A stretch of 64,000 nucleotides of DNA from Acidobacteriota bacterium (GTDB taxonomy: Bacteria > Acidobacteriota > Vicinamibacteria > Vicinamibacterales > 2-12-FULL-66-21). Every line of letters begins with the position of its first letter. The stretch's first letter is position 1. Made by a program: the position numbers and the translations under genes. Below the pieces are notes generated by a model that did no database searches, had not been told where the DNA came from, and was given only the letters and a program-made list of their open reading frames with translations. Below, piece by piece: positions 1 through 64,000 of this stretch. The stretch lies in NCBI GenBank assembly GCA_003222675.1, contig QHWT01000040.1, positions 156,510 to 220,509 of the forward strand, given 5' to 3'.

Positions 1-78
1 GAGAAAGTCGCGTCCGCGGACCAGCAGGCCGTCGACGAGTTCGTCGACCAGCACTTCTTTACAAATAGGAAAGCGTAA
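1..78 (+). CDS. C-terminal tail of an unidentified protein (partial)
   Basis: Frame 1 is open from the window edge to a TAA at 76-78 and encodes 25 residues ending in FFTNRKA. The composition (acidic helix followed by a short basic end) looks like a real protein terminus, and a repeat array begins immediately after the stop, as happens at other gene ends here. The rest of the gene lies outside the window, so no function can be given. Confidence 0.45.
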   Translation, partial: EKVASADQQAVDEFVDQHFFTNRKA

Positions 79-79
79 C

Positions 80-214
80 GGGGTGCGGGGTGCGGGGTGC
101 GGGGTGCGGGGTGCGGGGTGCGGGGCGCGGGGTGCGGGGTGCGGGGTGCAGGGCGCGGGAGGGGTACGTTGGGGCACCGGGTTCGCATCCCCGGATCCCG
201 CACCCCGCACCCCG
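80..214. repeat. Heptamer array GGGGTGC with inverted return copy
   Basis: About eleven degenerate copies of the 7-mer GGGGTGC run from 80 to about 161. After a short spacer, the complement (CCCGCAC units) follows at 194-214, so the two parts can pair into a hairpin. The array fills the gap between the upstream stop and the convergent P-type ATPase stop at 217. No gene or promoter is seen here. A hairpin at this position could act as a two-way terminator, but that is inference. Confidence 0.85.
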
Positions 215-216
215 AT

Positions 217-2340
217 CTATTCGCGCAGCAAGCGGAGCGCGTTTGCGATCACGATGAGCGATGCGCCCATGTCGGCGACGACCGCCATCCAGAGCGTCGC
301 GACGCCGAGAACGGCCATGACGAGGAAGACCGCCTTGAGCGCGATCGAGAACGCGATGTTCGCGCGGATGTTGCGGAGCGTCGCGCGGCTCAGACGCAGG
401 GCGTAGGGGATCTTCAGCAGTTCGTCCGCCATCAGTGCGACGTCGGCGGTCTCGAGCGCCGCATCGCTGCCCGCGGCGCCCATCGCGATCCCGACGTCTG
501 CCGCCGCCAGCGCGGGGGCGTCGTTCACGCCGTCGCCAATCATCGCGGTCGTGCCGTGCCGGTCGCGCAGCGCCCGCACCGCGGCAACCTTGTCCTGCGG
601 CAGCAGTCCCGATCGCACTTCGTCGACGCCGACCGCTGACGCGAGCGTCCGTGCCGCCGGTTCGTGATCGCCGGTCAGCAGCGCCACGTGCACGACACCG
701 TGATCGCGCAGCATCTGCACCGCGTCGCGCGCGGCCTCGCGCGGGCGATCGGCGACTCCAATCACGCCGACAGGCGCACCCGACGCAGCGACCATCACGA
801 GGGAACGACCGTCCGCGCCAAACGCCTCGACCCGCGCGTGCACTTCGGCCGAGCAGATCCCGCGTTCCTCGAACAAGCGATGACTTCCGATGAGAACGGT
901 TGATTCGCCCACGAGCGCTTCGGCGCCGAGACCGGGCAGCGCCTCGAAGCGCTGGACCGGTTCGAGCGCAAGCTGCTCGTCCAGCGCGTGCGCGAGAATC
1001 GCGCGCCCGATCGGATGCTCCGACCGGCTCTCGATCGACGCTGCGAGCTGAAGAATCCGCTGCGCGGACGCCCCGTTCACGGGCGCGACGCCCACCACGT
1101 GGAGCTCTCCTCTCGTGAGCGTGCCGGTCTTGTCGAATGCCACACAGCGCACGCCGGCAAGCCGCTCGAGGTGCGCGCCACCTTTGATCAGCACGCCTTT
1201 GCGCGCCGCGGCCGCCAGCGCGGAGACGACCGATACCGGCGTGGAGATGACGAGCGCGCACGGGCAGGAGATGACGAGCAGCACGAGTGCGCGGTAGATC
1301 CAGTCGGCCCACGCGCCAGTCCCGAACGCGGGCGGCACGAACCCGATCAGCACGGCGAGGACGAGCACCGCCGGCGTGTACACGCGCGCAAATCGCTCCA
1401 CGAAGGTCTGGCTGGGCGCGCGCTCGGCCTGCGCGTGCTCGACGAGATGGATGATGCGCGCGATCGTGGAGTCGCCACGCAGCCGCTCGACGATCACGTC
1501 GAGCGCGCCACGGCCGTTGATCGTTCCCGCGAAGACCTCGTCTCCCGGTCTCTTGTCGACCGGCAACGACTCTCCCGTGACCGGCGCCTGGTTCACCGCG
1601 CTCCGTCCATCGGCAATCCGCCCATCCAGCGGAATCTTCTCGCCCGGACGCACCAGCACTCGATCCCCGACGCGCACATCGTCAACGGGGACCCGCTCTT
1701 CAATGCCGCCGCGCATGCGAATCGCGTCGACCGGCGCCAGATCCATCAGCGCCCGAATTGCCCCGCGGGCGCGCTCCATCGCGCGCGCCTCGAGCAGCTG
1801 CGCGAGCGCGAACAGGAACACGACCGAGGCGCCTTCGCCCCACTCGCCGAGCGCCATCGCGCCGCAGACCGCCACGAGCATGAGGACGTTGATATCGAGC
1901 GCGAGCGATCGCGCCGCGTGGATCGCACGACGGACGCTGTAGACCGCGCCCGACGCGATTGCCGCCGCGTAGACGGCGACGGCAAGGCGATGATCGAGGC
2001 CCGAGAGCTCGATACCCATGCCGATCGCGACGGCAATGCCGGAGATAACGACCAACGTCAGACGGGTCGCGGCATTTGGTGCGTGTCCGACAGGCTGCTC
2101 GTGCTCGAGCCAGGCGCGCATGCCGGTCTGCGCGACGGCTTCTGCAATCGTTGACGTGCTCAGCTTCGCGGCGTCGTACTTGATCTTCAGGCGCTGGGCG
2201 AGGACGTCCGCGTCGAGCGCTTCGAGACCGGTCAGCTTCTTGAGCCGCCGCTCGAGGATCGCGACCTCTTCGTGGCAGTCCATCCCCTCGATCTTGAAGA
2301 CGGATTCGGCGTGGATCTCGCAGACTTCGCAGGTGGCCAC
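217..2340 (-). CDS. Zn/Cd/Pb-exporting P1B-type ATPase
   Basis: This 707-residue membrane pump exports divalent soft metals using ATP. In order it has an N-terminal metal-binding region with GMDCHEE at 19-25, an actuator TGES at 255-258, the membrane CPC motif at 359-361, the phosphorylated DKTGT at 403-407, the SEHP nucleotide site near 440-443, TGD at 557-559 and GDGVND at 602-607. Lys669 in helix M7 and Asp690 in helix M8 match the ZntA-type zinc/cadmium subgroup rather than copper pumps. I chose the GTG at 2340 because it overlaps the arsR-type stop by one base and removes a 64-residue out-of-frame-like extension. It is co-transcribed with the repressor just upstream, so it should be metal-inducible. 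The precise metal preference is inferred. Confidence 0.93.
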   Translation of the reverse strand: MATCEVCEIHAESVFKIEGMDCHEEVAILERRLKKLTGLEALDADVLAQRLKIKYDAAKLSTSTIAEAVAQTGMRAWLEHEQPVGHAPNAATRLTLVVISGIAVAIGMGIELSGLDHRLAVAVYAAAIASGAVYSVRRAIHAARSLALDINVLMLVAVCGAMALGEWGEGASVVFLFALAQLLEARAMERARGAIRALMDLAPVDAIRMRGGIEERVPVDDVRVGDRVLVRPGEKIPLDGRIADGRSAVNQAPVTGESLPVDKRPGDEVFAGTINGRGALDVIVERLRGDSTIARIIHLVEHAQAERAPSQTFVERFARVYTPAVLVLAVLIGFVPPAFGTGAWADWIYRALVLLVISCPCALVISTPVSVVSALAAAARKGVLIKGGAHLERLAGVRCVAFDKTGTLTRGELHVVGVAPVNGASAQRILQLAASIESRSEHPIGRAILAHALDEQLALEPVQRFEALPGLGAEALVGESTVLIGSHRLFEERGICSAEVHARVEAFGADGRSLVMVAASGAPVGVIGVADRPREAARDAVQMLRDHGVVHVALLTGDHEPAARTLASAVGVDEVRSGLLPQDKVAAVRALRDRHGTTAMIGDGVNDAPALAAADVGIAMGAAGSDAALETADVALMADELLKIPYALRLSRATLRNIRANIAFSIALKAVFLVMAVLGVATLWMAVVADMGASLIVIANALRLLRE

Positions 2341-2726
2341 TACCGGCGTTCCTCGGTTACGTGCCGCAGGCCCTGCTGGAACAAGCTGAGAATGTGCTGA
2401 TCGTCGAGCGTGTAGTAGACCTGCCGTCCGGCGCGTCGCGCGCGCACCAGGCGCATGTTCCTGAGCAGCCGGAGCTGATGCGACACGGCCGACTCGCTGA
2501 TGGCGACGAGCGACGCGAGATCGCAGACGCACAGCTCGCCCGCCGAAAGCACCTCGATGATGCGCACGCGCGTAGGATCGCCGAGCACGCGGAACGTTTC
2601 GGCGAGCGCCTCGGCTGCCCGGGCCGGCATCAGTCGTCCGCGCCGCGCTTCAGTCGCATTCGGGTCAAGATGCTCGACGTCGCACGGCTCGGTCGACGCG
2701 AGCGTCAGCTTGGAAGGTTGGCTCAT
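2340..2726 (-). CDS. ArsR/SmtB-family metal-sensing repressor
   Basis: A 128-residue winged-helix repressor. The alpha-3 region carries ELCVCDL (64-70), the CxC metal site of CadC/ArsR proteins, with an extra N-terminal Cys15. The last helix has Asp109, His111, His122 and Glu125, the exact D-x-H-x10-H-x2-E spacing of the SmtB/CzrA alpha-5 zinc site. It therefore has the ligands of both sensing sites, which fits Cd/Pb/Zn response. The ATG at 2726 is preferred over an upstream start at 2888 because the operator and promoter lie between them. The stop TAG overlaps the GTG of the pump gene. Confidence 0.93.
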   Translation of the reverse strand: MSQPSKLTLASTEPCDVEHLDPNATEARRGRLMPARAAEALAETFRVLGDPTRVRIIEVLSAGELCVCDLASLVAISESAVSHQLRLLRNMRLVRARRAGRQVYYTLDDQHILSLFQQGLRHVTEERR

Positions 2727-2734
2727 GATCTCTG

Positions 2735-2767
2735 AATATATGAACACACGCTCATATATTACGTCAA
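2735..2767 (-). promoter_or_regulatory. Promoter with SmtB-type operator for the repressor-pump operon
   Basis: A perfect 9-bp inverted repeat, AATATATGA (2735-2743) and TCATATATT (2752-2760), has an 8-bp spacer, typical of SmtB/CadC operators. On the minus strand a TTGACG -35 box (2762-2767) and a TCATAT -10 box (2738-2743) are 18 bp apart, so the operator lies between and over the promoter elements. The start codon at 2726 is nearby. This predicts autorepression relieved by metal. Confidence 0.8.
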
Positions 2768-2779
2768 GCACAGACCAGT

Positions 2780-2880
2780 GTGTAAAAGGGCGTCCGGGGT
2801 CTGACCCCAGTCCGCCGCGACCGCCGGGGTCCTTGGCCCGCCGTAGCCCGCGCGGCGAAGGCGGCTGACCCCGGACTGCT
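2780..2880. repeat. GC-rich imperfect inverted repeat
   Basis: The stretch has TCCGGGGTC near 2791 and its complement GACCCCGGA near 2868. Between them, a GGCCCGCCGTAGCCCGCGCGG core could form further hairpins. It lies between two divergent transcription units and encodes nothing convincing. Confidence 0.5.
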
Positions 2881-2881
2881 C

Positions 2882-2911
2882 TTGACACTCTTTTCCGCGT
2901 CCCGGTAGTAT
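2882..2911 (+). promoter_or_regulatory. Putative sigma70-type promoter of the ABC cassette
   Basis: TTGACA (2882-2887) is followed after 18 bp by TAGTAT (2906-2911), about 55 bp before the GTG start of the ATPase gene. The -35 box is a perfect consensus match. No operator was recognised. Confidence 0.45.
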
Positions 2912-2965
2912 CCGAGATTGGCCCCCTAATACGCTTTTCCTTCTATAGATTACGGAGAACTCCGC

Positions 2966-3925
2966 GTGATTGAGGTCCAACACCTCACAAAGCGTTACGG
3001 CCGAGTCACGGCCGTCGATGATGTGAGCTTCCGCGTTGAACGCGGCGAAATCCTCGGTTTCCTCGGCCCGAATGGCGCCGGCAAGACCACGACGATGCGC
3101 ATTCTGACGGGGTACATCCCTGCGTCAGAGGGGCGCGCGACCGTCGCTGGCTACGACGTGTTCGATCAACCGATCGAAGCCAAGCGCCGGACCGGCTACC
3201 TGCCCGAAACCCCGCCGCTTTATCCCGACATGACGGTGCGCGAGTATCTCGATTTCGTCGCGCGCATAAAGGGCGTGGCCGCCGCCGAGCGGCGCACGCG
3301 CGTGGACGCGGTGATCCAGCGCACACACATCGATGACATGGCGACGCGACACTGCGGCAAGTTGTCGAAAGGTTATCGACAGCGCGTCGGCCTCGCGCAG
3401 GCGATCCTGCACAACCCCGAGGTCCTGATCCTCGACGAGCCGACCGCGGGGCTGGACCCGAAGCAGATCATCGAGACACGGGATCTGATTCGCGGTCTCG
3501 GCGGCGACCACACCATCGTCCTGAGCACGCACATCCTCCCCGAGGTGTCGCAGACGTGCCAGCGGGTCGTCATTATCAATAAAGGCCGCGTCGTCGCGGT
3601 CGACACGCCGGAGAACCTGACGGCGCGATTGCAGGGCGCGGAGACGCTGTACGTGGAGGTCGACGCCGGCGGCGCAGACGTGCCAACGGCACTGACGGCG
3701 GTGCCGGGCGTGACGCGGGTTGCTGCCGCCGACACCCGGCCGGGGAGCGGCGCCTTCGAGGTGGAGAGCGAGCGCGGACGCGACGTCCGCCGCGAGCTCG
3801 CCCGCGACATCGTCACACGCGGATGGGGCTTGCTGGAGTTGCGGCCGATGCGCATGAGCCTCGAGGAAGTCTTCCTCCAGGTCACGACAGAGGAACCCGC
3901 AGCAGAGGAGGCGCCCCGTGCGTAA
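2966..3925 (+). CDS. ABC transporter ATP-binding protein (GldA-like)
   Basis: A 319-residue ATPase subunit that powers the membrane partner encoded next. Walker A GPNGAGKT is at 34-41, the signature region LSKGYRQR at 133-140 and Walker B LILDEPTAGLDP at 153-164. A C-terminal domain of about 90 residues after the nucleotide-binding domain is typical of GldA/NatA-type exporters. The GTG start at 2966 is preceded by a good GGAGAA ribosome site. It overlaps the permease gene by 8 bp. The four-gene order (ATPase, permease, GldG-like, DUF4340) is conserved in Acidobacteriota, Bacteroidota and others. The substrate is unknown outside gliding Bacteroidota. Confidence 0.92.
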   Translation: MIEVQHLTKRYGRVTAVDDVSFRVERGEILGFLGPNGAGKTTTMRILTGYIPASEGRATVAGYDVFDQPIEAKRRTGYLPETPPLYPDMTVREYLDFVARIKGVAAAERRTRVDAVIQRTHIDDMATRHCGKLSKGYRQRVGLAQAILHNPEVLILDEPTAGLDPKQIIETRDLIRGLGGDHTIVLSTHILPEVSQTCQRVVIINKGRVVAVDTPENLTARLQGAETLYVEVDAGGADVPTALTAVPGVTRVAAADTRPGSGAFEVESERGRDVRRELARDIVTRGWGLLELRPMRMSLEEVFLQVTTEEPAAEEAPRA

Positions 3926-4679
3926 CATCATTGCCATCGCCGACAAGGAGCTGCGCTCCTACTTCGCCTCGCCGATCGCTTACATCATCATCGGCTTCTT
4001 CGCGCTGCCCTTCGGCGTCTTTTTCTACCTGTATCTCGAAGCGTTCCTGCGCCAGAGCATGCAGATGGCGCAGTTCGGCGGCAACCTGAACGTGAACCAG
4101 CAGGTGATCCGGCTGGTGCTGCAGAACGCGTCGGTCATCATCCTCTTCGTGATGCCGATGATCACGATGCGGACCTATGCGGAAGAAAAACGATCCGGCA
4201 CGATCGAGCTCCTGCTCACGTCTCCGGTCACGGACTTCCAGATCATCGTCGGCAAGTTCCTGGGCGCGCTGGGCCTCTACATCGCGATGCTGCTGGTGAC
4301 GCTGCTGTATGTCGCAATCCTGTTCGTCTACGGCCACCCCGAGTGGCGACCACTCGTCGCGGCGTACCTCGGGCTGCTGCTGATGGGCGGTGCGTTCCTC
4401 TCGGTCGGCCTGTTCATCTCCAGCACGACCAACAACCAGATCGTCGCAGGAATGGTCTCGTTCGTAGTGTTCCTGCTGCTGTGGATCGTCGGATGGTTCG
4501 CCGACAGCGCGGGAGCGACCGTGGGACCGATCACCTCGTATCTGTCGATCACCGAGCACTTCGAAGATTTCTCGAAGGGCGTAATCGATACCAAGCACGT
4601 GCTGTACTACGTGAGCCTGATCACCTTCGGCCTGTTCCTGACCGCGAAGTCGGTCGATTCCGAAAGGTGGCGAGGGTAG
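3918..4679 (+). CDS. ABC-2 type permease (GldF-like)
   Basis: A 253-residue membrane protein with six hydrophobic segments. It begins with the cytoplasmic motif IADKELRSYFASPIAY, typical of ABC-2 permeases of the GldF/NosY group. The central MRTYAEEKRSGTIELLLTSP block is the coupling-helix region conserved in this family. It starts inside the end of the ATPase gene and is followed 2 bp later by the GldG-like gene, so the three products should be made together as one complex. Confidence 0.9.
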   Translation: MRNIIAIADKELRSYFASPIAYIIIGFFALPFGVFFYLYLEAFLRQSMQMAQFGGNLNVNQQVIRLVLQNASVIILFVMPMITMRTYAEEKRSGTIELLLTSPVTDFQIIVGKFLGALGLYIAMLLVTLLYVAILFVYGHPEWRPLVAAYLGLLLMGGAFLSVGLFISSTTNNQIVAGMVSFVVFLLLWIVGWFADSAGATVGPITSYLSITEHFEDFSKGVIDTKHVLYYVSLITFGLFLTAKSVDSERWRG

Positions 4680-4681
4680 CC

Positions 4682-6265
4682 ATGTTGAAGCGCATTCTCG
4701 GACTGCTCGGATGGCTCGGCGTCGTGCTCGTGTTCACGGCGGTGGCGATCCGCTTCATGAAACCGGAATGGCAGCAGTACTACAACGCGCTCGCGATCGC
4801 CGGACTCGTCTGCACATTGCTCTACATCCTCAGCCAATGGCGCGAGATCGGACATGCCTTCGCGGGGCGCCAGACTCGGTTCGGCACGCTCGCCGCCGCC
4901 AGCATCGTCGTCGTGCTCGCGATTCTGGCCGCGATCAACTACATCGGCACGCGCCACAACAAGCGCTGGGATCTGACGGCGGCGAAGCAGTTTTCATTAT
5001 CGGACCAGACACGCAAGGTCCTGGGTGACCTGAAGGATCCGGTCCGCATCAAGGTATTCGCTCTCAGCAACGAGTTCGCGCGTTTCCGCGATCGCCTCGA
5101 CGAGTACACCTACGCGGGGAAACACGTGTCGGTCGAGTACATCGATCCGGAGAAGAAGCCGGCCGTCGCGCAGCAGTACGGCATCACGGCGTCCGGGACT
5201 GTTGTCTTCGAGTACAAGGGACGATCGGAAAAGGCGACATCGGACGGCGAGCAGGAGTTGACCAATGCGCTCATCAAGGTCATCCAGGGCCGGCAGCCGA
5301 AGGTGTATTTCGTTCAGGGACACGGCGAGAAAGACACCGGCGGCGCGGAGCGAAACGGCTACAACGGCATCAACGGCGCGCTGACGTCTTCGAACTTCGT
5401 CACCGACAAGCTGGTGCTCGCGCAGCAGGGGGCGGTGCCAGCCGATGCGGACGTTGTTATCGTCGCGGGACCGAAAACCGATTTCCTGCAGCCGGAGATC
5501 GATTTCCTCCGCGCCTATCTCGCGCGTGGCGGCAAGGTCATGCTGATGCTCGACCCCGTGCTCAAGGCCGATCAGCCGCAGCTAACGTTGTTGCAGGGGC
5601 TCGCGAAAGACTGGGGCATCAACGTCGGCAACGACGTGGTGCTCGACGTCAGTGGGATGGGCCAGCTCATTGGCACCGACGAATCGGTTCCGGTCGCCGC
5701 GAGTTATCCAGCCCACCCCATCACCGACAACTTCAGGCTGCTCACAGCGTACCCATTGACGCGATCGGTGTCTCCCGTCGAGGGTGGAGTGAACGGTCAC
5801 ACGGCGCAGGCCATCGTCGAAACGAGCTCGCGGAGCTGGGCGGAAACCAATCTCAAAAGTCTGACCAGCGGGCAACCCGCGAAGCAGGATGATGGAGATA
5901 AAGCCGGACCGGTGTCGCTGGCCGCCGTCGTGTCGGCGCCGGTCGCCCAGGCGACGCCGAAAGCGGATCAGAAACCCGCGGATCAGAACGAGCGTAAACC
6001 GGAGACGCGACTTGTCGTGTTCGGCGACTCCGATTTCGCGAGCAACGCCGCGCTCGGAGTTCAGGGCAACCGCGATCTCTTCCTCAACGCGGTGAACTGG
6101 CTGGCGCAGCAGGAAAATCTGATCGCTATTCGCCCGCACGATCCTGAGGACCGCCGCGTCACGATGACGGCGGACCAGGCGACCCGCGTGTTCTACCTGA
6201 CGGTACTGATCGTGCCCGGGCTGATCCTGCTGGCCGGCGTGCAGACCTGGTGGCGGAGGCGTTAG
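4682..6265 (+). CDS. GldG-like ABC-associated auxiliary transport protein
   Basis: A 527-residue protein. The first 85 residues contain three membrane helices. A large extracytoplasmic region related to the GldG/DUF4350 fold follows (ITxxxxFSLSDQT entry near residue 100, then VYFVQGHGE near 210), and a single C-terminal helix ends at WWRRR. I chose the ATG at 4682, which has a GAGGG site upstream. The much longer frame beginning at 4343 overlaps the permease gene in another frame. The 540-residue family size and the cassette context support a membrane-anchored partner of the ABC transporter. Whether it belongs to a motility, secretion or envelope system cannot be told from this locus. Confidence 0.87.
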   Translation: MLKRILGLLGWLGVVLVFTAVAIRFMKPEWQQYYNALAIAGLVCTLLYILSQWREIGHAFAGRQTRFGTLAAASIVVVLAILAAINYIGTRHNKRWDLTAAKQFSLSDQTRKVLGDLKDPVRIKVFALSNEFARFRDRLDEYTYAGKHVSVEYIDPEKKPAVAQQYGITASGTVVFEYKGRSEKATSDGEQELTNALIKVIQGRQPKVYFVQGHGEKDTGGAERNGYNGINGALTSSNFVTDKLVLAQQGAVPADADVVIVAGPKTDFLQPEIDFLRAYLARGGKVMLMLDPVLKADQPQLTLLQGLAKDWGINVGNDVVLDVSGMGQLIGTDESVPVAASYPAHPITDNFRLLTAYPLTRSVSPVEGGVNGHTAQAIVETSSRSWAETNLKSLTSGQPAKQDDGDKAGPVSLAAVVSAPVAQATPKADQKPADQNERKPETRLVVFGDSDFASNAALGVQGNRDLFLNAVNWLAQQENLIAIRPHDPEDRRVTMTADQATRVFYLTVLIVPGLILLAGVQTWWRRR

Positions 6266-6267
6266 TC

Positions 6268-7572
6268 ATGCGCGGCCTCCGATCGTTTCTCGTGCTGCTC
6301 GTTGTCGCCGCCGGGCTCGGTGCGTACCTGTATTTCGTCGAATCGAAGCGCGAGCCGGGGGATGCCAAGAAGAATGAGAAGGTCTTTGCCGGCGTCGAGT
6401 CGGACAAGATCGATCGCGTCTCGGTGAAATCCGACAAGGGCGAGACCACCACGGTCGAGAAGAAGTCGGACAAGTGGCAACAGACGCAGCCTGCCACCGT
6501 GGAGGCAGACGGAGCGGAATTATCGGGCATCGTCTCGAATCTGGCGTCACTCGAAGTACAGCGGGTCGTCGACGAGCAGGCCACCGACTTCAAGCAGTAC
6601 GGCCTCGATCCAGCGCGGATCGAGGTGGCATTCAAGGCGGGCGGCCAGGATCGTCGCCTGCTGATAGGCCAGAAGACGCCGTCGGGGACCGACCTGTACG
6701 CGAAGGTTCCGGATAAGCCGCGCGTGTTCCTCATCTCGTCGTACCTGGAGTCGACGTTCAACAAGACCGCCTTCGATCTGCGCGACAAAACGGTCATCAG
6801 GATCGATCACGACAAAATCGACTCGCTTGACATCACGTCAGCCGATCGTGCGGTGAAGCTCGCGAAGAGCGGGTCGGACTGGCGGGTGAAGGCTCCGGTC
6901 GATGCGCGCGCGGACTTCGGCGCGGTGGACGGCATCATCGGGCGCCTCAACACGGCGCAGATGAAAGCGATTGCCGCGCCGAATCCGACGGACCTGAAGG
7001 AATACGGGCTCGACAAGCCGTCACTGACGGTGACGCTGGGGTCGGGTAGCTCGCAGGCGGGGCTCGCGATCGGCAAGGCTGCGGCTGAGGGCACGACCTA
7101 CGCGAGGGACCTGTCGCGTCCGATGGTGTTCACCATCGAAAACGCGCTCGTCGACGAGTTGAAGAAGCCCGCCGACGACTTCCGTGTCAAGGACATCTTC
7201 GATGCGCGGGCGTTCAACACGACGCGTGTCGAGGCGGTCCGCAACGGACAGACGGTCGCGTTCGAGAAGGCGGGCGAAAAGTGGAAGCAGGTCGCCCCCG
7301 CCGCGAAAGACGCCGATGCGACGAAGGTCGATGCGCTGCTGTCGGCGCTCACGGGAGCCCGCGCGTCCGGGTTCGTCGACAAGACGACCGCGCTCGACAA
7401 GCCGGAGCTGGCCGTCACGATGAAGTACGAGGATGGCAAGAAACAGGAGCGCGTCGTGTTCGGTCGTCAGGGCTCGGACGCCTTCGCGCGTCGCGACGGC
7501 GACGTGGGTGCCGCAAAGATCGATGCCGCCACGCTTGAGGGAATCATCAAGGCGTTGGACGCATTGAAATAA
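6268..7572 (+). CDS. DUF4340 membrane-anchored periplasmic protein
   Basis: A 434-residue protein with one N-terminal helix (residues 3-23) and then repeated beta-rich units. Each unit contains an ITxxxDxxVKLxKxGxxWRV-like stretch near 195 and again near 330, characteristic of DUF4340. The ATG at 6268 lies 2 bp after the GldG-like stop and behind a GGAGG site. In this cassette it is the usual fourth gene, probably an extracytoplasmic partner of the GldG-like protein. Its biochemical role is unknown. Confidence 0.85.
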   Translation: MRGLRSFLVLLVVAAGLGAYLYFVESKREPGDAKKNEKVFAGVESDKIDRVSVKSDKGETTTVEKKSDKWQQTQPATVEADGAELSGIVSNLASLEVQRVVDEQATDFKQYGLDPARIEVAFKAGGQDRRLLIGQKTPSGTDLYAKVPDKPRVFLISSYLESTFNKTAFDLRDKTVIRIDHDKIDSLDITSADRAVKLAKSGSDWRVKAPVDARADFGAVDGIIGRLNTAQMKAIAAPNPTDLKEYGLDKPSLTVTLGSGSSQAGLAIGKAAAEGTTYARDLSRPMVFTIENALVDELKKPADDFRVKDIFDARAFNTTRVEAVRNGQTVAFEKAGEKWKQVAPAAKDADATKVDALLSALTGARASGFVDKTTALDKPELAVTMKYEDGKKQERVVFGRQGSDAFARRDGDVGAAKIDAATLEGIIKALDALK

Positions 7573-7643
7573 CGATGAACCCCGGTCAAGGTCACCAGCA
7601 GGCCATGCGCAGTAGGCCGGGTCGAACATGCCACGCCGTGTAG

Positions 7644-7663
7644 GCCGGGTCTTTAGACCCGGC
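7644..7663. repeat. 20-bp dispersed palindrome
   Basis: GCCGGGTCTTTAGACCCGGC forms a 9-bp stem with a 2-base loop. An identical copy lies at 56173-56192, also preceded by GTAG and also in an intergenic gap. It is a REP-like dispersed palindrome. The next bases (GTGAAGGGCCGCCCTAC) form a second short GGGC/GCCC hairpin. Confidence 0.85.
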
Positions 7664-7675
7664 TCGTTGGCGGAC

Positions 7676-9172
7676 GTGAAGGGCCGCCCTACGCGAAATA
7701 CCGTGGCCGGTGCGCTGCTGCTGCTCCTCTTTGGATCCGCCTGCGCCGCTCACAAGGGGCCAACGTCCAACCCGCGTGCCGAGCGGGAGCTCGCCTCCGA
7801 CCTCACGCGCGTGTTCGGCGCCCCCGTCATGAGCCAGGGGCTGTGGGGCGTCGAAGTGAAGTCGCTCGATTCCGGCAGGGTGCTCTTCGAGCATAACGCG
7901 CGCACGCTCGTGATGCCGGCGTCCAACATGAAGATCCTGACGCTGGCCACCGCCGCCGAGACGCTCGGGTGGAACTTCTGCTTCACCACGACGCTGGAGA
8001 CCGGCGCGGCCGTCGAAGGCGGCGTGTTGAAGGGTGACCTGATCGTCAGGGGCACGGGCGATCCCACCATCAACAGTCGCAACGAACGCGCGGCCGCTGT
8101 GTTCGACGAATGGGCCAGCGCGTTGAAGGCCGCCGGGATTACACGCATCGATGGCGCAATCGTCGGGGATGACAACGCCTTTGACGACCAGGGTCTTGGC
8201 GCGGGGTGGTCGTGGGATTACCTCCAGTACGGCTACGCCGCGCCTGTGGGGGCATTGGAGGTCAACGAAAACGTCGCCCGGTTGACGGTGCGTCCCGGGG
8301 CAACGGAAGGCGACCCGGCCGTCCTCGAGCTCGCTCCCGGCTCCGGCCTGCAGGCCGTGAATCACGCCTACACGGGCGCGGCGAAATCCGCGGTCACGAT
8401 TGATTTCGAACGGCGCGTCGACCAACCAATCCTCATCGTGACGGGCAGTCTCGCGATTGACGCGCAGCCCGCCACGCGCGACGTGGCGGTCGTGAATCCG
8501 ACGATTTACTTTGCGCAGTCGTTGAAGGACGCGCTCATCGCGCGCGGCATCGATGTCACGGGCGGCGCCGTCGATGCCGACGATCGCGGCGATCTGCCGG
8601 CCCCGGACGCGCGCCGTGTGCTTGCACAGTCGCAGTCGCCGGCGCTGCGCGAGATCGCCACCGTGCTGATGAAGGTCAGCCAGAACCTGTACGCCGAAAC
8701 GCTGCTGAAGGCCGCCGGCGCCGCGCAGGGCGGCCTGGGTACGACCGAAGGCGGCCGCGTCGCCACCAGAGCGCTGCTGTCGTCGTGGGGCATCCCGCAG
8801 AGCACGTACGTCCAATACGACGGTTCGGGCTTGTCGCGCTACGACTACGTGACGGCGGACCTGATCGTCACGATTCTCGCACGCATGTTCGGCGACCCGC
8901 GTCATAAGGACGCATTCGTCGCCACATTGCCGGTCGCGGGAAAGGACGGGACGATCGCGTCACGGATGAAGAAGACGCGCGCCGAAGGCAACGCGATCGC
9001 AAAGACGGGATCCATCGCGAACGTGCGCAGCTTGTCGGGCTACGTGCACACGCGTGATGGGGAAACGCTGGCGTTCTCGATTCTCGCGAACAGCTTCACG
9101 ATTCCTGCCGCGACGGTGAACTGGATCGCGGATCTGGCGGTCGAGACGCTCGCGAATTTCACGAGACGCTAA
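7676..9172 (+). CDS. dacB: D-alanyl-D-alanine carboxypeptidase/endopeptidase, PBP4 family (S13)
   Basis: A 498-residue periplasmic serine peptidase that trims or cuts peptidoglycan cross-links. The N-terminus has a signal peptide (hydrophobic residues 10-20) ending near a Cys at 23, a possible but non-canonical lipobox. The catalytic SxxK is SNMK at 83-86, SxN is SQN in the MKVSQN segment near 338, and the third motif is KTGS in AKTGSIAN near 440. I place the start at GTG 7676 because the earlier frame start at 7628 would run through the dispersed palindrome at 7644-7663. It is transcribed toward the HEAT-repeat gene and ends in a hairpin region. Confidence 0.9.
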   Translation: MKGRPTRNTVAGALLLLLFGSACAAHKGPTSNPRAERELASDLTRVFGAPVMSQGLWGVEVKSLDSGRVLFEHNARTLVMPASNMKILTLATAAETLGWNFCFTTTLETGAAVEGGVLKGDLIVRGTGDPTINSRNERAAAVFDEWASALKAAGITRIDGAIVGDDNAFDDQGLGAGWSWDYLQYGYAAPVGALEVNENVARLTVRPGATEGDPAVLELAPGSGLQAVNHAYTGAAKSAVTIDFERRVDQPILIVTGSLAIDAQPATRDVAVVNPTIYFAQSLKDALIARGIDVTGGAVDADDRGDLPAPDARRVLAQSQSPALREIATVLMKVSQNLYAETLLKAAGAAQGGLGTTEGGRVATRALLSSWGIPQSTYVQYDGSGLSRYDYVTADLIVTILARMFGDPRHKDAFVATLPVAGKDGTIASRMKKTRAEGNAIAKTGSIANVRSLSGYVHTRDGETLAFSILANSFTIPAATVNWIADLAVETLANFTRR

Positions 9173-9174
9173 TC

Positions 9175-9212
9175 TTCCGCCTAAAGGCGGAACGTTGCCG
9201 CCTTTCAGGCGG
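9175..9212. repeat. Paired hairpins between convergent genes
   Basis: TTCCGCC-TAAA-GGCGGAA (9175-9192) and CCGCC-TTTCA-GGCGG (9198-9212) are two adjacent stem-loops. They occupy the 32-bp gap between the dacB stop and the HEAT-repeat stop and run slightly into the latter. They lack long U-tracts, so termination is possible but not shown. Confidence 0.7.
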
Positions 9213-10005
9213 AAGGCTTCTTCTTCTCTGCGATTGTCACCAGCGCGCGTCCCGCCTCGCGCTGCACCTCCTGGTCCGGATCCCTCGCGGCCTTCCGCAA
9301 CGCCGGCACTGCCGGCTCGGCGAGCGCGCCGTATTGGCCGAGCGCGACTGCCGCCGCCTCCCGCACGTCGGCTTCCTCGTCGCCAAGCGCCTTGATCAAC
9401 CCCGTGACCTCTTCGCCGGGATTGTCGCGGACGATGCCGAGGTATGTGACGGCGACGTGGCGGACCGACGGATCGGAATCCTCGAGCGCATGGAGCAACT
9501 GCGGAATGACGAGTTGCGGATCGATCGACGCGCGCTCGCGAAGCTTGCCGAGCGAGCGCAGCGCTTCTCGCCGCACGTTCGCCTCTTCCGCGGCTGACGC
9601 CTCGCGCAACGGAGCGACAGCCGCAGACCCCATGAAACTCAAGGCGAGCGCAGCCTCAGGCGTGTAATCGGCGTCCTGAAGGAGCGCGGCAACATCGGGA
9701 ATCGCCTCCGCCGCGCGCGCGCCGAGGATGCCGCAGGCCTTCAGCGCCGCCTTGCGGCGCAGCGGATCCGCGCCCGGATCCTGCAGCGTCCTGCGAATGA
9801 GCGGAAGCGCGGCGGTCCCGCGCTGCTCCACCTCCGTCGTCGCAGCCGCCGCATCCTTCGGGCTGCGGCTCTGCAGATCGTCGATCCAGCGATCGTCGTT
9901 GCGTGCAACGCGCACGGCGTTGCGAACCTCCGGCGTGCGGTAGTACCAGACCGCTATGCCGATGCCGGCGACAAGCGCAACGAACAACGCCACGAACCGC
10001 CACAC
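9205..10005 (-). CDS. Membrane-anchored HEAT-repeat protein
   Basis: A 266-residue protein. One N-terminal membrane helix (residues 4-23, FVALFVALVAGIGIAVWYY) is followed by about five HEAT/PBS-lyase-type helical repeats with recurring D-P-x-x-x-V/A-x-x-A-x-x-L spacing, for example EDSDPSVRHVAVTYLG and DEEADVREAAAVALG. Such domains are protein-binding scaffolds. No catalytic residues or partner are evident. The stop abuts the paired hairpins. Confidence 0.82.
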   Translation of the reverse strand: MWRFVALFVALVAGIGIAVWYYRTPEVRNAVRVARNDDRWIDDLQSRSPKDAAAATTEVEQRGTAALPLIRRTLQDPGADPLRRKAALKACGILGARAAEAIPDVAALLQDADYTPEAALALSFMGSAAVAPLREASAAEEANVRREALRSLGKLRERASIDPQLVIPQLLHALEDSDPSVRHVAVTYLGIVRDNPGEEVTGLIKALGDEEADVREAAAVALGQYGALAEPAVPALRKAARDPDQEVQREAGRALVTIAEKKKPSA

Positions 10006-10020
10006 GGGCGATATTCTATC

Positions 10021-10077
10021 GGCTTCGGGCTTCAGGGTTCGGGCTTCGGGCTTCGGGCTTCAGGCTCCAGGCTTCAG
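10021..10077. repeat. Heptamer array GGCTTCG
   Basis: About eight degenerate 7-bp units (GGCTTCG, GGCTTCA, GGCTCCA) fill the gap between the HEAT-repeat start and the downstream end of the AlaX-like gene. The last units encode the final residues LKPGA of that protein. Confidence 0.85.
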
Positions 10078-11197
10078 CAGCTCGCGCGCCGATTGGAGCA
10101 CATCCGCCGCCGGCGCTGTGATGCCGCCTCCCTGCGCGAGCTCCGCGCGGCCGCCTCCCTTGCCGCCATGCTTTGCTATCAGCGCTTTCAAGATGGCGCC
10201 GGAATCGAGCGCAAGGCCAGCCGACCGCGCGATCACGATCGAGGACGGCGCCGGCTCAGATAGCAGCACGGCGACGTGGGCGGGACGCTCGACGATGCGT
10301 GACGCGATGGTCTTGATGCCAGCGACGTCCCAGCCGGGAAGTCCGGCGGTGACCAGTTTCAGTGATCCGAACGACGCCGCCGCATCGGCGAGCGCGTCCG
10401 CCTCGTGCGCCGCCAGGCGCTCTTGAGAGTCCTTCAACTGGCGACGCTGCTCTTTCGCGTCGCTTTGCAGCCGCTCGATCGCCGCGGGCAGCTCAGACGG
10501 CATAACTGACAGAACACGCACGCTCGCAGCGACGACATCGCGCAGCGAGCGGAACCCATGCAGCGCCCGGCCACCACAGAGGAACGTGATGCGCGAGCCT
10601 CCTTTGAAGCGCTCGGTGGAAGAGACGGCAATGACCCCGATGGCCCCGGTCCGTGACACGTGCGTGCCACCACACGCGGACCGATCGAACCCCTCGACGT
10701 CAATCAGGCGCAGCGTTCCCTCTCGTCTCGATTCCTTGCGCAGCCCGAGCGACGCCGCGTCCTCCGCGGACGCGAATCGAATCGCGACGGGACGATTCTC
10801 CCATACGATGCGGTTCGCCTCCTCCTCCGCGCCCGCAATCTCGCCCGCCGTCACGTCGCGCGCGAGATCGATCGTCGAGTACTCGGTGCCGAGATGGAAG
10901 CTTTCTGTAGGCACGCCGCAGAGGTGATCGGCGTGTCCAATCAATCGTGCCGTGCAGGGCCGTTGTCGACGGCGCGCGATCCACGACGTGCAGGATCCGG
11001 TCGTCGTCGATATCGATCACGTCGAGCACGCGGACGTCGTGGAACGAGCCGACGTCATGAGGCTGGCCGCCCGATGTCGGGTAGAAGGCCGTGCGATCCA
11101 GGACCAGCGCGGTCTGCCCGTCGTACGAGACGGTATCGAGGAGCGTGGCGTCGAATTCGCGGAGATACGGATCGTGATAGTAGAGCCGTTCAGTCAC
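10060..11197 (-). pseudogene. AlaX-like alanyl-tRNA editing protein with internal deletion and frameshift
   Basis: Two frames together make an AlaX-II-type trans-editing protein, which hydrolyses misacylated Ser/Gly-tRNA(Ala). The first frame (GTG 11197) encodes the N-terminal domain up to GTIDWTRR near 10945, including the RTAFYPTSGGQP motif. The second frame resumes at HLCGVPTESFHLG and holds the ACGGTH zinc motif, a coiled-coil linker and a DHHA1-like C-terminal domain to 10060. The expected zinc-binding HxxxH segment (normally HMxxHTxxH) between them is missing, about 18 residues, and the frame changes. The start overlaps queC by 4 bp (GTGA). As read, the protein should be inactive, but an assembly collapse would look the same. 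Confidence 0.75.
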
Positions 11198-11877
11198 TGC
11201 CGTTGCCGCACGAGAGCGGGATCGGCCACGCCCGCTTCGCGAAAGCCGCGCGCACGCAGCACGCAGCTGTCGCAGCGGCCGCATGGTGTCGCATCCGGCG
11301 CCGGATCGTAGCAGCTGTGTGTGAGCGCGTAATCGACGCCAAGCGCCAAGCCGCGGCGGATGATCTCCGCTTTCGACAGCTCGATCAGAGGCGACAGGAT
11401 GCGCAGCGGCCGCCCTTCGATACCGGCCTTGGTGGCAAGCGACGCGAGCCGTTCGAAGGCGCGCAGGTATTCCGGGCGGCAGTCAGGATAGCCCGAGTAA
11501 TCCAGCGCATTCACGCCGATGACGATCGCCTCCGCCTTGACCACTTCCGCCCAGCCGAGTGCGAGTGAAAGGAACACCGTATTGCGGGCCGGCACGTAGG
11601 TGGATGGGATATCGGCCGTGTCGAGCGGACGATCCTTCGGGATGACACCGTCACCAACGAGGGCCGATCCGCCAATCTTCGATAGCGGCACATCGAGCTC
11701 GAGATGCCGCACGGCGCCCAGCGCCGTCGCGACATCGCGCGCCGCTTCGATCTCGCGCGCGTGCACCTGCCCGTAGCGCACGGTCAGTGCATACAGCTCG
11801 TAGCCTCCTGCCTTCGCAATCGCGCCGGCAGTGTAGGAGTCGAGGCCGCCACTCAATAACAAAACCGCTCGGATCAT
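11194..11877 (-). CDS. queC: 7-cyano-7-deazaguanine synthase
   Basis: A 227-residue ATP-dependent enzyme converting CDG to preQ0 in queuosine synthesis. The PP-loop SGGLDS is at 9-14. The C-terminal zinc cluster is [17 protein letters not shown] (about 195-211), with the CxxC and flanking Cys residues expected. The length is normal for the family. queE lies upstream after a 104-bp gap on the same strand, and the alaX-like gene overlaps downstream. queA is 21 kb away in this window. Confidence 0.95.
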
Positions 11878-11884
11878 GAGGATT

Positions 11885-11975
11885 TCAATCGAAGACTCGA
11901 AGGAATGCTCGAAGGAATCGAGCGATAAAAATCAAAGAGCTTCGACTTCTTCCCAAGTCCTTGCTGCTTCGATTC
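11885..11975. repeat. TCGAAGGAATCGA-type repeats
   Basis: The gap between queE and queC holds several degenerate TCGAAG/GGAATC units on one side and CTTCGA units on the other. The same words occur at 34283-34347 and 46311-46533. No gene was seen. Confidence 0.6.
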
Positions 11976-11981
11976 AAAAAG

Positions 11982-12623
11982 CTAGACGCCGCGCGTCTGA
12001 GGATCCCAGATGTACTTGTGAGCCTGGAGCTGCAGGCGAACGGCGAGCCTGTCGGCCAGGATCCATTCGGCGAGCTGCTTTGGATCGAGAACGCCATGCA
12101 CGGGCGAGAAGAGCACCGCCGCGCATCGGCCGACCAACTGCCGCTCCTCCACGACGCGCGTGGCGAATTCATAGTCTGCGCGATCCTTGATCACGAACTT
12201 CACTTCGTCGGTCACGCGCAGGCGATCCAGGTTCGGCCAGTGCATCTTGTCGGCCTCGCCGCTGCCCGGGCACTTCACGTCGATGACGCGGAAGACGCCT
12301 GGCGGGACCTGCTCGACGCTGAGGTGACCGCCGGTCTCGAGTAGAACGGTATGGCCTTCCGACAGGAGCTTCTCCATCAGCGGATAGACGTCCTTCTGAA
12401 GGAGCGGCTCGCCACCCGTAATCTCGACCACGTCACAACCGTAGTCGCGAACCTTCGCCACGACCTCATCAACCAGCATCTTGTTCCCTTCGTGGAACGC
12501 GTACGGCGTATCGCACCACGAACAGCGCAGGTCGCAGGCGGTGAGGCGCACGAACACGCAGGGCCGCCCGGCGTGGGTCGACTCCCCCTGGATCGAGTGA
12601 AAGATCTCGTTGACGGTCAGCAC
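11982..12623 (-). CDS. queE: 7-carboxy-7-deazaguanine synthase (radical SAM)
   Basis: A 213-residue radical-SAM enzyme that makes CDG, the substrate of QueC. The iron-sulfur motif is CDLRCSWC (Cx3Cx2C, about residues 30-37), followed by a substrate-binding EITGGEPLLQ segment. The N-terminal NEIFHSIQGEST is diagnostic of QueE. The start is GTG at 12623. With queC it forms the preQ0 branch of the pathway. Confidence 0.95.
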   Translation of the reverse strand: MLTVNEIFHSIQGESTHAGRPCVFVRLTACDLRCSWCDTPYAFHEGNKMLVDEVVAKVRDYGCDVVEITGGEPLLQKDVYPLMEKLLSEGHTVLLETGGHLSVEQVPPGVFRVIDVKCPGSGEADKMHWPNLDRLRVTDEVKFVIKDRADYEFATRVVEERQLVGRCAAVLFSPVHGVLDPKQLAEWILADRLAVRLQLQAHKYIWDPQTRGV

Positions 12624-12664
12624 TGGCGTCCCAAACAGTCATTTTAACCGAGGCCGAGGCGCAA

Positions 12665-12711
12665 GGTCCGGGGTGCGGGGTGCGGGGTGCGGGGTGCGGG
12701 GTGCGGATGCG
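12665..12711. repeat. Heptamer array GGGGTGC
   Basis: Six units of the same 7-mer as the array at 80-161 lie here. They end only a few bases before the ATG at 12715 and leave GGAG immediately before it as the only purine-rich leader. The array separates divergent queE and the arsC-like gene. Confidence 0.85.
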
Positions 12712-12714
12712 GAG

Positions 12715-13269
12715 ATGTCGAAGCCCACCTTCTACACGAAACCCACCTGAACGACCTGCAAGAGCGCCAGGAGTTTCCTGGATGAGCGCAAGATCGCCGT
12801 CGATCAGATTGACATCAACAAGACGCCGCCCACTCGCGCGTTTCTCGAGAAGCATATCGATCCCCACCGCTTCCTGGACTTCGTGAGCACGCGCAGCCCG
12901 GTGTTCAAGGAGCGCCCCCTGCCGAAATCGAAGAAGGAAGCGATCGACCTCATGATGGAGAACGCCAACTTGATCAAGCGGCCGATCCTGATTCGCGGGT
13001 CGAAGGTCACATTCGGGTTCGATCGTGAGGCCTACACGGCGAACGAGCGAGATCGAGTGAGCCCGCGAACGGAGCGGAGCGAGCTGCGAAGAGCGAGCGT
13101 CACGGAGAGAGCCAAGCGGGATGCAGGGGCGCCCGCCGACCAAACGAAGAGCGGCGCGGGGCACGGGGCCCCCGCCTCTCGACGGAGCTCGGGGCCTGAG
13201 CCAAGGTCGAAGGGCGCAAGCGAGCGTCCAGGGCGGTCCGGCGGGGCGAAGCCCGCCGGTAAAAAATGA
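12715..13269 (+). CDS. ArsC/Spx-like thioredoxin-fold protein with in-frame TGA at the first redox Cys (candidate selenoprotein)
   Basis: Reading from ATG 12715 gives MSKPTFYTKPT, then TGA (12748-12750), then TTCKSARSFLDER and about 105 further in-frame residues of an ArsC-like protein (RSPVFKE, then NLIKRPILIRG, the conserved Arg-Pro substrate region). The TGA replaces exactly the first Cys of the family CxxC motif, giving UxxC. The frame is otherwise intact on both sides. A short hairpin follows at a suitable distance for a bacterial SECIS. After about residue 110 a basic, repeat-like tail of 75 residues runs to 13269, overlapping the next gene by 4 bp. The alternative is a nonsense mutation or sequencing error. 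No selA/selB/selC is in the window to decide. Confidence 0.7.
12764..12789 (+). promoter_or_regulatory. Candidate bacterial SECIS hairpin
   Basis: CCAGGA (12767-12772) pairs with TCCTGG (12776-12781) around a GTT loop. A lower GCG/CGC helix (12764-12766 with 12787-12789) extends it across a 5-nt bulge. The apical loop begins with G and lies 22 nt after the TGA. Both facts fit the published general constraints on bacterial SECIS elements: a short distance from UGA and a G among the first loop bases. Many GC-rich stretches can fold, so this is supporting evidence only. Confidence 0.5.
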
Positions 13270-14213
13270 GCGTACGCGTCGGCACATCCGGCTGGAGCTA
13301 CCCCACGGGGCGAGGCGCCTGGAACGGAATCTTTTATCCCGTCCCCGCCGGCGCGTCGCGGAAAAAGAAGGGCGCGTTCGACGAGCTCACGTTCTACGCC
13401 GAGCACTTCGATACGGTGGAGGTGAACTCGAGCTTCTACGGCGTGCCTACGCCGCAGACGACCGAGCGATGGGCGGAGCGCACGCCGGCCGGTTTCGAGT
13501 TCTCGCTGAAGCTGTACCGGAAGTTCACGCACCCCGAGATGTTCGCGAAAGCGACCGGTGCGGATCCGTCTGCGCTCGGAGATAAAGACGTCGATGAATT
13601 CCGCCGCGCGATCGATCCGCTCGCCAGGGCAGGCAAGCTGGGCGCGCTGCTCGCGCAGTTTCCCGCGAGCTTTAAAAACGAGGGCAACAACCGCGGCTAC
13701 CTGGAGTGGCTCCTCGGCGCGTTCAAGCAATACCCGCTGGCCGTGGAATTGCGGCACCGGAGCTTCAGCGACGACCCGCAGGGCACGCTCGCGCTGCTCG
13801 GCGAGTTCGGCGCGGCACTCGCGCAGATCGACGAACCGAAGTTCAGGCTGTCGATCAGGCAGACGCTGCTACCCAACGTGCGGACGTTCTATTACATGCG
13901 GCTGCACGGCCGGAACGCCGAGCAGTGGTGGCGTCACGACAAGTCCGAGGACCGCTACAACTATCTCTACACTGCCGACGAACTGCAGCCGATCGTCGAG
14001 GCTGCCGACGCCGCGTCACGTCACGTAAAGAAGGCCTATCTCTACACGAACAATCACTTCTCGGCGAAGTCCGTGGCCAACGCCGCGACGATCAAGCAGA
14101 AGCTCGGGCAGCCGCTCGACGGCGAGTACCCGGAGGAATTCGTCGACCGGTATCCGGAGTTGAAAGGGCTCGTCAGGATCTTGCCGCCTCGTCCTTCAGA
14201 TACGCTCGTTTGA
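13266..14213 (+). CDS. DUF72 family TIM-barrel protein
   Basis: A 315-residue protein with the family start VRVGTSGWSYP and conserved blocks VEVNSSFYGVP, FSLKLYRKFTH, LAVELRHRSF and YLYTNNHFSAKSV. DUF72 (YecE-like) proteins are TIM barrels without established function. The ATG at 13266 overlaps the stop of the arsC-like gene by 4 bp. The last 41 bp overlap the end of the convergent cyclophilin gene. Confidence 0.9.
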   Translation: MSVRVGTSGWSYPTGRGAWNGIFYPVPAGASRKKKGAFDELTFYAEHFDTVEVNSSFYGVPTPQTTERWAERTPAGFEFSLKLYRKFTHPEMFAKATGADPSALGDKDVDEFRRAIDPLARAGKLGALLAQFPASFKNEGNNRGYLEWLLGAFKQYPLAVELRHRSFSDDPQGTLALLGEFGAALAQIDEPKFRLSIRQTLLPNVRTFYYMRLHGRNAEQWWRHDKSEDRYNYLYTADELQPIVEAADAASRHVKKAYLYTNNHFSAKSVANAATIKQKLGQPLDGEYPEEFVDRYPELKGLVRILPPRPSDTLV

Positions 14214-14733
14214 GCAAGTCCCCCTTTTGAATCCTGCCGACGACCTCCTGCCCTTTCAACACGCTCCCAAACACAGTGTACTTGCCATCGAGCTCCGGCG
14301 CGGGGCGCCGCATGATGAAGAACTGGCTGTCCGCAGCCCTCCGCTGCGTGCCCGGATACGCCATCGACACGGCGCCGAGGAGATGCCGGCGCTTCTTCGT
14401 CACCTCTGACGCGCCAATCGGTTTCCCCGTCCCGCCACCGCCCCAGTCGGCTTCGCGGCTCACGTCGCGTGACGCGGGGTCGCCAATCTGGATCAGGAAG
14501 TTCGCCTCCGCGCGATGAAATCGCAGCCCGTTGTAGAAGCCTTTGTTCACGAGCTCGACGATGCGCGCGACGGTTTTTGGGGCTTCCTCCGGGTAGGTCT
14601 CGAACTCGATCGTCCCCCTCGCGGTTTCGAGGACGATGATGGGCCCGGCGCCCGGGGATTTCTCCTGACTTGTCGTCGCAGACGCCCCCGACAACCCTAC
14701 GAATACCAGGACAGCGGTAACTAGTTGCTTCAT
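14173..14733 (-). CDS. Secreted cyclophilin-type peptidyl-prolyl isomerase
   Basis: A 186-residue protein with a signal peptide (LVTAVLVFVGLSGASA) and a cyclophilin domain. Family blocks seen are TARGTIEFETYPEEAPKTV, the active-site Arg segment FYNGLRFHR, the SQFFIM strand and KYTVFGSVLKG. The ATG at 14733 gives the signal peptide directly. The earlier start at 14748 uses a GTG/TTG-type codon within the 96-bp-repeat edge. It probably folds exported proteins in the periplasm. Confidence 0.9.
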   Translation of the reverse strand: MKQLVTAVLVFVGLSGASATTSQEKSPGAGPIIVLETARGTIEFETYPEEAPKTVARIVELVNKGFYNGLRFHRAEANFLIQIGDPASRDVSREADWGGGGTGKPIGASEVTKKRRHLLGAVSMAYPGTQRRAADSQFFIMRRPAPELDGKYTVFGSVLKGQEVVGRIQKGDLLKRAYLKDEAARS

Positions 14734-14743
14734 GTCGGCATTT

Positions 14744-14850
14744 CTCAATGCGCGTGGGGCCCCACCCCCACGCGCTCGCGCTCGCCGGTCCGCCTTCGGC
14801 CGACTTCACTCCGTCGGCTCGCGCGGGCCGCAGGCGCTCTCTCAATGCGC
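14744..14850 (-). repeat. 96-bp dispersed repeat, single copy
   Basis: One copy of the repeat found twice in tandem at 39037-39228 lies here on the minus strand, bounded by two CTCAATGCGC words (14744 and 14841). Shared features are the GAGCCGACGGAGTGAAGTC core and a GGGGGTGGGGCCCCACGC end. The conserved edge word GCATTGAG-AATGC-GACA leads straight into the cyclophilin start codon at 14733. Confidence 0.85.
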
Positions 14851-14857
14851 GTCCGGC

Positions 14858-15586
14858 CTATGCCTTCACCAACTTGCCTACTTTTGTCACGCCGATCTTG
14901 GGACAAACATCCTTGAGCACGCACTGCGGGCAGAGAGGATAGACGGGCCGGCAGACGTTCTGTCCCCAGGTGACGAGATACAAGTTGATGAGCGGCCACC
15001 ATCGGCGTTGCGTCGACTCGTAGAGCGCACGCTCGGTCTCCTCTGGCGTGCGGGTCTGAACCCATCCGAGGCGATTCGCAATCCTGTGCACGTGCGTGTC
15101 GACGCAGATGTTCTCCTGGCTGCTGTGCGCAAGGATCAGCACGAGATTCGCGGTCTTGCGTCCGACGCCCGGCAGCGTCAGCAACTCCTCCATCGTCGAA
15201 GGCACCCGTCCGCCGAAGCGCGACATGATGTGCTCGCACGTCTGCTTCACGTGCACCGCTTTGTGACGGTAGAAGCTGACGGGGTAAATCAACTCCTGGA
15301 TGCGCGCGACCGCCAGCTTGGCCATCGAGCGCGGCGTGCGCGCGATGCGAAACAGCCGCGTCGACGCTGCATGCGTCACCGCGTCACGCGTCTGCGCCGA
15401 CAGCAGCGTCGCGATCAACACCTGGAAAGGATCTTCCTGCTGATCCTTCGCGATCTTCTCGAGAGCCGGCTCATCGAGGCCGTCGATCGCGTTCGCCAGT
15501 CGGCGCATCACGATGGAGACAGGGGCTTTTCCGCCTTCGCCGCTGCGCGGCTTCGGCGCGGCAGGCCGCATGTTGCGCGTCGTCAC
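14858..15586 (-). CDS. nth: Endonuclease III (base-excision repair)
   Basis: A 242-residue bifunctional DNA glycosylase/AP lyase that removes oxidised pyrimidines. The helix-hairpin-helix is LLTLPGVGRKTANLVL, with the catalytic Lys in GVGRKTA and the catalytic Asp in VDTHVHRIANRLG. The C-terminal iron-sulfur loop has Cx6Cx2Cx5C (CRPVYPLCPQCVLKDVC). It follows the 2-hydroxyacid dehydrogenase gene with one base between them. The N-terminal 25 residues are a poorly conserved extension. Confidence 0.95.
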   Translation of the reverse strand: MTTRNMRPAAPKPRSGEGGKAPVSIVMRRLANAIDGLDEPALEKIAKDQQEDPFQVLIATLLSAQTRDAVTHAASTRLFRIARTPRSMAKLAVARIQELIYPVSFYRHKAVHVKQTCEHIMSRFGGRVPSTMEELLTLPGVGRKTANLVLILAHSSQENICVDTHVHRIANRLGWVQTRTPEETERALYESTQRRWWPLINLYLVTWGQNVCRPVYPLCPQCVLKDVCPKIGVTKVGKLVKA

Positions 15587-15587
15587 G

Positions 15588-16523
15588 CTATGTCACCGGC
15601 GCCAGCGGTTCGTCACCGGCCAGCACCGCCAGCACATTGCGTACAGCCAGTTCCGCCATGGCCGTACGCGTTTCGCGAGTGGCGCTGCCCAGGTGGGGCG
15701 CGAGCAGAACATTTTCCCGGCGGAGCAGATCCGGATGGACCTCCGGCTCCTTCTCGTATACGTCGAGCGCGGCGCCGGCGATCAGACGCTCGTCGAGAGC
15801 CCACGCGAGCGCTTCTTCGTCGACGATCGGCCCCCGCGCGGTGTTGACGAGCAGCGCGCTGCGCTTCATGCGCGCGAGTGCCTTCTTGTCGATCAGATGG
15901 TAGGTCTGCGGCGTCTGGGGCGTGTGGATGGAGACGACGTCCGAGGAAATCAGCAACTGATCGAGCGAGATGTAGGCGGGATCCTTCACGTCCGGCGAGC
16001 GCCGCGCGAAGACAGCCTTCATCCCGAACGCAGGGGCCTTCGCCGCGACGGCCCGGCCGATCCGTCCGGCACCGATAATCCCGAGCTGCTTGCCGTGCAG
16101 CTCGGTGCCGAGCATGAAATCGAGGCCCCAGCGTTTCCATGCGCCCGCGCGGATCAGCCGATCGCCCTCGCCGACGCGACGAGCAATGCCGAGAATCAGG
16201 GCCCAGGTGAACTCGGCCACTGCCTGCGTCAGCACATCCGGCGTGTTCGTGACGATGATGCCGCGCTCGCGCGCCGCGGCGACATCGATATTGTCGTATC
16301 CGACCGCGATAGTCGCAATCACCTTGAGCGCCGGTCCGGAAGCCATGACCTCCGCGTCAATCTTGTCGGTCAGCACGCAGATGAGCGCGTCCTTGTCGGC
16401 GACGCGCCGCTTCAATTCCTCGCGCGGGAGCGAATCACGATCGTTCAGATCGACGGTGTGCTGCGACTCGAGCTGCGAGAAGACCGATGAGGGGATGCGG
16501 CGGGTCAGCAGAATGCGGGACAT
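15588..16523 (-). CDS. D-2-hydroxyacid dehydrogenase (glyoxylate/hydroxypyruvate reductase type)
   Basis: A 311-residue NAD(P)-dependent oxidoreductase. The Rossmann motif is GIIGAGRIGRAVA (about 147-159), followed by the substrate Arg in NTARGPIVDEEAL, a Glu in the YEKEPEVHP segment and the catalytic His in LLAPHLGSAT. It lies directly after the microcompartment genes on the same strand, so a role in reducing an aldehyde- or aldolase-derived 2-oxo acid is possible. The family also acts in general glyoxylate metabolism. Substrate not determined. Confidence 0.88.
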   Translation of the reverse strand: MSRILLTRRIPSSVFSQLESQHTVDLNDRDSLPREELKRRVADKDALICVLTDKIDAEVMASGPALKVIATIAVGYDNIDVAAARERGIIVTNTPDVLTQAVAEFTWALILGIARRVGEGDRLIRAGAWKRWGLDFMLGTELHGKQLGIIGAGRIGRAVAAKAPAFGMKAVFARRSPDVKDPAYISLDQLLISSDVVSIHTPQTPQTYHLIDKKALARMKRSALLVNTARGPIVDEEALAWALDERLIAGAALDVYEKEPEVHPDLLRRENVLLAPHLGSATRETRTAMAELAVRNVLAVLAGDEPLAPVT

Positions 16524-16532
16524 GGCTGACGG

Positions 16533-16633
16533 GTGCTAATGTTCAATGATCAATGCTCAATATGCAATGCCACGTCGTCGGGTTCCGACTGGTGTGAACT
16601 CTTGAACATTCAATATTGGACATTGGACATTGA
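16533..16633. repeat. Heptamer arrays CAATGCT / GGACATT
   Basis: Two opposed arrays, ATGTTCA-ATGATCA-ATGCTCA-ATATGCA and CATTCAA-TATTGGA-CATTGGA-CATTGA, lie between the dehydrogenase start and the small Cys-rich gene. Units are close to 7 bp, and the two halves are partly complementary. No gene was seen. Confidence 0.75.
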
Positions 16634-16645
16634 CACCGCGCAGCG

Positions 16646-16867
16646 TCAGTGTCCGTGACTCTGGCAGTAGCCGCAGTGGGTACATTGCACAGAAGGCTCG
16701 ATGAGGCACGGACCGTCGGTCTCGGGCAGCGCGTAGCGATAGTGGCTCGCGTGACGTCGGAGCGGCAGCGCCTGGCTCGGTGTGAACGGGGCCGTCGACG
16801 GCTCGTCGACAGAATTGAGACGCGCGATCGTTTCCCGGACGAGCGCTCGCAGCGCCTCTTCGTTCAT
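16646..16867 (-). CDS. Small Cys/His-rich protein of the microcompartment locus
   Basis: A 73-residue protein with a helical N-terminus and a C-terminal CTHCGYCQSHGH cluster preceded by Cys54, a likely metal or iron-sulfur site. Its ATG overlaps the stop of a EutN/CcmL gene (ATGA), so it belongs to the shell operon. Similar short Cys-tailed proteins accompany PVM-like loci, but I know of no assigned function. Confidence 0.72.
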   Translation of the reverse strand: MNEEALRALVRETIARLNSVDEPSTAPFTPSQALPLRRHASHYRYALPETDGPCLIEPSVQCTHCGYCQSHGH

Positions 16868-17136
16868 GCCTCGTACTCCACCGCGTCCACGATCCCGATG
16901 ATGGCCGCGTCGACCGCGGCGGCCGTCCTGCCAAGAGCCTGGCCGGCCGCTTTCCCTTCGATAACGACGAGCACCTTTTCGCCGACCCCCGCGCCCACCG
17001 AGTCGATCGCCAGCAGTGCGACGCCTCGAGGCCGGTCATCCAGCGTCAGCGGCTGCACCAGCAGCAGCTTTGCTCCTTCGAGCTTACGATTCTTCTGCGT
17101 CGACACGACGGGGCCAATGACACGTGCAATCTGCAT
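16864..17136 (-). CDS. EutN/CcmL-type microcompartment vertex protein 1
   Basis: A 90-residue BMC-P shell protein, a pentamer that caps the vertices of polyhedral microcompartments. It shows the family pattern MQIARVIGPVVSTQKN, GAKLLLVQPL, AIDSVGAGVGEKVLVVIEG and a terminal VDAAIIGIVDAVE. The ATG at 17136 is the edge of a 24-bp terminal inverted repeat, and the upstream extension to 17184 is repeat-derived. It is the most distant of three paralogues here. Confidence 0.93.
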   Translation of the reverse strand: MQIARVIGPVVSTQKNRKLEGAKLLLVQPLTLDDRPRGVALLAIDSVGAGVGEKVLVVIEGKAAGQALGRTAAAVDAAIIGIVDAVEYEA

Positions 17137-17292
17137 CGTTAATCCCTGATCCCTGATCCTGGATCCCCCATCGTCACTCGTCAATCGTCAATCCCGTATC
17201 GTGCCAGTCGGGCGCCGCATCCGGCGCGATTGTGGATCGGAGATACTGGATTCACGATAAGGGATTCCGGATCAGGGATCAGGGATTAACGA
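17136..17292. repeat. 157-bp element with perfect 24-bp terminal inverted repeats
   Basis: The arm at 17136-17159 (TCGTTAATCCCTGATCCCTG..., 24 nt) is exactly complementary to 17269-17292. The element fills the space between the EutN-1 start codon and the EutN-2 stop codon with no spare bases. The arms are themselves heptamers (GATCCCT). The interior also has opposed CGTCAATC words. No gene was seen. Confidence 0.88.
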
Positions 17293-17559
17293 TTACGTGA
17301 CGCTCCAGTGGTCCACGATACCGACGATCGTGGCGTCGGTCGGAGGCTCGGCGGGATAGAACGGGAACGCGGCCTCGCGGCCGCGGACGAAGAAGACGGT
17401 TTCGCCAACGCCTGCGCCGACCGAATCGAGCGCGACGAGCGTGCGGCCGGCCGGCTCACCCGACGCGGACAGCGGCTGCAGAACGAGCAGCTTGAGTCCC
17501 GTCAAATTCGCATCCTTCATCGTCGCGACGACCTGGCCGAGCACGCGCGCGAGCTGCAC
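17293..17559 (-). CDS. EutN/CcmL-type microcompartment vertex protein 2
   Basis: An 88-residue BMC-P protein with MQLARVLGQVVATMKD, LKLLVLQPL, ALDSVGAGVGETVFFVRG and TDATIVGIVDHW. The start is GTG at 17559, one base after the stop of EutN-3. It differs from the other two mainly in a PFYPAEPP loop before the last strand, so the three paralogues are not recent copies. Confidence 0.93.
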   Translation of the reverse strand: MQLARVLGQVVATMKDANLTGLKLLVLQPLSASGEPAGRTLVALDSVGAGVGETVFFVRGREAAFPFYPAEPPTDATIVGIVDHWSVT

Positions 17560-17560
17560 G

Positions 17561-17830
17561 TCAGTCTTTCACCTCGATGGAATCCACGATGCCCACGATG
17601 GCGGCATCGACGGGGCAGTCCTTCATGCCGAACGCCATGCGGGCCGAGCTGCCACTGACGATGAGCACGGTTTCGCCGAAACCGGCGTCGACGGTATCGA
17701 CGGCGACGAGATAGTTGCCGTCTGCCTTGCCGCTTGGATCGATCGGCCGCGCCACGAGCAGCTTGTTGCTCACCAGCCGCTCGTCCTTGCGAGTCGCCAC
17801 GACAGTGCCGACTACTCTGGCGAGGATCAT
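17561..17830 (-). CDS. EutN/CcmL-type microcompartment vertex protein 3
   Basis: An 89-residue BMC-P protein with MILARVVGTVVATRKD, NKLLVARPI, AVDTVDAGFGETVLIVSGSSARMAF and CPVDAAIVGIVDSIE. It is the first vertex gene after the BMC-H gene in transcription order. Three distinct BMC-P paralogues are a feature of PVM-type loci (established for Planctomycetes/Verrucomicrobia). Confidence 0.94.
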   Translation of the reverse strand: MILARVVGTVVATRKDERLVSNKLLVARPIDPSGKADGNYLVAVDTVDAGFGETVLIVSGSSARMAFGMKDCPVDAAIVGIVDSIEVKD

Positions 17831-17859
17831 GTCAATGCCGAATGTCCGCCTCCGCCCGC

Positions 17860-17978
17860 CATGAGATGCGCGCGGGCTACGGCGTGACCTCGCCGAAGCC
17901 GCTTCGCGGCGAAGGCGGGCCGAATGCTAAATGCCGAAACTGATTTCCTGCATTTGTCATTTGGCATTTGTCATTTGG
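17860..17978. repeat. Hairpin plus heptamer array TTTGGCA
   Basis: GCCGAAGCCGCTTCGCGGCG (about 17891-17910) can form a hairpin. It is followed by AATGCTA and TTTGTCA/TTTGGCA 7-mers up to the BMC-H stop. The TGCCAAA word recurs at 32992-33022 and 49517-49540. The gap holds no gene. Confidence 0.7.
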
Positions 17979-18264
17979 TCGTGGCGGACGCTTTGCCGAT
18001 CGGCAGCGCATCCTCGAGGTTGGCGTGTGGACGCGGGATCACGTGGACCGACACGAGCTCTCCGACTCGGCGCGCCGCGGCCGCGCCGGCATCGGTGGCC
18101 GCCTTCACAGCGGCGACGTCGCCGCGGACAATCGCGGTCACGTATCCCGCGCCGATCTTCTCCCAGCCCACCAGCGTCACCTTGGCGGCCTTGACCATCG
18201 CGTCGGCCGCCTCAATCATCGCGACCAGTCCCTTGGTCTCGACCATCCCGAGCGCCTCACCCAT
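17971..18264 (-). CDS. BMC-H microcompartment shell hexamer protein
   Basis: A 97-residue single-domain BMC (PduA/CcmK-like) protein. It matches the fold pattern [20 protein letters not shown], then [11 protein letters not shown] (the central pore loop KIGAG at 36-40), then [18 protein letters not shown] and VHVIPRPH. Hexamers tile the facets of the shell and pass small substrates through the pore. The C-terminus drops out at the start of a repeat array. It is co-directional with the three vertex genes. Confidence 0.95.
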
Positions 18265-18282
18265 TTGAAATGCTCCTTCCAG

Positions 18283-18425
18283 CTGCCAGCTACCAGCTGC
18301 CAGCCTCCAGCTTTCAGCCTCCAGCCTTCAGCTACCAGCCACCAGCTTCCAGCTTTCAGTTTTCAGCCCTCAGTTCGATCGGGCCCAGGCTGACGGCTGG
18401 GAGCTGGCGGCTGGAAGCTGACTGC
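18283..18425. repeat. Heptamer array CCAGCTT with inverted end
   Basis: About thirteen degenerate units (CCAGCTG, CCAGCTA, CCAGCCT, TCAGCTT) run from 18283 to about 18372. Complementary GGCTGGGAGCTGG words follow to 18425. The array separates the aldolase gene from the BMC-H gene in what is otherwise one operon. No gene was seen. Confidence 0.85.
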
Positions 18426-18439
18426 TACATCGGCAGCGG

Positions 18440-19297
18440 TCACTTCAGCTCTCTGACCGCTGCCTCTATCAGCGCTGTCAGTTCGCGGTATGTTAGCCGA
18501 ATTTCCCCATCCGGACCTATTCCGCCGGCGGTCGACCGGTAATCGGGAATGAGGCGCGCGCCGTCACCTTCTGGTGCGAAGACCGTCTGACACGCGACCG
18601 GATCGATCGATGCCGGCGCGCCGGGATCCGGACAGATCGGCGCGGGGGCCGCGATGCCGTAGCGTCCGCGGAGCCCCTGCAGACGCTCGACTTCCTGGCG
18701 CGAGAGGAGCCGTTCGCCGCCGAGCATCCGCGCGACGAAACTGATCTTCGCGAAATGCTCGATCGTTTCCATCTTGTAATACGCGGAGAACAGGTCCGAT
18801 CCCACCGTCAGCGCGCCGTGATTCGCGAGCAGCATGCCGTCGTGCGCCTTGATGTAGCGTCGCACGGCGTCCGGCAGTTCCTGGGTCGATGGCGTGGCAT
18901 AGTCGGCAATCGGCACGCTCCCGAGCGTCGTGATCACCTCGGCCAGCACCGCGCGATCGAGCGCGATGCCCGCGACGGCGAACCCGGTCGCGGTCGGCGG
19001 GTGCGCGTGCACCACGGCATTCACGTCCGGCCGCTGCCGATAGACCTCCAGGTGCATCTGCATCTCGGACGAAGGATTGCGGTCGCCTTCGAGTTTCTTT
19101 CCCTCGAGATCCGTGATGCACATCATCTGCGGGTGCATGAATCCCTTGCAGACGTTCGCGGGTGTCATCAGCAGCCGTGCGGCGTCGAGGCGCACGCTGA
19201 TGTTGCCGTCGTTCGACGCCGTGTACCCGCGCGCATACATCCGCCGGCCGACCTCGACGATGTCCTGACGCAGTTTGATTTCGTCGGCCAGCATCAT
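18440..19297 (-). CDS. Class II aldolase, L-fuculose/rhamnulose-phosphate aldolase type
   Basis: A zinc aldolase of about 285 residues. The zinc ligands are HAH at 97-99 and His160 in LLANHGALTVG, with a catalytic Glu at 78 (PSSEMQMH). In PVM-type microcompartment loci this enzyme cleaves fuculose- or rhamnulose-1-phosphate to DHAP and lactaldehyde, and the shell then handles the aldehyde (established for Planctomyces). Here it precedes the shell genes in transcription order. The C-terminal 55 residues are an extension beyond FucA. The start is ATG 19297, overlapping the upstream stop. Substrate inferred from context. Confidence 0.87.
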   Translation of the reverse strand: MMLADEIKLRQDIVEVGRRMYARGYTASNDGNISVRLDAARLLMTPANVCKGFMHPQMMCITDLEGKKLEGDRNPSSEMQMHLEVYRQRPDVNAVVHAHPPTATGFAVAGIALDRAVLAEVITTLGSVPIADYATPSTQELPDAVRRYIKAHDGMLLANHGALTVGSDLFSAYYKMETIEHFAKISFVARMLGGERLLSRQEVERLQGLRGRYGIAAPAPICPDPGAPASIDPVACQTVFAPEGDGARLIPDYRSTAGGIGPDGEIRLTYRELTALIEAAVRELK

Positions 19298-19542
19298 CGC
19301 TTCGACCACGCCTGGCGGCAGCGCTCGGAACAGAAGAAATGCAGGTCGTTGCCGGAGCCGGACGTCAACGCGCGCGACGGGACCACGTAGGTGCCGCAGA
19401 CGGGATCCCGCGCGAGCGCCACGGCAGAAGGAGATTGGGGATCGCGCCGCCCACTCAGGCCTTCGGCGATGCCGTAGACCAGCCGCCAGACCGCACGCGC
19501 GACGAAGTACACGAGCAGCAGGAAGATGATGACGCGAACCAT
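19294..19542 (-). CDS. PP0621-like membrane protein with YHS/TRASH-type metal motif
   Basis: An 82-residue protein with one N-terminal membrane helix (VIIFLLLVYFVARAVW). Its C-terminal domain has DPVCGTYVVPSRAL and HFFCSERCRQAW, where the Cys residues form a likely metal-binding knuckle. It overlaps the aldolase start and is 1 bp from the TPR gene upstream. Its role is unknown. Confidence 0.8.
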   Translation of the reverse strand: MVRVIIFLLLVYFVARAVWRLVYGIAEGLSGRRDPQSPSAVALARDPVCGTYVVPSRALTSGSGNDLHFFCSERCRQAWSKR

Positions 19543-19543
19543 G

Positions 19544-20149
19544 TCACCGTCCCGTGCCGCTGCCGGCGCCGACATTCTTGTGCGCGGCGCGCACGCCGTC
19601 GAGCGCCTGCCTGGCGGCGCGTGCCTCCTCGGATTCGGGCGCGACCTGAAGAACCTTTTCCCATGACGCTGACGCGCCGTTCAGGTCCTGTTTGCCGAAC
19701 GCGCGCACGATGCCCTGATTGAGCAGCGTCTTGGCGTGCCTGGGGTCGACGGCCAATGAACGATCGAATTGTGCGAGCGCGCGGTCCGGTTGATTCATGT
19801 AGTAGTAGACAATCCCGAGATCCGTGCTCGCGCTGACGTCCTTCGGATTGATCTTGAGCGCCGCCTGATACCACTCGGCCGCGTCCTGCAGTCGTTCCGC
19901 ATCGAAATACATGTTCCCAAGCTGCACGCGGACGACGGCGTCGTTCGGGTTCCGCTCGGCTTCGGACTTCATCGCCGCGGCGCGCGATTCATCGAGCGGC
20001 TGCGGCGTCTGCGGCTGTGGGCCCGCGGCCGACGATCCGCTCGTTGACGGCGCGGCGGGCGCCGGCGGCGCACCGCCGCCCCCGTGCTGGCTGCCGATGA
20101 TCCACCCGACCAGCAGGCCGAAGAACACGCCCGCAATGCCGACGGCCAT
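19544..20149 (-). CDS. Membrane-anchored TPR protein
   Basis: A protein of about 201 residues. One N-terminal helix (VGIAGVFFGLLVGWIIG) and an Ala/Pro/Gln-rich linker lead to three to four TPR units, for example NDAVVRVQLGNMYFDAERLQDAAEWYQAAL and two further repeats with the same spacing. TPR units bind proteins; the partner is not evident. Starts at GTG 20164 or TTG 20173 are also possible. The gene lies between pdxJ and the aldolase operon. Confidence 0.82.
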   Translation of the reverse strand: MAVGIAGVFFGLLVGWIIGSQHGGGGAPPAPAAPSTSGSSAAGPQPQTPQPLDESRAAAMKSEAERNPNDAVVRVQLGNMYFDAERLQDAAEWYQAALKINPKDVSASTDLGIVYYYMNQPDRALAQFDRSLAVDPRHAKTLLNQGIVRAFGKQDLNGASASWEKVLQVAPESEEARAARQALDGVRAAHKNVGAGSGTGR

Positions 20150-20189
20150 AGCGTCCCTGGACACAGTGAACAATTATAGTGGGCCGGTG

Positions 20190-20358
20190 AACCAGGCGCC
20201 GAATCGTCAATCCCTAATCCCCGATCCTCGATCCCTCATCGAATCCTTCATCCTGGATCTTCAATCGAGCATCGAGCGCACCACCCTCGGACTCGATTCA
20301 AGATACCCGATTGATGATTTCCGATTGACGCTGGGATCCCGGCTCAGGGATTGACGAT
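20190..20358. repeat. Inverted-repeat element with GATCCCT words
   Basis: TCGTCAATCCCTAATCCCCG (from about 20204) and the complementary GGGATCCCGGCTCAGGGATTGACGA edge (about 20334-20358) are imperfect terminal inverted repeats. They enclose degenerate ATCCTCGATCC and GATTGAC words. The element fills the 200-bp gap between the TPR gene and pdxJ. No gene was seen. Confidence 0.75.
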
Positions 20359-20372
20359 TGCGCGGTGAACGA

Positions 20373-21125
20373 TCACACCGCGCATGCCGCGAGATAATCG
20401 CGCACCGCGCGATCGAGACCGACGTAGAGCGCGTGGCTGATCAGCGCATGGCCGATGGATACTTCGTCGAGGTGGGGCAACGTGCGGAAGAGCACGAGGT
20501 TGTCGAGATCCAGATCGTGCCCTGCATTGATGCCGAGCCCGAGCGCGTGCGCCAGGTTCGCGGCCTCGACGTAACCGCGGAAGCTCTCGTCGGCCGCCGC
20601 TTCGCTCTCCTTGAACGCGTGGGCGAACGGCTCCGTGTAAAGCTCGATGCGTTGAGCGCCAAGCGAGGCCGCCCACTTCACGGCTGCCGGCTCCGGATCG
20701 ATGAACATGCTGACGCGGATGCCGCGCTGCTGGAGATCCGCGACGAGCGCGCCCAGTTCCTTGGCCGGCGTGTCGGGTGGCCACCCCGCCTGACTTGTGA
20801 TTTCGCCGGGACGCACGGGGACCAACGTGCACTGGTGCGGCCGCATTTCGCGGACCATCTCGATCAGATCCGAGCGCGGATCCCCCTCGATGTTGAACTC
20901 GATCTCACGCCGGTGCGGCGCCAGGAACCTGTTAATGGCGGTGACGTCGAACGGCGTGATGTGCCGCTGATCGGCGCGTGGGTGCACGGTAATGCCGCGG
21001 GCGCCGGCATTCACGCACACGCGCACGGCGTCGACGACGGAGGGCAGCGCGCCGCCGCGAGAGTTGCGCAGCGTCGCCACCTTGTTGACGTTGACGCTCA
21101 GCCGAGGCCCGTCGGCCATGCTCAT
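20373..21125 (-). CDS. pdxJ: Pyridoxine 5'-phosphate synthase
   Basis: A 250-residue TIM-barrel enzyme closing the pyridoxine ring from deoxyxylulose-5-phosphate and 3-amino-2-oxopropyl phosphate. Conserved blocks are LSVNVNKVATLRNSRG, GARGITVHPRADQRHI, FNIEGDP, VTLVPVRPGE and GLGINAGHDL. The ATG at 21125 overlaps the glmM stop by 4 bp, making pdxJ the last gene of the glmM operon. Confidence 0.96.
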   Translation of the reverse strand: MSMADGPRLSVNVNKVATLRNSRGGALPSVVDAVRVCVNAGARGITVHPRADQRHITPFDVTAINRFLAPHRREIEFNIEGDPRSDLIEMVREMRPHQCTLVPVRPGEITSQAGWPPDTPAKELGALVADLQQRGIRVSMFIDPEPAAVKWAASLGAQRIELYTEPFAHAFKESEAAADESFRGYVEAANLAHALGLGINAGHDLDLDNLVLFRTLPHLDEVSIGHALISHALYVGLDRAVRDYLAACAV

Positions 21126-22483
21126 CCCAGGTGCTGCTTTACGCTGTCCGCGATCTCGCGCGCCCAGCCCTGAATCTCCTGCTGATCGCGGCCCTCAATC
21201 ATCACGCGCAGGAGCGGCTCGGTGCCCGAGTAGCGGACGAGCAGCCGCCCCTGGCCCGCGAGCCGCTGCTCGACCCGATCCATGGCGTCCGCTATCGCAG
21301 GCACGGCGCGCAACTCCTTCTTCTCCCGCACGCGCACATTCACGAGCACCTGCGGATACCTCACGAGCTCGGCCGCCAGATCCGCGAGCTCGCGCCCCGT
21401 GTCGGCCATCACGCGCATGACGCTGAGCGCCGTCGCGATACCGTCACCCGTGAACAGGTGTTCTGAAAAAATGATGTGTCCCGATTGTTCTCCCCCGATG
21501 GAGATGTTTCGCTTGAGCATCTCCTCCGTGACGTACTTATCGCCCACGGGACACCGCACCAGCTCGATTCCGCTCTCGCGCAGGCCGATCTCGAGGCCGA
21601 TGTTGCTCATCACGGTCGCGACCACGGCATCGCCCTTCAAACGATCCTGCGCCTTCATATGACGCGCCGAGAGCAGCATCACGGCGTCGCCATCGACAAT
21701 GGCTCCCGTGTGATCGATGAAGATCGCACGATCGCCGTCGCCGTCGAAGGCCACGCCCACGCGGCAGCGGCCGTCGCGAACGGCCGCCGCGAGACGCTCG
21801 GGGTGCGTCGACCCGCAATCCAGGTTGATGTTCCGTCCATCGGGTGAGTTGCCGATAACGGTGACGTCGTAGCCCAGCTCTTGAAACAGCCGCGGCGCGA
21901 CGGTGGTGGTCGCGCCATTGGCGGTGTCGATCGCAAGCTTGAAACGCCCGAGGCGTTCCGGATTCGGAAACGCCAGCTCCGTGTGCGCGAGGTACGCGTC
22001 GATCACGTCGGTCCGAGCCACCGGCGCCAGGCCGGCCGCGAGCACCTGCCACGACGAATCCGCGATGATCGTCTCGACTCGACGCTCGAGCTCCTCGGTG
22101 AACTTCTCCCCGCGTCCCGAGAACACCTTGATGCCGTTGTCCTGGAACGGATTGTGTGATGCGGAGATGACGAGGCCCGCGTCGAACCCCATCGCGCGCG
22201 TCACGTAGGCGATGGCGGGCGTGGGAATCACGCCCGCGCTCGTAATCGCGGCGCCCTCCGAGTGGACCCCGCGTCCGAGCTCGCGCTCGATCCATTCCCC
22301 CGACTCGCGCGTGTCCCGGCCGACGAGAAACCGCAGCGCGCGCGGAGAATGGACCGCCGCGTCAGCGCCGCGCATGGCGCGCACGAGCGCCGCCCCGAGG
22401 CGCGCGACCGTTTCGTGATCCAGCGGGTACTCGCCGGCGGTGCCGCGCACGCCGTCGGTTCCAAACAGTCTGGTCTGCGACAT
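21122..22483 (-). CDS. glmM: Phosphoglucosamine mutase
   Basis: A 453-residue enzyme converting glucosamine-6-phosphate to glucosamine-1-phosphate for UDP-GlcNAc synthesis. N-terminal RLFGTDGVRG, active-site Ser109 in ISASHNP, a DGDGDR metal loop, the sugar-binding GGEQSGHI and the phosphate-binding RYSGTEPLLRVM are all present. The ATG at 22483 overlaps the cdaR stop by one base. The cdaA-cdaR-glmM arrangement is established as a physically interacting c-di-AMP module in Firmicutes. Confidence 0.97.
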   Translation of the reverse strand: MSQTRLFGTDGVRGTAGEYPLDHETVARLGAALVRAMRGADAAVHSPRALRFLVGRDTRESGEWIERELGRGVHSEGAAITSAGVIPTPAIAYVTRAMGFDAGLVISASHNPFQDNGIKVFSGRGEKFTEELERRVETIIADSSWQVLAAGLAPVARTDVIDAYLAHTELAFPNPERLGRFKLAIDTANGATTTVAPRLFQELGYDVTVIGNSPDGRNINLDCGSTHPERLAAAVRDGRCRVGVAFDGDGDRAIFIDHTGAIVDGDAVMLLSARHMKAQDRLKGDAVVATVMSNIGLEIGLRESGIELVRCPVGDKYVTEEMLKRNISIGGEQSGHIIFSEHLFTGDGIATALSVMRVMADTGRELADLAAELVRYPQVLVNVRVREKKELRAVPAIADAMDRVEQRLAGQGRLLVRYSGTEPLLRVMIEGRDQQEIQGWAREIADSVKQHLG

Positions 22484-23397
22484 CACTTGATCGTTACGGA
22501 AACCACGGCAGGATCGACCGCCGCGACCCCGAAGCTCTCGGCCGGATCCACTTGAACCCGCAGATTGTACCGGCCGGTTCCGAGGCCGGCAAGGTCCACG
22601 AACGACTGGATGCTGTCGTTGCGAACGGACGCGAGCGCGTCCCGGCCGCCGCGCACGGATACGCGCACGAGCGAGGGCGTAATCTGCGCGCGCAGTCCCG
22701 CGCCGAGGTTGCGCCACCGCACCGGCACGTCGGCCACTGACCGCTCAATCGGCGCCGGCCACACTTCGACGATCACGGTCGCGCTCTGCGGCTGCAGGAG
22801 GCGGACGGACGAATCAACGACGCCAACCGTTACCACGTCGCGCACGCGTGTCCTGGCGCCGGAGATGGACACCGGTTCGGTCGTCGCTTCCGCGATCTGA
22901 CGCACGCGCGTATCGGGCCCGACAATGTCGACCGTTGCGGGTTCGGCGGACACGCGGCCCGCGACGAACCCTGGCGCGGGTTCCCCTTGTGTCGCCGGTA
23001 CGACGGGGACTTTGCGCTGCGCCGATTTCTCGACTTCAATCGAAATCGTGGGCGGCACCACCTGCGCAACTTCGATCCCGAACGGCGCGCGTACCTCATC
23101 GGCCCGAATGTGAAACAGCCGCGATCCCGCGCGCGCGGCGGACAGGTCCAGCATCGCGACGATCTCCCCCGGCTGAACTCGGCTCAGCAGCGCAGAGGAT
23201 CCGCGCACGCGTACATCGACGTTGTCAGGCGGACTACCGACAATCTCGAGCTGCGTCGGGATGTTCCGGAACTCGAGCGGCACGCGCAGGCTCCGCTCAA
23301 CGACGTGCTCTCCCGCGACGGTGACCCAGAGCAGCGTCGCCAGCGCAATCGCCAGCACCTTGAGCCCAAAATGACGGAACGGGTGATAGCGCATCAC
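22483..23397 (-). CDS. cdaR: YbbR-domain regulator of diadenylate cyclase
   Basis: A 304-residue membrane-anchored protein with an N-terminal helix (KVLAIALATLLWVTVAG) followed by three to four extracytoplasmic YbbR repeats. Each repeat carries the pattern VxVRGxxxxLxxVxPGEIxAxLDLSxAxxG or a related PAxVxVxGP block. It sits between cdaA and glmM, the standard position for the CdaR modulator of CdaA. The start overlaps cdaA by 4 bp. Confidence 0.9.
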   Translation of the reverse strand: MMRYHPFRHFGLKVLAIALATLLWVTVAGEHVVERSLRVPLEFRNIPTQLEIVGSPPDNVDVRVRGSSALLSRVQPGEIVAMLDLSAARAGSRLFHIRADEVRAPFGIEVAQVVPPTISIEVEKSAQRKVPVVPATQGEPAPGFVAGRVSAEPATVDIVGPDTRVRQIAEATTEPVSISGARTRVRDVVTVGVVDSSVRLLQPQSATVIVEVWPAPIERSVADVPVRWRNLGAGLRAQITPSLVRVSVRGGRDALASVRNDSIQSFVDLAGLGTGRYNLRVQVDPAESFGVAAVDPAVVSVTIK

Positions 23398-24200
23398 CCC
23401 TCGTAGCTGGCCTGCGCGCGGCCGCGCCGGAGCAGCACGAGGCTGCGCAGCCGCTCGCGCAGCTCATCGGGTGTGAGCGCGCGCTCGATGTTCCCGTCGA
23501 GCGCGATCGCAATTTGCCCGGTCTCTTCCGAGATGACGACAGCCGCGGCATCGCTTTCTTCCGTCAGACCGATTGCCGCGCGGTGGCGCGTCCCAAGGTC
23601 ACGGCTGAGGCGCGGATTCACCGTCAACGGCAGAAAGCAGGCGGCCGCGGCGACGCGGCCTTCCTGCAGAATCACGGCGCCGTCGTGGAGCGGCGAGCCC
23701 GGATTGAAAATCGTCACCAGCAGATCGTAGGTGAGCATCGCATCGAGCGGGATGCCGCTCTCGATGTAGTTGCGCAGGCCGATTTCCCGCTCGATCGCGA
23801 AGATCGCGCCGGTCCGCTGCTGCGCGAGCATGGTCGCGGCGACGACAACTTCTTCAATCGTTTCATCGGCCGCCTGTTGCCGCGTCAGGTACCGGAAGAA
23901 GGGCGCCTGGCCGAAGTGCGCCAGCGCGCGGCGGATGTCGGATTGAAAAATCACGATCGCCGCAAAGGCGACGTAGACCAGCGCGTTGCGGATCAGCCAG
24001 TTCAGCGTCTGCAGCGGCGCGAGCCGCGAGACGTAGAACAAGGTGACGATCAGGAACGACCCGAGCGCCATCTGCACGGCGCGCGTCCCCCTGATCAATT
24101 TCAGGAACTCGTAGATCAGCAGCGACACGATCGCGATGTCGAGGACGTCCCACCAGCCAACGGGCGGGCGCCTCAACAGGTTCGTGAGGTAATCCGGCAT
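23394..24200 (-). CDS. cdaA: Diadenylate cyclase
   Basis: A 268-residue enzyme making c-di-AMP from two ATP. Three N-terminal membrane helices (about 20-37, 42-60, 66-86) precede a DAC domain with the catalytic DGA at 173-175 (PLHDGAVIL) and RHR at 205-207 (LGTRHRAAIGL). The product usually controls potassium, turgor and cell-wall homeostasis, in keeping with glmM downstream. folP lies 83 bp upstream. Confidence 0.96.
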   Translation of the reverse strand: MPDYLTNLLRRPPVGWWDVLDIAIVSLLIYEFLKLIRGTRAVQMALGSFLIVTLFYVSRLAPLQTLNWLIRNALVYVAFAAIVIFQSDIRRALAHFGQAPFFRYLTRQQAADETIEEVVVAATMLAQQRTGAIFAIEREIGLRNYIESGIPLDAMLTYDLLVTIFNPGSPLHDGAVILQEGRVAAAACFLPLTVNPRLSRDLGTRHRAAIGLTEESDAAAVVISEETGQIAIALDGNIERALTPDELRERLRSLVLLRRGRAQASYEG

Positions 24201-24283
24201 CGGTCGGGTTAGCTTACCTCGGGGAAAGGTGCTCGGTGCAAAGTGCTAGCACCCTTGCACGGAGCACCGACGCCGCGGCGCAG

Positions 24284-25153
24284 TTATTCGCGCGCCGCGG
24301 CTCGGATCCGGTCCGCAACGCGCACGACATCGACCATCGCGCCGACGCCGTGCACGCGCACGATATGTGCGCCCAGGAGCACGCTGGCCGTGACCGCCGC
24401 GGCCGTTCCCCACTCCCGCTGATCTGGCTCACGCTCGCCGAGGACAGTCTTCAGGAAGGATTTTCGCGACGGGCCCGACAGGATCGGACAATCGAGCGCG
24501 GCGAGCGCGTCCAGGTGCGCAAGCACGCCATAGCTGTGCTCCGCGCGTTTCGCGAATCCGAACCCGGGATCGATGACGATGCGGTCCCGCGATACTCCCG
24601 CGGCCCTCGCGCGCTCGATCGCTGACCCCAGCTCCGCCGTCACCTCGCGCACGACATCGCCGTACACCGCTCGCTCGTACATCTCCCGCGAGCGTCCGCG
24701 CGTGTGCATCAGGATCAAGGCCGCGCCCGTCTCAGCGGCAACCGCGCCGAGAGCGGGCTCGTATTGAAGCCCGCTCACGTCGTTGATGATCGCCGCGCCG
24801 CGCGCTACGGCTGCGCGCGCAACGTTCGCCTTGTAGGTGTCGATGGAGATCGGCGCATCGGTCTCAACCGCCAGCCGCTCCACGACGGGCAGCACGCGGC
24901 GCAGCTCTTCGTCTTCAGGCAGCGGATCTGCGCCCGGACGCGTGGATTCTCCGCCAATGTCGATGATGTCCGCTCCCTCCGCGACCATGCGCAGTCCAGC
25001 GGCGACGGCGCGATCGAAGTCGAAATGCCGTCCGCCGTCCGCGAACGAGTCAGGGGTGACGTTGAGAATGCCCATCACGAACGTGCGGGCGCCGAGCTGC
25101 AGCGCCGGGCGATGAGGCAGCGGAATGGTGAAGGAGACGCGCGGGTGAAACAT
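24284..25153 (-). CDS. folP: Dihydropteroate synthase
   Basis: A 289-residue TIM-barrel folate enzyme joining 4-aminobenzoate to dihydropterin pyrophosphate. It has MGILNVTPDSFADGG, DIGGESTRPGA, PISIDTYKANVARAA, INDVSGL and DPGFGFAK, all conserved. It lies between ftsH and cdaA in the order tilS-ftsH-folP-cdaA. Confidence 0.96.
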   Translation of the reverse strand: MFHPRVSFTIPLPHRPALQLGARTFVMGILNVTPDSFADGGRHFDFDRAVAAGLRMVAEGADIIDIGGESTRPGADPLPEDEELRRVLPVVERLAVETDAPISIDTYKANVARAAVARGAAIINDVSGLQYEPALGAVAAETGAALILMHTRGRSREMYERAVYGDVVREVTAELGSAIERARAAGVSRDRIVIDPGFGFAKRAEHSYGVLAHLDALAALDCPILSGPSRKSFLKTVLGEREPDQREWGTAAAVTASVLLGAHIVRVHGVGAMVDVVRVADRIRAAARE

Positions 25154-25159
25154 CGGATT

Positions 25160-25290
25160 TGGTGATGTGCCGATTCAGTGATTTGGTGAATCTCGCTTCG
25201 CACGCGCTACCGCGCGTGCATTGAAGCGCGGGTGGTAGCCCGCGCAAGCCCAATCACCAAATCACCAAATTACCAAATCACCAAATCTGT
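25160..25290. repeat. ATCACCAA repeats around a GC hairpin
   Basis: GATTTGGTGA words at 25158-25195 and ATCACCAA 8-mers at 25252-25288 face each other. Between them lie CGCGCTACCGCGCG and GCGGGTGGTAGCCCGC stem-loops. The element fills the folP-ftsH gap. The same ATCACCAA word recurs at 28785-28850 and 57150-57160. Confidence 0.75.
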
Positions 25291-27225
25291 CTATTCCTGC
25301 GGCAGCGGCTTGTTCAATGGCGGGATGGGCTGCACAATCGGCGGCCGTTCCTTCGCCGTCTTGCGCGCGCCGTCTTCGGCCGCGGCCACGGGTGCGGCCG
25401 CCGGCTTCGGATCCTCGAGCGGATGTCCCGCAATGATACGGCGCACCTGGTCGGCGTCGAGCACTTCGCGCGAGAGCAACTGCTCCGCGATGCGCAGCAG
25501 CGCGGGCTTGTGCGTCTCGAGCAGTTCCTTCGCGCGCTCGTAGTTGCTCGTCACGAAACGCTTGATCTCGTGATCGATCCGGATCGCCGTGTCTTCGCTG
25601 TAGTCCTGGTGCTGCGCGATCTCGCGGCCCAGGAAGATCTGCTCTTCCTTCTTGCCGAAGGTGAGCGGCCCCATCGCGTCGCTCATGCCCCACTCGCACA
25701 CCATCTTGCGGGCGAGCTCCGTCGAGCGCTCGAGGTCGTTGCCCGCGCCTGTCGTCATGCCGCCGTTGGTCAGTTCCTCGGCGAGACGGCCGCCCATCAG
25801 GATCGCGATCTGATCGTTCAGGTAATCGCGGGTGTAATTGTGCTTGTCGCCTTCGGGCAGCTGCATCGTGACACCGAGCGCCATGCCGCGCGGGATGATC
25901 GTCACCTTGTGAATCGGATCGGCGTGCGGCAAGACGACCGCAAGCAGCGCGTGACCCGCTTCGTGGATCGCCGTGACCTTCTTCTCCTCCTCGGAGATGA
26001 TCATCGAGCGGCGTTCCGTGCCCATGAGGACCTTGTCCTTCGCGAACTCGAAATCGTGCATGCGCACGACCTTCTGGTTGTAACGCGCCGCGTTCAGCGC
26101 CGCCTCGTTCACCAGGTTCGCGAGATCCGCCCCCGAGAAGCCCGACGAGCCGCGCGCCAGCACGTGGATATTCACATCATCGGCGAGCGGAATCTTCTTC
26201 GTGTGGACCGCGAGGATGCCCTCGCGTCCCTTCACGTCCGGGCGGTTGACGACAATGCGGCGGTCGAAACGGCCGGGGCGCAGCAGCGCGGGATCGAGCA
26301 CGTCCGGACGATTCGTTGCGGCAACGAGGATGACGCCTTCGTTCGACTCGAAGCCGTCCATCTCGACGAGCAGCTGGTTGAGCGTCTGCTCGCGCTCGTC
26401 GTGGCCACCGCCGAGACCGGCGCCACGATGACGCCCGACCGCGTCGATCTCGTCGATGAAAACAATACACGGCGCGTTCTTCTTACCCTGCTCGAACAGG
26501 TCGCGGACACGTGATGCACCCACGCCGACGAACATCTCGACGAAGTCGGATCCGCTGATCGAGAAGAAGGGCACGTTTGCTTCGCCCGCGACCGCGCGCG
26601 CCATAAGGGTCTTCCCCGTTCCCGGCGGGCCCATCAGCAGCACACCTTTTGGAATGCGCCCGCCGAGCTTCTGGAACTTCTGGGGCTCCTTCAGGAACTC
26701 GATGATTTCCTGGAGCTCTTCTTTGGCTTCATCGACGCCGGCAACATCTTTAAATGTGACCTTCTTCTGCGAGCTCGACGAAAGCTTCGCGCGACTCTTG
26801 CCAAACGAGAGCGCCTTGTTTCCGCCGCTCTGCATCTGCCGCATGATGAACAGCCAGAAGCCGATCATCAGGAGGATCGGTGCCCACGAATACAACAGCG
26901 TGGCCCAGGGGCTCGTCGTTTCAGGCTTGGCGGTGATCTGGACGCCGTTGTCGCTCAGCTTATTGCCGAGCCCGTCGTACTGTGTCGGCGCGTAGGTGCG
27001 GAATTTCGTACTGCCGTCACCGCCGACCGACGTCTTCAGGACGCCCGTGATTTCATTGCCGGTAATCGTGACGGCGGCAACCTCTTTATCCTGCACGTGC
27101 TGCAGAAATACCGAAAACGGCATGGCCGCTTCGCTGCGCTGGAAGGTCGTCGAGAAGTTCCAGATCAGGACCCCGACGACGATCAGGACCATCCAGAACA
27201 GCAAGCTTTTGAGGGTCGAGTTCAA
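25291..27225 (-). CDS. ftsH: ATP-dependent zinc metalloprotease FtsH
   Basis: A 644-residue membrane protease. It has helices at 7-23 and 110-127 flanking a periplasmic domain, Walker A GPPGTGKT (199-206), Walker B IVFIDE (255-260), the second region of homology [18 protein letters not shown], and the zinc-binding HEAGH (421-425). The C-terminal tail is Pro-rich. Its start overlaps the tilS stop by 4 bp, an arrangement found across bacteria. Confidence 0.97.
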
Positions 27226-28766
27226 CCTACGCCTCCTAACCGCCTGACTTTCAAGAGTAACACGGCTGCCGCGGGGTCGACGACGCGAAAGTCCTCCGAA
27301 ACCGAGTGCCCGACGACCCAGACGATCCGGTCCCGGCCGTCGACGACCAGCGGGAGGGCGTCCCGCTCAGCCCGGGGAACCTTGCGGTCCACCAGGAAAT
27401 CCTGCAGCTTTCGAGCTCCCGGCGCGCCGAGCGGGTGGAATCGGTCACCCGGCCGCCGGCTGCGGATGGTGAGGGGCAATGCGACAGCCGACGCGCAAAC
27501 CCCGACCTCGAGACCCTTCGCGGCCCATCGGACCACTGAGCCCGCGACGGCTTCAGCCGCGATGGCCCACCCGTCGGGCTGCCAACGGACCTCTCCAGGA
27601 ATAGACAGCGAAAATGCGAAAGAGTTCGAGTGTTGCCTAGTCCGGGAACTCTCGGAACGGTCCGGACCTCGTCCGGGCCGCAAAACGATCACAGTACCCA
27701 GCCGCTGGGCATACTGGCCCGGCAGGCTGACGCGGGCCCCCTCGCGCCCAGTCTCGGCCAACGCCAGCAGCCAGTCCACGTGCTTGCTGCCGATGGCGCT
27801 CGCGCCGCCCAGGGACGTCAGCACGTGATGTGCCACCCGTGACGCCAGCGCGCGGGGCGTCGCCGACAGCGCCGTGGCATCCAGATCGATCCCGAGGTCC
27901 GAGGCCCGAGGTCCGAGGTCCGAGGCCCGAGGTCCGAGGTCCGAGGCCCGAAGTCCGAGGTCCGAAACCCGAAGTTCCACGTCTTTGAACCCCGCCGGCT
28001 GACGCCCGAAGCCGCTTTCTCTTAAGACGACACGAGCCGCGGTTTCGATTGCAAGCTGCTGAAGAAACTCCTCATCCTCCCGCGCGAGCGCGGCCTGGCG
28101 AGCCAGGAGCTCGGGCGCGGCCTGCGAAAAACGTGATTGGATGTACGGAATCAGATCATGCCGAATCCGATTCCGGGGGATTGAGACATCCGCGTTCGTC
28201 GCATCCTCGCGGAACGTCTCGCCGCGGGCGTCGAGAAAGATTCGCAGCTCCTGGCGGGCGACGTCGAGCACCGGTCGAATCACTCTCCCGACGCGCGGCC
28301 GAATCGAGCCGAGGCCGCGTGTGCCGGCGCCGCGCAACAGCCGCAGCAAAAACGTCTCCGCCTGATCGTCGCGAGTATGCGCGGTTGCGATTGCGTCGGC
28401 GCCGAGCTCGTCCGCGGCACGCTCGAGAAAAGCGTAGCGCGCCGAGCGTGCGGCATCTTCAATCGATCGCTTCTGCTCGCGCGCGAGCGCCGCGACATCG
28501 GCCCGCGCCGACACGAAGGGCACGTTCAGCCGTTCGGCGAGCGCGCGGCAGAACGCTTCGTCAGCGTCCGCGTCCGCGCCGCGCAACCCGTGATGCAAGT
28601 GCGCCGCACCGGCGACAACGAGATCGCCGTGCGCCTCCATCTCGCGCAGCAGGTTCAACAGCGCCACCGAATCAGCTCCGCCGGACACCGCAACGAGCAC
28701 ACGCGTGTCGGGCCGCGCGAGCGCGTGCTGACGGATCGTCCGGCGAACGCGCTCTAAGAGCGCCAT
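27222..28766 (-). CDS. tilS: tRNA(Ile)-lysidine synthetase with repeat-encoded insertion
   Basis: A 514-residue enzyme that converts C34 of the CAU-anticodon tRNA(Ile) to lysidine using ATP and lysine. The PP-loop SGGADS (28-33) and the [21 protein letters not shown] block are intact, and a TilS C-terminal domain ([21 protein letters not shown]) is present. Between the catalytic and substrate-binding parts, about residues 263-293, four copies of a 7-residue repeat (ASDLGPR-like) are encoded in frame by a heptamer DNA array. The family lacks this segment. It lies at a likely surface linker, so activity may be kept. A CAT-anticodon tRNA gene is about 100 bp upstream. Confidence 0.94.
27892..27974. 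repeat. Heptamer array GAGGTCC inside tilS
   Basis: About twelve units of GAGGTCC/GAGGCCC/GAAGTCC lie within the tilS coding region. Because 3 x 7 = 21, every three units encode the same seven residues, giving [26 protein letters not shown] on the coding strand. Confidence 0.92.
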
Positions 28767-28774
28767 AAGAGCTG

Positions 28775-28850
28775 GTGATTTGGTGATCTGAGGATTTGGT
28801 GATTGAAGTACACGACTTCACCAAATCACTGAATCACCAATTCACGAAAT
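28775..28850. repeat. Inverted repeat of GATTTGGTGA
   Basis: GATTTGGTGATTGAAG pairs with CTTCACCAAATC around TACACGA. Further ATCACCAA copies lie on both sides. It sits between tilS and the tRNA gene and could end tRNA transcription or precede tilS. It contains no gene. Confidence 0.7.
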
Positions 28851-28861
28851 GGATAAAAAGG

Positions 28862-28938
28862 TGGTGCCGGTGCAGGGACTTGAACCCCGGACAACGCGGA
28901 TATGAGCCGCGTGCTCTAACCAACTGAGCTACACCGGC
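28862..28938 (-). tRNA. tRNA with CAT anticodon (Met elongator or Ile2)
   Basis: A 77-nt cloverleaf including an encoded CCA. The acceptor arm GCCGGTG pairs with CACCGGC, the D arm is GCTC/GAGC, the anticodon stem is CGCGG/CCGCG with loop CTCATAT (CAT at 28902-28904), and the T arm is CGGGG/CCCTG. The discriminator is A. The 5' G1-C72 pair excludes initiator tRNA(fMet), which has a C-A mismatch. CAT is read as Met in the elongator or, after lysidine modification, as Ile. The bases alone do not settle which. The TilS gene is next door. Confidence 0.93.
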
Positions 28939-29004
28939 AGGAAGCTGAAATTATAGCAGCTTCAGGGTTCTCCGCGTGCTCTACAGCGTTCTCGAGTAGT
29001 CCAA

Positions 29005-29625
29005 TCAGAGTGCCGCGTCGACAGTGCCCCATTTCGCGTCGGTGCTGGGGGCGCACAGGTGGTCACGGTTATATTCCAGCATCGCCGCCAGATACGGACG
29101 GCCGGTGGCCAGCAGTTGCTGCATTCGATTCGTGAATGCGTCGTACGCGCCCCAGTACGCCTCACCAGCCGTCCTGCCGTGGGCGAGCGCGAAATCAATT
29201 TCGGCATCGCAGTCGAGGAAGAGGTCGGGCGCGTCGAGGGGGAACATAAAGACGACGTCGTAGCCGAAAAACGCGACACACCCGTTCTTCACGAGATCGC
29301 CGCCAAGTTCCGCGGCGGTCAGACACGCCAGCAAATGGATGATCTTGTCCCGCGATTCATTCGGATCGTACCGCCCGATTTCCAGAATCGGCTCACCGTT
29401 GAATCCCGTGAACCGCCGCTCGAGGCCGTGCCCCGAGCCGGTGATGAATCGCACGCCGGGCGCCGTCAGCTGCGGCGCAATGCTCGCCCGCCGCGCCGTG
29501 TTGCCGCTGAACGCGTCAATCGTGAAGCCGGCCTTCTTCAGAGTCGGGTAGACTTCGGACTGCCGATATTCCTGGCACGCCTCGGTTACTTCTTCATAAT
29601 CCGAATCGATGACGATGACTGTCAT
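29005..29625 (-). CDS. Caspase-fold (clan CD-like) cysteine peptidase domain protein
   Basis: A 206-residue protein built almost entirely of one domain. A His sits after a hydrophobic strand, VRFITGSGHG with His66. A Cys ends the next core strand, IIHLLACLTAAELGGDLVKNG with Cys101. This His-Gly then Cys order, followed by a GCVAFFGYDVV strand, matches clan CD peptidases (C25/CHAT/caspase-like). There is no signal peptide, prodomain or effector fusion. It overlaps the upstream basic protein gene by 4 bp, so the two are made together. Protease activity is inferred from motifs, and the target is unknown. A catalytically altered homologue is possible. Confidence 0.68.
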   Translation of the reverse strand: MTVIVIDSDYEEVTEACQEYRQSEVYPTLKKAGFTIDAFSGNTARRASIAPQLTAPGVRFITGSGHGLERRFTGFNGEPILEIGRYDPNESRDKIIHLLACLTAAELGGDLVKNGCVAFFGYDVVFMFPLDAPDLFLDCDAEIDFALAHGRTAGEAYWGAYDAFTNRMQQLLATGRPYLAAMLEYNRDHLCAPSTDAKWGTVDAAL

Positions 29626-30161
29626 CGCCGCTTCTTTTTCGAAGCGGTCGAACGCCGCTTCGGAGCGACCGAACGCCGCCGTTGTGTCGGTCGTGGCCGC
29701 GATGCGGTGCCGAGCGCCTGGGATGTCGTGGAGGTCGGCCGTCTCGAGCCTGACCGCGGGGAAGCCGCCGTTGCGGCGTGCTGCGCGAGGTACTCGCGCA
29801 GCAGGCGGATGGCACGCTGCTCGACGTCGATCAGCGCGCGCCCGATCGCCGTCCGCTTCTGTACTTCTTCGAGGGCGCGTTTCTTATCGATCACGCCGGT
29901 CCCCAGCACGCCCAGGTTGAACCGTTTCTGTCGCTTGATCCGTTCGGACGTCAGCTCGGTCCGTTGCTCGTCGCTCAGGTCGGAACCGTCAACCGTCGGC
30001 GTGTCGGGATCGACGACGTGCCTCAACGTGGCGAACCCCTTCCGGTCGCGATGGTAGCCGGCCGGCAGCCGCCACTGTTCCGCCGGAATCGGCGCGGGGG
30101 AGCCGCGTCGCGATGCACGGAATTTTCGCGCGGCACTCGCAATTACGCGCTTCTTTGCCAT
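29622..30161 (-). CDS. Basic protein of unknown function, partner of the caspase-fold gene
   Basis: A 179-residue protein starting MAKKRVIASAARKFRASRRG. A helical middle (LSDEQRTELTSERIKRQKRF and IGRALIDVEQRAIRLLREYL) is followed by a Ser/Arg/Lys-rich disordered tail ending SKKKRR. The pI must be very high, suggesting nucleic-acid or membrane contact. I chose ATG 30161. The longer open frame to 30416 belongs to the degraded phosphoesterase. Tight coupling to the peptidase gene suggests it is a substrate, regulator or adaptor. Not recognised as a known family. Confidence 0.65.
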   Translation of the reverse strand: MAKKRVIASAARKFRASRRGSPAPIPAEQWRLPAGYHRDRKGFATLRHVVDPDTPTVDGSDLSDEQRTELTSERIKRQKRFNLGVLGTGVIDKKRALEEVQKRTAIGRALIDVEQRAIRLLREYLAQHAATAASPRSGSRRPTSTTSQALGTASRPRPTQRRRSVAPKRRSTASKKKRR

Positions 30162-30198
30162 CGTCAATCCTGTGCAGTGCGCGTGATGCTCTTGCTGG

Positions 30199-30496
30199 TT
30201 ATTGCTTGTCGAGCGCGCGCGCTGCTGCATCGCGTACATGAACCGCGCCCTCGTGCTCGTTGTCGACGAGCCGTGCGACGGCGAGAACCCCCGTGCGCGG
30301 CGTGCCGCGCGGCTGAACGGCGTTGCCGCCTGCACGAGGCTCGCCTGGAATTGGGAAAGTGGAGCGGTTGACGCATCGCCACGCGCGAGATCCTCCGCGA
30401 CGTGATCGGGCGTCATGGCCGCAACAGAGCCAACGATCGGTTCTCGAGCATGAGCACGACGATGTGCCCGATATTCGTCAGGAAGTCGACAGGCAT
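30199..30496 (-). pseudogene. Remnant of a phosphoesterase (phospholipase C-like) gene
   Basis: The ATG at 30496 starts MPVDFLTNIGHIVVLMLENRS, the diagnostic N-terminus of the PF04185 phosphoesterase family, whose next residues should be FDH. The frame stops seven codons later at 30413. Downstream, other frames carry what resembles the C-terminus of the family: DHVAEDLARGDASTAPLSQFQASLV, and after a further shift NEHEGAVHVRDAAARALDKQ ending at 30199. Several hundred central codons are missing. It lies 13 bp after the secreted-protein gene and is in the same operon as the caspase-fold gene. Confidence 0.65.
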
Positions 30497-30509
30497 GAAC
30501 GACCTGAGA

Positions 30510-31877
30510 TCAGTAAACGCGGATACTGGCCGATGCGAACCACGACGTCGCTCCCCGATCGCGGACAATACGGAACACGCTCGGCTCGAGCGGCTCGGCA
30601 CCCTCGGATTGCGTCCCGAGTGCGGCACCACCGGTCACGACGAACCGGCCAAACAACATCGCCGAAGGTCCGACGAACACTCGGCTGCCTGGAGATGACA
30701 GGTCGGTGCCCATGCTGAGCAGCACGCAAATCGGCTGCTGCTTGGCATCAACGTCCAGCGACTTGGTGCGCGTAAAGAACTGCCAGGCGAGAAACACAGA
30801 AAAGCGTGTGACCGAATCCCCCGTCCCCTGCTGCTGAAAAAAATCTTCCTGCGAGAACTGGACGGCGCGGCTGACTTTCTGAAATGTCACGTCCTTGATA
30901 CCGCTCACCGCGACGCCGCCATGCGCGACCAGCGGCATGGCTGATTGGACGAAATAGTGGATCGTCTCGAAGTCCTTCTTCTCGCCGCTTGGATCGGTTG
31001 CCGACATCATCACCGTCACGCGCGTACCGGCATCTCTTGTGCCGATCTTCTTGATATCGTCGCCAAGCGAGCGCTCGGCAAGCGACACGAACGAGTCGGC
31101 GCGCGTCGCCGCCGTGCCGTAGCTGTCGACGGCGAGCTTGTAATACCGGCTCGTCGATCCTCCGAATGCGGCCTTGAAACCCTCGATATCTGATTCAGCG
31201 AGCTTCTGCAATTCCGCGTAAGACGTTTCAAGCGCGCTGACAGCCGTTTTCACGTCGGCCGTCGCCGTCGAAAGCGCCGTCAATTCTGTGCTCGTCAGGC
31301 CCGGACGTTTGTGCGGGGCGAGCGCCGCCTCGATCTTGCGCTGCACCGTCTGCGAGTTCTGGTACACGACCCGCGAGGCCTCGATCAACGGCGTGTCGGG
31401 AGTCCTCTGCGTGTCCGACAAGCCGACGAGAAGACTCCCGAGCTCAGGATTGAGAACACTCGACCAGAGCCTCGTCAGGTACGAATACGATTGCGCCTGT
31501 TCCTCCTTCACGTCGTACGACAAAGCGTAGCGTAAGAAGTTGAAGTGGCGGAGGCGAATCCAGACCGGCTCGCGGCTGGTGATGCGAGCGTTCGGTGGGG
31601 ACTGCACCTGCCACGTATCGCCGTCGAAACAGACGTCGAACACGCTGAGCGTTCTCGCGGGCAGCGTGATGCCTGATATTCCTTTCATACCAGACGGTGC
31701 GCCGAACAACTGATTGCAGATCCCGGTGTCCTGGCGCGCAGGCGTTTGTGCGGCCGCAGATCCTGGGATCAAGATCGCGACCGAGAGACACCTTCCAAGC
31801 AAACGGGCGAACAAACGGCCGACACTCGGCGCGATACGTGTGCAACGCGTGTCTCTTGGCTGAGCTTCTCGCATCAT
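30510..31877 (-). CDS. Secreted protein of unknown function
   Basis: A 455-residue protein. The ATG at 31877 is followed by a basic stretch and a signal sequence (LSVAILIPGSAAAQ) with a clear AAA-Q cleavage site. The middle (about 155-300) is helical with Leu/Ala heptads, including SALETSYAELQKLAES. The last 120 residues are beta-rich and end in WFASASIRVY, an aromatic-ending strand typical of outer-membrane proteins. No known domain was recognised. It is the first gene of the peptidase operon. Confidence 0.7.
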   Translation of the reverse strand: MMREAQPRDTRCTRIAPSVGRLFARLLGRCLSVAILIPGSAAAQTPARQDTGICNQLFGAPSGMKGISGITLPARTLSVFDVCFDGDTWQVQSPPNARITSREPVWIRLRHFNFLRYALSYDVKEEQAQSYSYLTRLWSSVLNPELGSLLVGLSDTQRTPDTPLIEASRVVYQNSQTVQRKIEAALAPHKRPGLTSTELTALSTATADVKTAVSALETSYAELQKLAESDIEGFKAAFGGSTSRYYKLAVDSYGTAATRADSFVSLAERSLGDDIKKIGTRDAGTRVTVMMSATDPSGEKKDFETIHYFVQSAMPLVAHGGVAVSGIKDVTFQKVSRAVQFSQEDFFQQQGTGDSVTRFSVFLAWQFFTRTKSLDVDAKQQPICVLLSMGTDLSSPGSRVFVGPSAMLFGRFVVTGGAALGTQSEGAEPLEPSVFRIVRDRGATSWFASASIRVY

Positions 31878-32045
31878 GTCTGCCGAGAATGTTCTGTTGA
31901 ATCGGCTGCTCGGAATTGGGCGGCGAGATCTTGCCCGAACGCTGTCGACGCGCGCAAGCAGAATCCGTGCTATCAGGAGACCAGATGTCATCGAAAGAAT
32001 CTCTCCTGACCTCCTGTTCGATATTCCTCGGTCGGGCGGCGGATG
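31878..32045. other. Intergenic gap, upstream of the secreted-protein operon
   Basis: A gap of 168 bp holding the presumed promoter of the minus-strand operon. Short ORFs here have poor codon character. No repeats or hairpins stand out, unlike most other gaps in the window. Confidence 0.4.
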
Positions 32046-32987
32046 CTACGTGTCGATCAGCGCAGCCGCGAGCAACGGGATCATGATCTCGTGGTGTCCC
32101 ACCAGCGAATATCCCTTGCCGAATCCCGCGACCGGACGCGACACGACGTTGGTCTGGGGACGGTAAAGGCGCACGAAGTCAAGATTCACGGTGGTCAAGC
32201 CCTCCAGCGAGCGTCCCTGGTTGCGCGCCAGCGCCACCGCCTTCAGGAACACTTCCGGCAGCACGACTGCCGAACCGCAATTGAGATACACGCCACGCTC
32301 GAGCCTTGCGACGTTGGAGACAAAGTAGCGGAAGTCGCGAAGACTGCCTTCGCCAAGCGCGGCGCCCGACGCGGCGGGATGCATGTGAATGATGTCGGTG
32401 CCGAGTGCCACGTGGACGGTGACGGGGACGTTCAGCCGCGCGGCGGCGGCGATGACGCTGAGATGCGCGTGCGATGGACGCGTGGTCCGCAGATATCGCG
32501 CGACAGCCTGTCCCAGGCCGAGACCGTCCTTTACTCCATCGTTGATCGCGCCGTTGAGCAACCGTCCGGTCTCCTCGGCCATACCGAACCGGCCGGGCCC
32601 GAGCGCCTCATCAACGTCCTCGGACGTCGATCCCGACAACGCGATCTCGAAGTCGTGGATCACGCCGGCGCCGTTGGTCGCGACCGCCGACACGAACCCG
32701 CGCTCCATGAGATCGATCAGCAGCGGCGATAGGCCCGTTTTCAACACGTGCGCGCCGAGGCCCCAGATGATGCCGCGCCCTGCGCCGTGCGCGGTGCGCA
32801 TCGCATCGACGACCGCCTTGAAATCGGAAGCCCCGAGGATCGCGGGCATGGCGCGAATCAGCCCCGCGATGCCCGTACCCGGCACGAACGGCTTCGCGAA
32901 GTCCGCTGCCTTCGTCTGGCTCGTCCGCGATTGCAGCGGGTACGTATGAACGCCAGACAGATCAAAATCTTCGTAGTTGAATTTCAC
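32046..32987 (-). CDS. Deoxyhypusine synthase-like protein
   Basis: A 313-residue protein with GIIWGLGAHVLKTGLSPLLIDLMERG followed by VATNGAGVIHDFEIALSGSTSED. The second block resembles the NAD-binding GAG-hxxD segment of the deoxyhypusine synthase fold. A later GTDIIHMHPAASG block is also characteristic. True deoxyhypusine modification is absent from bacteria; bacterial relatives include homospermidine synthases and uncharacterised proteins. The usual active-site Lys context is not obvious to me. It sits alone between queA and the secreted-protein operon. Function uncertain. Confidence 0.55.
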   Translation of the reverse strand: MKFNYEDFDLSGVHTYPLQSRTSQTKAADFAKPFVPGTGIAGLIRAMPAILGASDFKAVVDAMRTAHGAGRGIIWGLGAHVLKTGLSPLLIDLMERGFVSAVATNGAGVIHDFEIALSGSTSEDVDEALGPGRFGMAEETGRLLNGAINDGVKDGLGLGQAVARYLRTTRPSHAHLSVIAAAARLNVPVTVHVALGTDIIHMHPAASGAALGEGSLRDFRYFVSNVARLERGVYLNCGSAVVLPEVFLKAVALARNQGRSLEGLTTVNLDFVRLYRPQTNVVSRPVAGFGKGYSLVGHHEIMIPLLAAALIDT

Positions 32988-32991
32988 GTGT

Positions 32992-33110
32992 CAATGCTAA
33001 ATGCCAAATGCCAAATGCCAAAGCTCCTTCGCGGTTCTCGTTCGATGCGCTCGGCGGCGCGGCCTAGCGCCGCGCTTCACTCCGTCGCCTCGCGCCGGCC
33101 GCAGGCGCTT
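32992..33110. repeat. Heptamer array AATGCCA and partial 96-bp-repeat core
   Basis: Four TGCCAAA units (32992-33022) are followed by TTCACTCCGTCGCCTCGCGC (about 33078-33097), which is the complement of the core of the 96-bp repeat at 39037 and 14744. The gap lies between queA and the deoxyhypusine-like gene. No gene was seen. Confidence 0.7.
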
Positions 33111-33120
33111 CGGCAGCGAC

Positions 33121-34272
33121 TCAAATCACAAGCATCGCGTCGCCGTAACTGTAGAAGCGGTAGCGCTGTTCGACAGCATCATGATAGGCGGCGAGCACGC
33201 GCTCGCGTCCGGCGAAAGCGGACACGAGCATCAGCAGCGACGACCGTGGCAGGTGGAAGTTCGTGAGAAGGCCTGAGATCACGCGGAAGTCGAATCCCGG
33301 GTAGATGAAGATGTCGGCCTCGGCGGCGCCGGTGGCGATCCGTCCGTTGCCGCGGCGCACCGCGTCCTCGAGGGCCCGCGTCGTGGTCGTGCCGACCGCC
33401 ACGATGCGACGATGTTGGTCGAGCGCGCGATTGATTGCATGGGCCGCGCGCTCGCTGATCTCGTAACGCTCGGCCTCGACCTCGTGCGCCTCGACGTCCT
33501 CGACGCGAACCGGCTTGAAGGTTCCATATCCGACGTGCAGCGTGATCGAGGCGCGCTCGATGCGCGCGGCGTCGATCGCCGCGAGCAATGGCTCGTCGAA
33601 GTGCAGGCCCGCGGTCGGCGCCGCGATCGATCCGCGGTGCTCGGCGAACACCGTCTGGTACCGCTGACGATCCTCCGGCGTGTCCTCGCGGTGAATATAA
33701 GGAGGGAGCGGCACATGACCCATCGCATCGACCAGCGCGTCGATGCCCGGCCCACGCTCCACCCATAGGCGGATGCGTCGCCGGCCGAAGTACTGCCGCG
33801 CGAGCACCTCCGCCATCAGTACGCCCTCGGCGCCTTCAAACCGCGCGAGCGCACCCGGCTTCAACTTCTGCCCGGGATGCATGAGCGCGGTCCAGATCTG
33901 TCCGACTCCATTCGCGTGGCTTCCGCCTTCCGCCTTCGCGCGTTGCGCTTCCGCCTTCGGCGAAGCTTTCGGCTGAGGCTGGTCAGACGGAAGATCCCGA
34001 GCGAGCATCGAAGGCTCGTGCGATAACAGCAGGCACTCGACCGCGCCGCCGCTCGGAACACGGCGGCCGAGGAGCCGCGCGGGGAAGACGCGCGTGTCGT
34101 TTGCGACGAGCAGATCGCCCGTGCGCACGAAGCACGGCAGATCGCGAATGGTCGCGTGTGTGACGTCGCCATTCGCGCGATCGAGCACGAGGAGGCGTGA
34201 TGTTCCTCGCGGTGCAGCGGTCTGCGCCACAAGCTCTGCCGGGAGTGAAAACTCGAAGTCCGCGACCTTCAT
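33121..34272 (-). CDS. queA: tRNA preQ1(34) ribosyltransferase-isomerase with repeat-encoded insertion
   Basis: A 383-residue enzyme transferring ribose from SAM to preQ1 in tRNA, giving epoxyqueuosine. It begins VADFEFSLPAELVAQ and has SRLLVLDR, LLVANDTRVFPARLLGRR, APTAGLHFDE, HVGYGTFKPV, EVEAERYEI, VGTTTTRALE and NFHLPRSSLLMLVSAF. Between about residues 87 and 116 the family shows no counterpart to DLPSDQPQPKASPKAEAQRA and its neighbours. The DNA there is a CTTCCGC-type repeat. The rest is normal in length. Confidence 0.95.
   Translation of the reverse strand: MKVADFEFSLPAELVAQTAAPRGTSRLLVLDRANGDVTHATIRDLPCFVRTGDLLVANDTRVFPARLLGRRVPSGGAVECLLLSHEPSMLARDLPSDQPQPKASPKAEAQRAKAEGGSHANGVGQIWTALMHPGQKLKPGALARFEGAEGVLMAEVLARQYFGRRRIRLWVERGPGIDALVDAMGHVPLPPYIHREDTPEDRQRYQTVFAEHRGSIAAPTAGLHFDEPLLAAIDAARIERASITLHVGYGTFKPVRVEDVEAHEVEAERYEISERAAHAINRALDQHRRIVAVGTTTTRALEDAVRRGNGRIATGAAEADIFIYPGFDFRVISGLLTNFHLPRSSLLMLVSAFAGRERVLAAYHDAVEQRYRFYSYGDAMLVI
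33919..33990. repeat. CTTCCGC repeats inside queA
   Basis: Degenerate CTTCCGC/CTTCGCG/CTTTCGG units lie within the queA coding region and encode the Lys/Ala/Glu-rich insertion. Insertion length preserves frame. Confidence 0.75.
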
Positions 34273-34282
34273 GTCTTTCGCA

Positions 34283-34347
34283 ATCGAAGGAATCGAAGCC
34301 CTAGAAAGCTCCCTCGACGCTTCGTCTTGCCTTCGAGTCTTCGATTG
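34283..34347. repeat. Inverted CAATCGAAGGAATCGAAG element
   Basis: GCAATCGAAGGAATCGAAG and the partly complementary CTTCGAGTCTTCGATTG bound a 65-bp gap between divergent queA and the AI-2E transporter. Similar arms are at 11885-11925 and 46311-46533. Confidence 0.75.
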
Positions 34348-34399
34348 AATGGCGCACTCGAACCTCGGCGTTAATCTTGCACTTCACGGCTCAGATTGT

Positions 34400-35671
34400 A
34401 TGGCCGAGACACATACCCATCCCCAAACCCGCCCTGAAGATGCACCGCCGGTCGTGATCGACGTGCCGACCGATGTCCGCACCGTCACGTTGACGGTGCT
34501 GGCGACGATTGGCCTCGTCTTCATGCTCCAATACGCGCAGTCGATCCTGATTCCGATTGTCCTCGGGATCCTGATCGCGTATGCGCTGGAGCCGTTTGTG
34601 ACCTGGCTCGCGCGCATCAAGGTGCCGCGATCGATCGCCGCGGCGCTCGTACTGGCCGTGCTCGTCGGGGGCCTCGGCAGCGCCGTGTACAGCCTGACGG
34701 ATGAAGTGATGCAGATCGTCGCGCAGGTGCCGCAGGCCGCGCGGCGCATCCAGGAGCGCGTGCGGCTGCACAAGAGCGATGGGAACGGCGCGCTCCAGCA
34801 GGTGCAGAGAGCGGCGACCTCTCTCGAGCAGACCGCGCAGGCGGCTTCGCAGCAGGCGCCGCCTGACAAGCCGGCGCGCGGCATCAGCAAGGTGCAAATC
34901 GTGGAGCCCGCCTTCAACGCGAGCGACTACCTCTATTGGGGCGGAATGGGACTGATCGGCGCGCTTGGACAATTCGCGATGATCCTGTTCCTCGTCTATT
35001 TCTTTCTCGTCACCGGCGATCTCTACAAGCGCAAGATCGTCAAGATCGCCGGGCCGCATCTCTGGCAAAAGAAAGTGACCGTGCAGATCCTCGACGACAT
35101 CAACCTGCAGATCGCCAGCTTCATGCGCGTCCAGGTACTGACGAGCGTCATCGTCGCCGTCGCGACCATGGCGGCGCTGCGGTACTTCGGACTGAATCAA
35201 TGGGTCGTCTGGGGTCTGGCCGCCGGGATTTTCAACTCGATTCCGTATCTCGGGCCGATCCTCGTATCGGCTGGCCTCGGGATCGTCGCGTTCATGCAGT
35301 TCGACAGCGTGCCGCGCACGATTGTGGTCTGCGCCGTCGCATTCGCGATTACGAGCCTCGAAGGATTCCTGCTCACACCCGCGTTGATGGGACGCGCCGC
35401 GCGCATGAACCCCATCGCGATCTTCGTCGGTCTCTTGTTCTGGAGCTGGATCTGGGGCGTGTGGGGCGCGATCCTGGCGGTGCCGATGCTGATGATGGTG
35501 AAGGCGGTCTGCGATCACATTGAAGAACTCCAGTCCGTGGGGGAGTTGACCCCGCGCCCCGCACCCCGCGCCCCGCACCCCGCGCCCCGCACCCCGCGCC
35601 GCGCGCCCCGCGCCCCGCGCCCCGCACCCCGCACCCCGCACCCCGCACCCCGCGCCCCGACACGTGGCTAG
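34400..35671 (+). CDS. AI-2E family membrane transporter with repeat-encoded tail
   Basis: A 423-residue membrane protein. The N-terminal pair of helices (TVLATIGLVFMLQYAQSILIPIVLGILIAYALEPFV) is followed by a soluble central segment and five C-terminal helices, as in the AI-2E/PerM family. The conserved GIFNSIPYLGPI block is present. Family members export diverse small molecules or exchange Na+/H+, so the substrate is unknown. The last 40 residues (RPAPRTPHPAP-like) come entirely from a CCCCGCA heptamer array and look disordered. ATG 34400 is the best start. The earlier ATG at 34349 lies next to the inverted element. The stop overlaps the convergent DUF4112 stop by 4 bp. Confidence 0.88.
   Translation: MAETHTHPQTRPEDAPPVVIDVPTDVRTVTLTVLATIGLVFMLQYAQSILIPIVLGILIAYALEPFVTWLARIKVPRSIAAALVLAVLVGGLGSAVYSLTDEVMQIVAQVPQAARRIQERVRLHKSDGNGALQQVQRAATSLEQTAQAASQQAPPDKPARGISKVQIVEPAFNASDYLYWGGMGLIGALGQFAMILFLVYFFLVTGDLYKRKIVKIAGPHLWQKKVTVQILDDINLQIASFMRVQVLTSVIVAVATMAALRYFGLNQWVVWGLAAGIFNSIPYLGPILVSAGLGIVAFMQFDSVPRTIVVCAVAFAITSLEGFLLTPALMGRAARMNPIAIFVGLLFWSWIWGVWGAILAVPMLMMVKAVCDHIEELQSVGELTPRPAPRAPHPAPRTPRRAPRAPRPAPRTPHPAPRAPTRG
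35551..35661. repeat. Heptamer array CCCCGCA in a coding tail
   Basis: About fifteen degenerate CCCCGCA/CCCCGCG units, the complement of the GGGGTGC arrays at 80 and 12665, form the 3' end of the transporter gene. The stop codon follows within 10 bp. Confidence 0.93.
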
Positions 35672-36129
35672 ATCAGCGACACGTGATGCAGCAGCCACAC
35701 GAGCACGAAGAAGGGGATGAGCGCGGCGAGGAGAATGATCGTCACGCAGGCGCTGACGAAGATCCAGTCGCCGCGCGTGGCGCGCGCGCCGGGACGCGCG
35801 TGCCGCTCGAGCAGCACCATGTTCCACTCGTTCGATTTCCACGCGAAGTCGAAGAGATCGCCGGCAACGGGAATCGCACCCACGGCGAAATCGATGAGCG
35901 CGTTGAGGAGCATGCGCGCGAGCACGATCTTCGGCACGCGCACGCGCGCGCCGTGCACGAGGATCAGGACGGACAGCACCGGCGTCGCGAGGTCTCCGAT
36001 CCCCGGGATGAGCCCGAGGATCGGATCGAGGCCGAAGCGAATCTGAGTGCCGGGCACGCGGAACGCGTTGTCGAGCAGCGCCGCCCAGCGGCGGAGCGTG
36101 TCGAGATTGCGATCGGCGCGTGACGGCAT
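35668..36129 (-). CDS. DUF4112 membrane protein
   Basis: A 153-residue protein with FRVPGTQIRFGLDPILGLIPGIGD near the N-terminus, then a helix, then IDFAVGAIPVAGDLFDFAWKSN. The duplicated GxxPxxGD motif is diagnostic of DUF4112. A final helix (VTIILLAALIPFFVLVWLL) anchors it. Function unknown. It is followed upstream by a four-helix-bundle gene on the same strand. Confidence 0.87.
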   Translation of the reverse strand: MPSRADRNLDTLRRWAALLDNAFRVPGTQIRFGLDPILGLIPGIGDLATPVLSVLILVHGARVRVPKIVLARMLLNALIDFAVGAIPVAGDLFDFAWKSNEWNMVLLERHARPGARATRGDWIFVSACVTIILLAALIPFFVLVWLLHHVSLI

Positions 36130-36138
36130 GCGCGACGC

Positions 36139-36585
36139 TTATCGCGTGTGTGTCTTTTCGAGCGCGCGCACTTCGTCGTGGGCGAGCTTCACGATGTCGG
36201 CCTGCGACTGGATGAGCGTTCGCGCGCCCGCCGGGAGATCCTCCTTCAGCGCTTTCGCATAGGCCGCCTTGGCCACGTCTTCGCCGCGCTCGGCTTCGGC
36301 GATGATCGCGCCATCGTCATTACCGGTCACGAGCGATTTGATGTTCATCCAGCCGCGGTGGAGCGAGGCCGACACGCTGCCGCTCTGGTCCGGATTTCCG
36401 CCGAGCTTCCGCACCTGTTCCTGGAGCTCGCGCACCATCTCGGCGCGCTGCCGGACGTAGCGCTCGAACAGCGCCTTCACATGCGGATCCTTCACACCAT
36501 CGGCGGCGGTTCGAAACCCTTTCTCCCCGTCGCGGCAGGTCTCAATCAGGTCGTTCAAAGTGGAAATACCTTTGCTTGCGTCCAT
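36139..36585 (-). CDS. PA2169-like four-helix-bundle protein (DUF2383)
   Basis: A 148-residue all-helical protein: TLNDLIETCRDGEKGFRTAADGVKD, LFERYVRQRAEMVRELQEQVRKLGG, a Gly/Ser link, then GDDGAIIAEAERGEDVAKAAYAKAL. The ferritin-like pattern of Glu/His pairs fits DUF2383. Such proteins are often stress-induced, with no known reaction. ATG 36585 matches the family start. Confidence 0.85.
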   Translation of the reverse strand: MDASKGISTLNDLIETCRDGEKGFRTAADGVKDPHVKALFERYVRQRAEMVRELQEQVRKLGGNPDQSGSVSASLHRGWMNIKSLVTGNDDGAIIAEAERGEDVAKAAYAKALKEDLPAGARTLIQSQADIVKLAHDEVRALEKTHTR

Positions 36586-36713
36586 CGTTCTCACGCTCCT
36601 TTGATGGCTTTCCCTCTTCGTTGCAGCAAGCCACGAGCCACGCTGAGTGCTGAGGTCGGATTGCGCCGGCAGAGCCGAGCGTGGTACCAAGATCTGTTGT
36701 GCACAACCGTTTG

Positions 36714-38879
<2,166 letters not shown>

Positions 38880-38899
38880 CAGCTGGCGGCAGCACGTGA

Positions 38900-39036
38900 T
38901 TGCAGTGCGCTGTCACGGACGTACTCACGCGGAGCTCGCAGAGCTCGCAGAGAAACGATCACTGGTTCAATAATGAGCGCTCTGCGTCCTCGGCGACCTC
39001 GGCGTGAAATCGTACGTGACACGATGGTGCTCCGGC
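38900..39036. repeat. Inverted CTCGCAGAG / CCTCGGCGA words
   Basis: ACGCGGAGCTCGCAGAGCTC (38930-38949) faces GCGTCCTCGGCGACCTCGGC about 45 bp later, an imperfect inverted repeat of 9-bp words. It lies between glgX and the 96-bp repeats. No gene was seen. Confidence 0.55.
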
Positions 39037-39240
39037 GCATTGAGTAGCGCCGGCGGCCGGCGCGAGCCGACGGAGTGAAGTCCGGCGAAGCCGGACCGGC
39101 GAGCGCCACCGCGTGGGGGTGGGGCCCCACGCGCATTGAGTAGCGCCGGCGGCCGGCGCGAGCCGACGGAGTGAAGTCCGGCGAAGCCGGACCGGCGAGC
39201 GCCAGCGCGGGGGGGTGGGGCCCCGCGCGCATTGAGTAAT
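39037..39240 (+). repeat. 96-bp repeat, two tandem copies and a partial third
   Basis: Units at 39037-39132 and 39133-39228 are near-identical, differing in a few bases (CACCGCG versus CAGCGCG). A third begins at 39229 with GCATTGAGTAATG and leads straight into the glgE start. The unit length is a multiple of three. A single copy at 14744-14850 has the same edge before another start codon. Confidence 0.93.
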
Positions 39241-39247
39241 GCTGACA

Positions 39248-41269
39248 ATGGCCAAAAGAACGCAAACGTCGACGACCGTCACTCCTGACGTGCCCACTCT
39301 CGATCCGCAACTGCTCCGACGCGTCATTGTCGAGAACGTCACGCCACAGGTCGACGGCGGTCAGGTTCCCATCAAGCGCACGCCAGGCGAGGACGTGATC
39401 GTCGAGGCAGACGTGTTTGCCGACGGCCACGACACGCTGGCGGCGGCGTTGCTGTGGCGGCCGCAGGGCAAGGACGGCTGGAACGAGACCTCGATGGACG
39501 CGGTCGGCAACGATCGCTGGCGCGCGCGGTTCCGAATCACGGAGATGACGGCATACGAATATGCCGTCGAAGGGTGGATCGATCGGTTCGAGAGCTGGCG
39601 GCTCGCGCTCTCGAAGAAGGTCGGCGCCGGACAAGAGGTCTCGAACGAGCTGCTCGAAGGGGCCGCGCTCATCCGGGAAGCGGCCAAACGCGCGCGAGGC
39701 AACGACAAGAAGCAGCTCACCGAACAGGCCGGCGCACTCGAGGAGACATCCACGGACGCTGCGACACGCGTTGCGACGGCGCTCGCGGAAGATCTCAAGG
39801 CGCAGATGGCCCGCTACGAAGATCGCAGCCGCGCGACGCGGAGCGATCGTGCGTTCGCCGTGATGGTCGAGCGCGAGCGCGCGCGCTTCGGCGCGTGGTA
39901 CGAGATGTTCCCCCGATCGGCCGGAACGGATCCCTCACGCAGCGCAACCTTCGATGAAGCGGCGGCGCAGCTCCCCTACGTCGCAGCGATGGGTTTCGAC
40001 GTGCTGTATCTGCCGCCCGTCCATCCGATCGGCCGCAGCTTTCGCAAGGGACGCAACAACTCGCTGACGCCGGAGCCCGACGAGCCCGGCAGTCCGTGGG
40101 CCATAGGCGCAGCCGAAGGCGGACACAAGGCCATCGACCCGGGGCTTGGCACGCTGGAAGACTTCGATCGATTCGTGAAGGCAGCCGAGCGTCACGGCCT
40201 GGAGGTTGCGCTCGACATCGCCTACCAGGCGTCGCCCGATCACCCTTACGTCAAGGAGCATCCGTCATGGTTCCGCCATCGCCCCGACGGCACGATCAAA
40301 TACGCCGAGAACCCGCCGAAGAAATATCAGGACATCTATCCCTTCGACTTCGAATCCGAAGACTGGTCCGGGCTGTGGCAGGAGCTCGAGAGCGTGATCG
40401 AGTTCTGGGCGTCGCACGGCGTCAAGATCTTCCGCGTCGACAATCCGCACACGAAATCGTTCCGGTTCTGGCAATGGGCGCTCGCGGAGATCAGGAAGAC
40501 TTACCCGGACACGATCTTCCTCTCGGAGGCGTTCACGCGGCCCAAGGTGATGCGCTATCTCGCGAAGGTGGGGTTCTCGCAGTCGTATTCGTACTTCACG
40601 TGGCGCAACTCGAAAGAGGAACTGACGGAGTACTTCACTGAGCTGACACAGACGGATGTTCGCGAATACATGCGGCCGAATCTGTTCGCGAATACGCCCG
40701 ACATCCTCCACGAGTACCTGCAGCACGGCGGCCGCCCCGCGTTTCAGGCGCGTCTCGTGCTCGCGGCGACGCTCGGCGCCAGCTACGGCATCTACAGCGG
40801 CTTCGAGCTCTGCGAGAACACGCCGGTGAAACCCGGCAGCGAGGAATATCTCGACTCCGAGAAGTACCAGATCAAGCCGCGCAACTTTCAGCAGGCGGAC
40901 AGTCTCGCCGAGATGATCGCCATCATCAACCGCGTGCGCCGCGCGCACCCGGCGCTGCAGACGGATCGCGGCCTCGCCTTCCACCGGACTGACAACCGGC
41001 TCCTGATTTGCTACAGCAAGCGGACCGAAGACGCCTCCGATATCGTCCTCGTCATCGTCAACCTGGATCCCTTCCACATGCAGCACGGCTGGATCCAGCT
41101 GCCGCTCGAGGACTGGCACATCGGGCCGTCGCACACCATCGAGGCACATGATGTCCTCACCGACGAAACCTATTACTGGCGCGGCGAACGGAACTACGTC
41201 CGCCTCGACCCCGGCGTCCGCACTGCGCACGTCCTCGCGATTGGCGTTCGACGCCCAGACCATGCCTGA
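39248..41269 (+). CDS. glgE: Alpha-1,4-glucan:maltose-1-phosphate maltosyltransferase
   Basis: A 673-residue GH13_3 enzyme that extends alpha-glucan from maltose-1-phosphate. After an N-terminal beta domain (IVENVTPQVDGGQVPIKRT), a helical insertion of about 80 residues precedes the barrel. The catalytic nucleophile is in KIFRVDNPHTKSF and the acid is Glu in FLSEAFTRPKVM, both diagnostic. PPVHPIGRSFRKGRNNSL and SPWAIGAAEGGH are also typical of GlgE. An ATG at 39239 (three codons earlier) is possible. The treS start overlaps its end by 8 bp. Confidence 0.96.
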   Translation: MAKRTQTSTTVTPDVPTLDPQLLRRVIVENVTPQVDGGQVPIKRTPGEDVIVEADVFADGHDTLAAALLWRPQGKDGWNETSMDAVGNDRWRARFRITEMTAYEYAVEGWIDRFESWRLALSKKVGAGQEVSNELLEGAALIREAAKRARGNDKKQLTEQAGALEETSTDAATRVATALAEDLKAQMARYEDRSRATRSDRAFAVMVERERARFGAWYEMFPRSAGTDPSRSATFDEAAAQLPYVAAMGFDVLYLPPVHPIGRSFRKGRNNSLTPEPDEPGSPWAIGAAEGGHKAIDPGLGTLEDFDRFVKAAERHGLEVALDIAYQASPDHPYVKEHPSWFRHRPDGTIKYAENPPKKYQDIYPFDFESEDWSGLWQELESVIEFWASHGVKIFRVDNPHTKSFRFWQWALAEIRKTYPDTIFLSEAFTRPKVMRYLAKVGFSQSYSYFTWRNSKEELTEYFTELTQTDVREYMRPNLFANTPDILHEYLQHGGRPAFQARLVLAATLGASYGIYSGFELCENTPVKPGSEEYLDSEKYQIKPRNFQQADSLAEMIAIINRVRRAHPALQTDRGLAFHRTDNRLLICYSKRTEDASDIVLVIVNLDPFHMQHGWIQLPLEDWHIGPSHTIEAHDVLTDETYYWRGERNYVRLDPGVRTAHVLAIGVRRPDHA

Positions 41270-44200
41270 TGTGCAGTGGTACAAGGAAGCCGTCATCTAT
41301 GAGGCGCACGTCCGCGCGTTTTTCGACAGCAACACCTGCCCTTCTACCCGTCGCCGCTGCGCGACGATGGCTACGACATCGCGGATTACGAGAACATCCA
41401 TCCGAGCTACGGCACGCTGCAGGACTTCGAGCGCTTCATGGACGAAGCGCACAAGCGCGACATCCGCGTCATCACGGAGCTGGTCATCAACCACACCTCC
41501 GACCAGCACCCGTGGTTCCAGGCGGCGCGCCGCGCGCCAGCCGGATCGCCGGAGCGCGAATTCTATGTGTGGAGCGACACCAACCGGAAGTACGAAGGGG
41601 TCCGAATCATTTTCACGGACACGGAAACGTCCAACTGGTCGTGGGACGACACGGCGAAGGCCTACTACTGGCACCGCTTCTTCCATCACCAGCCCGATCT
41701 GAATTTCGACAATCCACGGGTGATCGATGCGGTGATCAAGGTGATGCAGTTCTGGCTCGATCGCGGCGTCGACGGCCTGCGGCTCGACGCGGTGCCCTAC
41801 CTGATCGAACGCGAAGGCACGATCTGCGAGAACCTGCCGGAGACGCACGCCATCCTGCGCCTGATCCGCAGCGCGCTCGACGCGAGATATCCCGACCGCA
41901 TGCTGATTGCCGAAGCGAATCAGTGGCCCGCCGACGTGCGCCCGTACTTCGGCGAAGGGGACGAATGCCACATGGCGTTTCACTTCCCGCTGATGCCGCG
42001 CATGTTCATGGGCCTGCGGCAGGAAGATCGCCATCCAATCACCGAGATCCTGCGGCAGACGCCGGACATCCCCGAGAACTGCCAGTGGGGCCTGTTCCTC
42101 CGGAACCACGACGAGCTGACGCTCGAAATGGTGACCGACGAGGAGCGCGACTACATGTACCAGGCGTATGCGGCGGATACGAAGATGCGGATCAACGTCG
42201 GTATCAGGCGACGCCTTGCGCCGCTGATGGAGAACAGCCGCCGCCGGATCGAGCTGATGCACGCGCTGCTGTTCTCGCTGCCGGGCACGCCCGTCATTTA
42301 CTACGGCGACGAGATTGGAATGGGGGACAACATCTATCTCGGCGACCGCAATGGCGTCCGGACGCCGATGCAATGGACCGGCGATCGGAACGGCGGCTTC
42401 TCCCGTGCCGATCCGGCGCAGCTCTACGCGCCCCCAATCATGGACGCCGTCCACGGGTACCAGGCGATCAATGTCGAAGCGCAGGAGCGCGCGCCGTACT
42501 CGCTGTTGAACTGGATGAAGCGGATGATCGGGCTGCGCAAGCAGTCGCGGGTGTTCGGCCGCGGCACGCTCGAGTTCCTGCCGGCGCAGAACCGCAAGAT
42601 CCTCGCATACGTCCGCCGCTATGACGACGAGCTGATTCTCTGCGTCGCCAATCTCGCGCGGTCCGTGCAGCCGGTGGAGCTCGATCTCGCGGGGTTCAAG
42701 GGGATGACGCCGGTGGAGATGCTCGGGCTGACGGAGTTTCCACGCGTCGGCGAGCTGCCGTATTTCCTGACGCTCGGTCCGTATTCGTTCTACTGGTTCC
42801 GCCTGCAGCAGGCGCCGACGACGGTCGGGCGCCTGGCGACGGAGACGACCGCTCCGCCCGATCACCTGCCCTCATTCTTCATGGGCGTCGCGTGGGACAC
42901 GCTGCTCGAGGGGAACGTCCGCACGCTGATCGAACGCGAAGCGCTGGTGCCATTCCTCCTGCGCCAGCGGTGGTTCGGCGGCAAGGCGCGCGCGATTCGC
43001 GCGGCGCGCGTGATCGACTGGGGCCTTGCCGAGCGCGGTCCGCATCCGCTGTTCCTGACGATCGTCGAAGTCGAATACCACGACGGCGGCCGGGAACGCT
43101 ACTTCGTGCCGCTCTCGATCATCACCGACGGCGCGGCGGACGCGCTCCTCGCGAATGCGAGCCATCTGGCGATGGCACGCGTCACCGGCGCGCGCAAGGG
43201 GCTGGTGGCCGATGCGGTCGGCGACGAGAGGTTCGGCGCCGCGCTGCTCCGGCTGCTCGATCGTACGGACGCGAGCACGAAGCGCGGCATCATCCGCGCA
43301 CTGCGGACGTCCGCGTTTTCGGCATTACGAGGCGAAGGGCCCCTGCCGGCCCGGCGGCTGACGGCGGAGCAGAGCAACACGTCGGTCAGCTTTGACGAAC
43401 GACTGATTGTGAAGCTGTTCCGCCGGATAGAAGCGGGCCCCAATCCCGACGTGGAGATCGGCGAGCAGCTCACGATGAACACGTCGTTCCGCCGCGTGCC
43501 GCGCGTCGCTGCTGCGCTCGAGTATCAACCAGCGGGCGAGGGGATCACGCATCTCGCGGTCGCGCAGGAATTCGTCACGAGCCAGGCAGACGGCTGGACT
43601 CACGCGCTCGCCGAACTGGGACGATTCTTCGAGGTCGTCGAAGGACAGGGCGCGGTTCCAGAGGACCTGCTGCCGTCGGCGCACCTGCTGGCCCTCGCGG
43701 CCGTGCCGACACCGCCCCTCATCTGCGAGCTCGCCGGCGCATACATCGACAGCGCTCAGACGCTCGGCAGGCGCACGGCGGAACTGCACGTGGCGCTCGC
43801 ATCGGACTCGACCTCCGCCGCATTCGCCCCCGCGCCCTTCACCCGCGAAGATGTCGACCGGCTGGTCACCGATGCCGTCGCGCAGACGCGCCGGGCAAGT
43901 GCGCTGATCGAAGAACGGCTCGATCTGCTTCCCGCCGACATCGCGCCGAGCGCGAAGGAACTGCTCGGCCGGAGCGACCGTGCGATTGCATCGCTTCACG
44001 CGAAGCGTGAGCTCGACTTCACTGCCGCGCGAACCCGCGTGCACGGCGATTATCATCTCGGTCAGATCCTCTGGGCCGAAGGGGACTTCTACCTGCTGGA
44101 TTTCGAGGGAGAACCCGCGCGTCCCCTCGATCAACGGCGGCAGAAGGAATCGCCGCTGAAGGATGTCGCCGGCATGCTGCGCTCGTTCAGCTATGCCGCG

Positions 44201-44479
44201 TACGCCGCGTTGTTCGCGCACACGCGCAACCGCCATACGTCGTTCGATCGGCTCGAGTCCTGGGCACGCGCGTGGCAGATCTGGAACAGCGCGGCATTCC
44301 TGAAGGGATATCTCGCAGTCGCCGAGGGCGCGTCGTTTCTTCCGATCGATCCCGTGCAGCGCGCGACGCTGCTGGATCTCTTTCTGCTGGACAAGGCGTA
44401 CTACGAGCTGAACTACGAGCTGAACAATCGTCCGGACTGGGTGCGCATTCCGCTTCACGGGATCCTGGAGCTGGTGTGA
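41262..44479 (+). pseudogene. treS: Trehalose synthase-maltokinase fusion with internal N-terminal deletion and frameshift
   Basis: ATG 41262 begins [24 protein letters not shown], the normal TreS start. The expected GDGxGDFxGLxxKLDYLxxLGxTxLWLLPF segment (about 30 codons) is then missing, and the frame shifts at about 41335. From there [19 protein letters not shown] continues and is open to 44479. All GH13 catalytic motifs are in the second part: [32 protein letters not shown] and LRNHDEL. A Pep2/Mak maltokinase domain follows, with [12 protein letters not shown] and LDFEGEP. TreS interconverts maltose and trehalose and Mak makes maltose-1-phosphate for GlgE. If the deletion is real, the enzyme could be made only from an internal start and would lack barrel strand 1. 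If it is an assembly error, the gene is normal. Confidence 0.85.
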
Positions 44480-46332
44480 CCTGGGATCCGTTCTTCGGCG
44501 CCGTCCCGATCGGCGGCGCGACGCGGTTCCGGATCTGGGCGACGGCGGCGCGCGATCTGCGTCTGCACGTTGCCTGCGGCAGCGGCACGAAAATCCATCA
44601 ACCTGTCTGCTCGCCTGGCGGCATCTGGGAAATAGAGGTGCCTGGCGTCGAAGCGGGTGCGCATTATGCGTATTCGTTCGACAAGGGCGACCCGCGGCCG
44701 GATCCCGCGAGCCGGTTTCAACCTGACGGCGTGCACGCGTGGTCGGAGGTGATCGATCCGCGGCGGTTTCAATGGAGCGATGGCGCATGGCAAGGCCTCG
44801 ATCCTGCGACGGTCGTGATCTACGAGCTGCACGTGGGCACGTTCGCGGGCCGCGGCACGTTCGGCGACGTAGCGGCGCGTCTCGATTATTTGCGCAGCAT
44901 CGGCGTCACCGCCATCGAGCTGATGCCGCTTGCGGATTTTCCCGGACGTCGGAGCTGGGGCTACGACGGCGTGGCGCTCTTCGCGCCGTCGCGCGCGTAC
45001 GGCCGGCCCGATGACTTGCGCGCGCTCGTCGATCGCGCACACCACACGGGCCTCGGCGTCATCATCGACGTCGTCTACAATCACCTCGGCCCGGAAGGCG
45101 CCTACCTCTCGCAGTTCAGCCCGGAATTTCTCACCGCCAAGCACGCCACGCCGTGGGGCGATGCCGTGAACCTCGACGACACGGCATGCGAGCAGGTGCG
45201 ACGCTTGCTCATCGAAAACGCGCTGCACTGGATCCACGAGTATCACGCCGACGGCCTGCGGCTCGACGCGACCCACGCGTTGATCGACACCAGCGATCGG
45301 CCATTCGTGGCGGAGCTGACGCGGTGCGTCCACGAGGCGCGCACGCCACGGCCGCTCGTCTTCGCCGAAGATTCTCGCAACCTCGCTGAGATGGTCACGG
45401 ATGCGGCGCACGGCGGCTGGGACCTGGACGGCGTCTGGGCCGACGACCTCCATCACGTCCTGCGCAGCGCCATTGCCGGTGACACGCACGGCTACTACGC
45501 GGATTACGCGGGAACGGCGCACGAGCTGGCGGATACGCTTCGACGTGGCTGGCTGTTCGTCGGGCAGCACTCCCGGCACGAAGAGGGGCCGCGCGGCACC
45601 GATCCGTCGGAAGTCGAGATGCGACGATCCGTCATCTGCGTGCAGAACCACGATCAGATCGGCAACCGCGCGCTCGGGGACCGCCTCCATCACGCGATCG
45701 ACGATGCGTCGTGGCGCGTCGCGGTCGTCATCCTGCTCGTGGCGCCGATGACGCCGTTGCTTTTCATGGGCCAGGAATGGGCGGCCAGCACGCCGTTTCT
45801 GTTCTTCACCGACTTCGAGCCGGATCTCGGACGCAAGGTCGTCGAGGGACGACGACGCGAGTTCCGGGATTTTCCGGGATTCGGCTCGCCCGGCGCGGCC
45901 GAGCGCATTCCCGATCCGCAGGCAGACCAGACGTTCGAGGCGAGCCGGCTTCGATGGAGCGAGCTCAGTGCGCCTCGACATGCCAACAGCCTCGAGCTGC
46001 ACCGGACGCTGCTCGCGCTTCGCGCACAGCATCTCGCCCTGCAGGCCAGCAGCGCGTACACCTGCGACGCCACCGCGCTGGACGCGGCGACCATCGTCAT
46101 TCGACGATCGCGGGACCGTGCGCGGTTCGTGATCTGCGCGCGACTTGGCGAGGGCCGTGTCGATCTGCGTGAAGCGTTGGTGGACGGAACCGCGTGGCAG
46201 ACGCGGCTGACGACCGAAGATGTCCCGTTTGCGTCGGACGCCCGGCCGGCGCGCATCGATCTCGCCAGGGGCGCGATCGATTTCGCTCGTTCCGGAGCGG
46301 TAATCTTACAATCGAAGGAATCGAAGGGATGA
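44476..46332 (+). CDS. treZ: Malto-oligosyltrehalose trehalohydrolase
   Basis: A 618-residue GH13 enzyme that releases trehalose from maltooligosyltrehalose. After [11 protein letters not shown] and a beta-sandwich, it shows [45 protein letters not shown] (nucleophile), VFAEDSRN (acid) and [15 protein letters not shown]. The GTG at 44476 overlaps the treS-mak stop (GTGA). The longer frame to 44272 overlaps the kinase domain. Its last residues (LQSKESKG) are encoded by an arm of the CAATCGAAGG element. Confidence 0.93.
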
Positions 46333-46533
46333 GCGAAGGAATCGAATGCGAGGTGCGAGGTGCGAGGTGCGATAGGAAATGGTTGTCGCAGGACGGTTGT
46401 CGGAGGACGGATAGTTCTCAGAGCCCGATCTTCGAAACTCGCGTTCTGGTTTTTCGTCAACCGTCCTCCGTCCTCCGTCATCCGTTGATGCTCCTTCGAC
46501 TCGTTCGCTCATCCTTCGATTCCTTCGATTGAA
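46311..46533. repeat. Inverted CAATCGAAGGAATCGAAG element with GAGGTGC heptamers
   Basis: Arms of about 27 bp at 46312-46340 and 46504-46531 are complementary with one indel. Inside are GAGGTGC 7-mers (46348-46370) and opposed GGAGGAC / GTCCTCC words. The left arm is the 3' end of treZ and the right arm ends just before the treY start, so the element fills the gap exactly. Confidence 0.85.
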
Positions 46534-46534
46534 A

Positions 46535-49489
46535 ATGACAGCGCGCCCCCGATTTGTACCATCCAGCACCTATCGGCTGCAGGTCCACGGCGACTTTCCG
46601 CTGACGGCCGCGCGCGACGTCGTCCCCTACCTGCAGCGCCTCGGCATCGGCGCCGTCTACACGTCGCCCTACTTCACGGCGGAGCCGGGAAGCAGACACG
46701 GCTACGACGTTCACAATCACAACGAGATCAACCCGGAGCTCGGCGGCGCGGACGCGCACACGGCATTCACCGATGCCGTCTGCAACGCAGGCCTTCAGCA
46801 CGTCGTCGACTTCGTCCCGAATCACATGGGCATCAGCACGGCGACCAACCCGTGGTGGCGCGACGTGCTGGAGAACGGCCCGCGCGCGCGCGCGGCGCGC
46901 TTCTTCGACATCGACTGGAATCCTGTGAAGCGCGAGCTGAAGCGAAAGCTCCTGCTGCCGATCCTCGGCGATCAGTACGGCCAGGTGCTCGAGCGTGGCG
47001 AGCTGCAGCTCGAGTTTCGAGAGGGCCAGCTCGCGCTCACCTACTTCGATCACTCGCTGCCAATCAACCCGCGGCAGGCGCCGCGTGTGTACCGGACCGG
47101 ATTGACGAGGCTGACGCAGGATCTCGGCGCATCCAATCCGCACCTGCTCGAGTTCCTCAGCATCACGACGGCGCTGCAAAAGATGCCGCCGTACGCGGAA
47201 GGCTCGCAAGACGGCACCGACGAGCGGGATCACGAGAGCGAGGTGGCGCGCGGCCGCCTGCAGCGTCTCGCCGACGAAGCGCCGCGGATTCGGGAGCACA
47301 TCGAAGAGGCCGTCCGCGAGTTCAACGGCGTTCCCGGACGCCCGGAGTCGTTCGATGCACTGCACGAGCTGCTCGAGGAGCAGGCGTATCGGCTCGCCTA
47401 CTGGCGCACCGCGTCGCACGAGATCAACTATCGCCGATTTTTCGATATCAACGGCCTGGCGGGGCTGCGCGTCGAGGATCGCGACGTCTTTGCCGCGATC
47501 CATGAACTGCTCGCCCGGCTGCTGAGCGAGCGGCGCGTCACCGGCGTCCGCATCGATCATCCGGACGGCCTGTTCGATCCGGCGCGCTACTTCGACATGC
47601 TCCAGGATCTCGCCGCCAGCGCCTGGCAGACACCGCGCACATCCGGCTCGCATCCCCTGTATGTCGTTGCAGAAAAGATTCTGTCCGGGCGCGAACGGCT
47701 GCCGCACGGGTGGGGCGTGCACGGGACGACCGGCTACAACTTTCTGAACCAGGTGAACGGCCTGTTCGTCAACGGCGCGAACGCGCACCGCATGCGCCGC
47801 GTATACGCGAAGCTGACCGGCTGGAGCGAGAGCTTCGACGACGTGCTCTATGAAACGAAGCGATTAATCATGGATACATCGATGGCGAGCGAACTGAACG
47901 TGCTCGCCGAGATGCTCAACCGGATCAGCGAGAGCAACCGGAAGTCGCGCGACTTCACGCTCAACAGCCTGCGCGACGTGATTGTCGAAGTGGTGGCGTG
48001 CTTTCCCGCCTACCGCACCTACGTGACCGAGCAGGGCTGGTCGCCGGAAGATCGCGCGGTCGTCGAGCGGGCGATCGTGCGCGCGGGGCGCCGGAATCCG
48101 GCGATGGATCCCACGATCTTCGACTTCTTCCGTGAAGTCGTGCTGCCGCGCGATCCCGAGGACGCGGGGAACGCCGGCGCGCGCAATCGCCGCGGCTCCG
48201 GATATCCCGCGGCGGATGCAGCGGAAACCGCCGCACGCCTGCGCTTCGCGATGAAGTTCCAGCAATACACCGGACCGCTGCAGGCGAAAGGGCTCGAGGA
48301 CACCGCGTTCTATCGATACAACCTGCTGCTGTCGCTCAATGAGGTCGGCGGCGATCCGTCCCGCTTCGGATACACCGGGCGTGATTTCCACGAGCTCAGC
48401 CTTCTGCGACGGCAGGACTGGCCATACGAGATGCTCGCCACCGCGACGCACGATACGAAAGTCGGCGAGGACGTGCGCACGCGCATCGACGTGCTGTCGG
48501 AGATGCCCGATGAATGGGGCCGCGAGGTCGCGCGCTGGATGCGCGTCAACCGCGCGTTGCGCCCGATCATCGATGGTGAACCGGCGCCCGATCGCAACGA
48601 CGAATACCGGTTCTACCAGGCTCTGCTCGGTGTGTGGCCGCCGGAGATCTCAGAGGCGAGCGCGGTGCCTGACGACATGGTTCCGAGGCTTCAGGCCTAT
48701 ATGAACAAGGCCGTGAAGGAAGCCAAGCTGCATTCGAGCTGGATCAATCCGAACGAGGCCTACGAAGAAGCCGTCTCCACATTCATCGCGCGCACGCTGT
48801 CCGGGGATGCCGGACCGAAGTTCCTGACGGCCTTCTTACCATTCCAGCAGCGCATCGCGCGCAGCGGAATGATCAATTCGCTCGCGCAGGTCGTGGTGAA
48901 AATCGCGTCACCGGGCGTGCCGGACTTCTACCAGGGCACGGACCTCTGGGATTTCAGCCTCGTGGATCCGGACAATCGGCGTCCCGTGGACTTCGCCCGG
49001 CGCGAAGCCGCGCTCGCCGAGTGCTCGAAGATCGCGGAGATGCCGGCCGATGCGCGCGGACCCGCAATCGATCGGATCGTCGGCCGCTGGAGCGACGGCA
49101 CAATCAAGATGTTCGTCACGGCGGCGGGCCTCCGCCTTCGGCGTGACGCACCCGATCTCTTCCTGGAAGGGGACTACTTGCCGCTGGACGTCGAATCGAC
49201 GGTGGCGGCGCAGGTGCTGGCATTTGCGCGGATGCACGCCGACAATCGCGCACTGATCGCCGTCGTCCCGCACCTGACGCTGCCGCTCGTGGACCGCGAC
49301 CATCCGGTGCCGCTGGGAGAACGGTGGAAGACGTCACGCGTGCTGCTCCCCCCGGCGCTCGGCGCGCTCACGTGGCGCGACGGGTTCACCGGCGCCGAAC
49401 TGAAGCCCGTCACCTCGGCGGAACACTCCTGGCTGTTTGTCGGCGAGGTGTTCCAGAGGCTGCCAATCGCGCTCCTCGTGAGTATGTGA
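46535..49489 (+). CDS. treY: Malto-oligosyltrehalose synthase
   Basis: A 984-residue GH13 enzyme that isomerises the reducing-end linkage of maltodextrin to an alpha,alpha-1,1 bond. Family blocks are STYRLQ, GIGAVYTSPYF, GSRHGYDVHNHNEINPELGG, DFVPNHMGI, VTGVRIDHPDGLFDP, a TGYNFLN segment and TATHDTKVGEDVRTRI. ATG 46535 is two codons inside a TTG-started frame, and family alignment supports it. It works with treZ to give trehalose from glucan. Confidence 0.95.
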   Translation: MTARPRFVPSSTYRLQVHGDFPLTAARDVVPYLQRLGIGAVYTSPYFTAEPGSRHGYDVHNHNEINPELGGADAHTAFTDAVCNAGLQHVVDFVPNHMGISTATNPWWRDVLENGPRARAARFFDIDWNPVKRELKRKLLLPILGDQYGQVLERGELQLEFREGQLALTYFDHSLPINPRQAPRVYRTGLTRLTQDLGASNPHLLEFLSITTALQKMPPYAEGSQDGTDERDHESEVARGRLQRLADEAPRIREHIEEAVREFNGVPGRPESFDALHELLEEQAYRLAYWRTASHEINYRRFFDINGLAGLRVEDRDVFAAIHELLARLLSERRVTGVRIDHPDGLFDPARYFDMLQDLAASAWQTPRTSGSHPLYVVAEKILSGRERLPHGWGVHGTTGYNFLNQVNGLFVNGANAHRMRRVYAKLTGWSESFDDVLYETKRLIMDTSMASELNVLAEMLNRISESNRKSRDFTLNSLRDVIVEVVACFPAYRTYVTEQGWSPEDRAVVERAIVRAGRRNPAMDPTIFDFFREVVLPRDPEDAGNAGARNRRGSGYPAADAAETAARLRFAMKFQQYTGPLQAKGLEDTAFYRYNLLLSLNEVGGDPSRFGYTGRDFHELSLLRRQDWPYEMLATATHDTKVGEDVRTRIDVLSEMPDEWGREVARWMRVNRALRPIIDGEPAPDRNDEYRFYQALLGVWPPEISEASAVPDDMVPRLQAYMNKAVKEAKLHSSWINPNEAYEEAVSTFIARTLSGDAGPKFLTAFLPFQQRIARSGMINSLAQVVVKIASPGVPDFYQGTDLWDFSLVDPDNRRPVDFARREAALAECSKIAEMPADARGPAIDRIVGRWSDGTIKMFVTAAGLRLRRDAPDLFLEGDYLPLDVESTVAAQVLAFARMHADNRALIAVVPHLTLPLVDRDHPVPLGERWKTSRVLLPPALGALTWRDGFTGAELKPVTSAEHSWLFVGEVFQRLPIALLVSM

Positions 49490-49656
49490 GTGGGGCCGCC
49501 AAGAGCGTCTCACTGTCAATGCTGAATGCCAAATGCTGAAGACACGCTGAGATTCATTCGGCATTGACATCTGACACTCGCAGTTGGCATTCCGGCTGTT
49601 GTCTTCAACAGCTGGCTGATTGCGTTACGATTGCGCCGAACGCCGCAAGGCAGCCA
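49490..49656. repeat. AATGCCA words in an intergenic gap
   Basis: AATGCTGAATGCCAAATGCT (49517-49536) and the complementary TTCGGCATTGACA and TTGGCATTCC words face each other, leaving about 60 bp of non-repeat sequence before the kinase start. An AAGG at 49645-49648 may be its ribosome site. Confidence 0.6.
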
Positions 49657-51048
49657 ATGGCGCAATCCGCCGGTTCCGACCATCTCCCCGTCGCCGATGC
49701 ACCGCCGCGGCACGCGCCCACGCGCCTGCTGATCACAGGGCTCACGCTGGCGCTCGCCACGATCGCTGCCGTTGGTCTCTATACGTTCCTGCAGATTCGC
49801 GACCTTCGCGATCAGCAGACGGGGATCAGCGATCGAAACCGGAAAGGCTCGTTGCAGCTGCTGCGCATCCAGAACGATCTCGCATCGCTCGCCGTGGCGA
49901 TGCGCGACATGGCGGATGGCGCCGAGCCCTACCCGCTGTCGGCGTGGCAGCCCGCGTTCGATCGGCTGCGCGGCGATTTGACGGCCGCCATCGTGCAGGA
50001 ACGCGCACTCGCGCCCGCGGCGCGCGAGCCCGCACAGCAGACACGGCTCGAGCAGACGAACGAAGCGTACTGGGCTGACGTCGACAGGATGTTCGGGATG
50101 GCGCGGACGGGGGACAATGCCGGGGCCGTCGCGCTCATTCGCAGCAGCCTGATTGCCGAGCAGCGGGCGCTCGATGGCATGGTGTCGCAGTTCCTCGTCG
50201 CGAACAACCGGGTACAGGAGGAAGCAGCGCTTGCGAACCGCGGCATCTACGATCGCGTCGCGATGGAGATTCTCGCGCTCGTCGGCGTCCTGCTCGTCGT
50301 CGTGGCTGTCGCGGGCGCGTGGATCGTCGTCGCGAACCGCCGCGCCTTCGAAGCCGTGCGGGACGTCACCGCGCAGCTCCGGACGCTCTCCCGGCACACG
50401 ATGCGGGCGCAGGAGGACCTGCAGCGATCGGTCTCGCGAGAGCTGCACGACGACTTCGGTCAGATCCTCACGGCGCTTGGCACGCTGCTCGGCCGCGCGC
50501 GCCGTCACGTGCCGCGAGATACCGCGCTCGCGGAAGAACTCGACAACGTGCGCGGGATCGCCCAGACGACGCTCGATCGCATCCGCGCGCAGTCGCAGTG
50601 GCTGCACCCGGGAGTGCTCGACGACTTCGGCCTGGAGAAGGCCCTGGGCCGCTCGGTCGAGCAGTTCGAGCGGCAAACCGGGATACGGACAACCCTCGTC
50701 GCGACCGGGCCGATCGCAACCATTCCGCCCGACTCCGCGATCCACGTCTACCGCATCGTCCAGGAAGCATTGAGCAATATCAGCCGCCATTCCGGTTCGG
50801 ATCGCGCGCGCGTCCGCATCGCCTGTGAAGGAAATGCGCTCCATCTGGAGATCGAGGATGCCGGTCACGGTCTGCCCTCGGCTCGCGGGCGAACCGTCGA
50901 CAGCGGCCTTGGCCTGGTCAGCATGCGCGAGCGCGCGGAACTCATGGGTGGACGGCTCCGGTTGCGCCGCTCACCCGAGGGCGGGCTCGTCGTGGACGTG
51001 CATGTGCCGCACGCCTTCGATGCTCCGCGAACGGCGGTGGTCACATGA
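49657..51048 (+). CDS. NarL-type sensor histidine kinase
   Basis: A protein of about 463 residues with two membrane helices (LLITGLTLALATIAAVGLYTF and ILALVGVLLVVVAVAGAWIVV) flanking a helical sensor of about 150 residues. The HisKA_3 box is SRELHDDFGQILTALGTLLG, and the ATPase domain carries ALSNISRHSGSDRARV and GLGLVSMRERAELMGG. The signal is unknown. The stop overlaps the response regulator start (ATGA), so the pair should act together. An upstream start at 49564 would put repeat sequence in the protein. Confidence 0.92.
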   Translation: MAQSAGSDHLPVADAPPRHAPTRLLITGLTLALATIAAVGLYTFLQIRDLRDQQTGISDRNRKGSLQLLRIQNDLASLAVAMRDMADGAEPYPLSAWQPAFDRLRGDLTAAIVQERALAPAAREPAQQTRLEQTNEAYWADVDRMFGMARTGDNAGAVALIRSSLIAEQRALDGMVSQFLVANNRVQEEAALANRGIYDRVAMEILALVGVLLVVVAVAGAWIVVANRRAFEAVRDVTAQLRTLSRHTMRAQEDLQRSVSRELHDDFGQILTALGTLLGRARRHVPRDTALAEELDNVRGIAQTTLDRIRAQSQWLHPGVLDDFGLEKALGRSVEQFERQTGIRTTLVATGPIATIPPDSAIHVYRIVQEALSNISRHSGSDRARVRIACEGNALHLEIEDAGHGLPSARGRTVDSGLGLVSMRERAELMGGRLRLRRSPEGGLVVDVHVPHAFDAPRTAVVT

Positions 51049-51704
51049 CCGCAAAACGCATCCGGGTGCTGCTGGCGGACGACCATGCGCTCGTGCGGCA
51101 GGGATTCCGGAGGATTCTCGAAGACGAGCCGGACATCGTTGTCGCGGGCGAAGCGAGCGGCGGCGCCGAGGCCATCGAGCTCGAACGCAGCCTCTCGCCT
51201 GACGTGGTCGTGATGGATCTCGCGATGCCGGAGATCAACGGGCTGCACGCCGCCATCGAGATGCTGCGGCGCCGGCCGGAGTGCCGCGTGCTGATGTTGA
51301 GCATGCATGCCGACCAGCAGTACGTGCGCAATGCGCTCGACGCGGGCGTGAAAGGGTACATCCTCAAAAACGCGCTCGAGACCGATTTGACGCGGGCGGT
51401 GCGCGTGCTGGCGGGCGGCGGACAGTTTCTCAGTCCCGAGCTGTCCGAGCTCGCGATTCGCAGCCTGCGCGGCGCCGACGGCATTGACCCGGATGACGCG
51501 TTCTCGCGGTTGAGCGCGCGCGAGATCCAGGTGCTCCGCCTCATCGCGCTCGGGAAATCGAACAAGGAGATCGCGACCATTCTCAGCTTGAGCGCGAACA
51601 CTGTCGCGGTGCACCGGACGAACCTGATGAATACGCTGGGCGTGCACAAGACAGCGGAGCTCGTGCTGCTGGCCGTGAAAAAGGGACTGGTGGAATCAAA
51701 GTGA
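51045..51704 (+). CDS. NarL/FixJ-family response regulator
   Basis: A 219-residue regulator. The receiver domain has acidic ADDH near 10-13, the phospho-acceptor Asp in VVVMDLAMPEINGL and Lys in GVKGYILKNA. The C-terminal LuxR-type HTH is LSAREIQVLRLIALGKSNKEIA followed by SANTVAVHRTNLMNTLGV. It is paired with the upstream kinase and shares a GTGA overlap with the FG-GAP gene, a likely target or partner. Confidence 0.95.
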   Translation: MTAKRIRVLLADDHALVRQGFRRILEDEPDIVVAGEASGGAEAIELERSLSPDVVVMDLAMPEINGLHAAIEMLRRRPECRVLMLSMHADQQYVRNALDAGVKGYILKNALETDLTRAVRVLAGGGQFLSPELSELAIRSLRGADGIDPDDAFSRLSAREIQVLRLIALGKSNKEIATILSLSANTVAVHRTNLMNTLGVHKTAELVLLAVKKGLVESK

Positions 51705-53392
51705 AACCGCGCTTGGTCGCCGCCATGCTCCTCATGACGCTGATCGGCGTCGCGCATCCACGGACGGCGCCGCCGTCTCCGGGATTCGAGCTGACCGACG
51801 TCACGGCAGCCACAGGACTGCGCTTCACCCACTACAACGGCGCGTCCGGCCGGAAGTATCTGCCCGAAGCGCTCGGCGCGGGCGCGGCATTCCTCGATGT
51901 CGACAACGACGGCTGGCAGGACGTGATCATCGCGAACGGCACGGAATGGCCCGGCCGCACCGCTCCCGACAACACGACGGCGCGGCTCTTTCGCAACAAC
52001 GGCCGCGGCGGATTCGATGACGTCACCGCCGGCTCCGGACTGGACGTGCCGATGTACGGAATGGGCGTCGCGGCGGCGGACTACGACAACGATGGGCACG
52101 ACGATGTGCTCGTGACCGCTGTCGGGCAGAGCCGCCTTTTTCACAACACGGGGAAAGGCCGCTTCGTGGACGTGACGAGTCGCGCGGGGCTCGGCGGCCA
52201 CACCGGATTCAGCACGTCGGCGGTGTGGATCGATTTCGATCGCGACGGCCTCGTGGATCTCTTCATCTGCAACTACGTGCGGTGGACGCCCGAGAGCGAC
52301 ATCTTCTGCAGCGCGGACGGGACCCGGAAGTCGTACTGCACGCCGGAAGCGTATCCCGGGGCGACATCGTGGCTGTTCCGCAACAAAGGGAACGGCACGT
52401 TCGAAGACGTCACCGCTACCGCCGGATTGCTCGATCCGACGTCGAAGGCGCTCGGCGTGACGATGCTCGATTACGACCGCGACGGGTGGCCGGACCTGTT
52501 CGTCGCCAACGACACGCAGCCGAACAAGCTGTATCGCAACACGGGCTCCGGCCGTTTCGTCGAGACGGCGCTCGAGGCGGGACTTGCGTTCAGCGAGGAC
52601 GGGCGCGCGCGCGCGGGTATGGGAACCGATGCCGCCGATCTGGATAACAGCGGCGTGCCGTCGGTTGTCGTCACGAACTTCTCCGGCGAGATGCTCGGGC
52701 TGTATACGCCAACGACGGCGGGGCACTACGCGGATCGCGCGGCGCATTCGGATCTCGGCAGGGCGACGCGCCTGACGCTCGGGTTCGGCTGCTTCTTCTT
52801 CGACGCGGATCTCGACGGCCTTCTCGATCTGCTCGTCGTGAACGGCCACATCGATGACGGCTTGCGGAATGCGGGCGGCAGGGTGAATTACGCTGAACCG
52901 CCGCACCTGTTTCACAACAGCGGCGGGCAGTTCGTCGATATCGCTCGGGAGATCGGCGCGGACTTTGCGGCACCGAAGGTCGCGCGCGGCGCCGCCTTCG
53001 CGGACATCGATCTCGATGGCGACCTCGACGTGCTCGTCACCACGAATGGCGGACCGGCGCACTTGTATCGAAATCAGCTCTCGGCGCCGAACCGCGCCGT
53101 CCGCCTGAGCCTTCGCGGCAGCCGTTCGAACCGCGACGCGATAGGCGCACGCGTCCGCGTGCGCGTGGGCTCGTCATGGCTGACGCGATTGGTCCGCACC
53201 GGCTCGAGCTACCTGTCCCAGTCGGAGTTGCCGCTCACGTTCGGCCTCGGACAGCGATCCGGTGCCGAGGAGATGATCGTGGAGTGGCCGAGCGGAAAGC
53301 AGGAGAAAACAGGTCCTCTCACCGCGGGCCGCTTCTACACGATCACGGAAGGTCGTGGAATCACCGCCAATCAGCCGCTCCATCGACAGTGA
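51701..53392 (+). CDS. Secreted FG-GAP repeat protein with ASPIC/UnbV C-terminus
   Basis: A 563-residue exported protein with an N-terminal signal (VAAMLLMTLIGVAHPRTA). It carries six FG-GAP/VCBS units with DxDxDG calcium loops, for example VDNDGWQDVII, YDNDGHDDVLVT, FDRDGLVDLFICN and LDGDLDVLVTTNGG, forming a beta-propeller. The ASPIC/UnbV tail has SNRDAIGARVRVRVGSSWL and GLGQRSGAEEMIVEWPSG. The family is abundant in Acidobacteriota; its function is not established. Co-transcription with the two-component genes is unusual. Confidence 0.92.
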   Translation: MKPRLVAAMLLMTLIGVAHPRTAPPSPGFELTDVTAATGLRFTHYNGASGRKYLPEALGAGAAFLDVDNDGWQDVIIANGTEWPGRTAPDNTTARLFRNNGRGGFDDVTAGSGLDVPMYGMGVAAADYDNDGHDDVLVTAVGQSRLFHNTGKGRFVDVTSRAGLGGHTGFSTSAVWIDFDRDGLVDLFICNYVRWTPESDIFCSADGTRKSYCTPEAYPGATSWLFRNKGNGTFEDVTATAGLLDPTSKALGVTMLDYDRDGWPDLFVANDTQPNKLYRNTGSGRFVETALEAGLAFSEDGRARAGMGTDAADLDNSGVPSVVVTNFSGEMLGLYTPTTAGHYADRAAHSDLGRATRLTLGFGCFFFDADLDGLLDLLVVNGHIDDGLRNAGGRVNYAEPPHLFHNSGGQFVDIAREIGADFAAPKVARGAAFADIDLDGDLDVLVTTNGGPAHLYRNQLSAPNRAVRLSLRGSRSNRDAIGARVRVRVGSSWLTRLVRTGSSYLSQSELPLTFGLGQRSGAEEMIVEWPSGKQEKTGPLTAGRFYTITEGRGITANQPLHRQ

Positions 53393-53397
53393 CAACA

Positions 53398-53590
53398 ATC
53401 GTCAATCCCTGATCCCTGATCCGGGATCCCTCATCCTCAATCCACAATCAGAAATCTCCAATCCCGAATCAGAGTCCCGAATCAGAATCCCGAATCGGAA
53501 TCCCGAATCGGAATCCCGAATCGGAATCCCGAATCGGAATCTCGAATCAGAAGCCCGAATCGGAATCTCGCTCGGACTCTCCCTCGGACT
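53398..53590. repeat. GATCCCT arm and TCCCGAATCGGAA array
   Basis: The arm at 53414-53443 pairs (29 of 30 bases) with 54313-54342. It is followed by about ten degenerate CCCGAATC-(A/G)GAAT units of 6 and 7 bp to about 53585. The array forms the 3' end of the four-helix-bundle gene, giving its acidic Ser/Asp tail. Confidence 0.88.
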
Positions 53591-54086
53591 GTTCATCTGA
53601 GTCGGATCGCTCATGAGAAACCGAATCCGAGTCGGGCCGCGCCGCCAGATCAGATTTCGGGTCAGATGTGGGTTTACATTTTTGAGGCGTGTCGTGCCGG
53701 AGCTTGTACCGTCCTCTGTCTTTGAAGCCGGATCGATATAGATACCGGATGAAGCCGCCAAGCATCCGACCGAGATCCTCCGCCATTGTCTCGCAGCGCT
53801 CGAGATCAGCTTCCGCAATGTGGCCCTTAGAGCGAGCCTGGCGAAGCCGTGCGATTACTTCCTTGAGCGATGCCTTCGACGTGAACAGATAGTTGGCGAA
53901 CGCGTCATCGGTTGGCTGCTCGAAACCTTCTTCCATGTTCGAGATGATCGAGTCGTTCGCGTCGTCGATCTGCTTCCAGAGTCTCTGGTTTCTGACCAGT
54001 CGCGGACTCTTCAAGATCGCAGAAACTGCGCCCCACAGCTCCTGCGCCCTTGAATATATGGGTAAATCTTCGAGTGTATTTGCCAT
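53547..54086 (-). CDS. Four-helix-bundle protein (S23/IVP, TIGR02436 type)
   Basis: A 179-residue protein. The first 125 residues form four amphipathic helices with family features: LPIYSRAQELWGAVSAIL, QIDDANDSIISNMEEGF, ANYLFTSKASLKEVIARLRQA and LERCETMAEDLGRMLGGFIRYL. The last 50 residues are an acidic Ser/Asp/Glu tail ending in a heptamer array. Relatives occur in 23S rRNA intervening sequences and as partners (Avd) of diversity-generating retroelement reverse transcriptases, but no RT is here. The gene is framed by inverted repeats. ATG 54086 is chosen; the frame upstream is repeat-encoded. Confidence 0.87.
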   Translation of the reverse strand: MANTLEDLPIYSRAQELWGAVSAILKSPRLVRNQRLWKQIDDANDSIISNMEEGFEQPTDDAFANYLFTSKASLKEVIARLRQARSKGHIAEADLERCETMAEDLGRMLGGFIRYLYRSGFKDRGRYKLRHDTPQKCKPTSDPKSDLAARPDSDSVSHERSDSDEQSEGESERDSDSGF

Positions 54087-54110
54087 GCAGCCGAGCTCAG
54101 CACGATTGAT

Positions 54111-54342
54111 GCCGCGCGGGACGCGGGACGCGGGACGCGGGATGCGGGACGCGGGACGCGGGGCGCGGGATGCGGGGCGCGGGATGCGGGATGCGGGGCG
54201 CGGGATGTGGGATGCGGGGCGCGGGACGCGGGATGCGGGGCGCGGGACGCGGGATGCGGGGCGCGGGGCGCGGGATGCGGGACGCGATAAGGGATTCAGG
54301 ATACGAGATTGAGGATCGAGGATGAGGGATCCCGGATCAGGG
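54111..54342. repeat. Heptamer array GGGACGC and right inverted arm
   Basis: About twenty-five GGGACGC/GGGATGC/GGGGCGC units lie between 54111 and 54284, upstream of the four-helix-bundle gene. The right arm at 54313-54342 follows. The remaining 120 bp to 54462 hold the presumed promoter of the next gene but no clear motif. Confidence 0.9.
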
Positions 54343-54462
54343 ATCTGGGGATACACGATTCACACATGCGTAGTGCATTTGAATTAGTGCGGTAACCGGA
54401 ACGCAGTACTGGCAACCCTCGTTCTACGATCTATGCTCCCCTGCGATTGACGGGAGGCCATC

Positions 54463-55593
54463 ATGCTAAGCAGTAGTCAGGCACGACGCGGCATGTGCGT
54501 GCTCATCGCCGCCCTGCTGATTCCGGCGGCCGCGCGCGAGGCGTCCGCGCAGGGGTGCATTCTGTTTCGCGAGAGCGCGCCGCTCTTCGGACCACTGTCG
54601 GGTTCGTACGTGCAACCCGGCGAGTGGGAGGTGACCACGTCGCTTCGCGGTTCCACGGCCGATCGGCATTACTCAGGCGAGGTCTACCAGGCGCAGCGCA
54701 CGGCGCTCGGGACGTACGTCATCAACAAGCAGCGCCTGCTGCTGTTCAATGTCAATCATGCCTTCACGTCGCGGCTCAGCGCGGCGGTGAGCGTTCCGTT
54801 CGTGGTCGCGTCGTGGTCCATCCCGAGTCCGATTGCTCCGCCCGGCGCGCGCGGCACGCAGCACGGGCACGGGCTTGGCGACATCTCCGCCATGGGGCGC
54901 TTCTGGCTGTTCGACCCGGTGGCACATGCGAAGTACAACGTCTCGCTTGGCGCCGGGCTCAAGATGCCGACGGGAACCGCGCGCGGTACGGACGTATTCC
55001 CCGACATTAGCGGCGCGTCTCCGTCTGAAAAGGCCGTCGATCAGTCGGTGCAGCCGGGCGATGGGGGCTGGGGCGGACAGTTCGAGGTGCAGGGATTCAG
55101 CCGGTTCGGCCGGATGTTCGTGTTCGGTTCCGCCAACTACCTCGCCAACCCGCGCAACATGAACGACACGCCGTCGATTCTCGTCGGCATCGGCCGCCCG
55201 AGCACCACGACACCGCTACGCAACGTCAACTCTGTTCCCGATCAGTACCTGGTGCGGACGGGCGTTGGCGTCCCGGTGTGGCACAGAATCAGCGCGTCGC
55301 TCGCGTGGCGAGTCGAAGGGGTGCCTCGTTACGACGTCATCGGCAAGAGCGAGGGATTCCGCCGCCCCGGCAGGGAGATGTTCATCGAGCCCGGCCTTTC
55401 GTTCGTCACGGGCAAGTCGACGTTGCAGATGAACCTTCCGCGCGCGTACTATCGCTTCCGCGCGCCGGATCCGTACACGGGCGCGGCCGGTGACGCGACG
55501 TTCCCGGATTGGGTGATTCTCGGAACCTACGCGTACCGGTTCGGGAAGGCGAAGCACATCGCGATGCCGGTTGCCGCACAGGCGCAGAAGTAA
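54463..55593 (+). CDS. Outer-membrane beta-barrel-like protein of unknown function
   Basis: A 376-residue protein with a signal peptide (VLIAALLIPAAAREASAQ) and alternating hydrophobic strands, for example RLLLFNVNHAFTSRLSAAVSVPFVVASW, YNVSLGAGLKMPTG, and a final WVILGTYAYRFGKAKHI. The pattern fits a beta-barrel. It has a strong GGAGG site 5 bp before ATG. It is followed after 9 bp by a thioredoxin-like gene, so the two are probably co-transcribed. No known family was named with confidence. Confidence 0.75.
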   Translation: MLSSSQARRGMCVLIAALLIPAAAREASAQGCILFRESAPLFGPLSGSYVQPGEWEVTTSLRGSTADRHYSGEVYQAQRTALGTYVINKQRLLLFNVNHAFTSRLSAAVSVPFVVASWSIPSPIAPPGARGTQHGHGLGDISAMGRFWLFDPVAHAKYNVSLGAGLKMPTGTARGTDVFPDISGASPSEKAVDQSVQPGDGGWGGQFEVQGFSRFGRMFVFGSANYLANPRNMNDTPSILVGIGRPSTTTPLRNVNSVPDQYLVRTGVGVPVWHRISASLAWRVEGVPRYDVIGKSEGFRRPGREMFIEPGLSFVTGKSTLQMNLPRAYYRFRAPDPYTGAAGDATFPDWVILGTYAYRFGKAKHIAMPVAAQAQK

Positions 55594-55602
55594 GGTCCCG
55601 CC

Positions 55603-56130
55603 ATGGCGCGCGTCGGATCGAATTCGCTCGCACTGACTTTGATCGCGCTGCTGGCCGTGGCCTCGCTGCAGGCGAACGGCCGCACCGCGCCTCGGCTGAA
55701 GCTGCGCGCCATCGACGGCAGCACCGTCGAATTGAAGGCGCTGAACGGGAAGGTGCTGCTCGTCGATTTCTGGGCGAGCTGGTGCCTCCCGTGCAAGGCG
55801 GTGTTTCCCGCGTTGAACAGCCTCCACGAAGAGTTCCAGGCGAAGGGCGTCGAGGTGATGGCGATCAACGTGGACGAAAAGCGGCGCGATGCAGATGCTT
55901 TTCTCGCGCGGACGCCGCACACGCTGCAGGTGATGGTGGACCCGAAGATGGTCGCGGCGGACGCGTTCCGCGTCCGCCAGATTCCGACCGCGTTCCTGAT
56001 CGATCGCGCGGGCATGATCCGCTATACACATGAGGGCTACGCGATCGAGGCGCTCGACGCGTTCCGCACGGAAGTCGCCACACTGCTCGCGGAACCGAAT
56101 CTGCCGCGTGATCAGGCTAAGGGCTCATGA
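55603..56130 (+). CDS. TlpA/ResA-like periplasmic thioredoxin
   Basis: A 175-residue protein with a signal peptide (LIALLAVASLQANG) and a thioredoxin fold. The active site is FWASWCLPCKAVFP (CLPC, about residues 65-68), then VMAINVDEKRRDADAF and the cis-Pro loop RQIPTAFLID. It probably reduces disulfides in exported proteins, perhaps in the barrel protein whose gene precedes it (it contains a single Cys after the signal). Redox partner unknown. Confidence 0.9.
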   Translation: MARVGSNSLALTLIALLAVASLQANGRTAPRLKLRAIDGSTVELKALNGKVLLVDFWASWCLPCKAVFPALNSLHEEFQAKGVEVMAINVDEKRRDADAFLARTPHTLQVMVDPKMVAADAFRVRQIPTAFLIDRAGMIRYTHEGYAIEALDAFRTEVATLLAEPNLPRDQAKGS

Positions 56131-56133
56131 AGC

Positions 56134-56192
56134 CGGACCTGAAGGTCCGCCCTGCAGCGCGCCGCACTGTAGGCCGGGTCTTTAGACCCGGC
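56134..56192. repeat. Two dispersed palindromes
   Basis: CGGACCTGAAGGTCCG (56134-56149) and GCCGGGTCTTTAGACCCGGC (56173-56192) are stem-loops with 2-base loops. The second is identical to 7644-7663, including the flanking GTAG. They lie in the 106-bp gap between convergent genes. Confidence 0.85.
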
Positions 56193-56236
56193 GCCATCAG
56201 CGGTCATAAGCCTGAGCCCTGAGGCGTTCTGTGTGA

Positions 56237-57157
56237 CTATTCCAGGTACTTCCGCAGCTCCACTCTGCGCGTCTTGAGCAGGAGCGGCTTGAACAGATCG
56301 CCCGTCTTCTTGAACCGGGAGCGCACGTTATCGAGGCGGAACTCCTCGATGCGGCACCCTTTCCCGATCTCTTTCCACGTGAGCGGCGTCGACACGCCGG
56401 CAAACGGAGTGGGTCTCACCGAATAGACGGACGCGAGCGTGCGTCCCCATGCGTTCTGGTTGTAGTCGACGAGCACGCGACCTTTCGGACGCTTCGCCAC
56501 CTTGTACTCGGATGTCATCAGCGGCGGATGCCGGCCGGCCAGCTCCTGCGCGAGCGCCTTCGCGAACGTCCACACCTGCTTCTGCACCGGGCCACGAACG
56601 ATCGGCACGTAGACGTGAATCCCCTTCGATCCCGTCGTCTTCGCATAGGCCGGCATCTTCAGCGTGGTCAGCGCATCGTGCACGATACGGGCGGACTCGA
56701 GCACCTGATCCCACGTGGCGGACCCGGGATCGAGATCGAAGTGCAGGTAATCGGGCCGATCCACGTCGTCGCACTTCGCATACCACTGGTTCAGGTCGAT
56801 GCACCCGAGATTGATCACCCACAAGAGCGACGGCACGTCGTCGATGACGGGAAAATCGATGACGTTGCCGGAGTCGTGCGGGATGCGGCATGTGCGGATC
56901 CAGTCGGGCCGCGGCTCCGGCGCGCGCTTCATGAAGAAGAACTCCCCCGCCGCGCCGTGCGGGTAGCGCTTCATCACCATCGCGCGGTCCTTGATGTGAG
57001 GCAGCACCAGCGGCGCGACGTCCGCGTAGTACTGGATCAGATCCCCTTTCGTGATTTGTCTTTCCGGCCAGAACAGCTTGTCGAGGTTCGTGAGGCGGAC
57101 CTCTTTGCCCTGGATCTTCAAAGTGTGGGAACCCGCGCGCGGGATCTTGACAATCAC
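56237..57157 (-). CDS. LigD-type DNA polymerase/primase domain protein
   Basis: A stand-alone LigD PolDom of about 306 residues, which extends and fills ends in bacterial non-homologous end joining. It starts LTNLDKLFWPER and has AAGEFFFMKRAPE, the metal site HFDLDPG, the nucleotide site TTGSKGIHVYVPI and LVDYNQNAWG. No ligase, phosphoesterase or Ku is fused or adjacent. The start is GTG 57157, or TTG 57193, within a CCCCAATT array. It ends in RRVELRKYLE. Possible alternative: archaeo-eukaryotic primase-type repair protein. Confidence 0.9.
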   Translation of the reverse strand: MIVKIPRAGSHTLKIQGKEVRLTNLDKLFWPERQITKGDLIQYYADVAPLVLPHIKDRAMVMKRYPHGAAGEFFFMKRAPEPRPDWIRTCRIPHDSGNVIDFPVIDDVPSLLWVINLGCIDLNQWYAKCDDVDRPDYLHFDLDPGSATWDQVLESARIVHDALTTLKMPAYAKTTGSKGIHVYVPIVRGPVQKQVWTFAKALAQELAGRHPPLMTSEYKVAKRPKGRVLVDYNQNAWGRTLASVYSVRPTPFAGVSTPLTWKEIGKGCRIEEFRLDNVRSRFKKTGDLFKPLLLKTRRVELRKYLE

Positions 57158-57196
57158 CAAATCACCCAATTCCCCAATTCCCCAATTCCCCAATTA
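57150..57196. repeat. CCCCAATT octamer array
   Basis: Four to five CCCAATTC/CCCCAATT units cover the junction between the LigD-type gene and the upstream hypothetical gene. If TTG 57193 were used, they would encode its first residues (GNWGIGELG). Confidence 0.85.
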
Positions 57197-57865
57197 CTCG
57201 ATGGTCTTCGAGATTCCGCGAATGGGCGCGAGCTTCGGCGGCCGGGGGCCGTGGCGGATGGCGCCTTCGACCGGCACGTACTCGAGCTCTTCGCCGGCAC
57301 GCATGCAGCGCAGGAGCAGCCCGCCGCGGCTCATGTCGCCGCGGCCGACGAACGCGATCGGAAATCGCAGGCGCGCACCAAAGACTCCGGTCAGCACGTC
57401 GACGTATTTCGCCGACGCGATGCTGCCGAGCAGAATGACGTCGCAGTCGGGACCGATTTCCTCATCGAGCGCGCGGGCGCTCGAGAGCAGCGGCACGCGA
57501 TAGCGCGCATCGTTCGCGGCGATGTCGACGGCTGCAAAGGCCCGGATGGCGTCCGCCGTCACGCGCGTCTCTGCGGGACGAAGTCCCGCACTGGGCGTGA
57601 TGACGAGCACGCCGCTCCCCGTCAGCGGCGCGCCGGGATCCGGCGGACGCGCGAATCTCAGCGCGTAGGCGAGCTTTCCCTTGAAGTAGAGTCCGCTGAC
57701 GAACGCGAACACCTCGCCGATCGCGGCGCCCTCCCGACCGCGGAGCCGCTGCGCGAGATCGAACGTGGCGCGATCGGAGAGCACCATGTTCGCGCGAGGT
57801 CCGCCGCAATTCGCGGGGGAGAGCAGGAAGATACGGCCCGGGTCTTTCTTGCGCCTTCTCACCAC
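57194..57865 (-). CDS. Conserved-looking protein of unknown function
   Basis: A 223-residue soluble protein: a basic start (MVRRRKKDPGRIF), then LLSPANCGGPRANMVL and GEVFAFVSGLYFKGKLAYALRFA. The middle has alternating beta/alpha character with GVLVITPSAGL and CDVILLGSIASAKYVDVLTGVFG, suggesting a Rossmann-like or related fold. It ends in a Pro-rich tail. I do not recognise the family. The gene abuts the LigD-type gene on the same strand, so they probably form an operon, but a role in repair is speculation. Confidence 0.65.
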   Translation of the reverse strand: MVRRRKKDPGRIFLLSPANCGGPRANMVLSDRATFDLAQRLRGREGAAIGEVFAFVSGLYFKGKLAYALRFARPPDPGAPLTGSGVLVITPSAGLRPAETRVTADAIRAFAAVDIAANDARYRVPLLSSARALDEEIGPDCDVILLGSIASAKYVDVLTGVFGARLRFPIAFVGRGDMSRGGLLLRCMRAGEELEYVPVEGAIRHGPRPPKLAPIRGISKTIE

Positions 57866-57940
57866 ATTGGCGATTGTAGATTGGCGATTGCCGATTCGTG
57901 AATGTCAATTGCCGACGGCCGATTGACGGGTTGACGATTG
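57866..57940. repeat. Heptamer array GGCGATT
   Basis: GGCGATT-GTAGATT-GGCGATT-GCCGATT-CGTGAAT-GTCAATT units lie between the restriction gene stop and the hypothetical gene start. No gene was seen. Confidence 0.85.
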
Positions 57941-60900
57941 CTATTGGGTCGTGCGCTCCGCAGCGGCCAGCGCATCCAGCGCCTCGCGTACCGCCGGTAC
58001 TGACCGCGCCATGACGTATTCCCATCGGCCGAATTGCTTGTCGGCATTGACGGCCTCCACCCACCGTTCCGCGGCAGCCGCCTTGACGTCCGCGAGCTCG
58101 TCGAACCCTTTCGTCTCCACTATCAGATGTCGTCCGTCCTTCAACCGGACGATGAAGTCCGGCTGGTAGTCGTGGCCGCGGCCGTTGTGGACGTACGGGA
58201 TGGCGAAACCGAGTCCCGCGTTCTTCACGAACGCGTCAACCGCCTTGTGAGTATCAAGGATATAGGCAGCCGACTGTTCCCACCGCTTCGTGTCCGCGAC
58301 GACGTAGTTCAAGTGGCTGTTGACGACATCACGAACATCCTTGCTGGTCCAGTAGTCCACGTCCGCGGTCGATCCGGGCTCACGCGATTTTTCGTATCGC
58401 GGGACCTCCGGTGTCTCGCCGCCCGCGCTGTCGGGACGAATGGCCGCGACCAGTCGCTCGATCGCCCAACCGTAGTAAGGCGAGAGAAACACGTCCAACC
58501 TGTGCGCCGGCGCTATCGGGTGTACGACCTCTCGCATGAATCGCTGAACGATCTGGACGATCTGTGGAAAGAGGACGTGTGCGGGGGCTTCGCACGCGGC
58601 GCTCGCGACGTACTCCCTGGTGAGATCGCGTGCGAGCTCGAACACGAGCTCCTGCTCGCGTCGTCCGGCGCGGTACGGGTTCAGATCGACGTTCTCCAGG
58701 CGGCCCGGGCCGACCAGAGACATCCGCCCGCTGTTGGTGGTCAGCGCCGCCTTCACCTGGACCTCTGGCGGGATGTTCATCGGATCGAGCCACAACGGCG
58801 GCACCCCGGCCCAGTTGAGGGTGACGCGGTTTCTGATCGCCTGTTGATACCCTTCGACTCTGGGGAACCTGATCGCGAATCGCGCGCGAGCGGGAATGGC
58901 GTAAACGTGATGCCGTTTCGCGGCGGCTTTCGTCCCGCCCTTCGGGTCCGCCTTGAACGGCACGACCTGGAACGGCACGCCGAAAACCTTCGCAACTTCC
59001 TCCGTCATCAAATCGCCGTCCCCGACTTCGTACGTGCGCCGGCGAAGCCCGCGGCCGACCACCTGCTCGCACAGCAGCTGCGACATGAACGGCCTGAGGC
59101 CCACGATGTGCGTGACGGTGTTGCAGTCCCATCCTTCGGTCAGCATGCCGACGCTGACAATGCAGCGAACGTCCCTGCCCGGCGGGTGCATCGGCTGTCC
59201 GGGACGCCTTGCGGCGAGCGCTTCGAATTCTTCCGGGTAAATCGGCCGGCCCTGCTGATCCTTCGGCCACTCCGTCTTCCCTACGGTGTCGAGCGTGAAC
59301 CGCATCCACTGCGCGTCGTCAGACTTCGGATGGCCGGAGTCCGTCTCGTGCACGACCTTCGAATCGACGCGGATCGTCCGAAAGGAATTCCCGTGACCGC
59401 CCGCCGTCGCTGAAGCTTTGGCGGACTCGCCGTAGCCCTGGCGAAGGCGGTCAGGCGGAAGATTCAGAAACCCTTTGATGTTCGCCGGAGGAATTCCCAT
59501 CGGCGGAGCGTTCTCCGCGAGCCACTCGTAGACCACCTTCGCGATCGCCGTGTTCTTGCAGACGATGATGAAGACCGGAGGACGAGGATCCTGTCTGTCC
59601 TCCTCCCACTCTCCGCGCAGCTGTTCCCACAGTCCGGCGAGCATCGCGATGGGCGTGTTGGCCCACTTGAGGATTGCCTCGGGTTTCACGGATCCCCTGC
59701 TGCCGCCCTTCTCTTTGGACGTCAGCTTCGGCATGATCCAGCGCCAGATGTTGAAATAGCCGGGGATGTCGTGACCGCTGCCATCACGGACAGCGAGCTG
59801 CGGAATCTTCACGAGCCCGGATTCGATCGCGTCTGTCAGGCTGAAGTCGCTGACTACCCAGGGGAACGGACGGTTCGCGTCCTGCCCGACGCGCCCGAGG
59901 TAGTACGGCGTCGCGGAGAGATCCACACAGAAGTTGATTCCGCGCAGCTTGTGCACGCGATCCAGGCCGTCGACCCAGACGGTCGCTTCCTTGTAGAACT
60001 CCTCGACCTCGGGTTCTTCGCCGAACACATCCTCTTCGTCCGCATCCGGCTCCGGCTTGCGAATCCGGTACGCGTGATGCGCCTCGTCGTTGAAGACGAG
60101 AATGTTCTGCTTGCCGCCGATGTCCTGTCCCAGCACGCGGTTGATCAGCGCGGTGTCGCTCTCGACGTACTTCTCTGACTCGACGAAGACGCGCTTCAGA
60201 TGTCCGGTGGCGTCGTACTCCTCGTCGATGATGTCGAGCAGCCCCGCCGCGCGCTGGCGCTCGAACTCTTCCTGGGCGAGGTAGCGCTTCCCGCGCGCCG
60301 TCGTCGTCTTCGGACCGATCGTGATGAACTCGCGCACGCGCTTCCGCACGCCAGCCTTGAGCACTTTCGCGCTCACGCCGCCGGCCTGCATGGATTGTGG
60401 TTCGAAGACGTGCCAGTTGGTGACGAGCACGCGCCCCCTGGCGAGATCCGGCATCAGGTGCTTGGGCACCAGATCGCGCGTGCGGTACAGGCTCGCGTCG
60501 CCGTGCCGCGGGTCGAGCTCCGCCAGCCGGTTGCGGATCGTGACATTCGGGCAGACCACCAGCACGACGTCCGAGTAGTCCGCATTCGCATGACGATGAA
60601 TCTTGTTGAGGATGCTCCAGGCTGCGAGCATGCTCATGACGGTCGTCTTGCCGCTGCCCGTGGCCATCTTGCAGGCATAACGCCGGAAGGTCCGAAAACC
60701 TTCCGCCTTGCGATCGTCGCTGACCTCGTCGAGCGGCACGTCGAGCCCCTGTAAGAAGTCGCGACGGGCCTCGATCAGAAAGATGATCGTCTCGGCTGCT
60801 TCGAGCTGCGCGAAGAACAGCCGCTTCTCTCGTCCGGAGCGCCGCCAGTACGCCAGCAACTCCAGCGTCGTGCCTGTCACACCCGGATAGCCCTCGCTCC

Positions 60901-61132
60901 GCCACTGGCCGACGCGCTGTCGCACCAGGTTCACGAGCGCGAGATCGACCTTGTCGCCGACCGGCGCCCCTTCAGTCGCGCCGGCCTCCTGGCCAGGCGC
61001 ACGATAGAAATAATGCGCGGGCCGGCGTCCTTCGACGAGCGCGGGCTCGGCGCCTTCCTGAAGCAGCCAGTGCCGCGACGGTACCACGAAGGGCGAACAG
61101 ATGATCGGCTGCGGGACTTCGAATTCGGCCAT
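57941..61132 (-). CDS. Type III-like restriction endonuclease subunit (BPTD_3080 type)
   Basis: A 1063-residue helicase-nuclease. Walker A is MATGSGKT (156-163), the helicase box is NDEAHH (349-353), and GWDCNTVTHIVGLRPFMSQLLCEQVVGRGLRR is SF2 motif V/VI. The C-terminal PD-(D/E)xK nuclease is PDFIV followed by LIVETKG (about residues 994-1012). It translocates on DNA and cuts unmethylated sites with the Mod partner. About residues 556-578 contain LPPDRLRQGYGESAKASATA, encoded by a repeat with no counterpart expected in the family. ATG 61132 is 1 bp after the HEPN gene stop. Confidence 0.92.
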   Translation of the reverse strand: MAEFEVPQPIICSPFVVPSRHWLLQEGAEPALVEGRRPAHYFYRAPGQEAGATEGAPVGDKVDLALVNLVRQRVGQWRSEGYPGVTGTTLELLAYWRRSGREKRLFFAQLEAAETIIFLIEARRDFLQGLDVPLDEVSDDRKAEGFRTFRRYACKMATGSGKTTVMSMLAAWSILNKIHRHANADYSDVVLVVCPNVTIRNRLAELDPRHGDASLYRTRDLVPKHLMPDLARGRVLVTNWHVFEPQSMQAGGVSAKVLKAGVRKRVREFITIGPKTTTARGKRYLAQEEFERQRAAGLLDIIDEEYDATGHLKRVFVESEKYVESDTALINRVLGQDIGGKQNILVFNDEAHHAYRIRKPEPDADEEDVFGEEPEVEEFYKEATVWVDGLDRVHKLRGINFCVDLSATPYYLGRVGQDANRPFPWVVSDFSLTDAIESGLVKIPQLAVRDGSGHDIPGYFNIWRWIMPKLTSKEKGGSRGSVKPEAILKWANTPIAMLAGLWEQLRGEWEEDRQDPRPPVFIIVCKNTAIAKVVYEWLAENAPPMGIPPANIKGFLNLPPDRLRQGYGESAKASATAGGHGNSFRTIRVDSKVVHETDSGHPKSDDAQWMRFTLDTVGKTEWPKDQQGRPIYPEEFEALAARRPGQPMHPPGRDVRCIVSVGMLTEGWDCNTVTHIVGLRPFMSQLLCEQVVGRGLRRRTYEVGDGDLMTEEVAKVFGVPFQVVPFKADPKGGTKAAAKRHHVYAIPARARFAIRFPRVEGYQQAIRNRVTLNWAGVPPLWLDPMNIPPEVQVKAALTTNSGRMSLVGPGRLENVDLNPYRAGRREQELVFELARDLTREYVASAACEAPAHVLFPQIVQIVQRFMREVVHPIAPAHRLDVFLSPYYGWAIERLVAAIRPDSAGGETPEVPRYEKSREPGSTADVDYWTSKDVRDVVNSHLNYVVADTKRWEQSAAYILDTHKAVDAFVKNAGLGFAIPYVHNGRGHDYQPDFIVRLKDGRHLIVETKGFDELADVKAAAAERWVEAVNADKQFGRWEYVMARSVPAVREALDALAAAERTTQ
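59399..59465. repeat. GGCGGACTCGCC-type repeat inside res
   Basis: A GC-rich element, partly palindromic (GGCGGACTCGCC; CGCCGTCGC; GGCGAAGGCGG), lies in the res coding region and encodes the RLRQGYGESAKASATAG segment. Similar words occur at 2830-2865 and 17891-17912. Confidence 0.7.
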
Positions 61133-61133
61133 G

Positions 61134-61578
61134 TCACACCAGGTCGGGGTGCTTCTCCTTCAGGCACGCCACCACGTCCCGTCGAAGGTCGCGCGCGAAC
61201 GCCTGCGTTTCTTTCGCCTGGGCGTCGGTGACATCGCCTGACCGTTCGTAGGACGACACGTTGCGAGCCTTGCGGTACGCATCCAGGCGGGCGATCCGCT
61301 TCGTGTCCCAGCCGATCGTGTGCTCGAGCGACTGGATGACACGCACGTGGTGGTCCGCGCCTCTCGCGGTACGGTAACCGGCCGCGGACAACGCCGTCCT
61401 GGCGAATTCCAGGGCCGCGCCGTACGCAAGCGCGAGGCGGGCATCAGGACTGAGTCCGTCGACGGCGCTGTCGCGGAGATTTCGATCGCCGACGTTCAGC
61501 AGATTCGCGATCTCCTCCTTCGATGTGTCGATATGCGATCAGCCACTTGTTGATCTGCTCCCATTGCTTCAAGGTCAT
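61134..61578 (-). pseudogene. HEPN-domain protein with a single-base frameshift
   Basis: ATG 61578 starts MTLKQWEQINKWLIAYR. A one-base excess near 61527 shifts the frame, after which TSKEEIANLLNVGDRNLRDS continues to DHHVRVIQSLEHTIGW, RIARLDAYRKARNVSSYE and ends HPDLV at 61134. Removing one base from CACA gives a 147-residue protein matching the SAV_6107-like HEPN family throughout. HEPN proteins paired with MNT nucleotidyltransferases are RNase toxins or their relatives. Here RKARNVSSY replaces the usual Rx4-6H core. The start lies inside the nucleotidyltransferase gene. The frameshift may be a sequencing error. Confidence 0.75.
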
Positions 61579-62194
61579 CGCGTCCGCCGATGATGAATAT
61601 CAGGTCCGTCTTCAAAACCGAGCTCACGAAGTGCCGGCCCGCTGCGGCGCGCGCGCGAAAATCGGCCGGCGTGTAGACGACCGGGTTGATCTCCCGGCCG
61701 AGGATGCGCTGCGGCTCGCCGAGCACGTCCACGACTTCGCCGAATGTGACCTCGCCGATCACGAGGAGATCGACGTCGCTCTCGTTCCGCAGCTCGCCCC
61801 GCGCCGCAGAGCCGTAGACGAGCGCCGCGGTAATGCGATCGGCGAGCGGCGCAAGCGTCCGGCGCAGCACATCGGCGAGGCCGGACGTCTTCACGAACAG
61901 CGACTGCAGCTCCGGGAACACCGGGGACGTCCGGTCGGGCTGGAAGTACACCTGCCGGCCGTCCTTGCGCCGGGTGACCAAGCCGGCTGCGACCAGCGCG
62001 TCGAGTTCGCGCTGAACCGAGCCGGTCGACAGGCCGGTCTGACGGACGAGCTGACGCAGGAAGAATGCCTCGTCGGCATGTCCCAGCAACCAGCCGAGAA
62101 TCAGCCGGCGCGCGCGGCCGAAGAGCAACGAGCCGACGTCGGATGTCGTCCGCATTTTGCGGACAATTGTCCGCATTTTGCGAACATTCGTCAA
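61496..62194 (-). CDS. Winged-helix nucleotidyltransferase (MNT antitoxin-like)
   Basis: A 232-residue protein from TTG 62194 (or ATG 62176). A wHTH domain covers about 33-88 (LRQLVRQTGLSTGSVQRELDALVAAGLVTRR). The minimal nucleotidyltransferase domain follows, with GSAARGE at 128-134 and SDVDLLV at 139-145, the two parts of the catalytic motif. The family pairs with HEPN proteins in type VII-like toxin-antitoxin systems, where the MNT partner AMPylates the toxin. The HEPN gene follows directly. The start overlaps the mod stop by 4 bp (TTGA). Operator-like palindromes lie over the start. Confidence 0.85.
   Translation of the reverse strand: MTNVRKMRTIVRKMRTTSDVGSLLFGRARRLILGWLLGHADEAFFLRQLVRQTGLSTGSVQRELDALVAAGLVTRRKDGRQVYFQPDRTSPVFPELQSLFVKTSGLADVLRRTLAPLADRITAALVYGSAARGELRNESDVDLLVIGEVTFGEVVDVLGEPQRILGREINPVVYTPADFRARAAAGRHFVSSVLKTDLIFIIGGRDDLEAMGADQQVADRISTHRRRRSRIC
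62148..62185. promoter_or_regulatory. Two operator-like palindromes at the MNT gene start
   Basis: GTCCGCATTTTGCGGAC (62148-62164) is a 7-3-7 palindrome. GTCCGCATTTTGCGAAC (62169-62185) repeats it with one change, exactly 21 bp on, so both face the same side of the helix. The N-terminal winged helix of the encoded protein is a natural ligand for them. The motif codes for the repeated VRKMRT at the N-terminus. Autoregulation is inferred. Confidence 0.7.
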
Positions 62195-64000
62195 GGGAGG
62201 CTCCGAATGACGAGAAGCTCGTTGCCGCGGTCGTCGATCACCTTCACGGCGATGTGCCGGTGCTCGCCCGCATCGAACGGCGCGCTCATCCTGCCGGCCA
62301 GGTGGTCCCAGACGCTGTCGTCGTAGTCTCCCTTCAGCGCCTTGCGGAGGTCGTTCCAGGCGCCGGTGCGCGGAAAGAACGCCTGCGTCACGTGAAAGCA
62401 CAGATTGTTGTAGTCCGTATCCACGAACCAGGCCGGCACGTCGTCGCCATTCCGGTGATCGACCTCCATCGTCGAGGGATCGAACGTGTCCAGGCCAATC
62501 AGCTCCACCTGGTACTTCGTGGGGTCGTCTTTCTTCTGAGGCTTGATCTTGTGGATTTTGACCTCGGGCAGTCCGCAGACGCTGAAGATCTGGCTCGAAC
62601 GCATGTTCTTCAGCAGGTCGCCCATCATCAGATCCGGGGTCGCCTGCACATACGTCGCGGGCAACAGGCCAACCGCGGACGCGTTCTCGATCAGGTCGCG
62701 CGCGTGCGGCTGGATCGCGAACCCGATCACATAAAGATGTGTGTAGCCTTTGAGGTTGGCTTCTTTCAGCGCTGCGTGCACGAGTTGCTCGCTGATCGCA
62801 CCGTTCTCGGGTCCGAAGACGAAGGCGACCGGCTTCGGGCTTCGGGCTTCGGGTTCGGGGCTTCGGGCTCCGGGCTTCGAGTTGTCGAGTTCGGGCACAA
62901 TGGCCTCCGCCGACAACGACAGCGCCTTCGCCGGCTGGCGCACGTTCGCGACCTGGACGGTCTTACCGCCGCCCACGTGCAGCACCGGCGATCGCCGCAG
63001 CACTTCGATCATGCGATCGACGAACGAGCCGTAGGATTCCTCCGACGGTCTGTAGGGCGGGTTCTCAGCCCCGCCGTCCTCGACGCCGTCGCCTTCCCAG
63101 TCCACCGGCGTCGGGATCGTGGCCTCGACGGCGAACGGGCCCGTCACGCGGACGATCTTGTTGTCGACCTCCGGCCGATCGACGAGGACTTCTTCATCGG
63201 GCGGCTCGTTGTTCGCGATGCTCTTCAGCGTGACGTGCGGGACGATGCCGCCGACCTCCTCGCCTTTTTTGTTCTGCTTGCGGACGTAGACGAAGCCGCC
63301 GGCGGGACCGCGCTTCTCGTCTTTGAGCTGGTAGTACGAATACGTGGCCGTCAGCAGTCGTTGGCGCGCGAGCGCGAGCGGCACGCGGCTCGTGTCGATC
63401 GTGATCCAGCGGCGCCCCCACTGCTCCGCCACATACGCCGTCGTCCCGCTCCCGCACGTCGGGTCGAGCACGAGGTCGCCTGGGTCGGTGGTCATGAGGA
63501 TGCAGCGCTGGACAACCTTTGTATTAGTTTGAATGACGTACGCCTTGTCGCCGGCATCAAAGCCCCACTTTGTGTCTTCCCAGATATTGCCTACAGCTGC
63601 GACGGGGAAATCGTCAATGAGCCGAATGTATGACAACGACGTGGCACGTGGCATCAACCTGCCAGAGGCAGCGAGCCGTTGCAATCCCTCCACTGTTGTC
63701 TTCCAGTTTGATTCTGCACCGGGGTGGTACGTCTTGCCCTCAAACTCAAATGGAACAGTCGTGTTGACGCGATATCCTTGAGAGGTCAAGGGACTCGGTC
63801 GGAAGACTCGCCATCCTATTGGAATCAGTTCAGGTTTCTCGCGTTCATCCTTCGTCATCGGCCGACGCTCGCCATTCGGCCCGAGCAGGAATGTGTATTC
63901 GATAGCGGTTTCTTCACCAAGTGCCTTATCCAAATAGAGCTGTCGATATTTGACACGACTGCGATCCCGCCCATACCAAAGAAGGAAATCAGACGTACTT
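62191..64000 (-). CDS. Type III-like DNA methyltransferase (Mod), partial
   Basis: The frame is open from the window edge (upstream residues DFLLWYGRDRSRVKYRQLYLDK are in frame) to TGA 62191, giving more than 600 residues. Motif I, DPTCGSGTTAYVAEQWGRRW, binds SAM. In beta-class enzymes the DPPY motif IV comes before it and would lie outside the window. A C-terminal domain follows. The segment PGARSPEPEARSPKP is encoded by a heptamer array (62831-62880) and is not expected in the family. The TTG at 63933 is not a real start. Together with res it makes the modification half of the system. Confidence 0.9.
   Translation of the reverse strand, partial: STSDFLLWYGRDRSRVKYRQLYLDKALGEETAIEYTFLLGPNGERRPMTKDEREKPELIPIGWRVFRPSPLTSQGYRVNTTVPFEFEGKTYHPGAESNWKTTVEGLQRLAASGRLMPRATSLSYIRLIDDFPVAAVGNIWEDTKWGFDAGDKAYVIQTNTKVVQRCILMTTDPGDLVLDPTCGSGTTAYVAEQWGRRWITIDTSRVPLALARQRLLTATYSYYQLKDEKRGPAGGFVYVRKQNKKGEEVGGIVPHVTLKSIANNEPPDEEVLVDRPEVDNKIVRVTGPFAVEATIPTPVDWEGDGVEDGGAENPPYRPSEESYGSFVDRMIEVLRRSPVLHVGGGKTVQVANVRQPAKALSLSAEAIVPELDNSKPGARSPEPEARSPKPVAFVFGPENGAISEQLVHAALKEANLKGYTHLYVIGFAIQPHARDLIENASAVGLLPATYVQATPDLMMGDLLKNMRSSQIFSVCGLPEVKIHKIKPQKKDDPTKYQVELIGLDTFDPSTMEVDHRNGDDVPAWFVDTDYNNLCFHVTQAFFPRTGAWNDLRKALKGDYDDSVWDHLAGRMSAPFDAGEHRHIAVKVIDDRGNELLVIRSLP
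62831..62880. repeat. Heptamer array GGCTTCG inside mod
   Basis: Seven units of GGCTTCG/GGGTTCG/GGCTCCG, the same unit as the array at 10021-10077, lie in frame in the methyltransferase gene and encode a 15-residue Pro/Ser/Arg/Glu stretch. Confidence 0.92.

Follow-up and report, generated by a model that had tools for sequence, protein, structure and literature searches.

A probable selenocysteine-containing branch of the ArsC/YffB thioredoxin-like fold in an acidobacterial order

The window (the whole 64,000-nucleotide stretch of acidobacterial DNA analysed) contains a reading frame in which a TGA codon stands where the ArsC family has the first cysteine of a CxxC motif. This raises the questions of whether the codon is read as selenocysteine (Sec) and of what the product may do. 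Translation of the frame with TGA as U gave MSKPTFYTKPT-U-TTCKSARSFL, with UTTC as active site and a single in-frame TGA ahead of the stop codon. An earlier note, made from the letters alone, had described this frame, and its ATG at 12715, the YTKPT stretch, TGA 12748-12750 and the following TTCKSARSFL were all borne out by sequence and translation. It had also predicted that an ORF finder would miss the gene: with TGA taken as a stop, the sole ORF listed started at a GTG (12883-13269). Its statement that the frame is intact for over 100 codons after the TGA held in part. The frame is open for 172 codons up to 13269, of which about 97 belong to the conserved domain, but about 76 (13042-13269) are repeat-derived and lie outside it. 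Taking together the evidence given below, TGA 12748-12750 almost certainly encodes selenocysteine, and the locus would be a genuine selenoprotein gene. The features of the locus are collected in Table 1.

Table 1. Features of the putative selenoprotein locus and its neighbours (window coordinates).
Feature	Position	Strand	Basis
Putative selenoprotein CDS	12715-13269	+	ATG start, single Sec-TGA, stop TGA 13267-13269; translation with TGA as U; Pfam ArsC PF03960; orthologues
TGA probably read as selenocysteine, U12 of UTTC	12748-12750	+	TGA in 38/38 rows of the same-order Sec-form set; TGC in L066
Cys15 of UxxC (codon TGC), presumed resolving residue	12757-12759	+	Invariant in 24-sequence alignment
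SECIS-like hairpin CCAGG-AGTTT-CCTGG (or CCAGGA-GTT-TCCTGG)	12767-12781	+	Pairing, compensatory pair, synonymous codon fixation
Conserved ArsC/YffB-like thioredoxin-fold domain	12715-13041	+	24-sequence alignment; AlphaFold2; Foldseek
In-frame tail specific to this lineage, derived from dispersed repeats	13042-13262	+	49 matches in own genome; absent from orthologues
DUF72 gene, conserved neighbour	13266-14213	+	Pfam PF01904; synteny; overlaps selenoprotein stop as ATGA
Radical SAM gene (QueE-like), conserved neighbour in divergent orientation	11982-12623	-	Radical_SAM match; synteny; name inferred from place beside queC
queC, conserved neighbour	11194-11877	-	QueC E 3e-70; synteny

The gene was matched in 29 of the 60 relatives searched and was missing in about half of them. 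In the close matches spanning the codon, TGA was always present and was followed by TTC and then, except in genome G044, by about 100 open codons. The 37 non-redundant Sec-form sequences from the same order all kept TGA. Since all Sec-form relatives found in the order have TGA at this codon, its presence is not due to chance. A scan of named genomes added 34 further loci, nearly all from acidobacterial MAGs, and those spanning the codon again had TGA except L066. These relatives place the host among the acidobacteria. This sole clear orthologue without TGA carries TGC at the codon, occupies the same syntenic place between queE and DUF72, and comes from a genome that has selA. It lacks the hairpin, showing CCCGGGCGTTTCTCG where the others have CCAGAAGTTTTCTGG. 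In the tree (from which rows L129 and L132, representing NF041106, were disregarded as excerpted from the wrong place), L066 lay on a long branch inside the Sec clade with support 88/93; the direction of change there was therefore likely from Sec to Cys, at a locus where the hairpin has decayed. The alternation of Cys and TGA that the earlier note had proposed to look for was observed: homologues kept TGA, and Cys occurred in other lineages and in the syntenic L066. The remote matches L036 and L037 were canonical Cys proteins. Codons downstream of the TGA, which the earlier note had suggested to check, were under purifying selection (median NG86 dN/dS 0.29 for unsaturated pairs), and no general decay of the gene, the outcome it had named as refuting, was found in relatives. 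The copy in G044 (L032/L089) has a TAG 12 codons after the TGA and a damaged hairpin; it is probably a decaying copy or a sequence error, and therefore loss of the gene does occur. In another relative, G049, the gene was found in two pieces at contig ends.

The host assembly (7.16 Mb, 99.9% complete) was searched for the machinery of selenocysteine incorporation proposed in that note as a check, and all of it was found: a tRNA-Sec above cut-off (61.4 bits) with TCA in its gene at the anticodon (UCA), and selB (335 bits), selA (539 bits) and selD (344 bits). The selD gene (L043, G000:C36:78330-79259) has its own TGA within the motif CAGUASK (AGUASK) and is thus very likely to encode a further selenoprotein. 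SelA was present in 41 of the 43 other TGA-form genomes searched, and the remaining two (G002 and G049), each in hundreds of contigs, had SelB above cut-off, so that SelA or SelB co-occurred with every same-order TGA form searched. SelA was not found in 17 of 27 Cys-form genomes, which come mostly from one family and so represent few independent events.

The hairpin claimed earlier, with a G-first loop 22 nt downstream of the TGA, proved to be real and conserved, with G in the small loop. Its stem is formed by CCAGG (12767-12771) and CCTGG (12777-12781) and can be extended by the pair A12772-T12776 to leave a GTT loop; the stem begins 16 nt and the loop about 22 nt past the TGA. Among the 37 non-redundant sequences, the 6-bp stem was paired in 95.9% of the alignment cells. 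Its fifth pair was A-U in 25 sequences and G-C in 12 and was never broken, although covariation was limited to this pair, the others hardly varying, and is by itself of limited weight. Codon choice under the hairpin was nearly fixed, although the encoded residues leave room for synonymous variation: the proportion of same-codon pairs was 100% for Ala GCC, 98% for Ser AGT and 95% for Leu CTG, against an expected 28-45%, and Arg was encoded by AGA or AGG in every row. Some codons further downstream were also biased, and therefore codon bias alone is not proof of a SECIS element. More distant acidobacterial TGA clades had stems that differed in sequence and register, for example GCAAAA-GGTC-TTTTGC and GCAAGA-GGTC-TCTTGC. 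An Rfam search with the hairpin gave no match, and its folding energy was by itself unremarkable (MFE z -1.1). The region had similar mean folding energies in TGA forms (-8.8 kcal/mol) and in Cys forms (-6.7 kcal/mol), and these were not counted as evidence.

The product matched the Pfam ArsC family PF03960 (E 2.5e-12; 47.3 against a gathering cut-off of 24). AlphaFold2 confidently predicted an ArsC/YffB/Spx fold (mean pLDDT 95.6). Foldseek matched Spx, YffB and ArsC-related proteins, among which 3gkx (0.86) and 1rw1 (0.84) had the top TM-scores. These YffB or ArsC-related structures, together with 2kok, share with the product a short chain and the place of the redox residue; all three carry Cys where this protein would have Sec. 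Sec coding, the SECIS element, the fold and purifying selection are supported by comparison of sequences. On balance, the most likely function is that of a Sec-type YffB/glutaredoxin-like thiol-disulfide reductase, for which we infer redox direction, substrate and partner. YffB proteins bind glutathione and do not have the Arg triad of ArsC; a role as thiol reductases has been proposed for them (PMC3169414). It is because of these YffB traits (PMC3169414), and because the place of Spx G52 is not conserved, that a YffB/glutaredoxin-like reductase is favoured and ranked above an arsenate reductase and an Spx-type regulator, both less likely. During translation, tRNA-Sec and SelB would decode TGA 12748-12750 as selenocysteine, with the hairpin 16 nt downstream acting as SECIS. 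The product, a small member of the ArsC/YffB/Spx superfamily with a thioredoxin fold, would carry its UxxC active site at the N-terminal end of helix 1. In such a reductase, the selenolate would attack a disulfide or another oxidised sulfur substrate, Cys15 would resolve the mixed selenylsulfide, and a cellular thiol system would then re-reduce the protein.

A first alternative is an Spx-type regulator with a Sec redox switch that binds the alpha subunit of RNA polymerase. Spx provided the best sequence matches among solved structures (3l78, E 3.5e-17), and Spx structures (3l78, 3gfk) resemble the product in fold, place of the CxxC and an STRS motif. CxxC is the redox switch of Spx (PMC2801614), the Arg equivalent to Spx R60 was invariant, and the domain alone just reached the cut-off of the Spx/MgsR model TIGR01617 (75.2 versus 75.05; 73.3 with the tail). 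However, the place of Spx G52 was occupied by R, N, D, H or T in 22 of 24 sequences and by G in two, and a G52R substitution abolishes alpha-CTD dependent activation by Spx (PMC2801614). Moreover, unlike Spx, these proteins stop soon after the domain and would carry Sec, and no model for Spx proper scored the window protein above cut-off. We regard this regulator as unlikely. Still less probable is a Sec counterpart of the Spx switch outside Gram-positives, a selenylsulfide UxxC sensor of oxidants whose target would be transcription or a partner protein.

A selenium-dependent arsenate reductase appears as improbable as the Spx-type regulator. It would agree with the Pfam match to the ArsC family, and hand alignment suggested that equivalents of ArsC Arg60 and Arg94 are present and conserved. 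The place of Arg107, however, seems to read FGFD with no Arg, and in ArsC this triad is reportedly essential (PMC3169414). The arsenate reductase model TIGR00014 was far from its cut-off (36.7 versus 106 bits), and no ars genes were found nearby, the neighbours being queC, queE-like, DUF72, PPIase and nth genes. The earlier description of the protein as ArsC-like therefore stands for the fold and not for arsenate reduction.

The in-frame TGA, the repeat-derived tail and the second stop in one relative could point to a sequencing error or to a pseudogene created by a nonsense mutation, but both were rejected as highly improbable, given the same TGA in independent genomes of many genera, the dN/dS, the conserved hairpin and the Sec machinery. 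Genome-wide reassignment of TGA to another amino acid, for which no support was found, is more remote again, since normal genes of the window (those for QueC, DUF72 and PPIase) have TGA as their stop codon, and it was likewise rejected.

ArsC-like selenoproteins have been known as a kind since 2005-2006 (PMC1794560, PMC1088965; see also PMC13188914). Those of PMC1794560 and the arsenate reductase selenoprotein from the Sargasso Sea (PMC1088965) have Sec in place of the catalytic Cys and a SECIS, as would be the case here; the Sargasso form has UxxS, whereas UxxC is found here. The family NF041106 (ArsC_rel_Se_1, arsenate reductase-like; PMC13188914) is the nearest curated Sec family tested and shares the ArsC relationship, UxxC and TGA in Acidobacteriota. 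It formed a distant, separate clade on a long branch, the window protein scored 26.0 and 28.5 bits against its curated cut-off of 85, and no same-order genomes were among the NF041106 matches listed. No description of the present branch was found in open papers. It may coincide with the subfamily of the 2006 'ArsC-like' and 'distant ArsC homolog' entries (PMC1794560). Judged from sequence, we consider it a well-supported new Sec branch, common in one acidobacterial order, of an already known kind within the ArsC/YffB fold. Ordinary gene finders cut the gene in half, and because the branch scores below the cut-offs of the NCBI selenoprotein models tested, automatic annotation probably shortens its product to the false GTG start. 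Further TGA clades of the ArsC type, again with hairpins of their own, occur in other acidobacterial families (L109-L118). Sec/Cys differences occur several times across the ArsC-type clades of the phylum and, together with the hairpin decay in L066, offer a natural test of the benefit of Sec. Contigs labelled Acidimicrobiia (L071) and Woeseiaceae (L075) also carry the gene; both labels look wrong, because the L071 genome corresponds exactly to G057 by its selA coordinates and L075 has acidobacterial synteny.

Orthologues terminate directly after the conserved domain, and the low-complexity tail of about 76 residues is an addition to the selenoprotein in this genome. Synteny was strong for queC, queE-like, DUF72, PPIase, nth and a dehydrogenase gene; it was determined by tblastn with named genes, clustering of longest ORFs being unusable because wrong-frame ORFs dominate in this GC-rich DNA. 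These neighbours say little about the function of the selenoprotein. The ATGA overlap of its stop with the DUF72 start, present here and in L045, suggests translational coupling of the two genes. Upstream, six GGTGCGG heptamers are arranged in tandem (12665-12706), ending 8 bases before the start codon.
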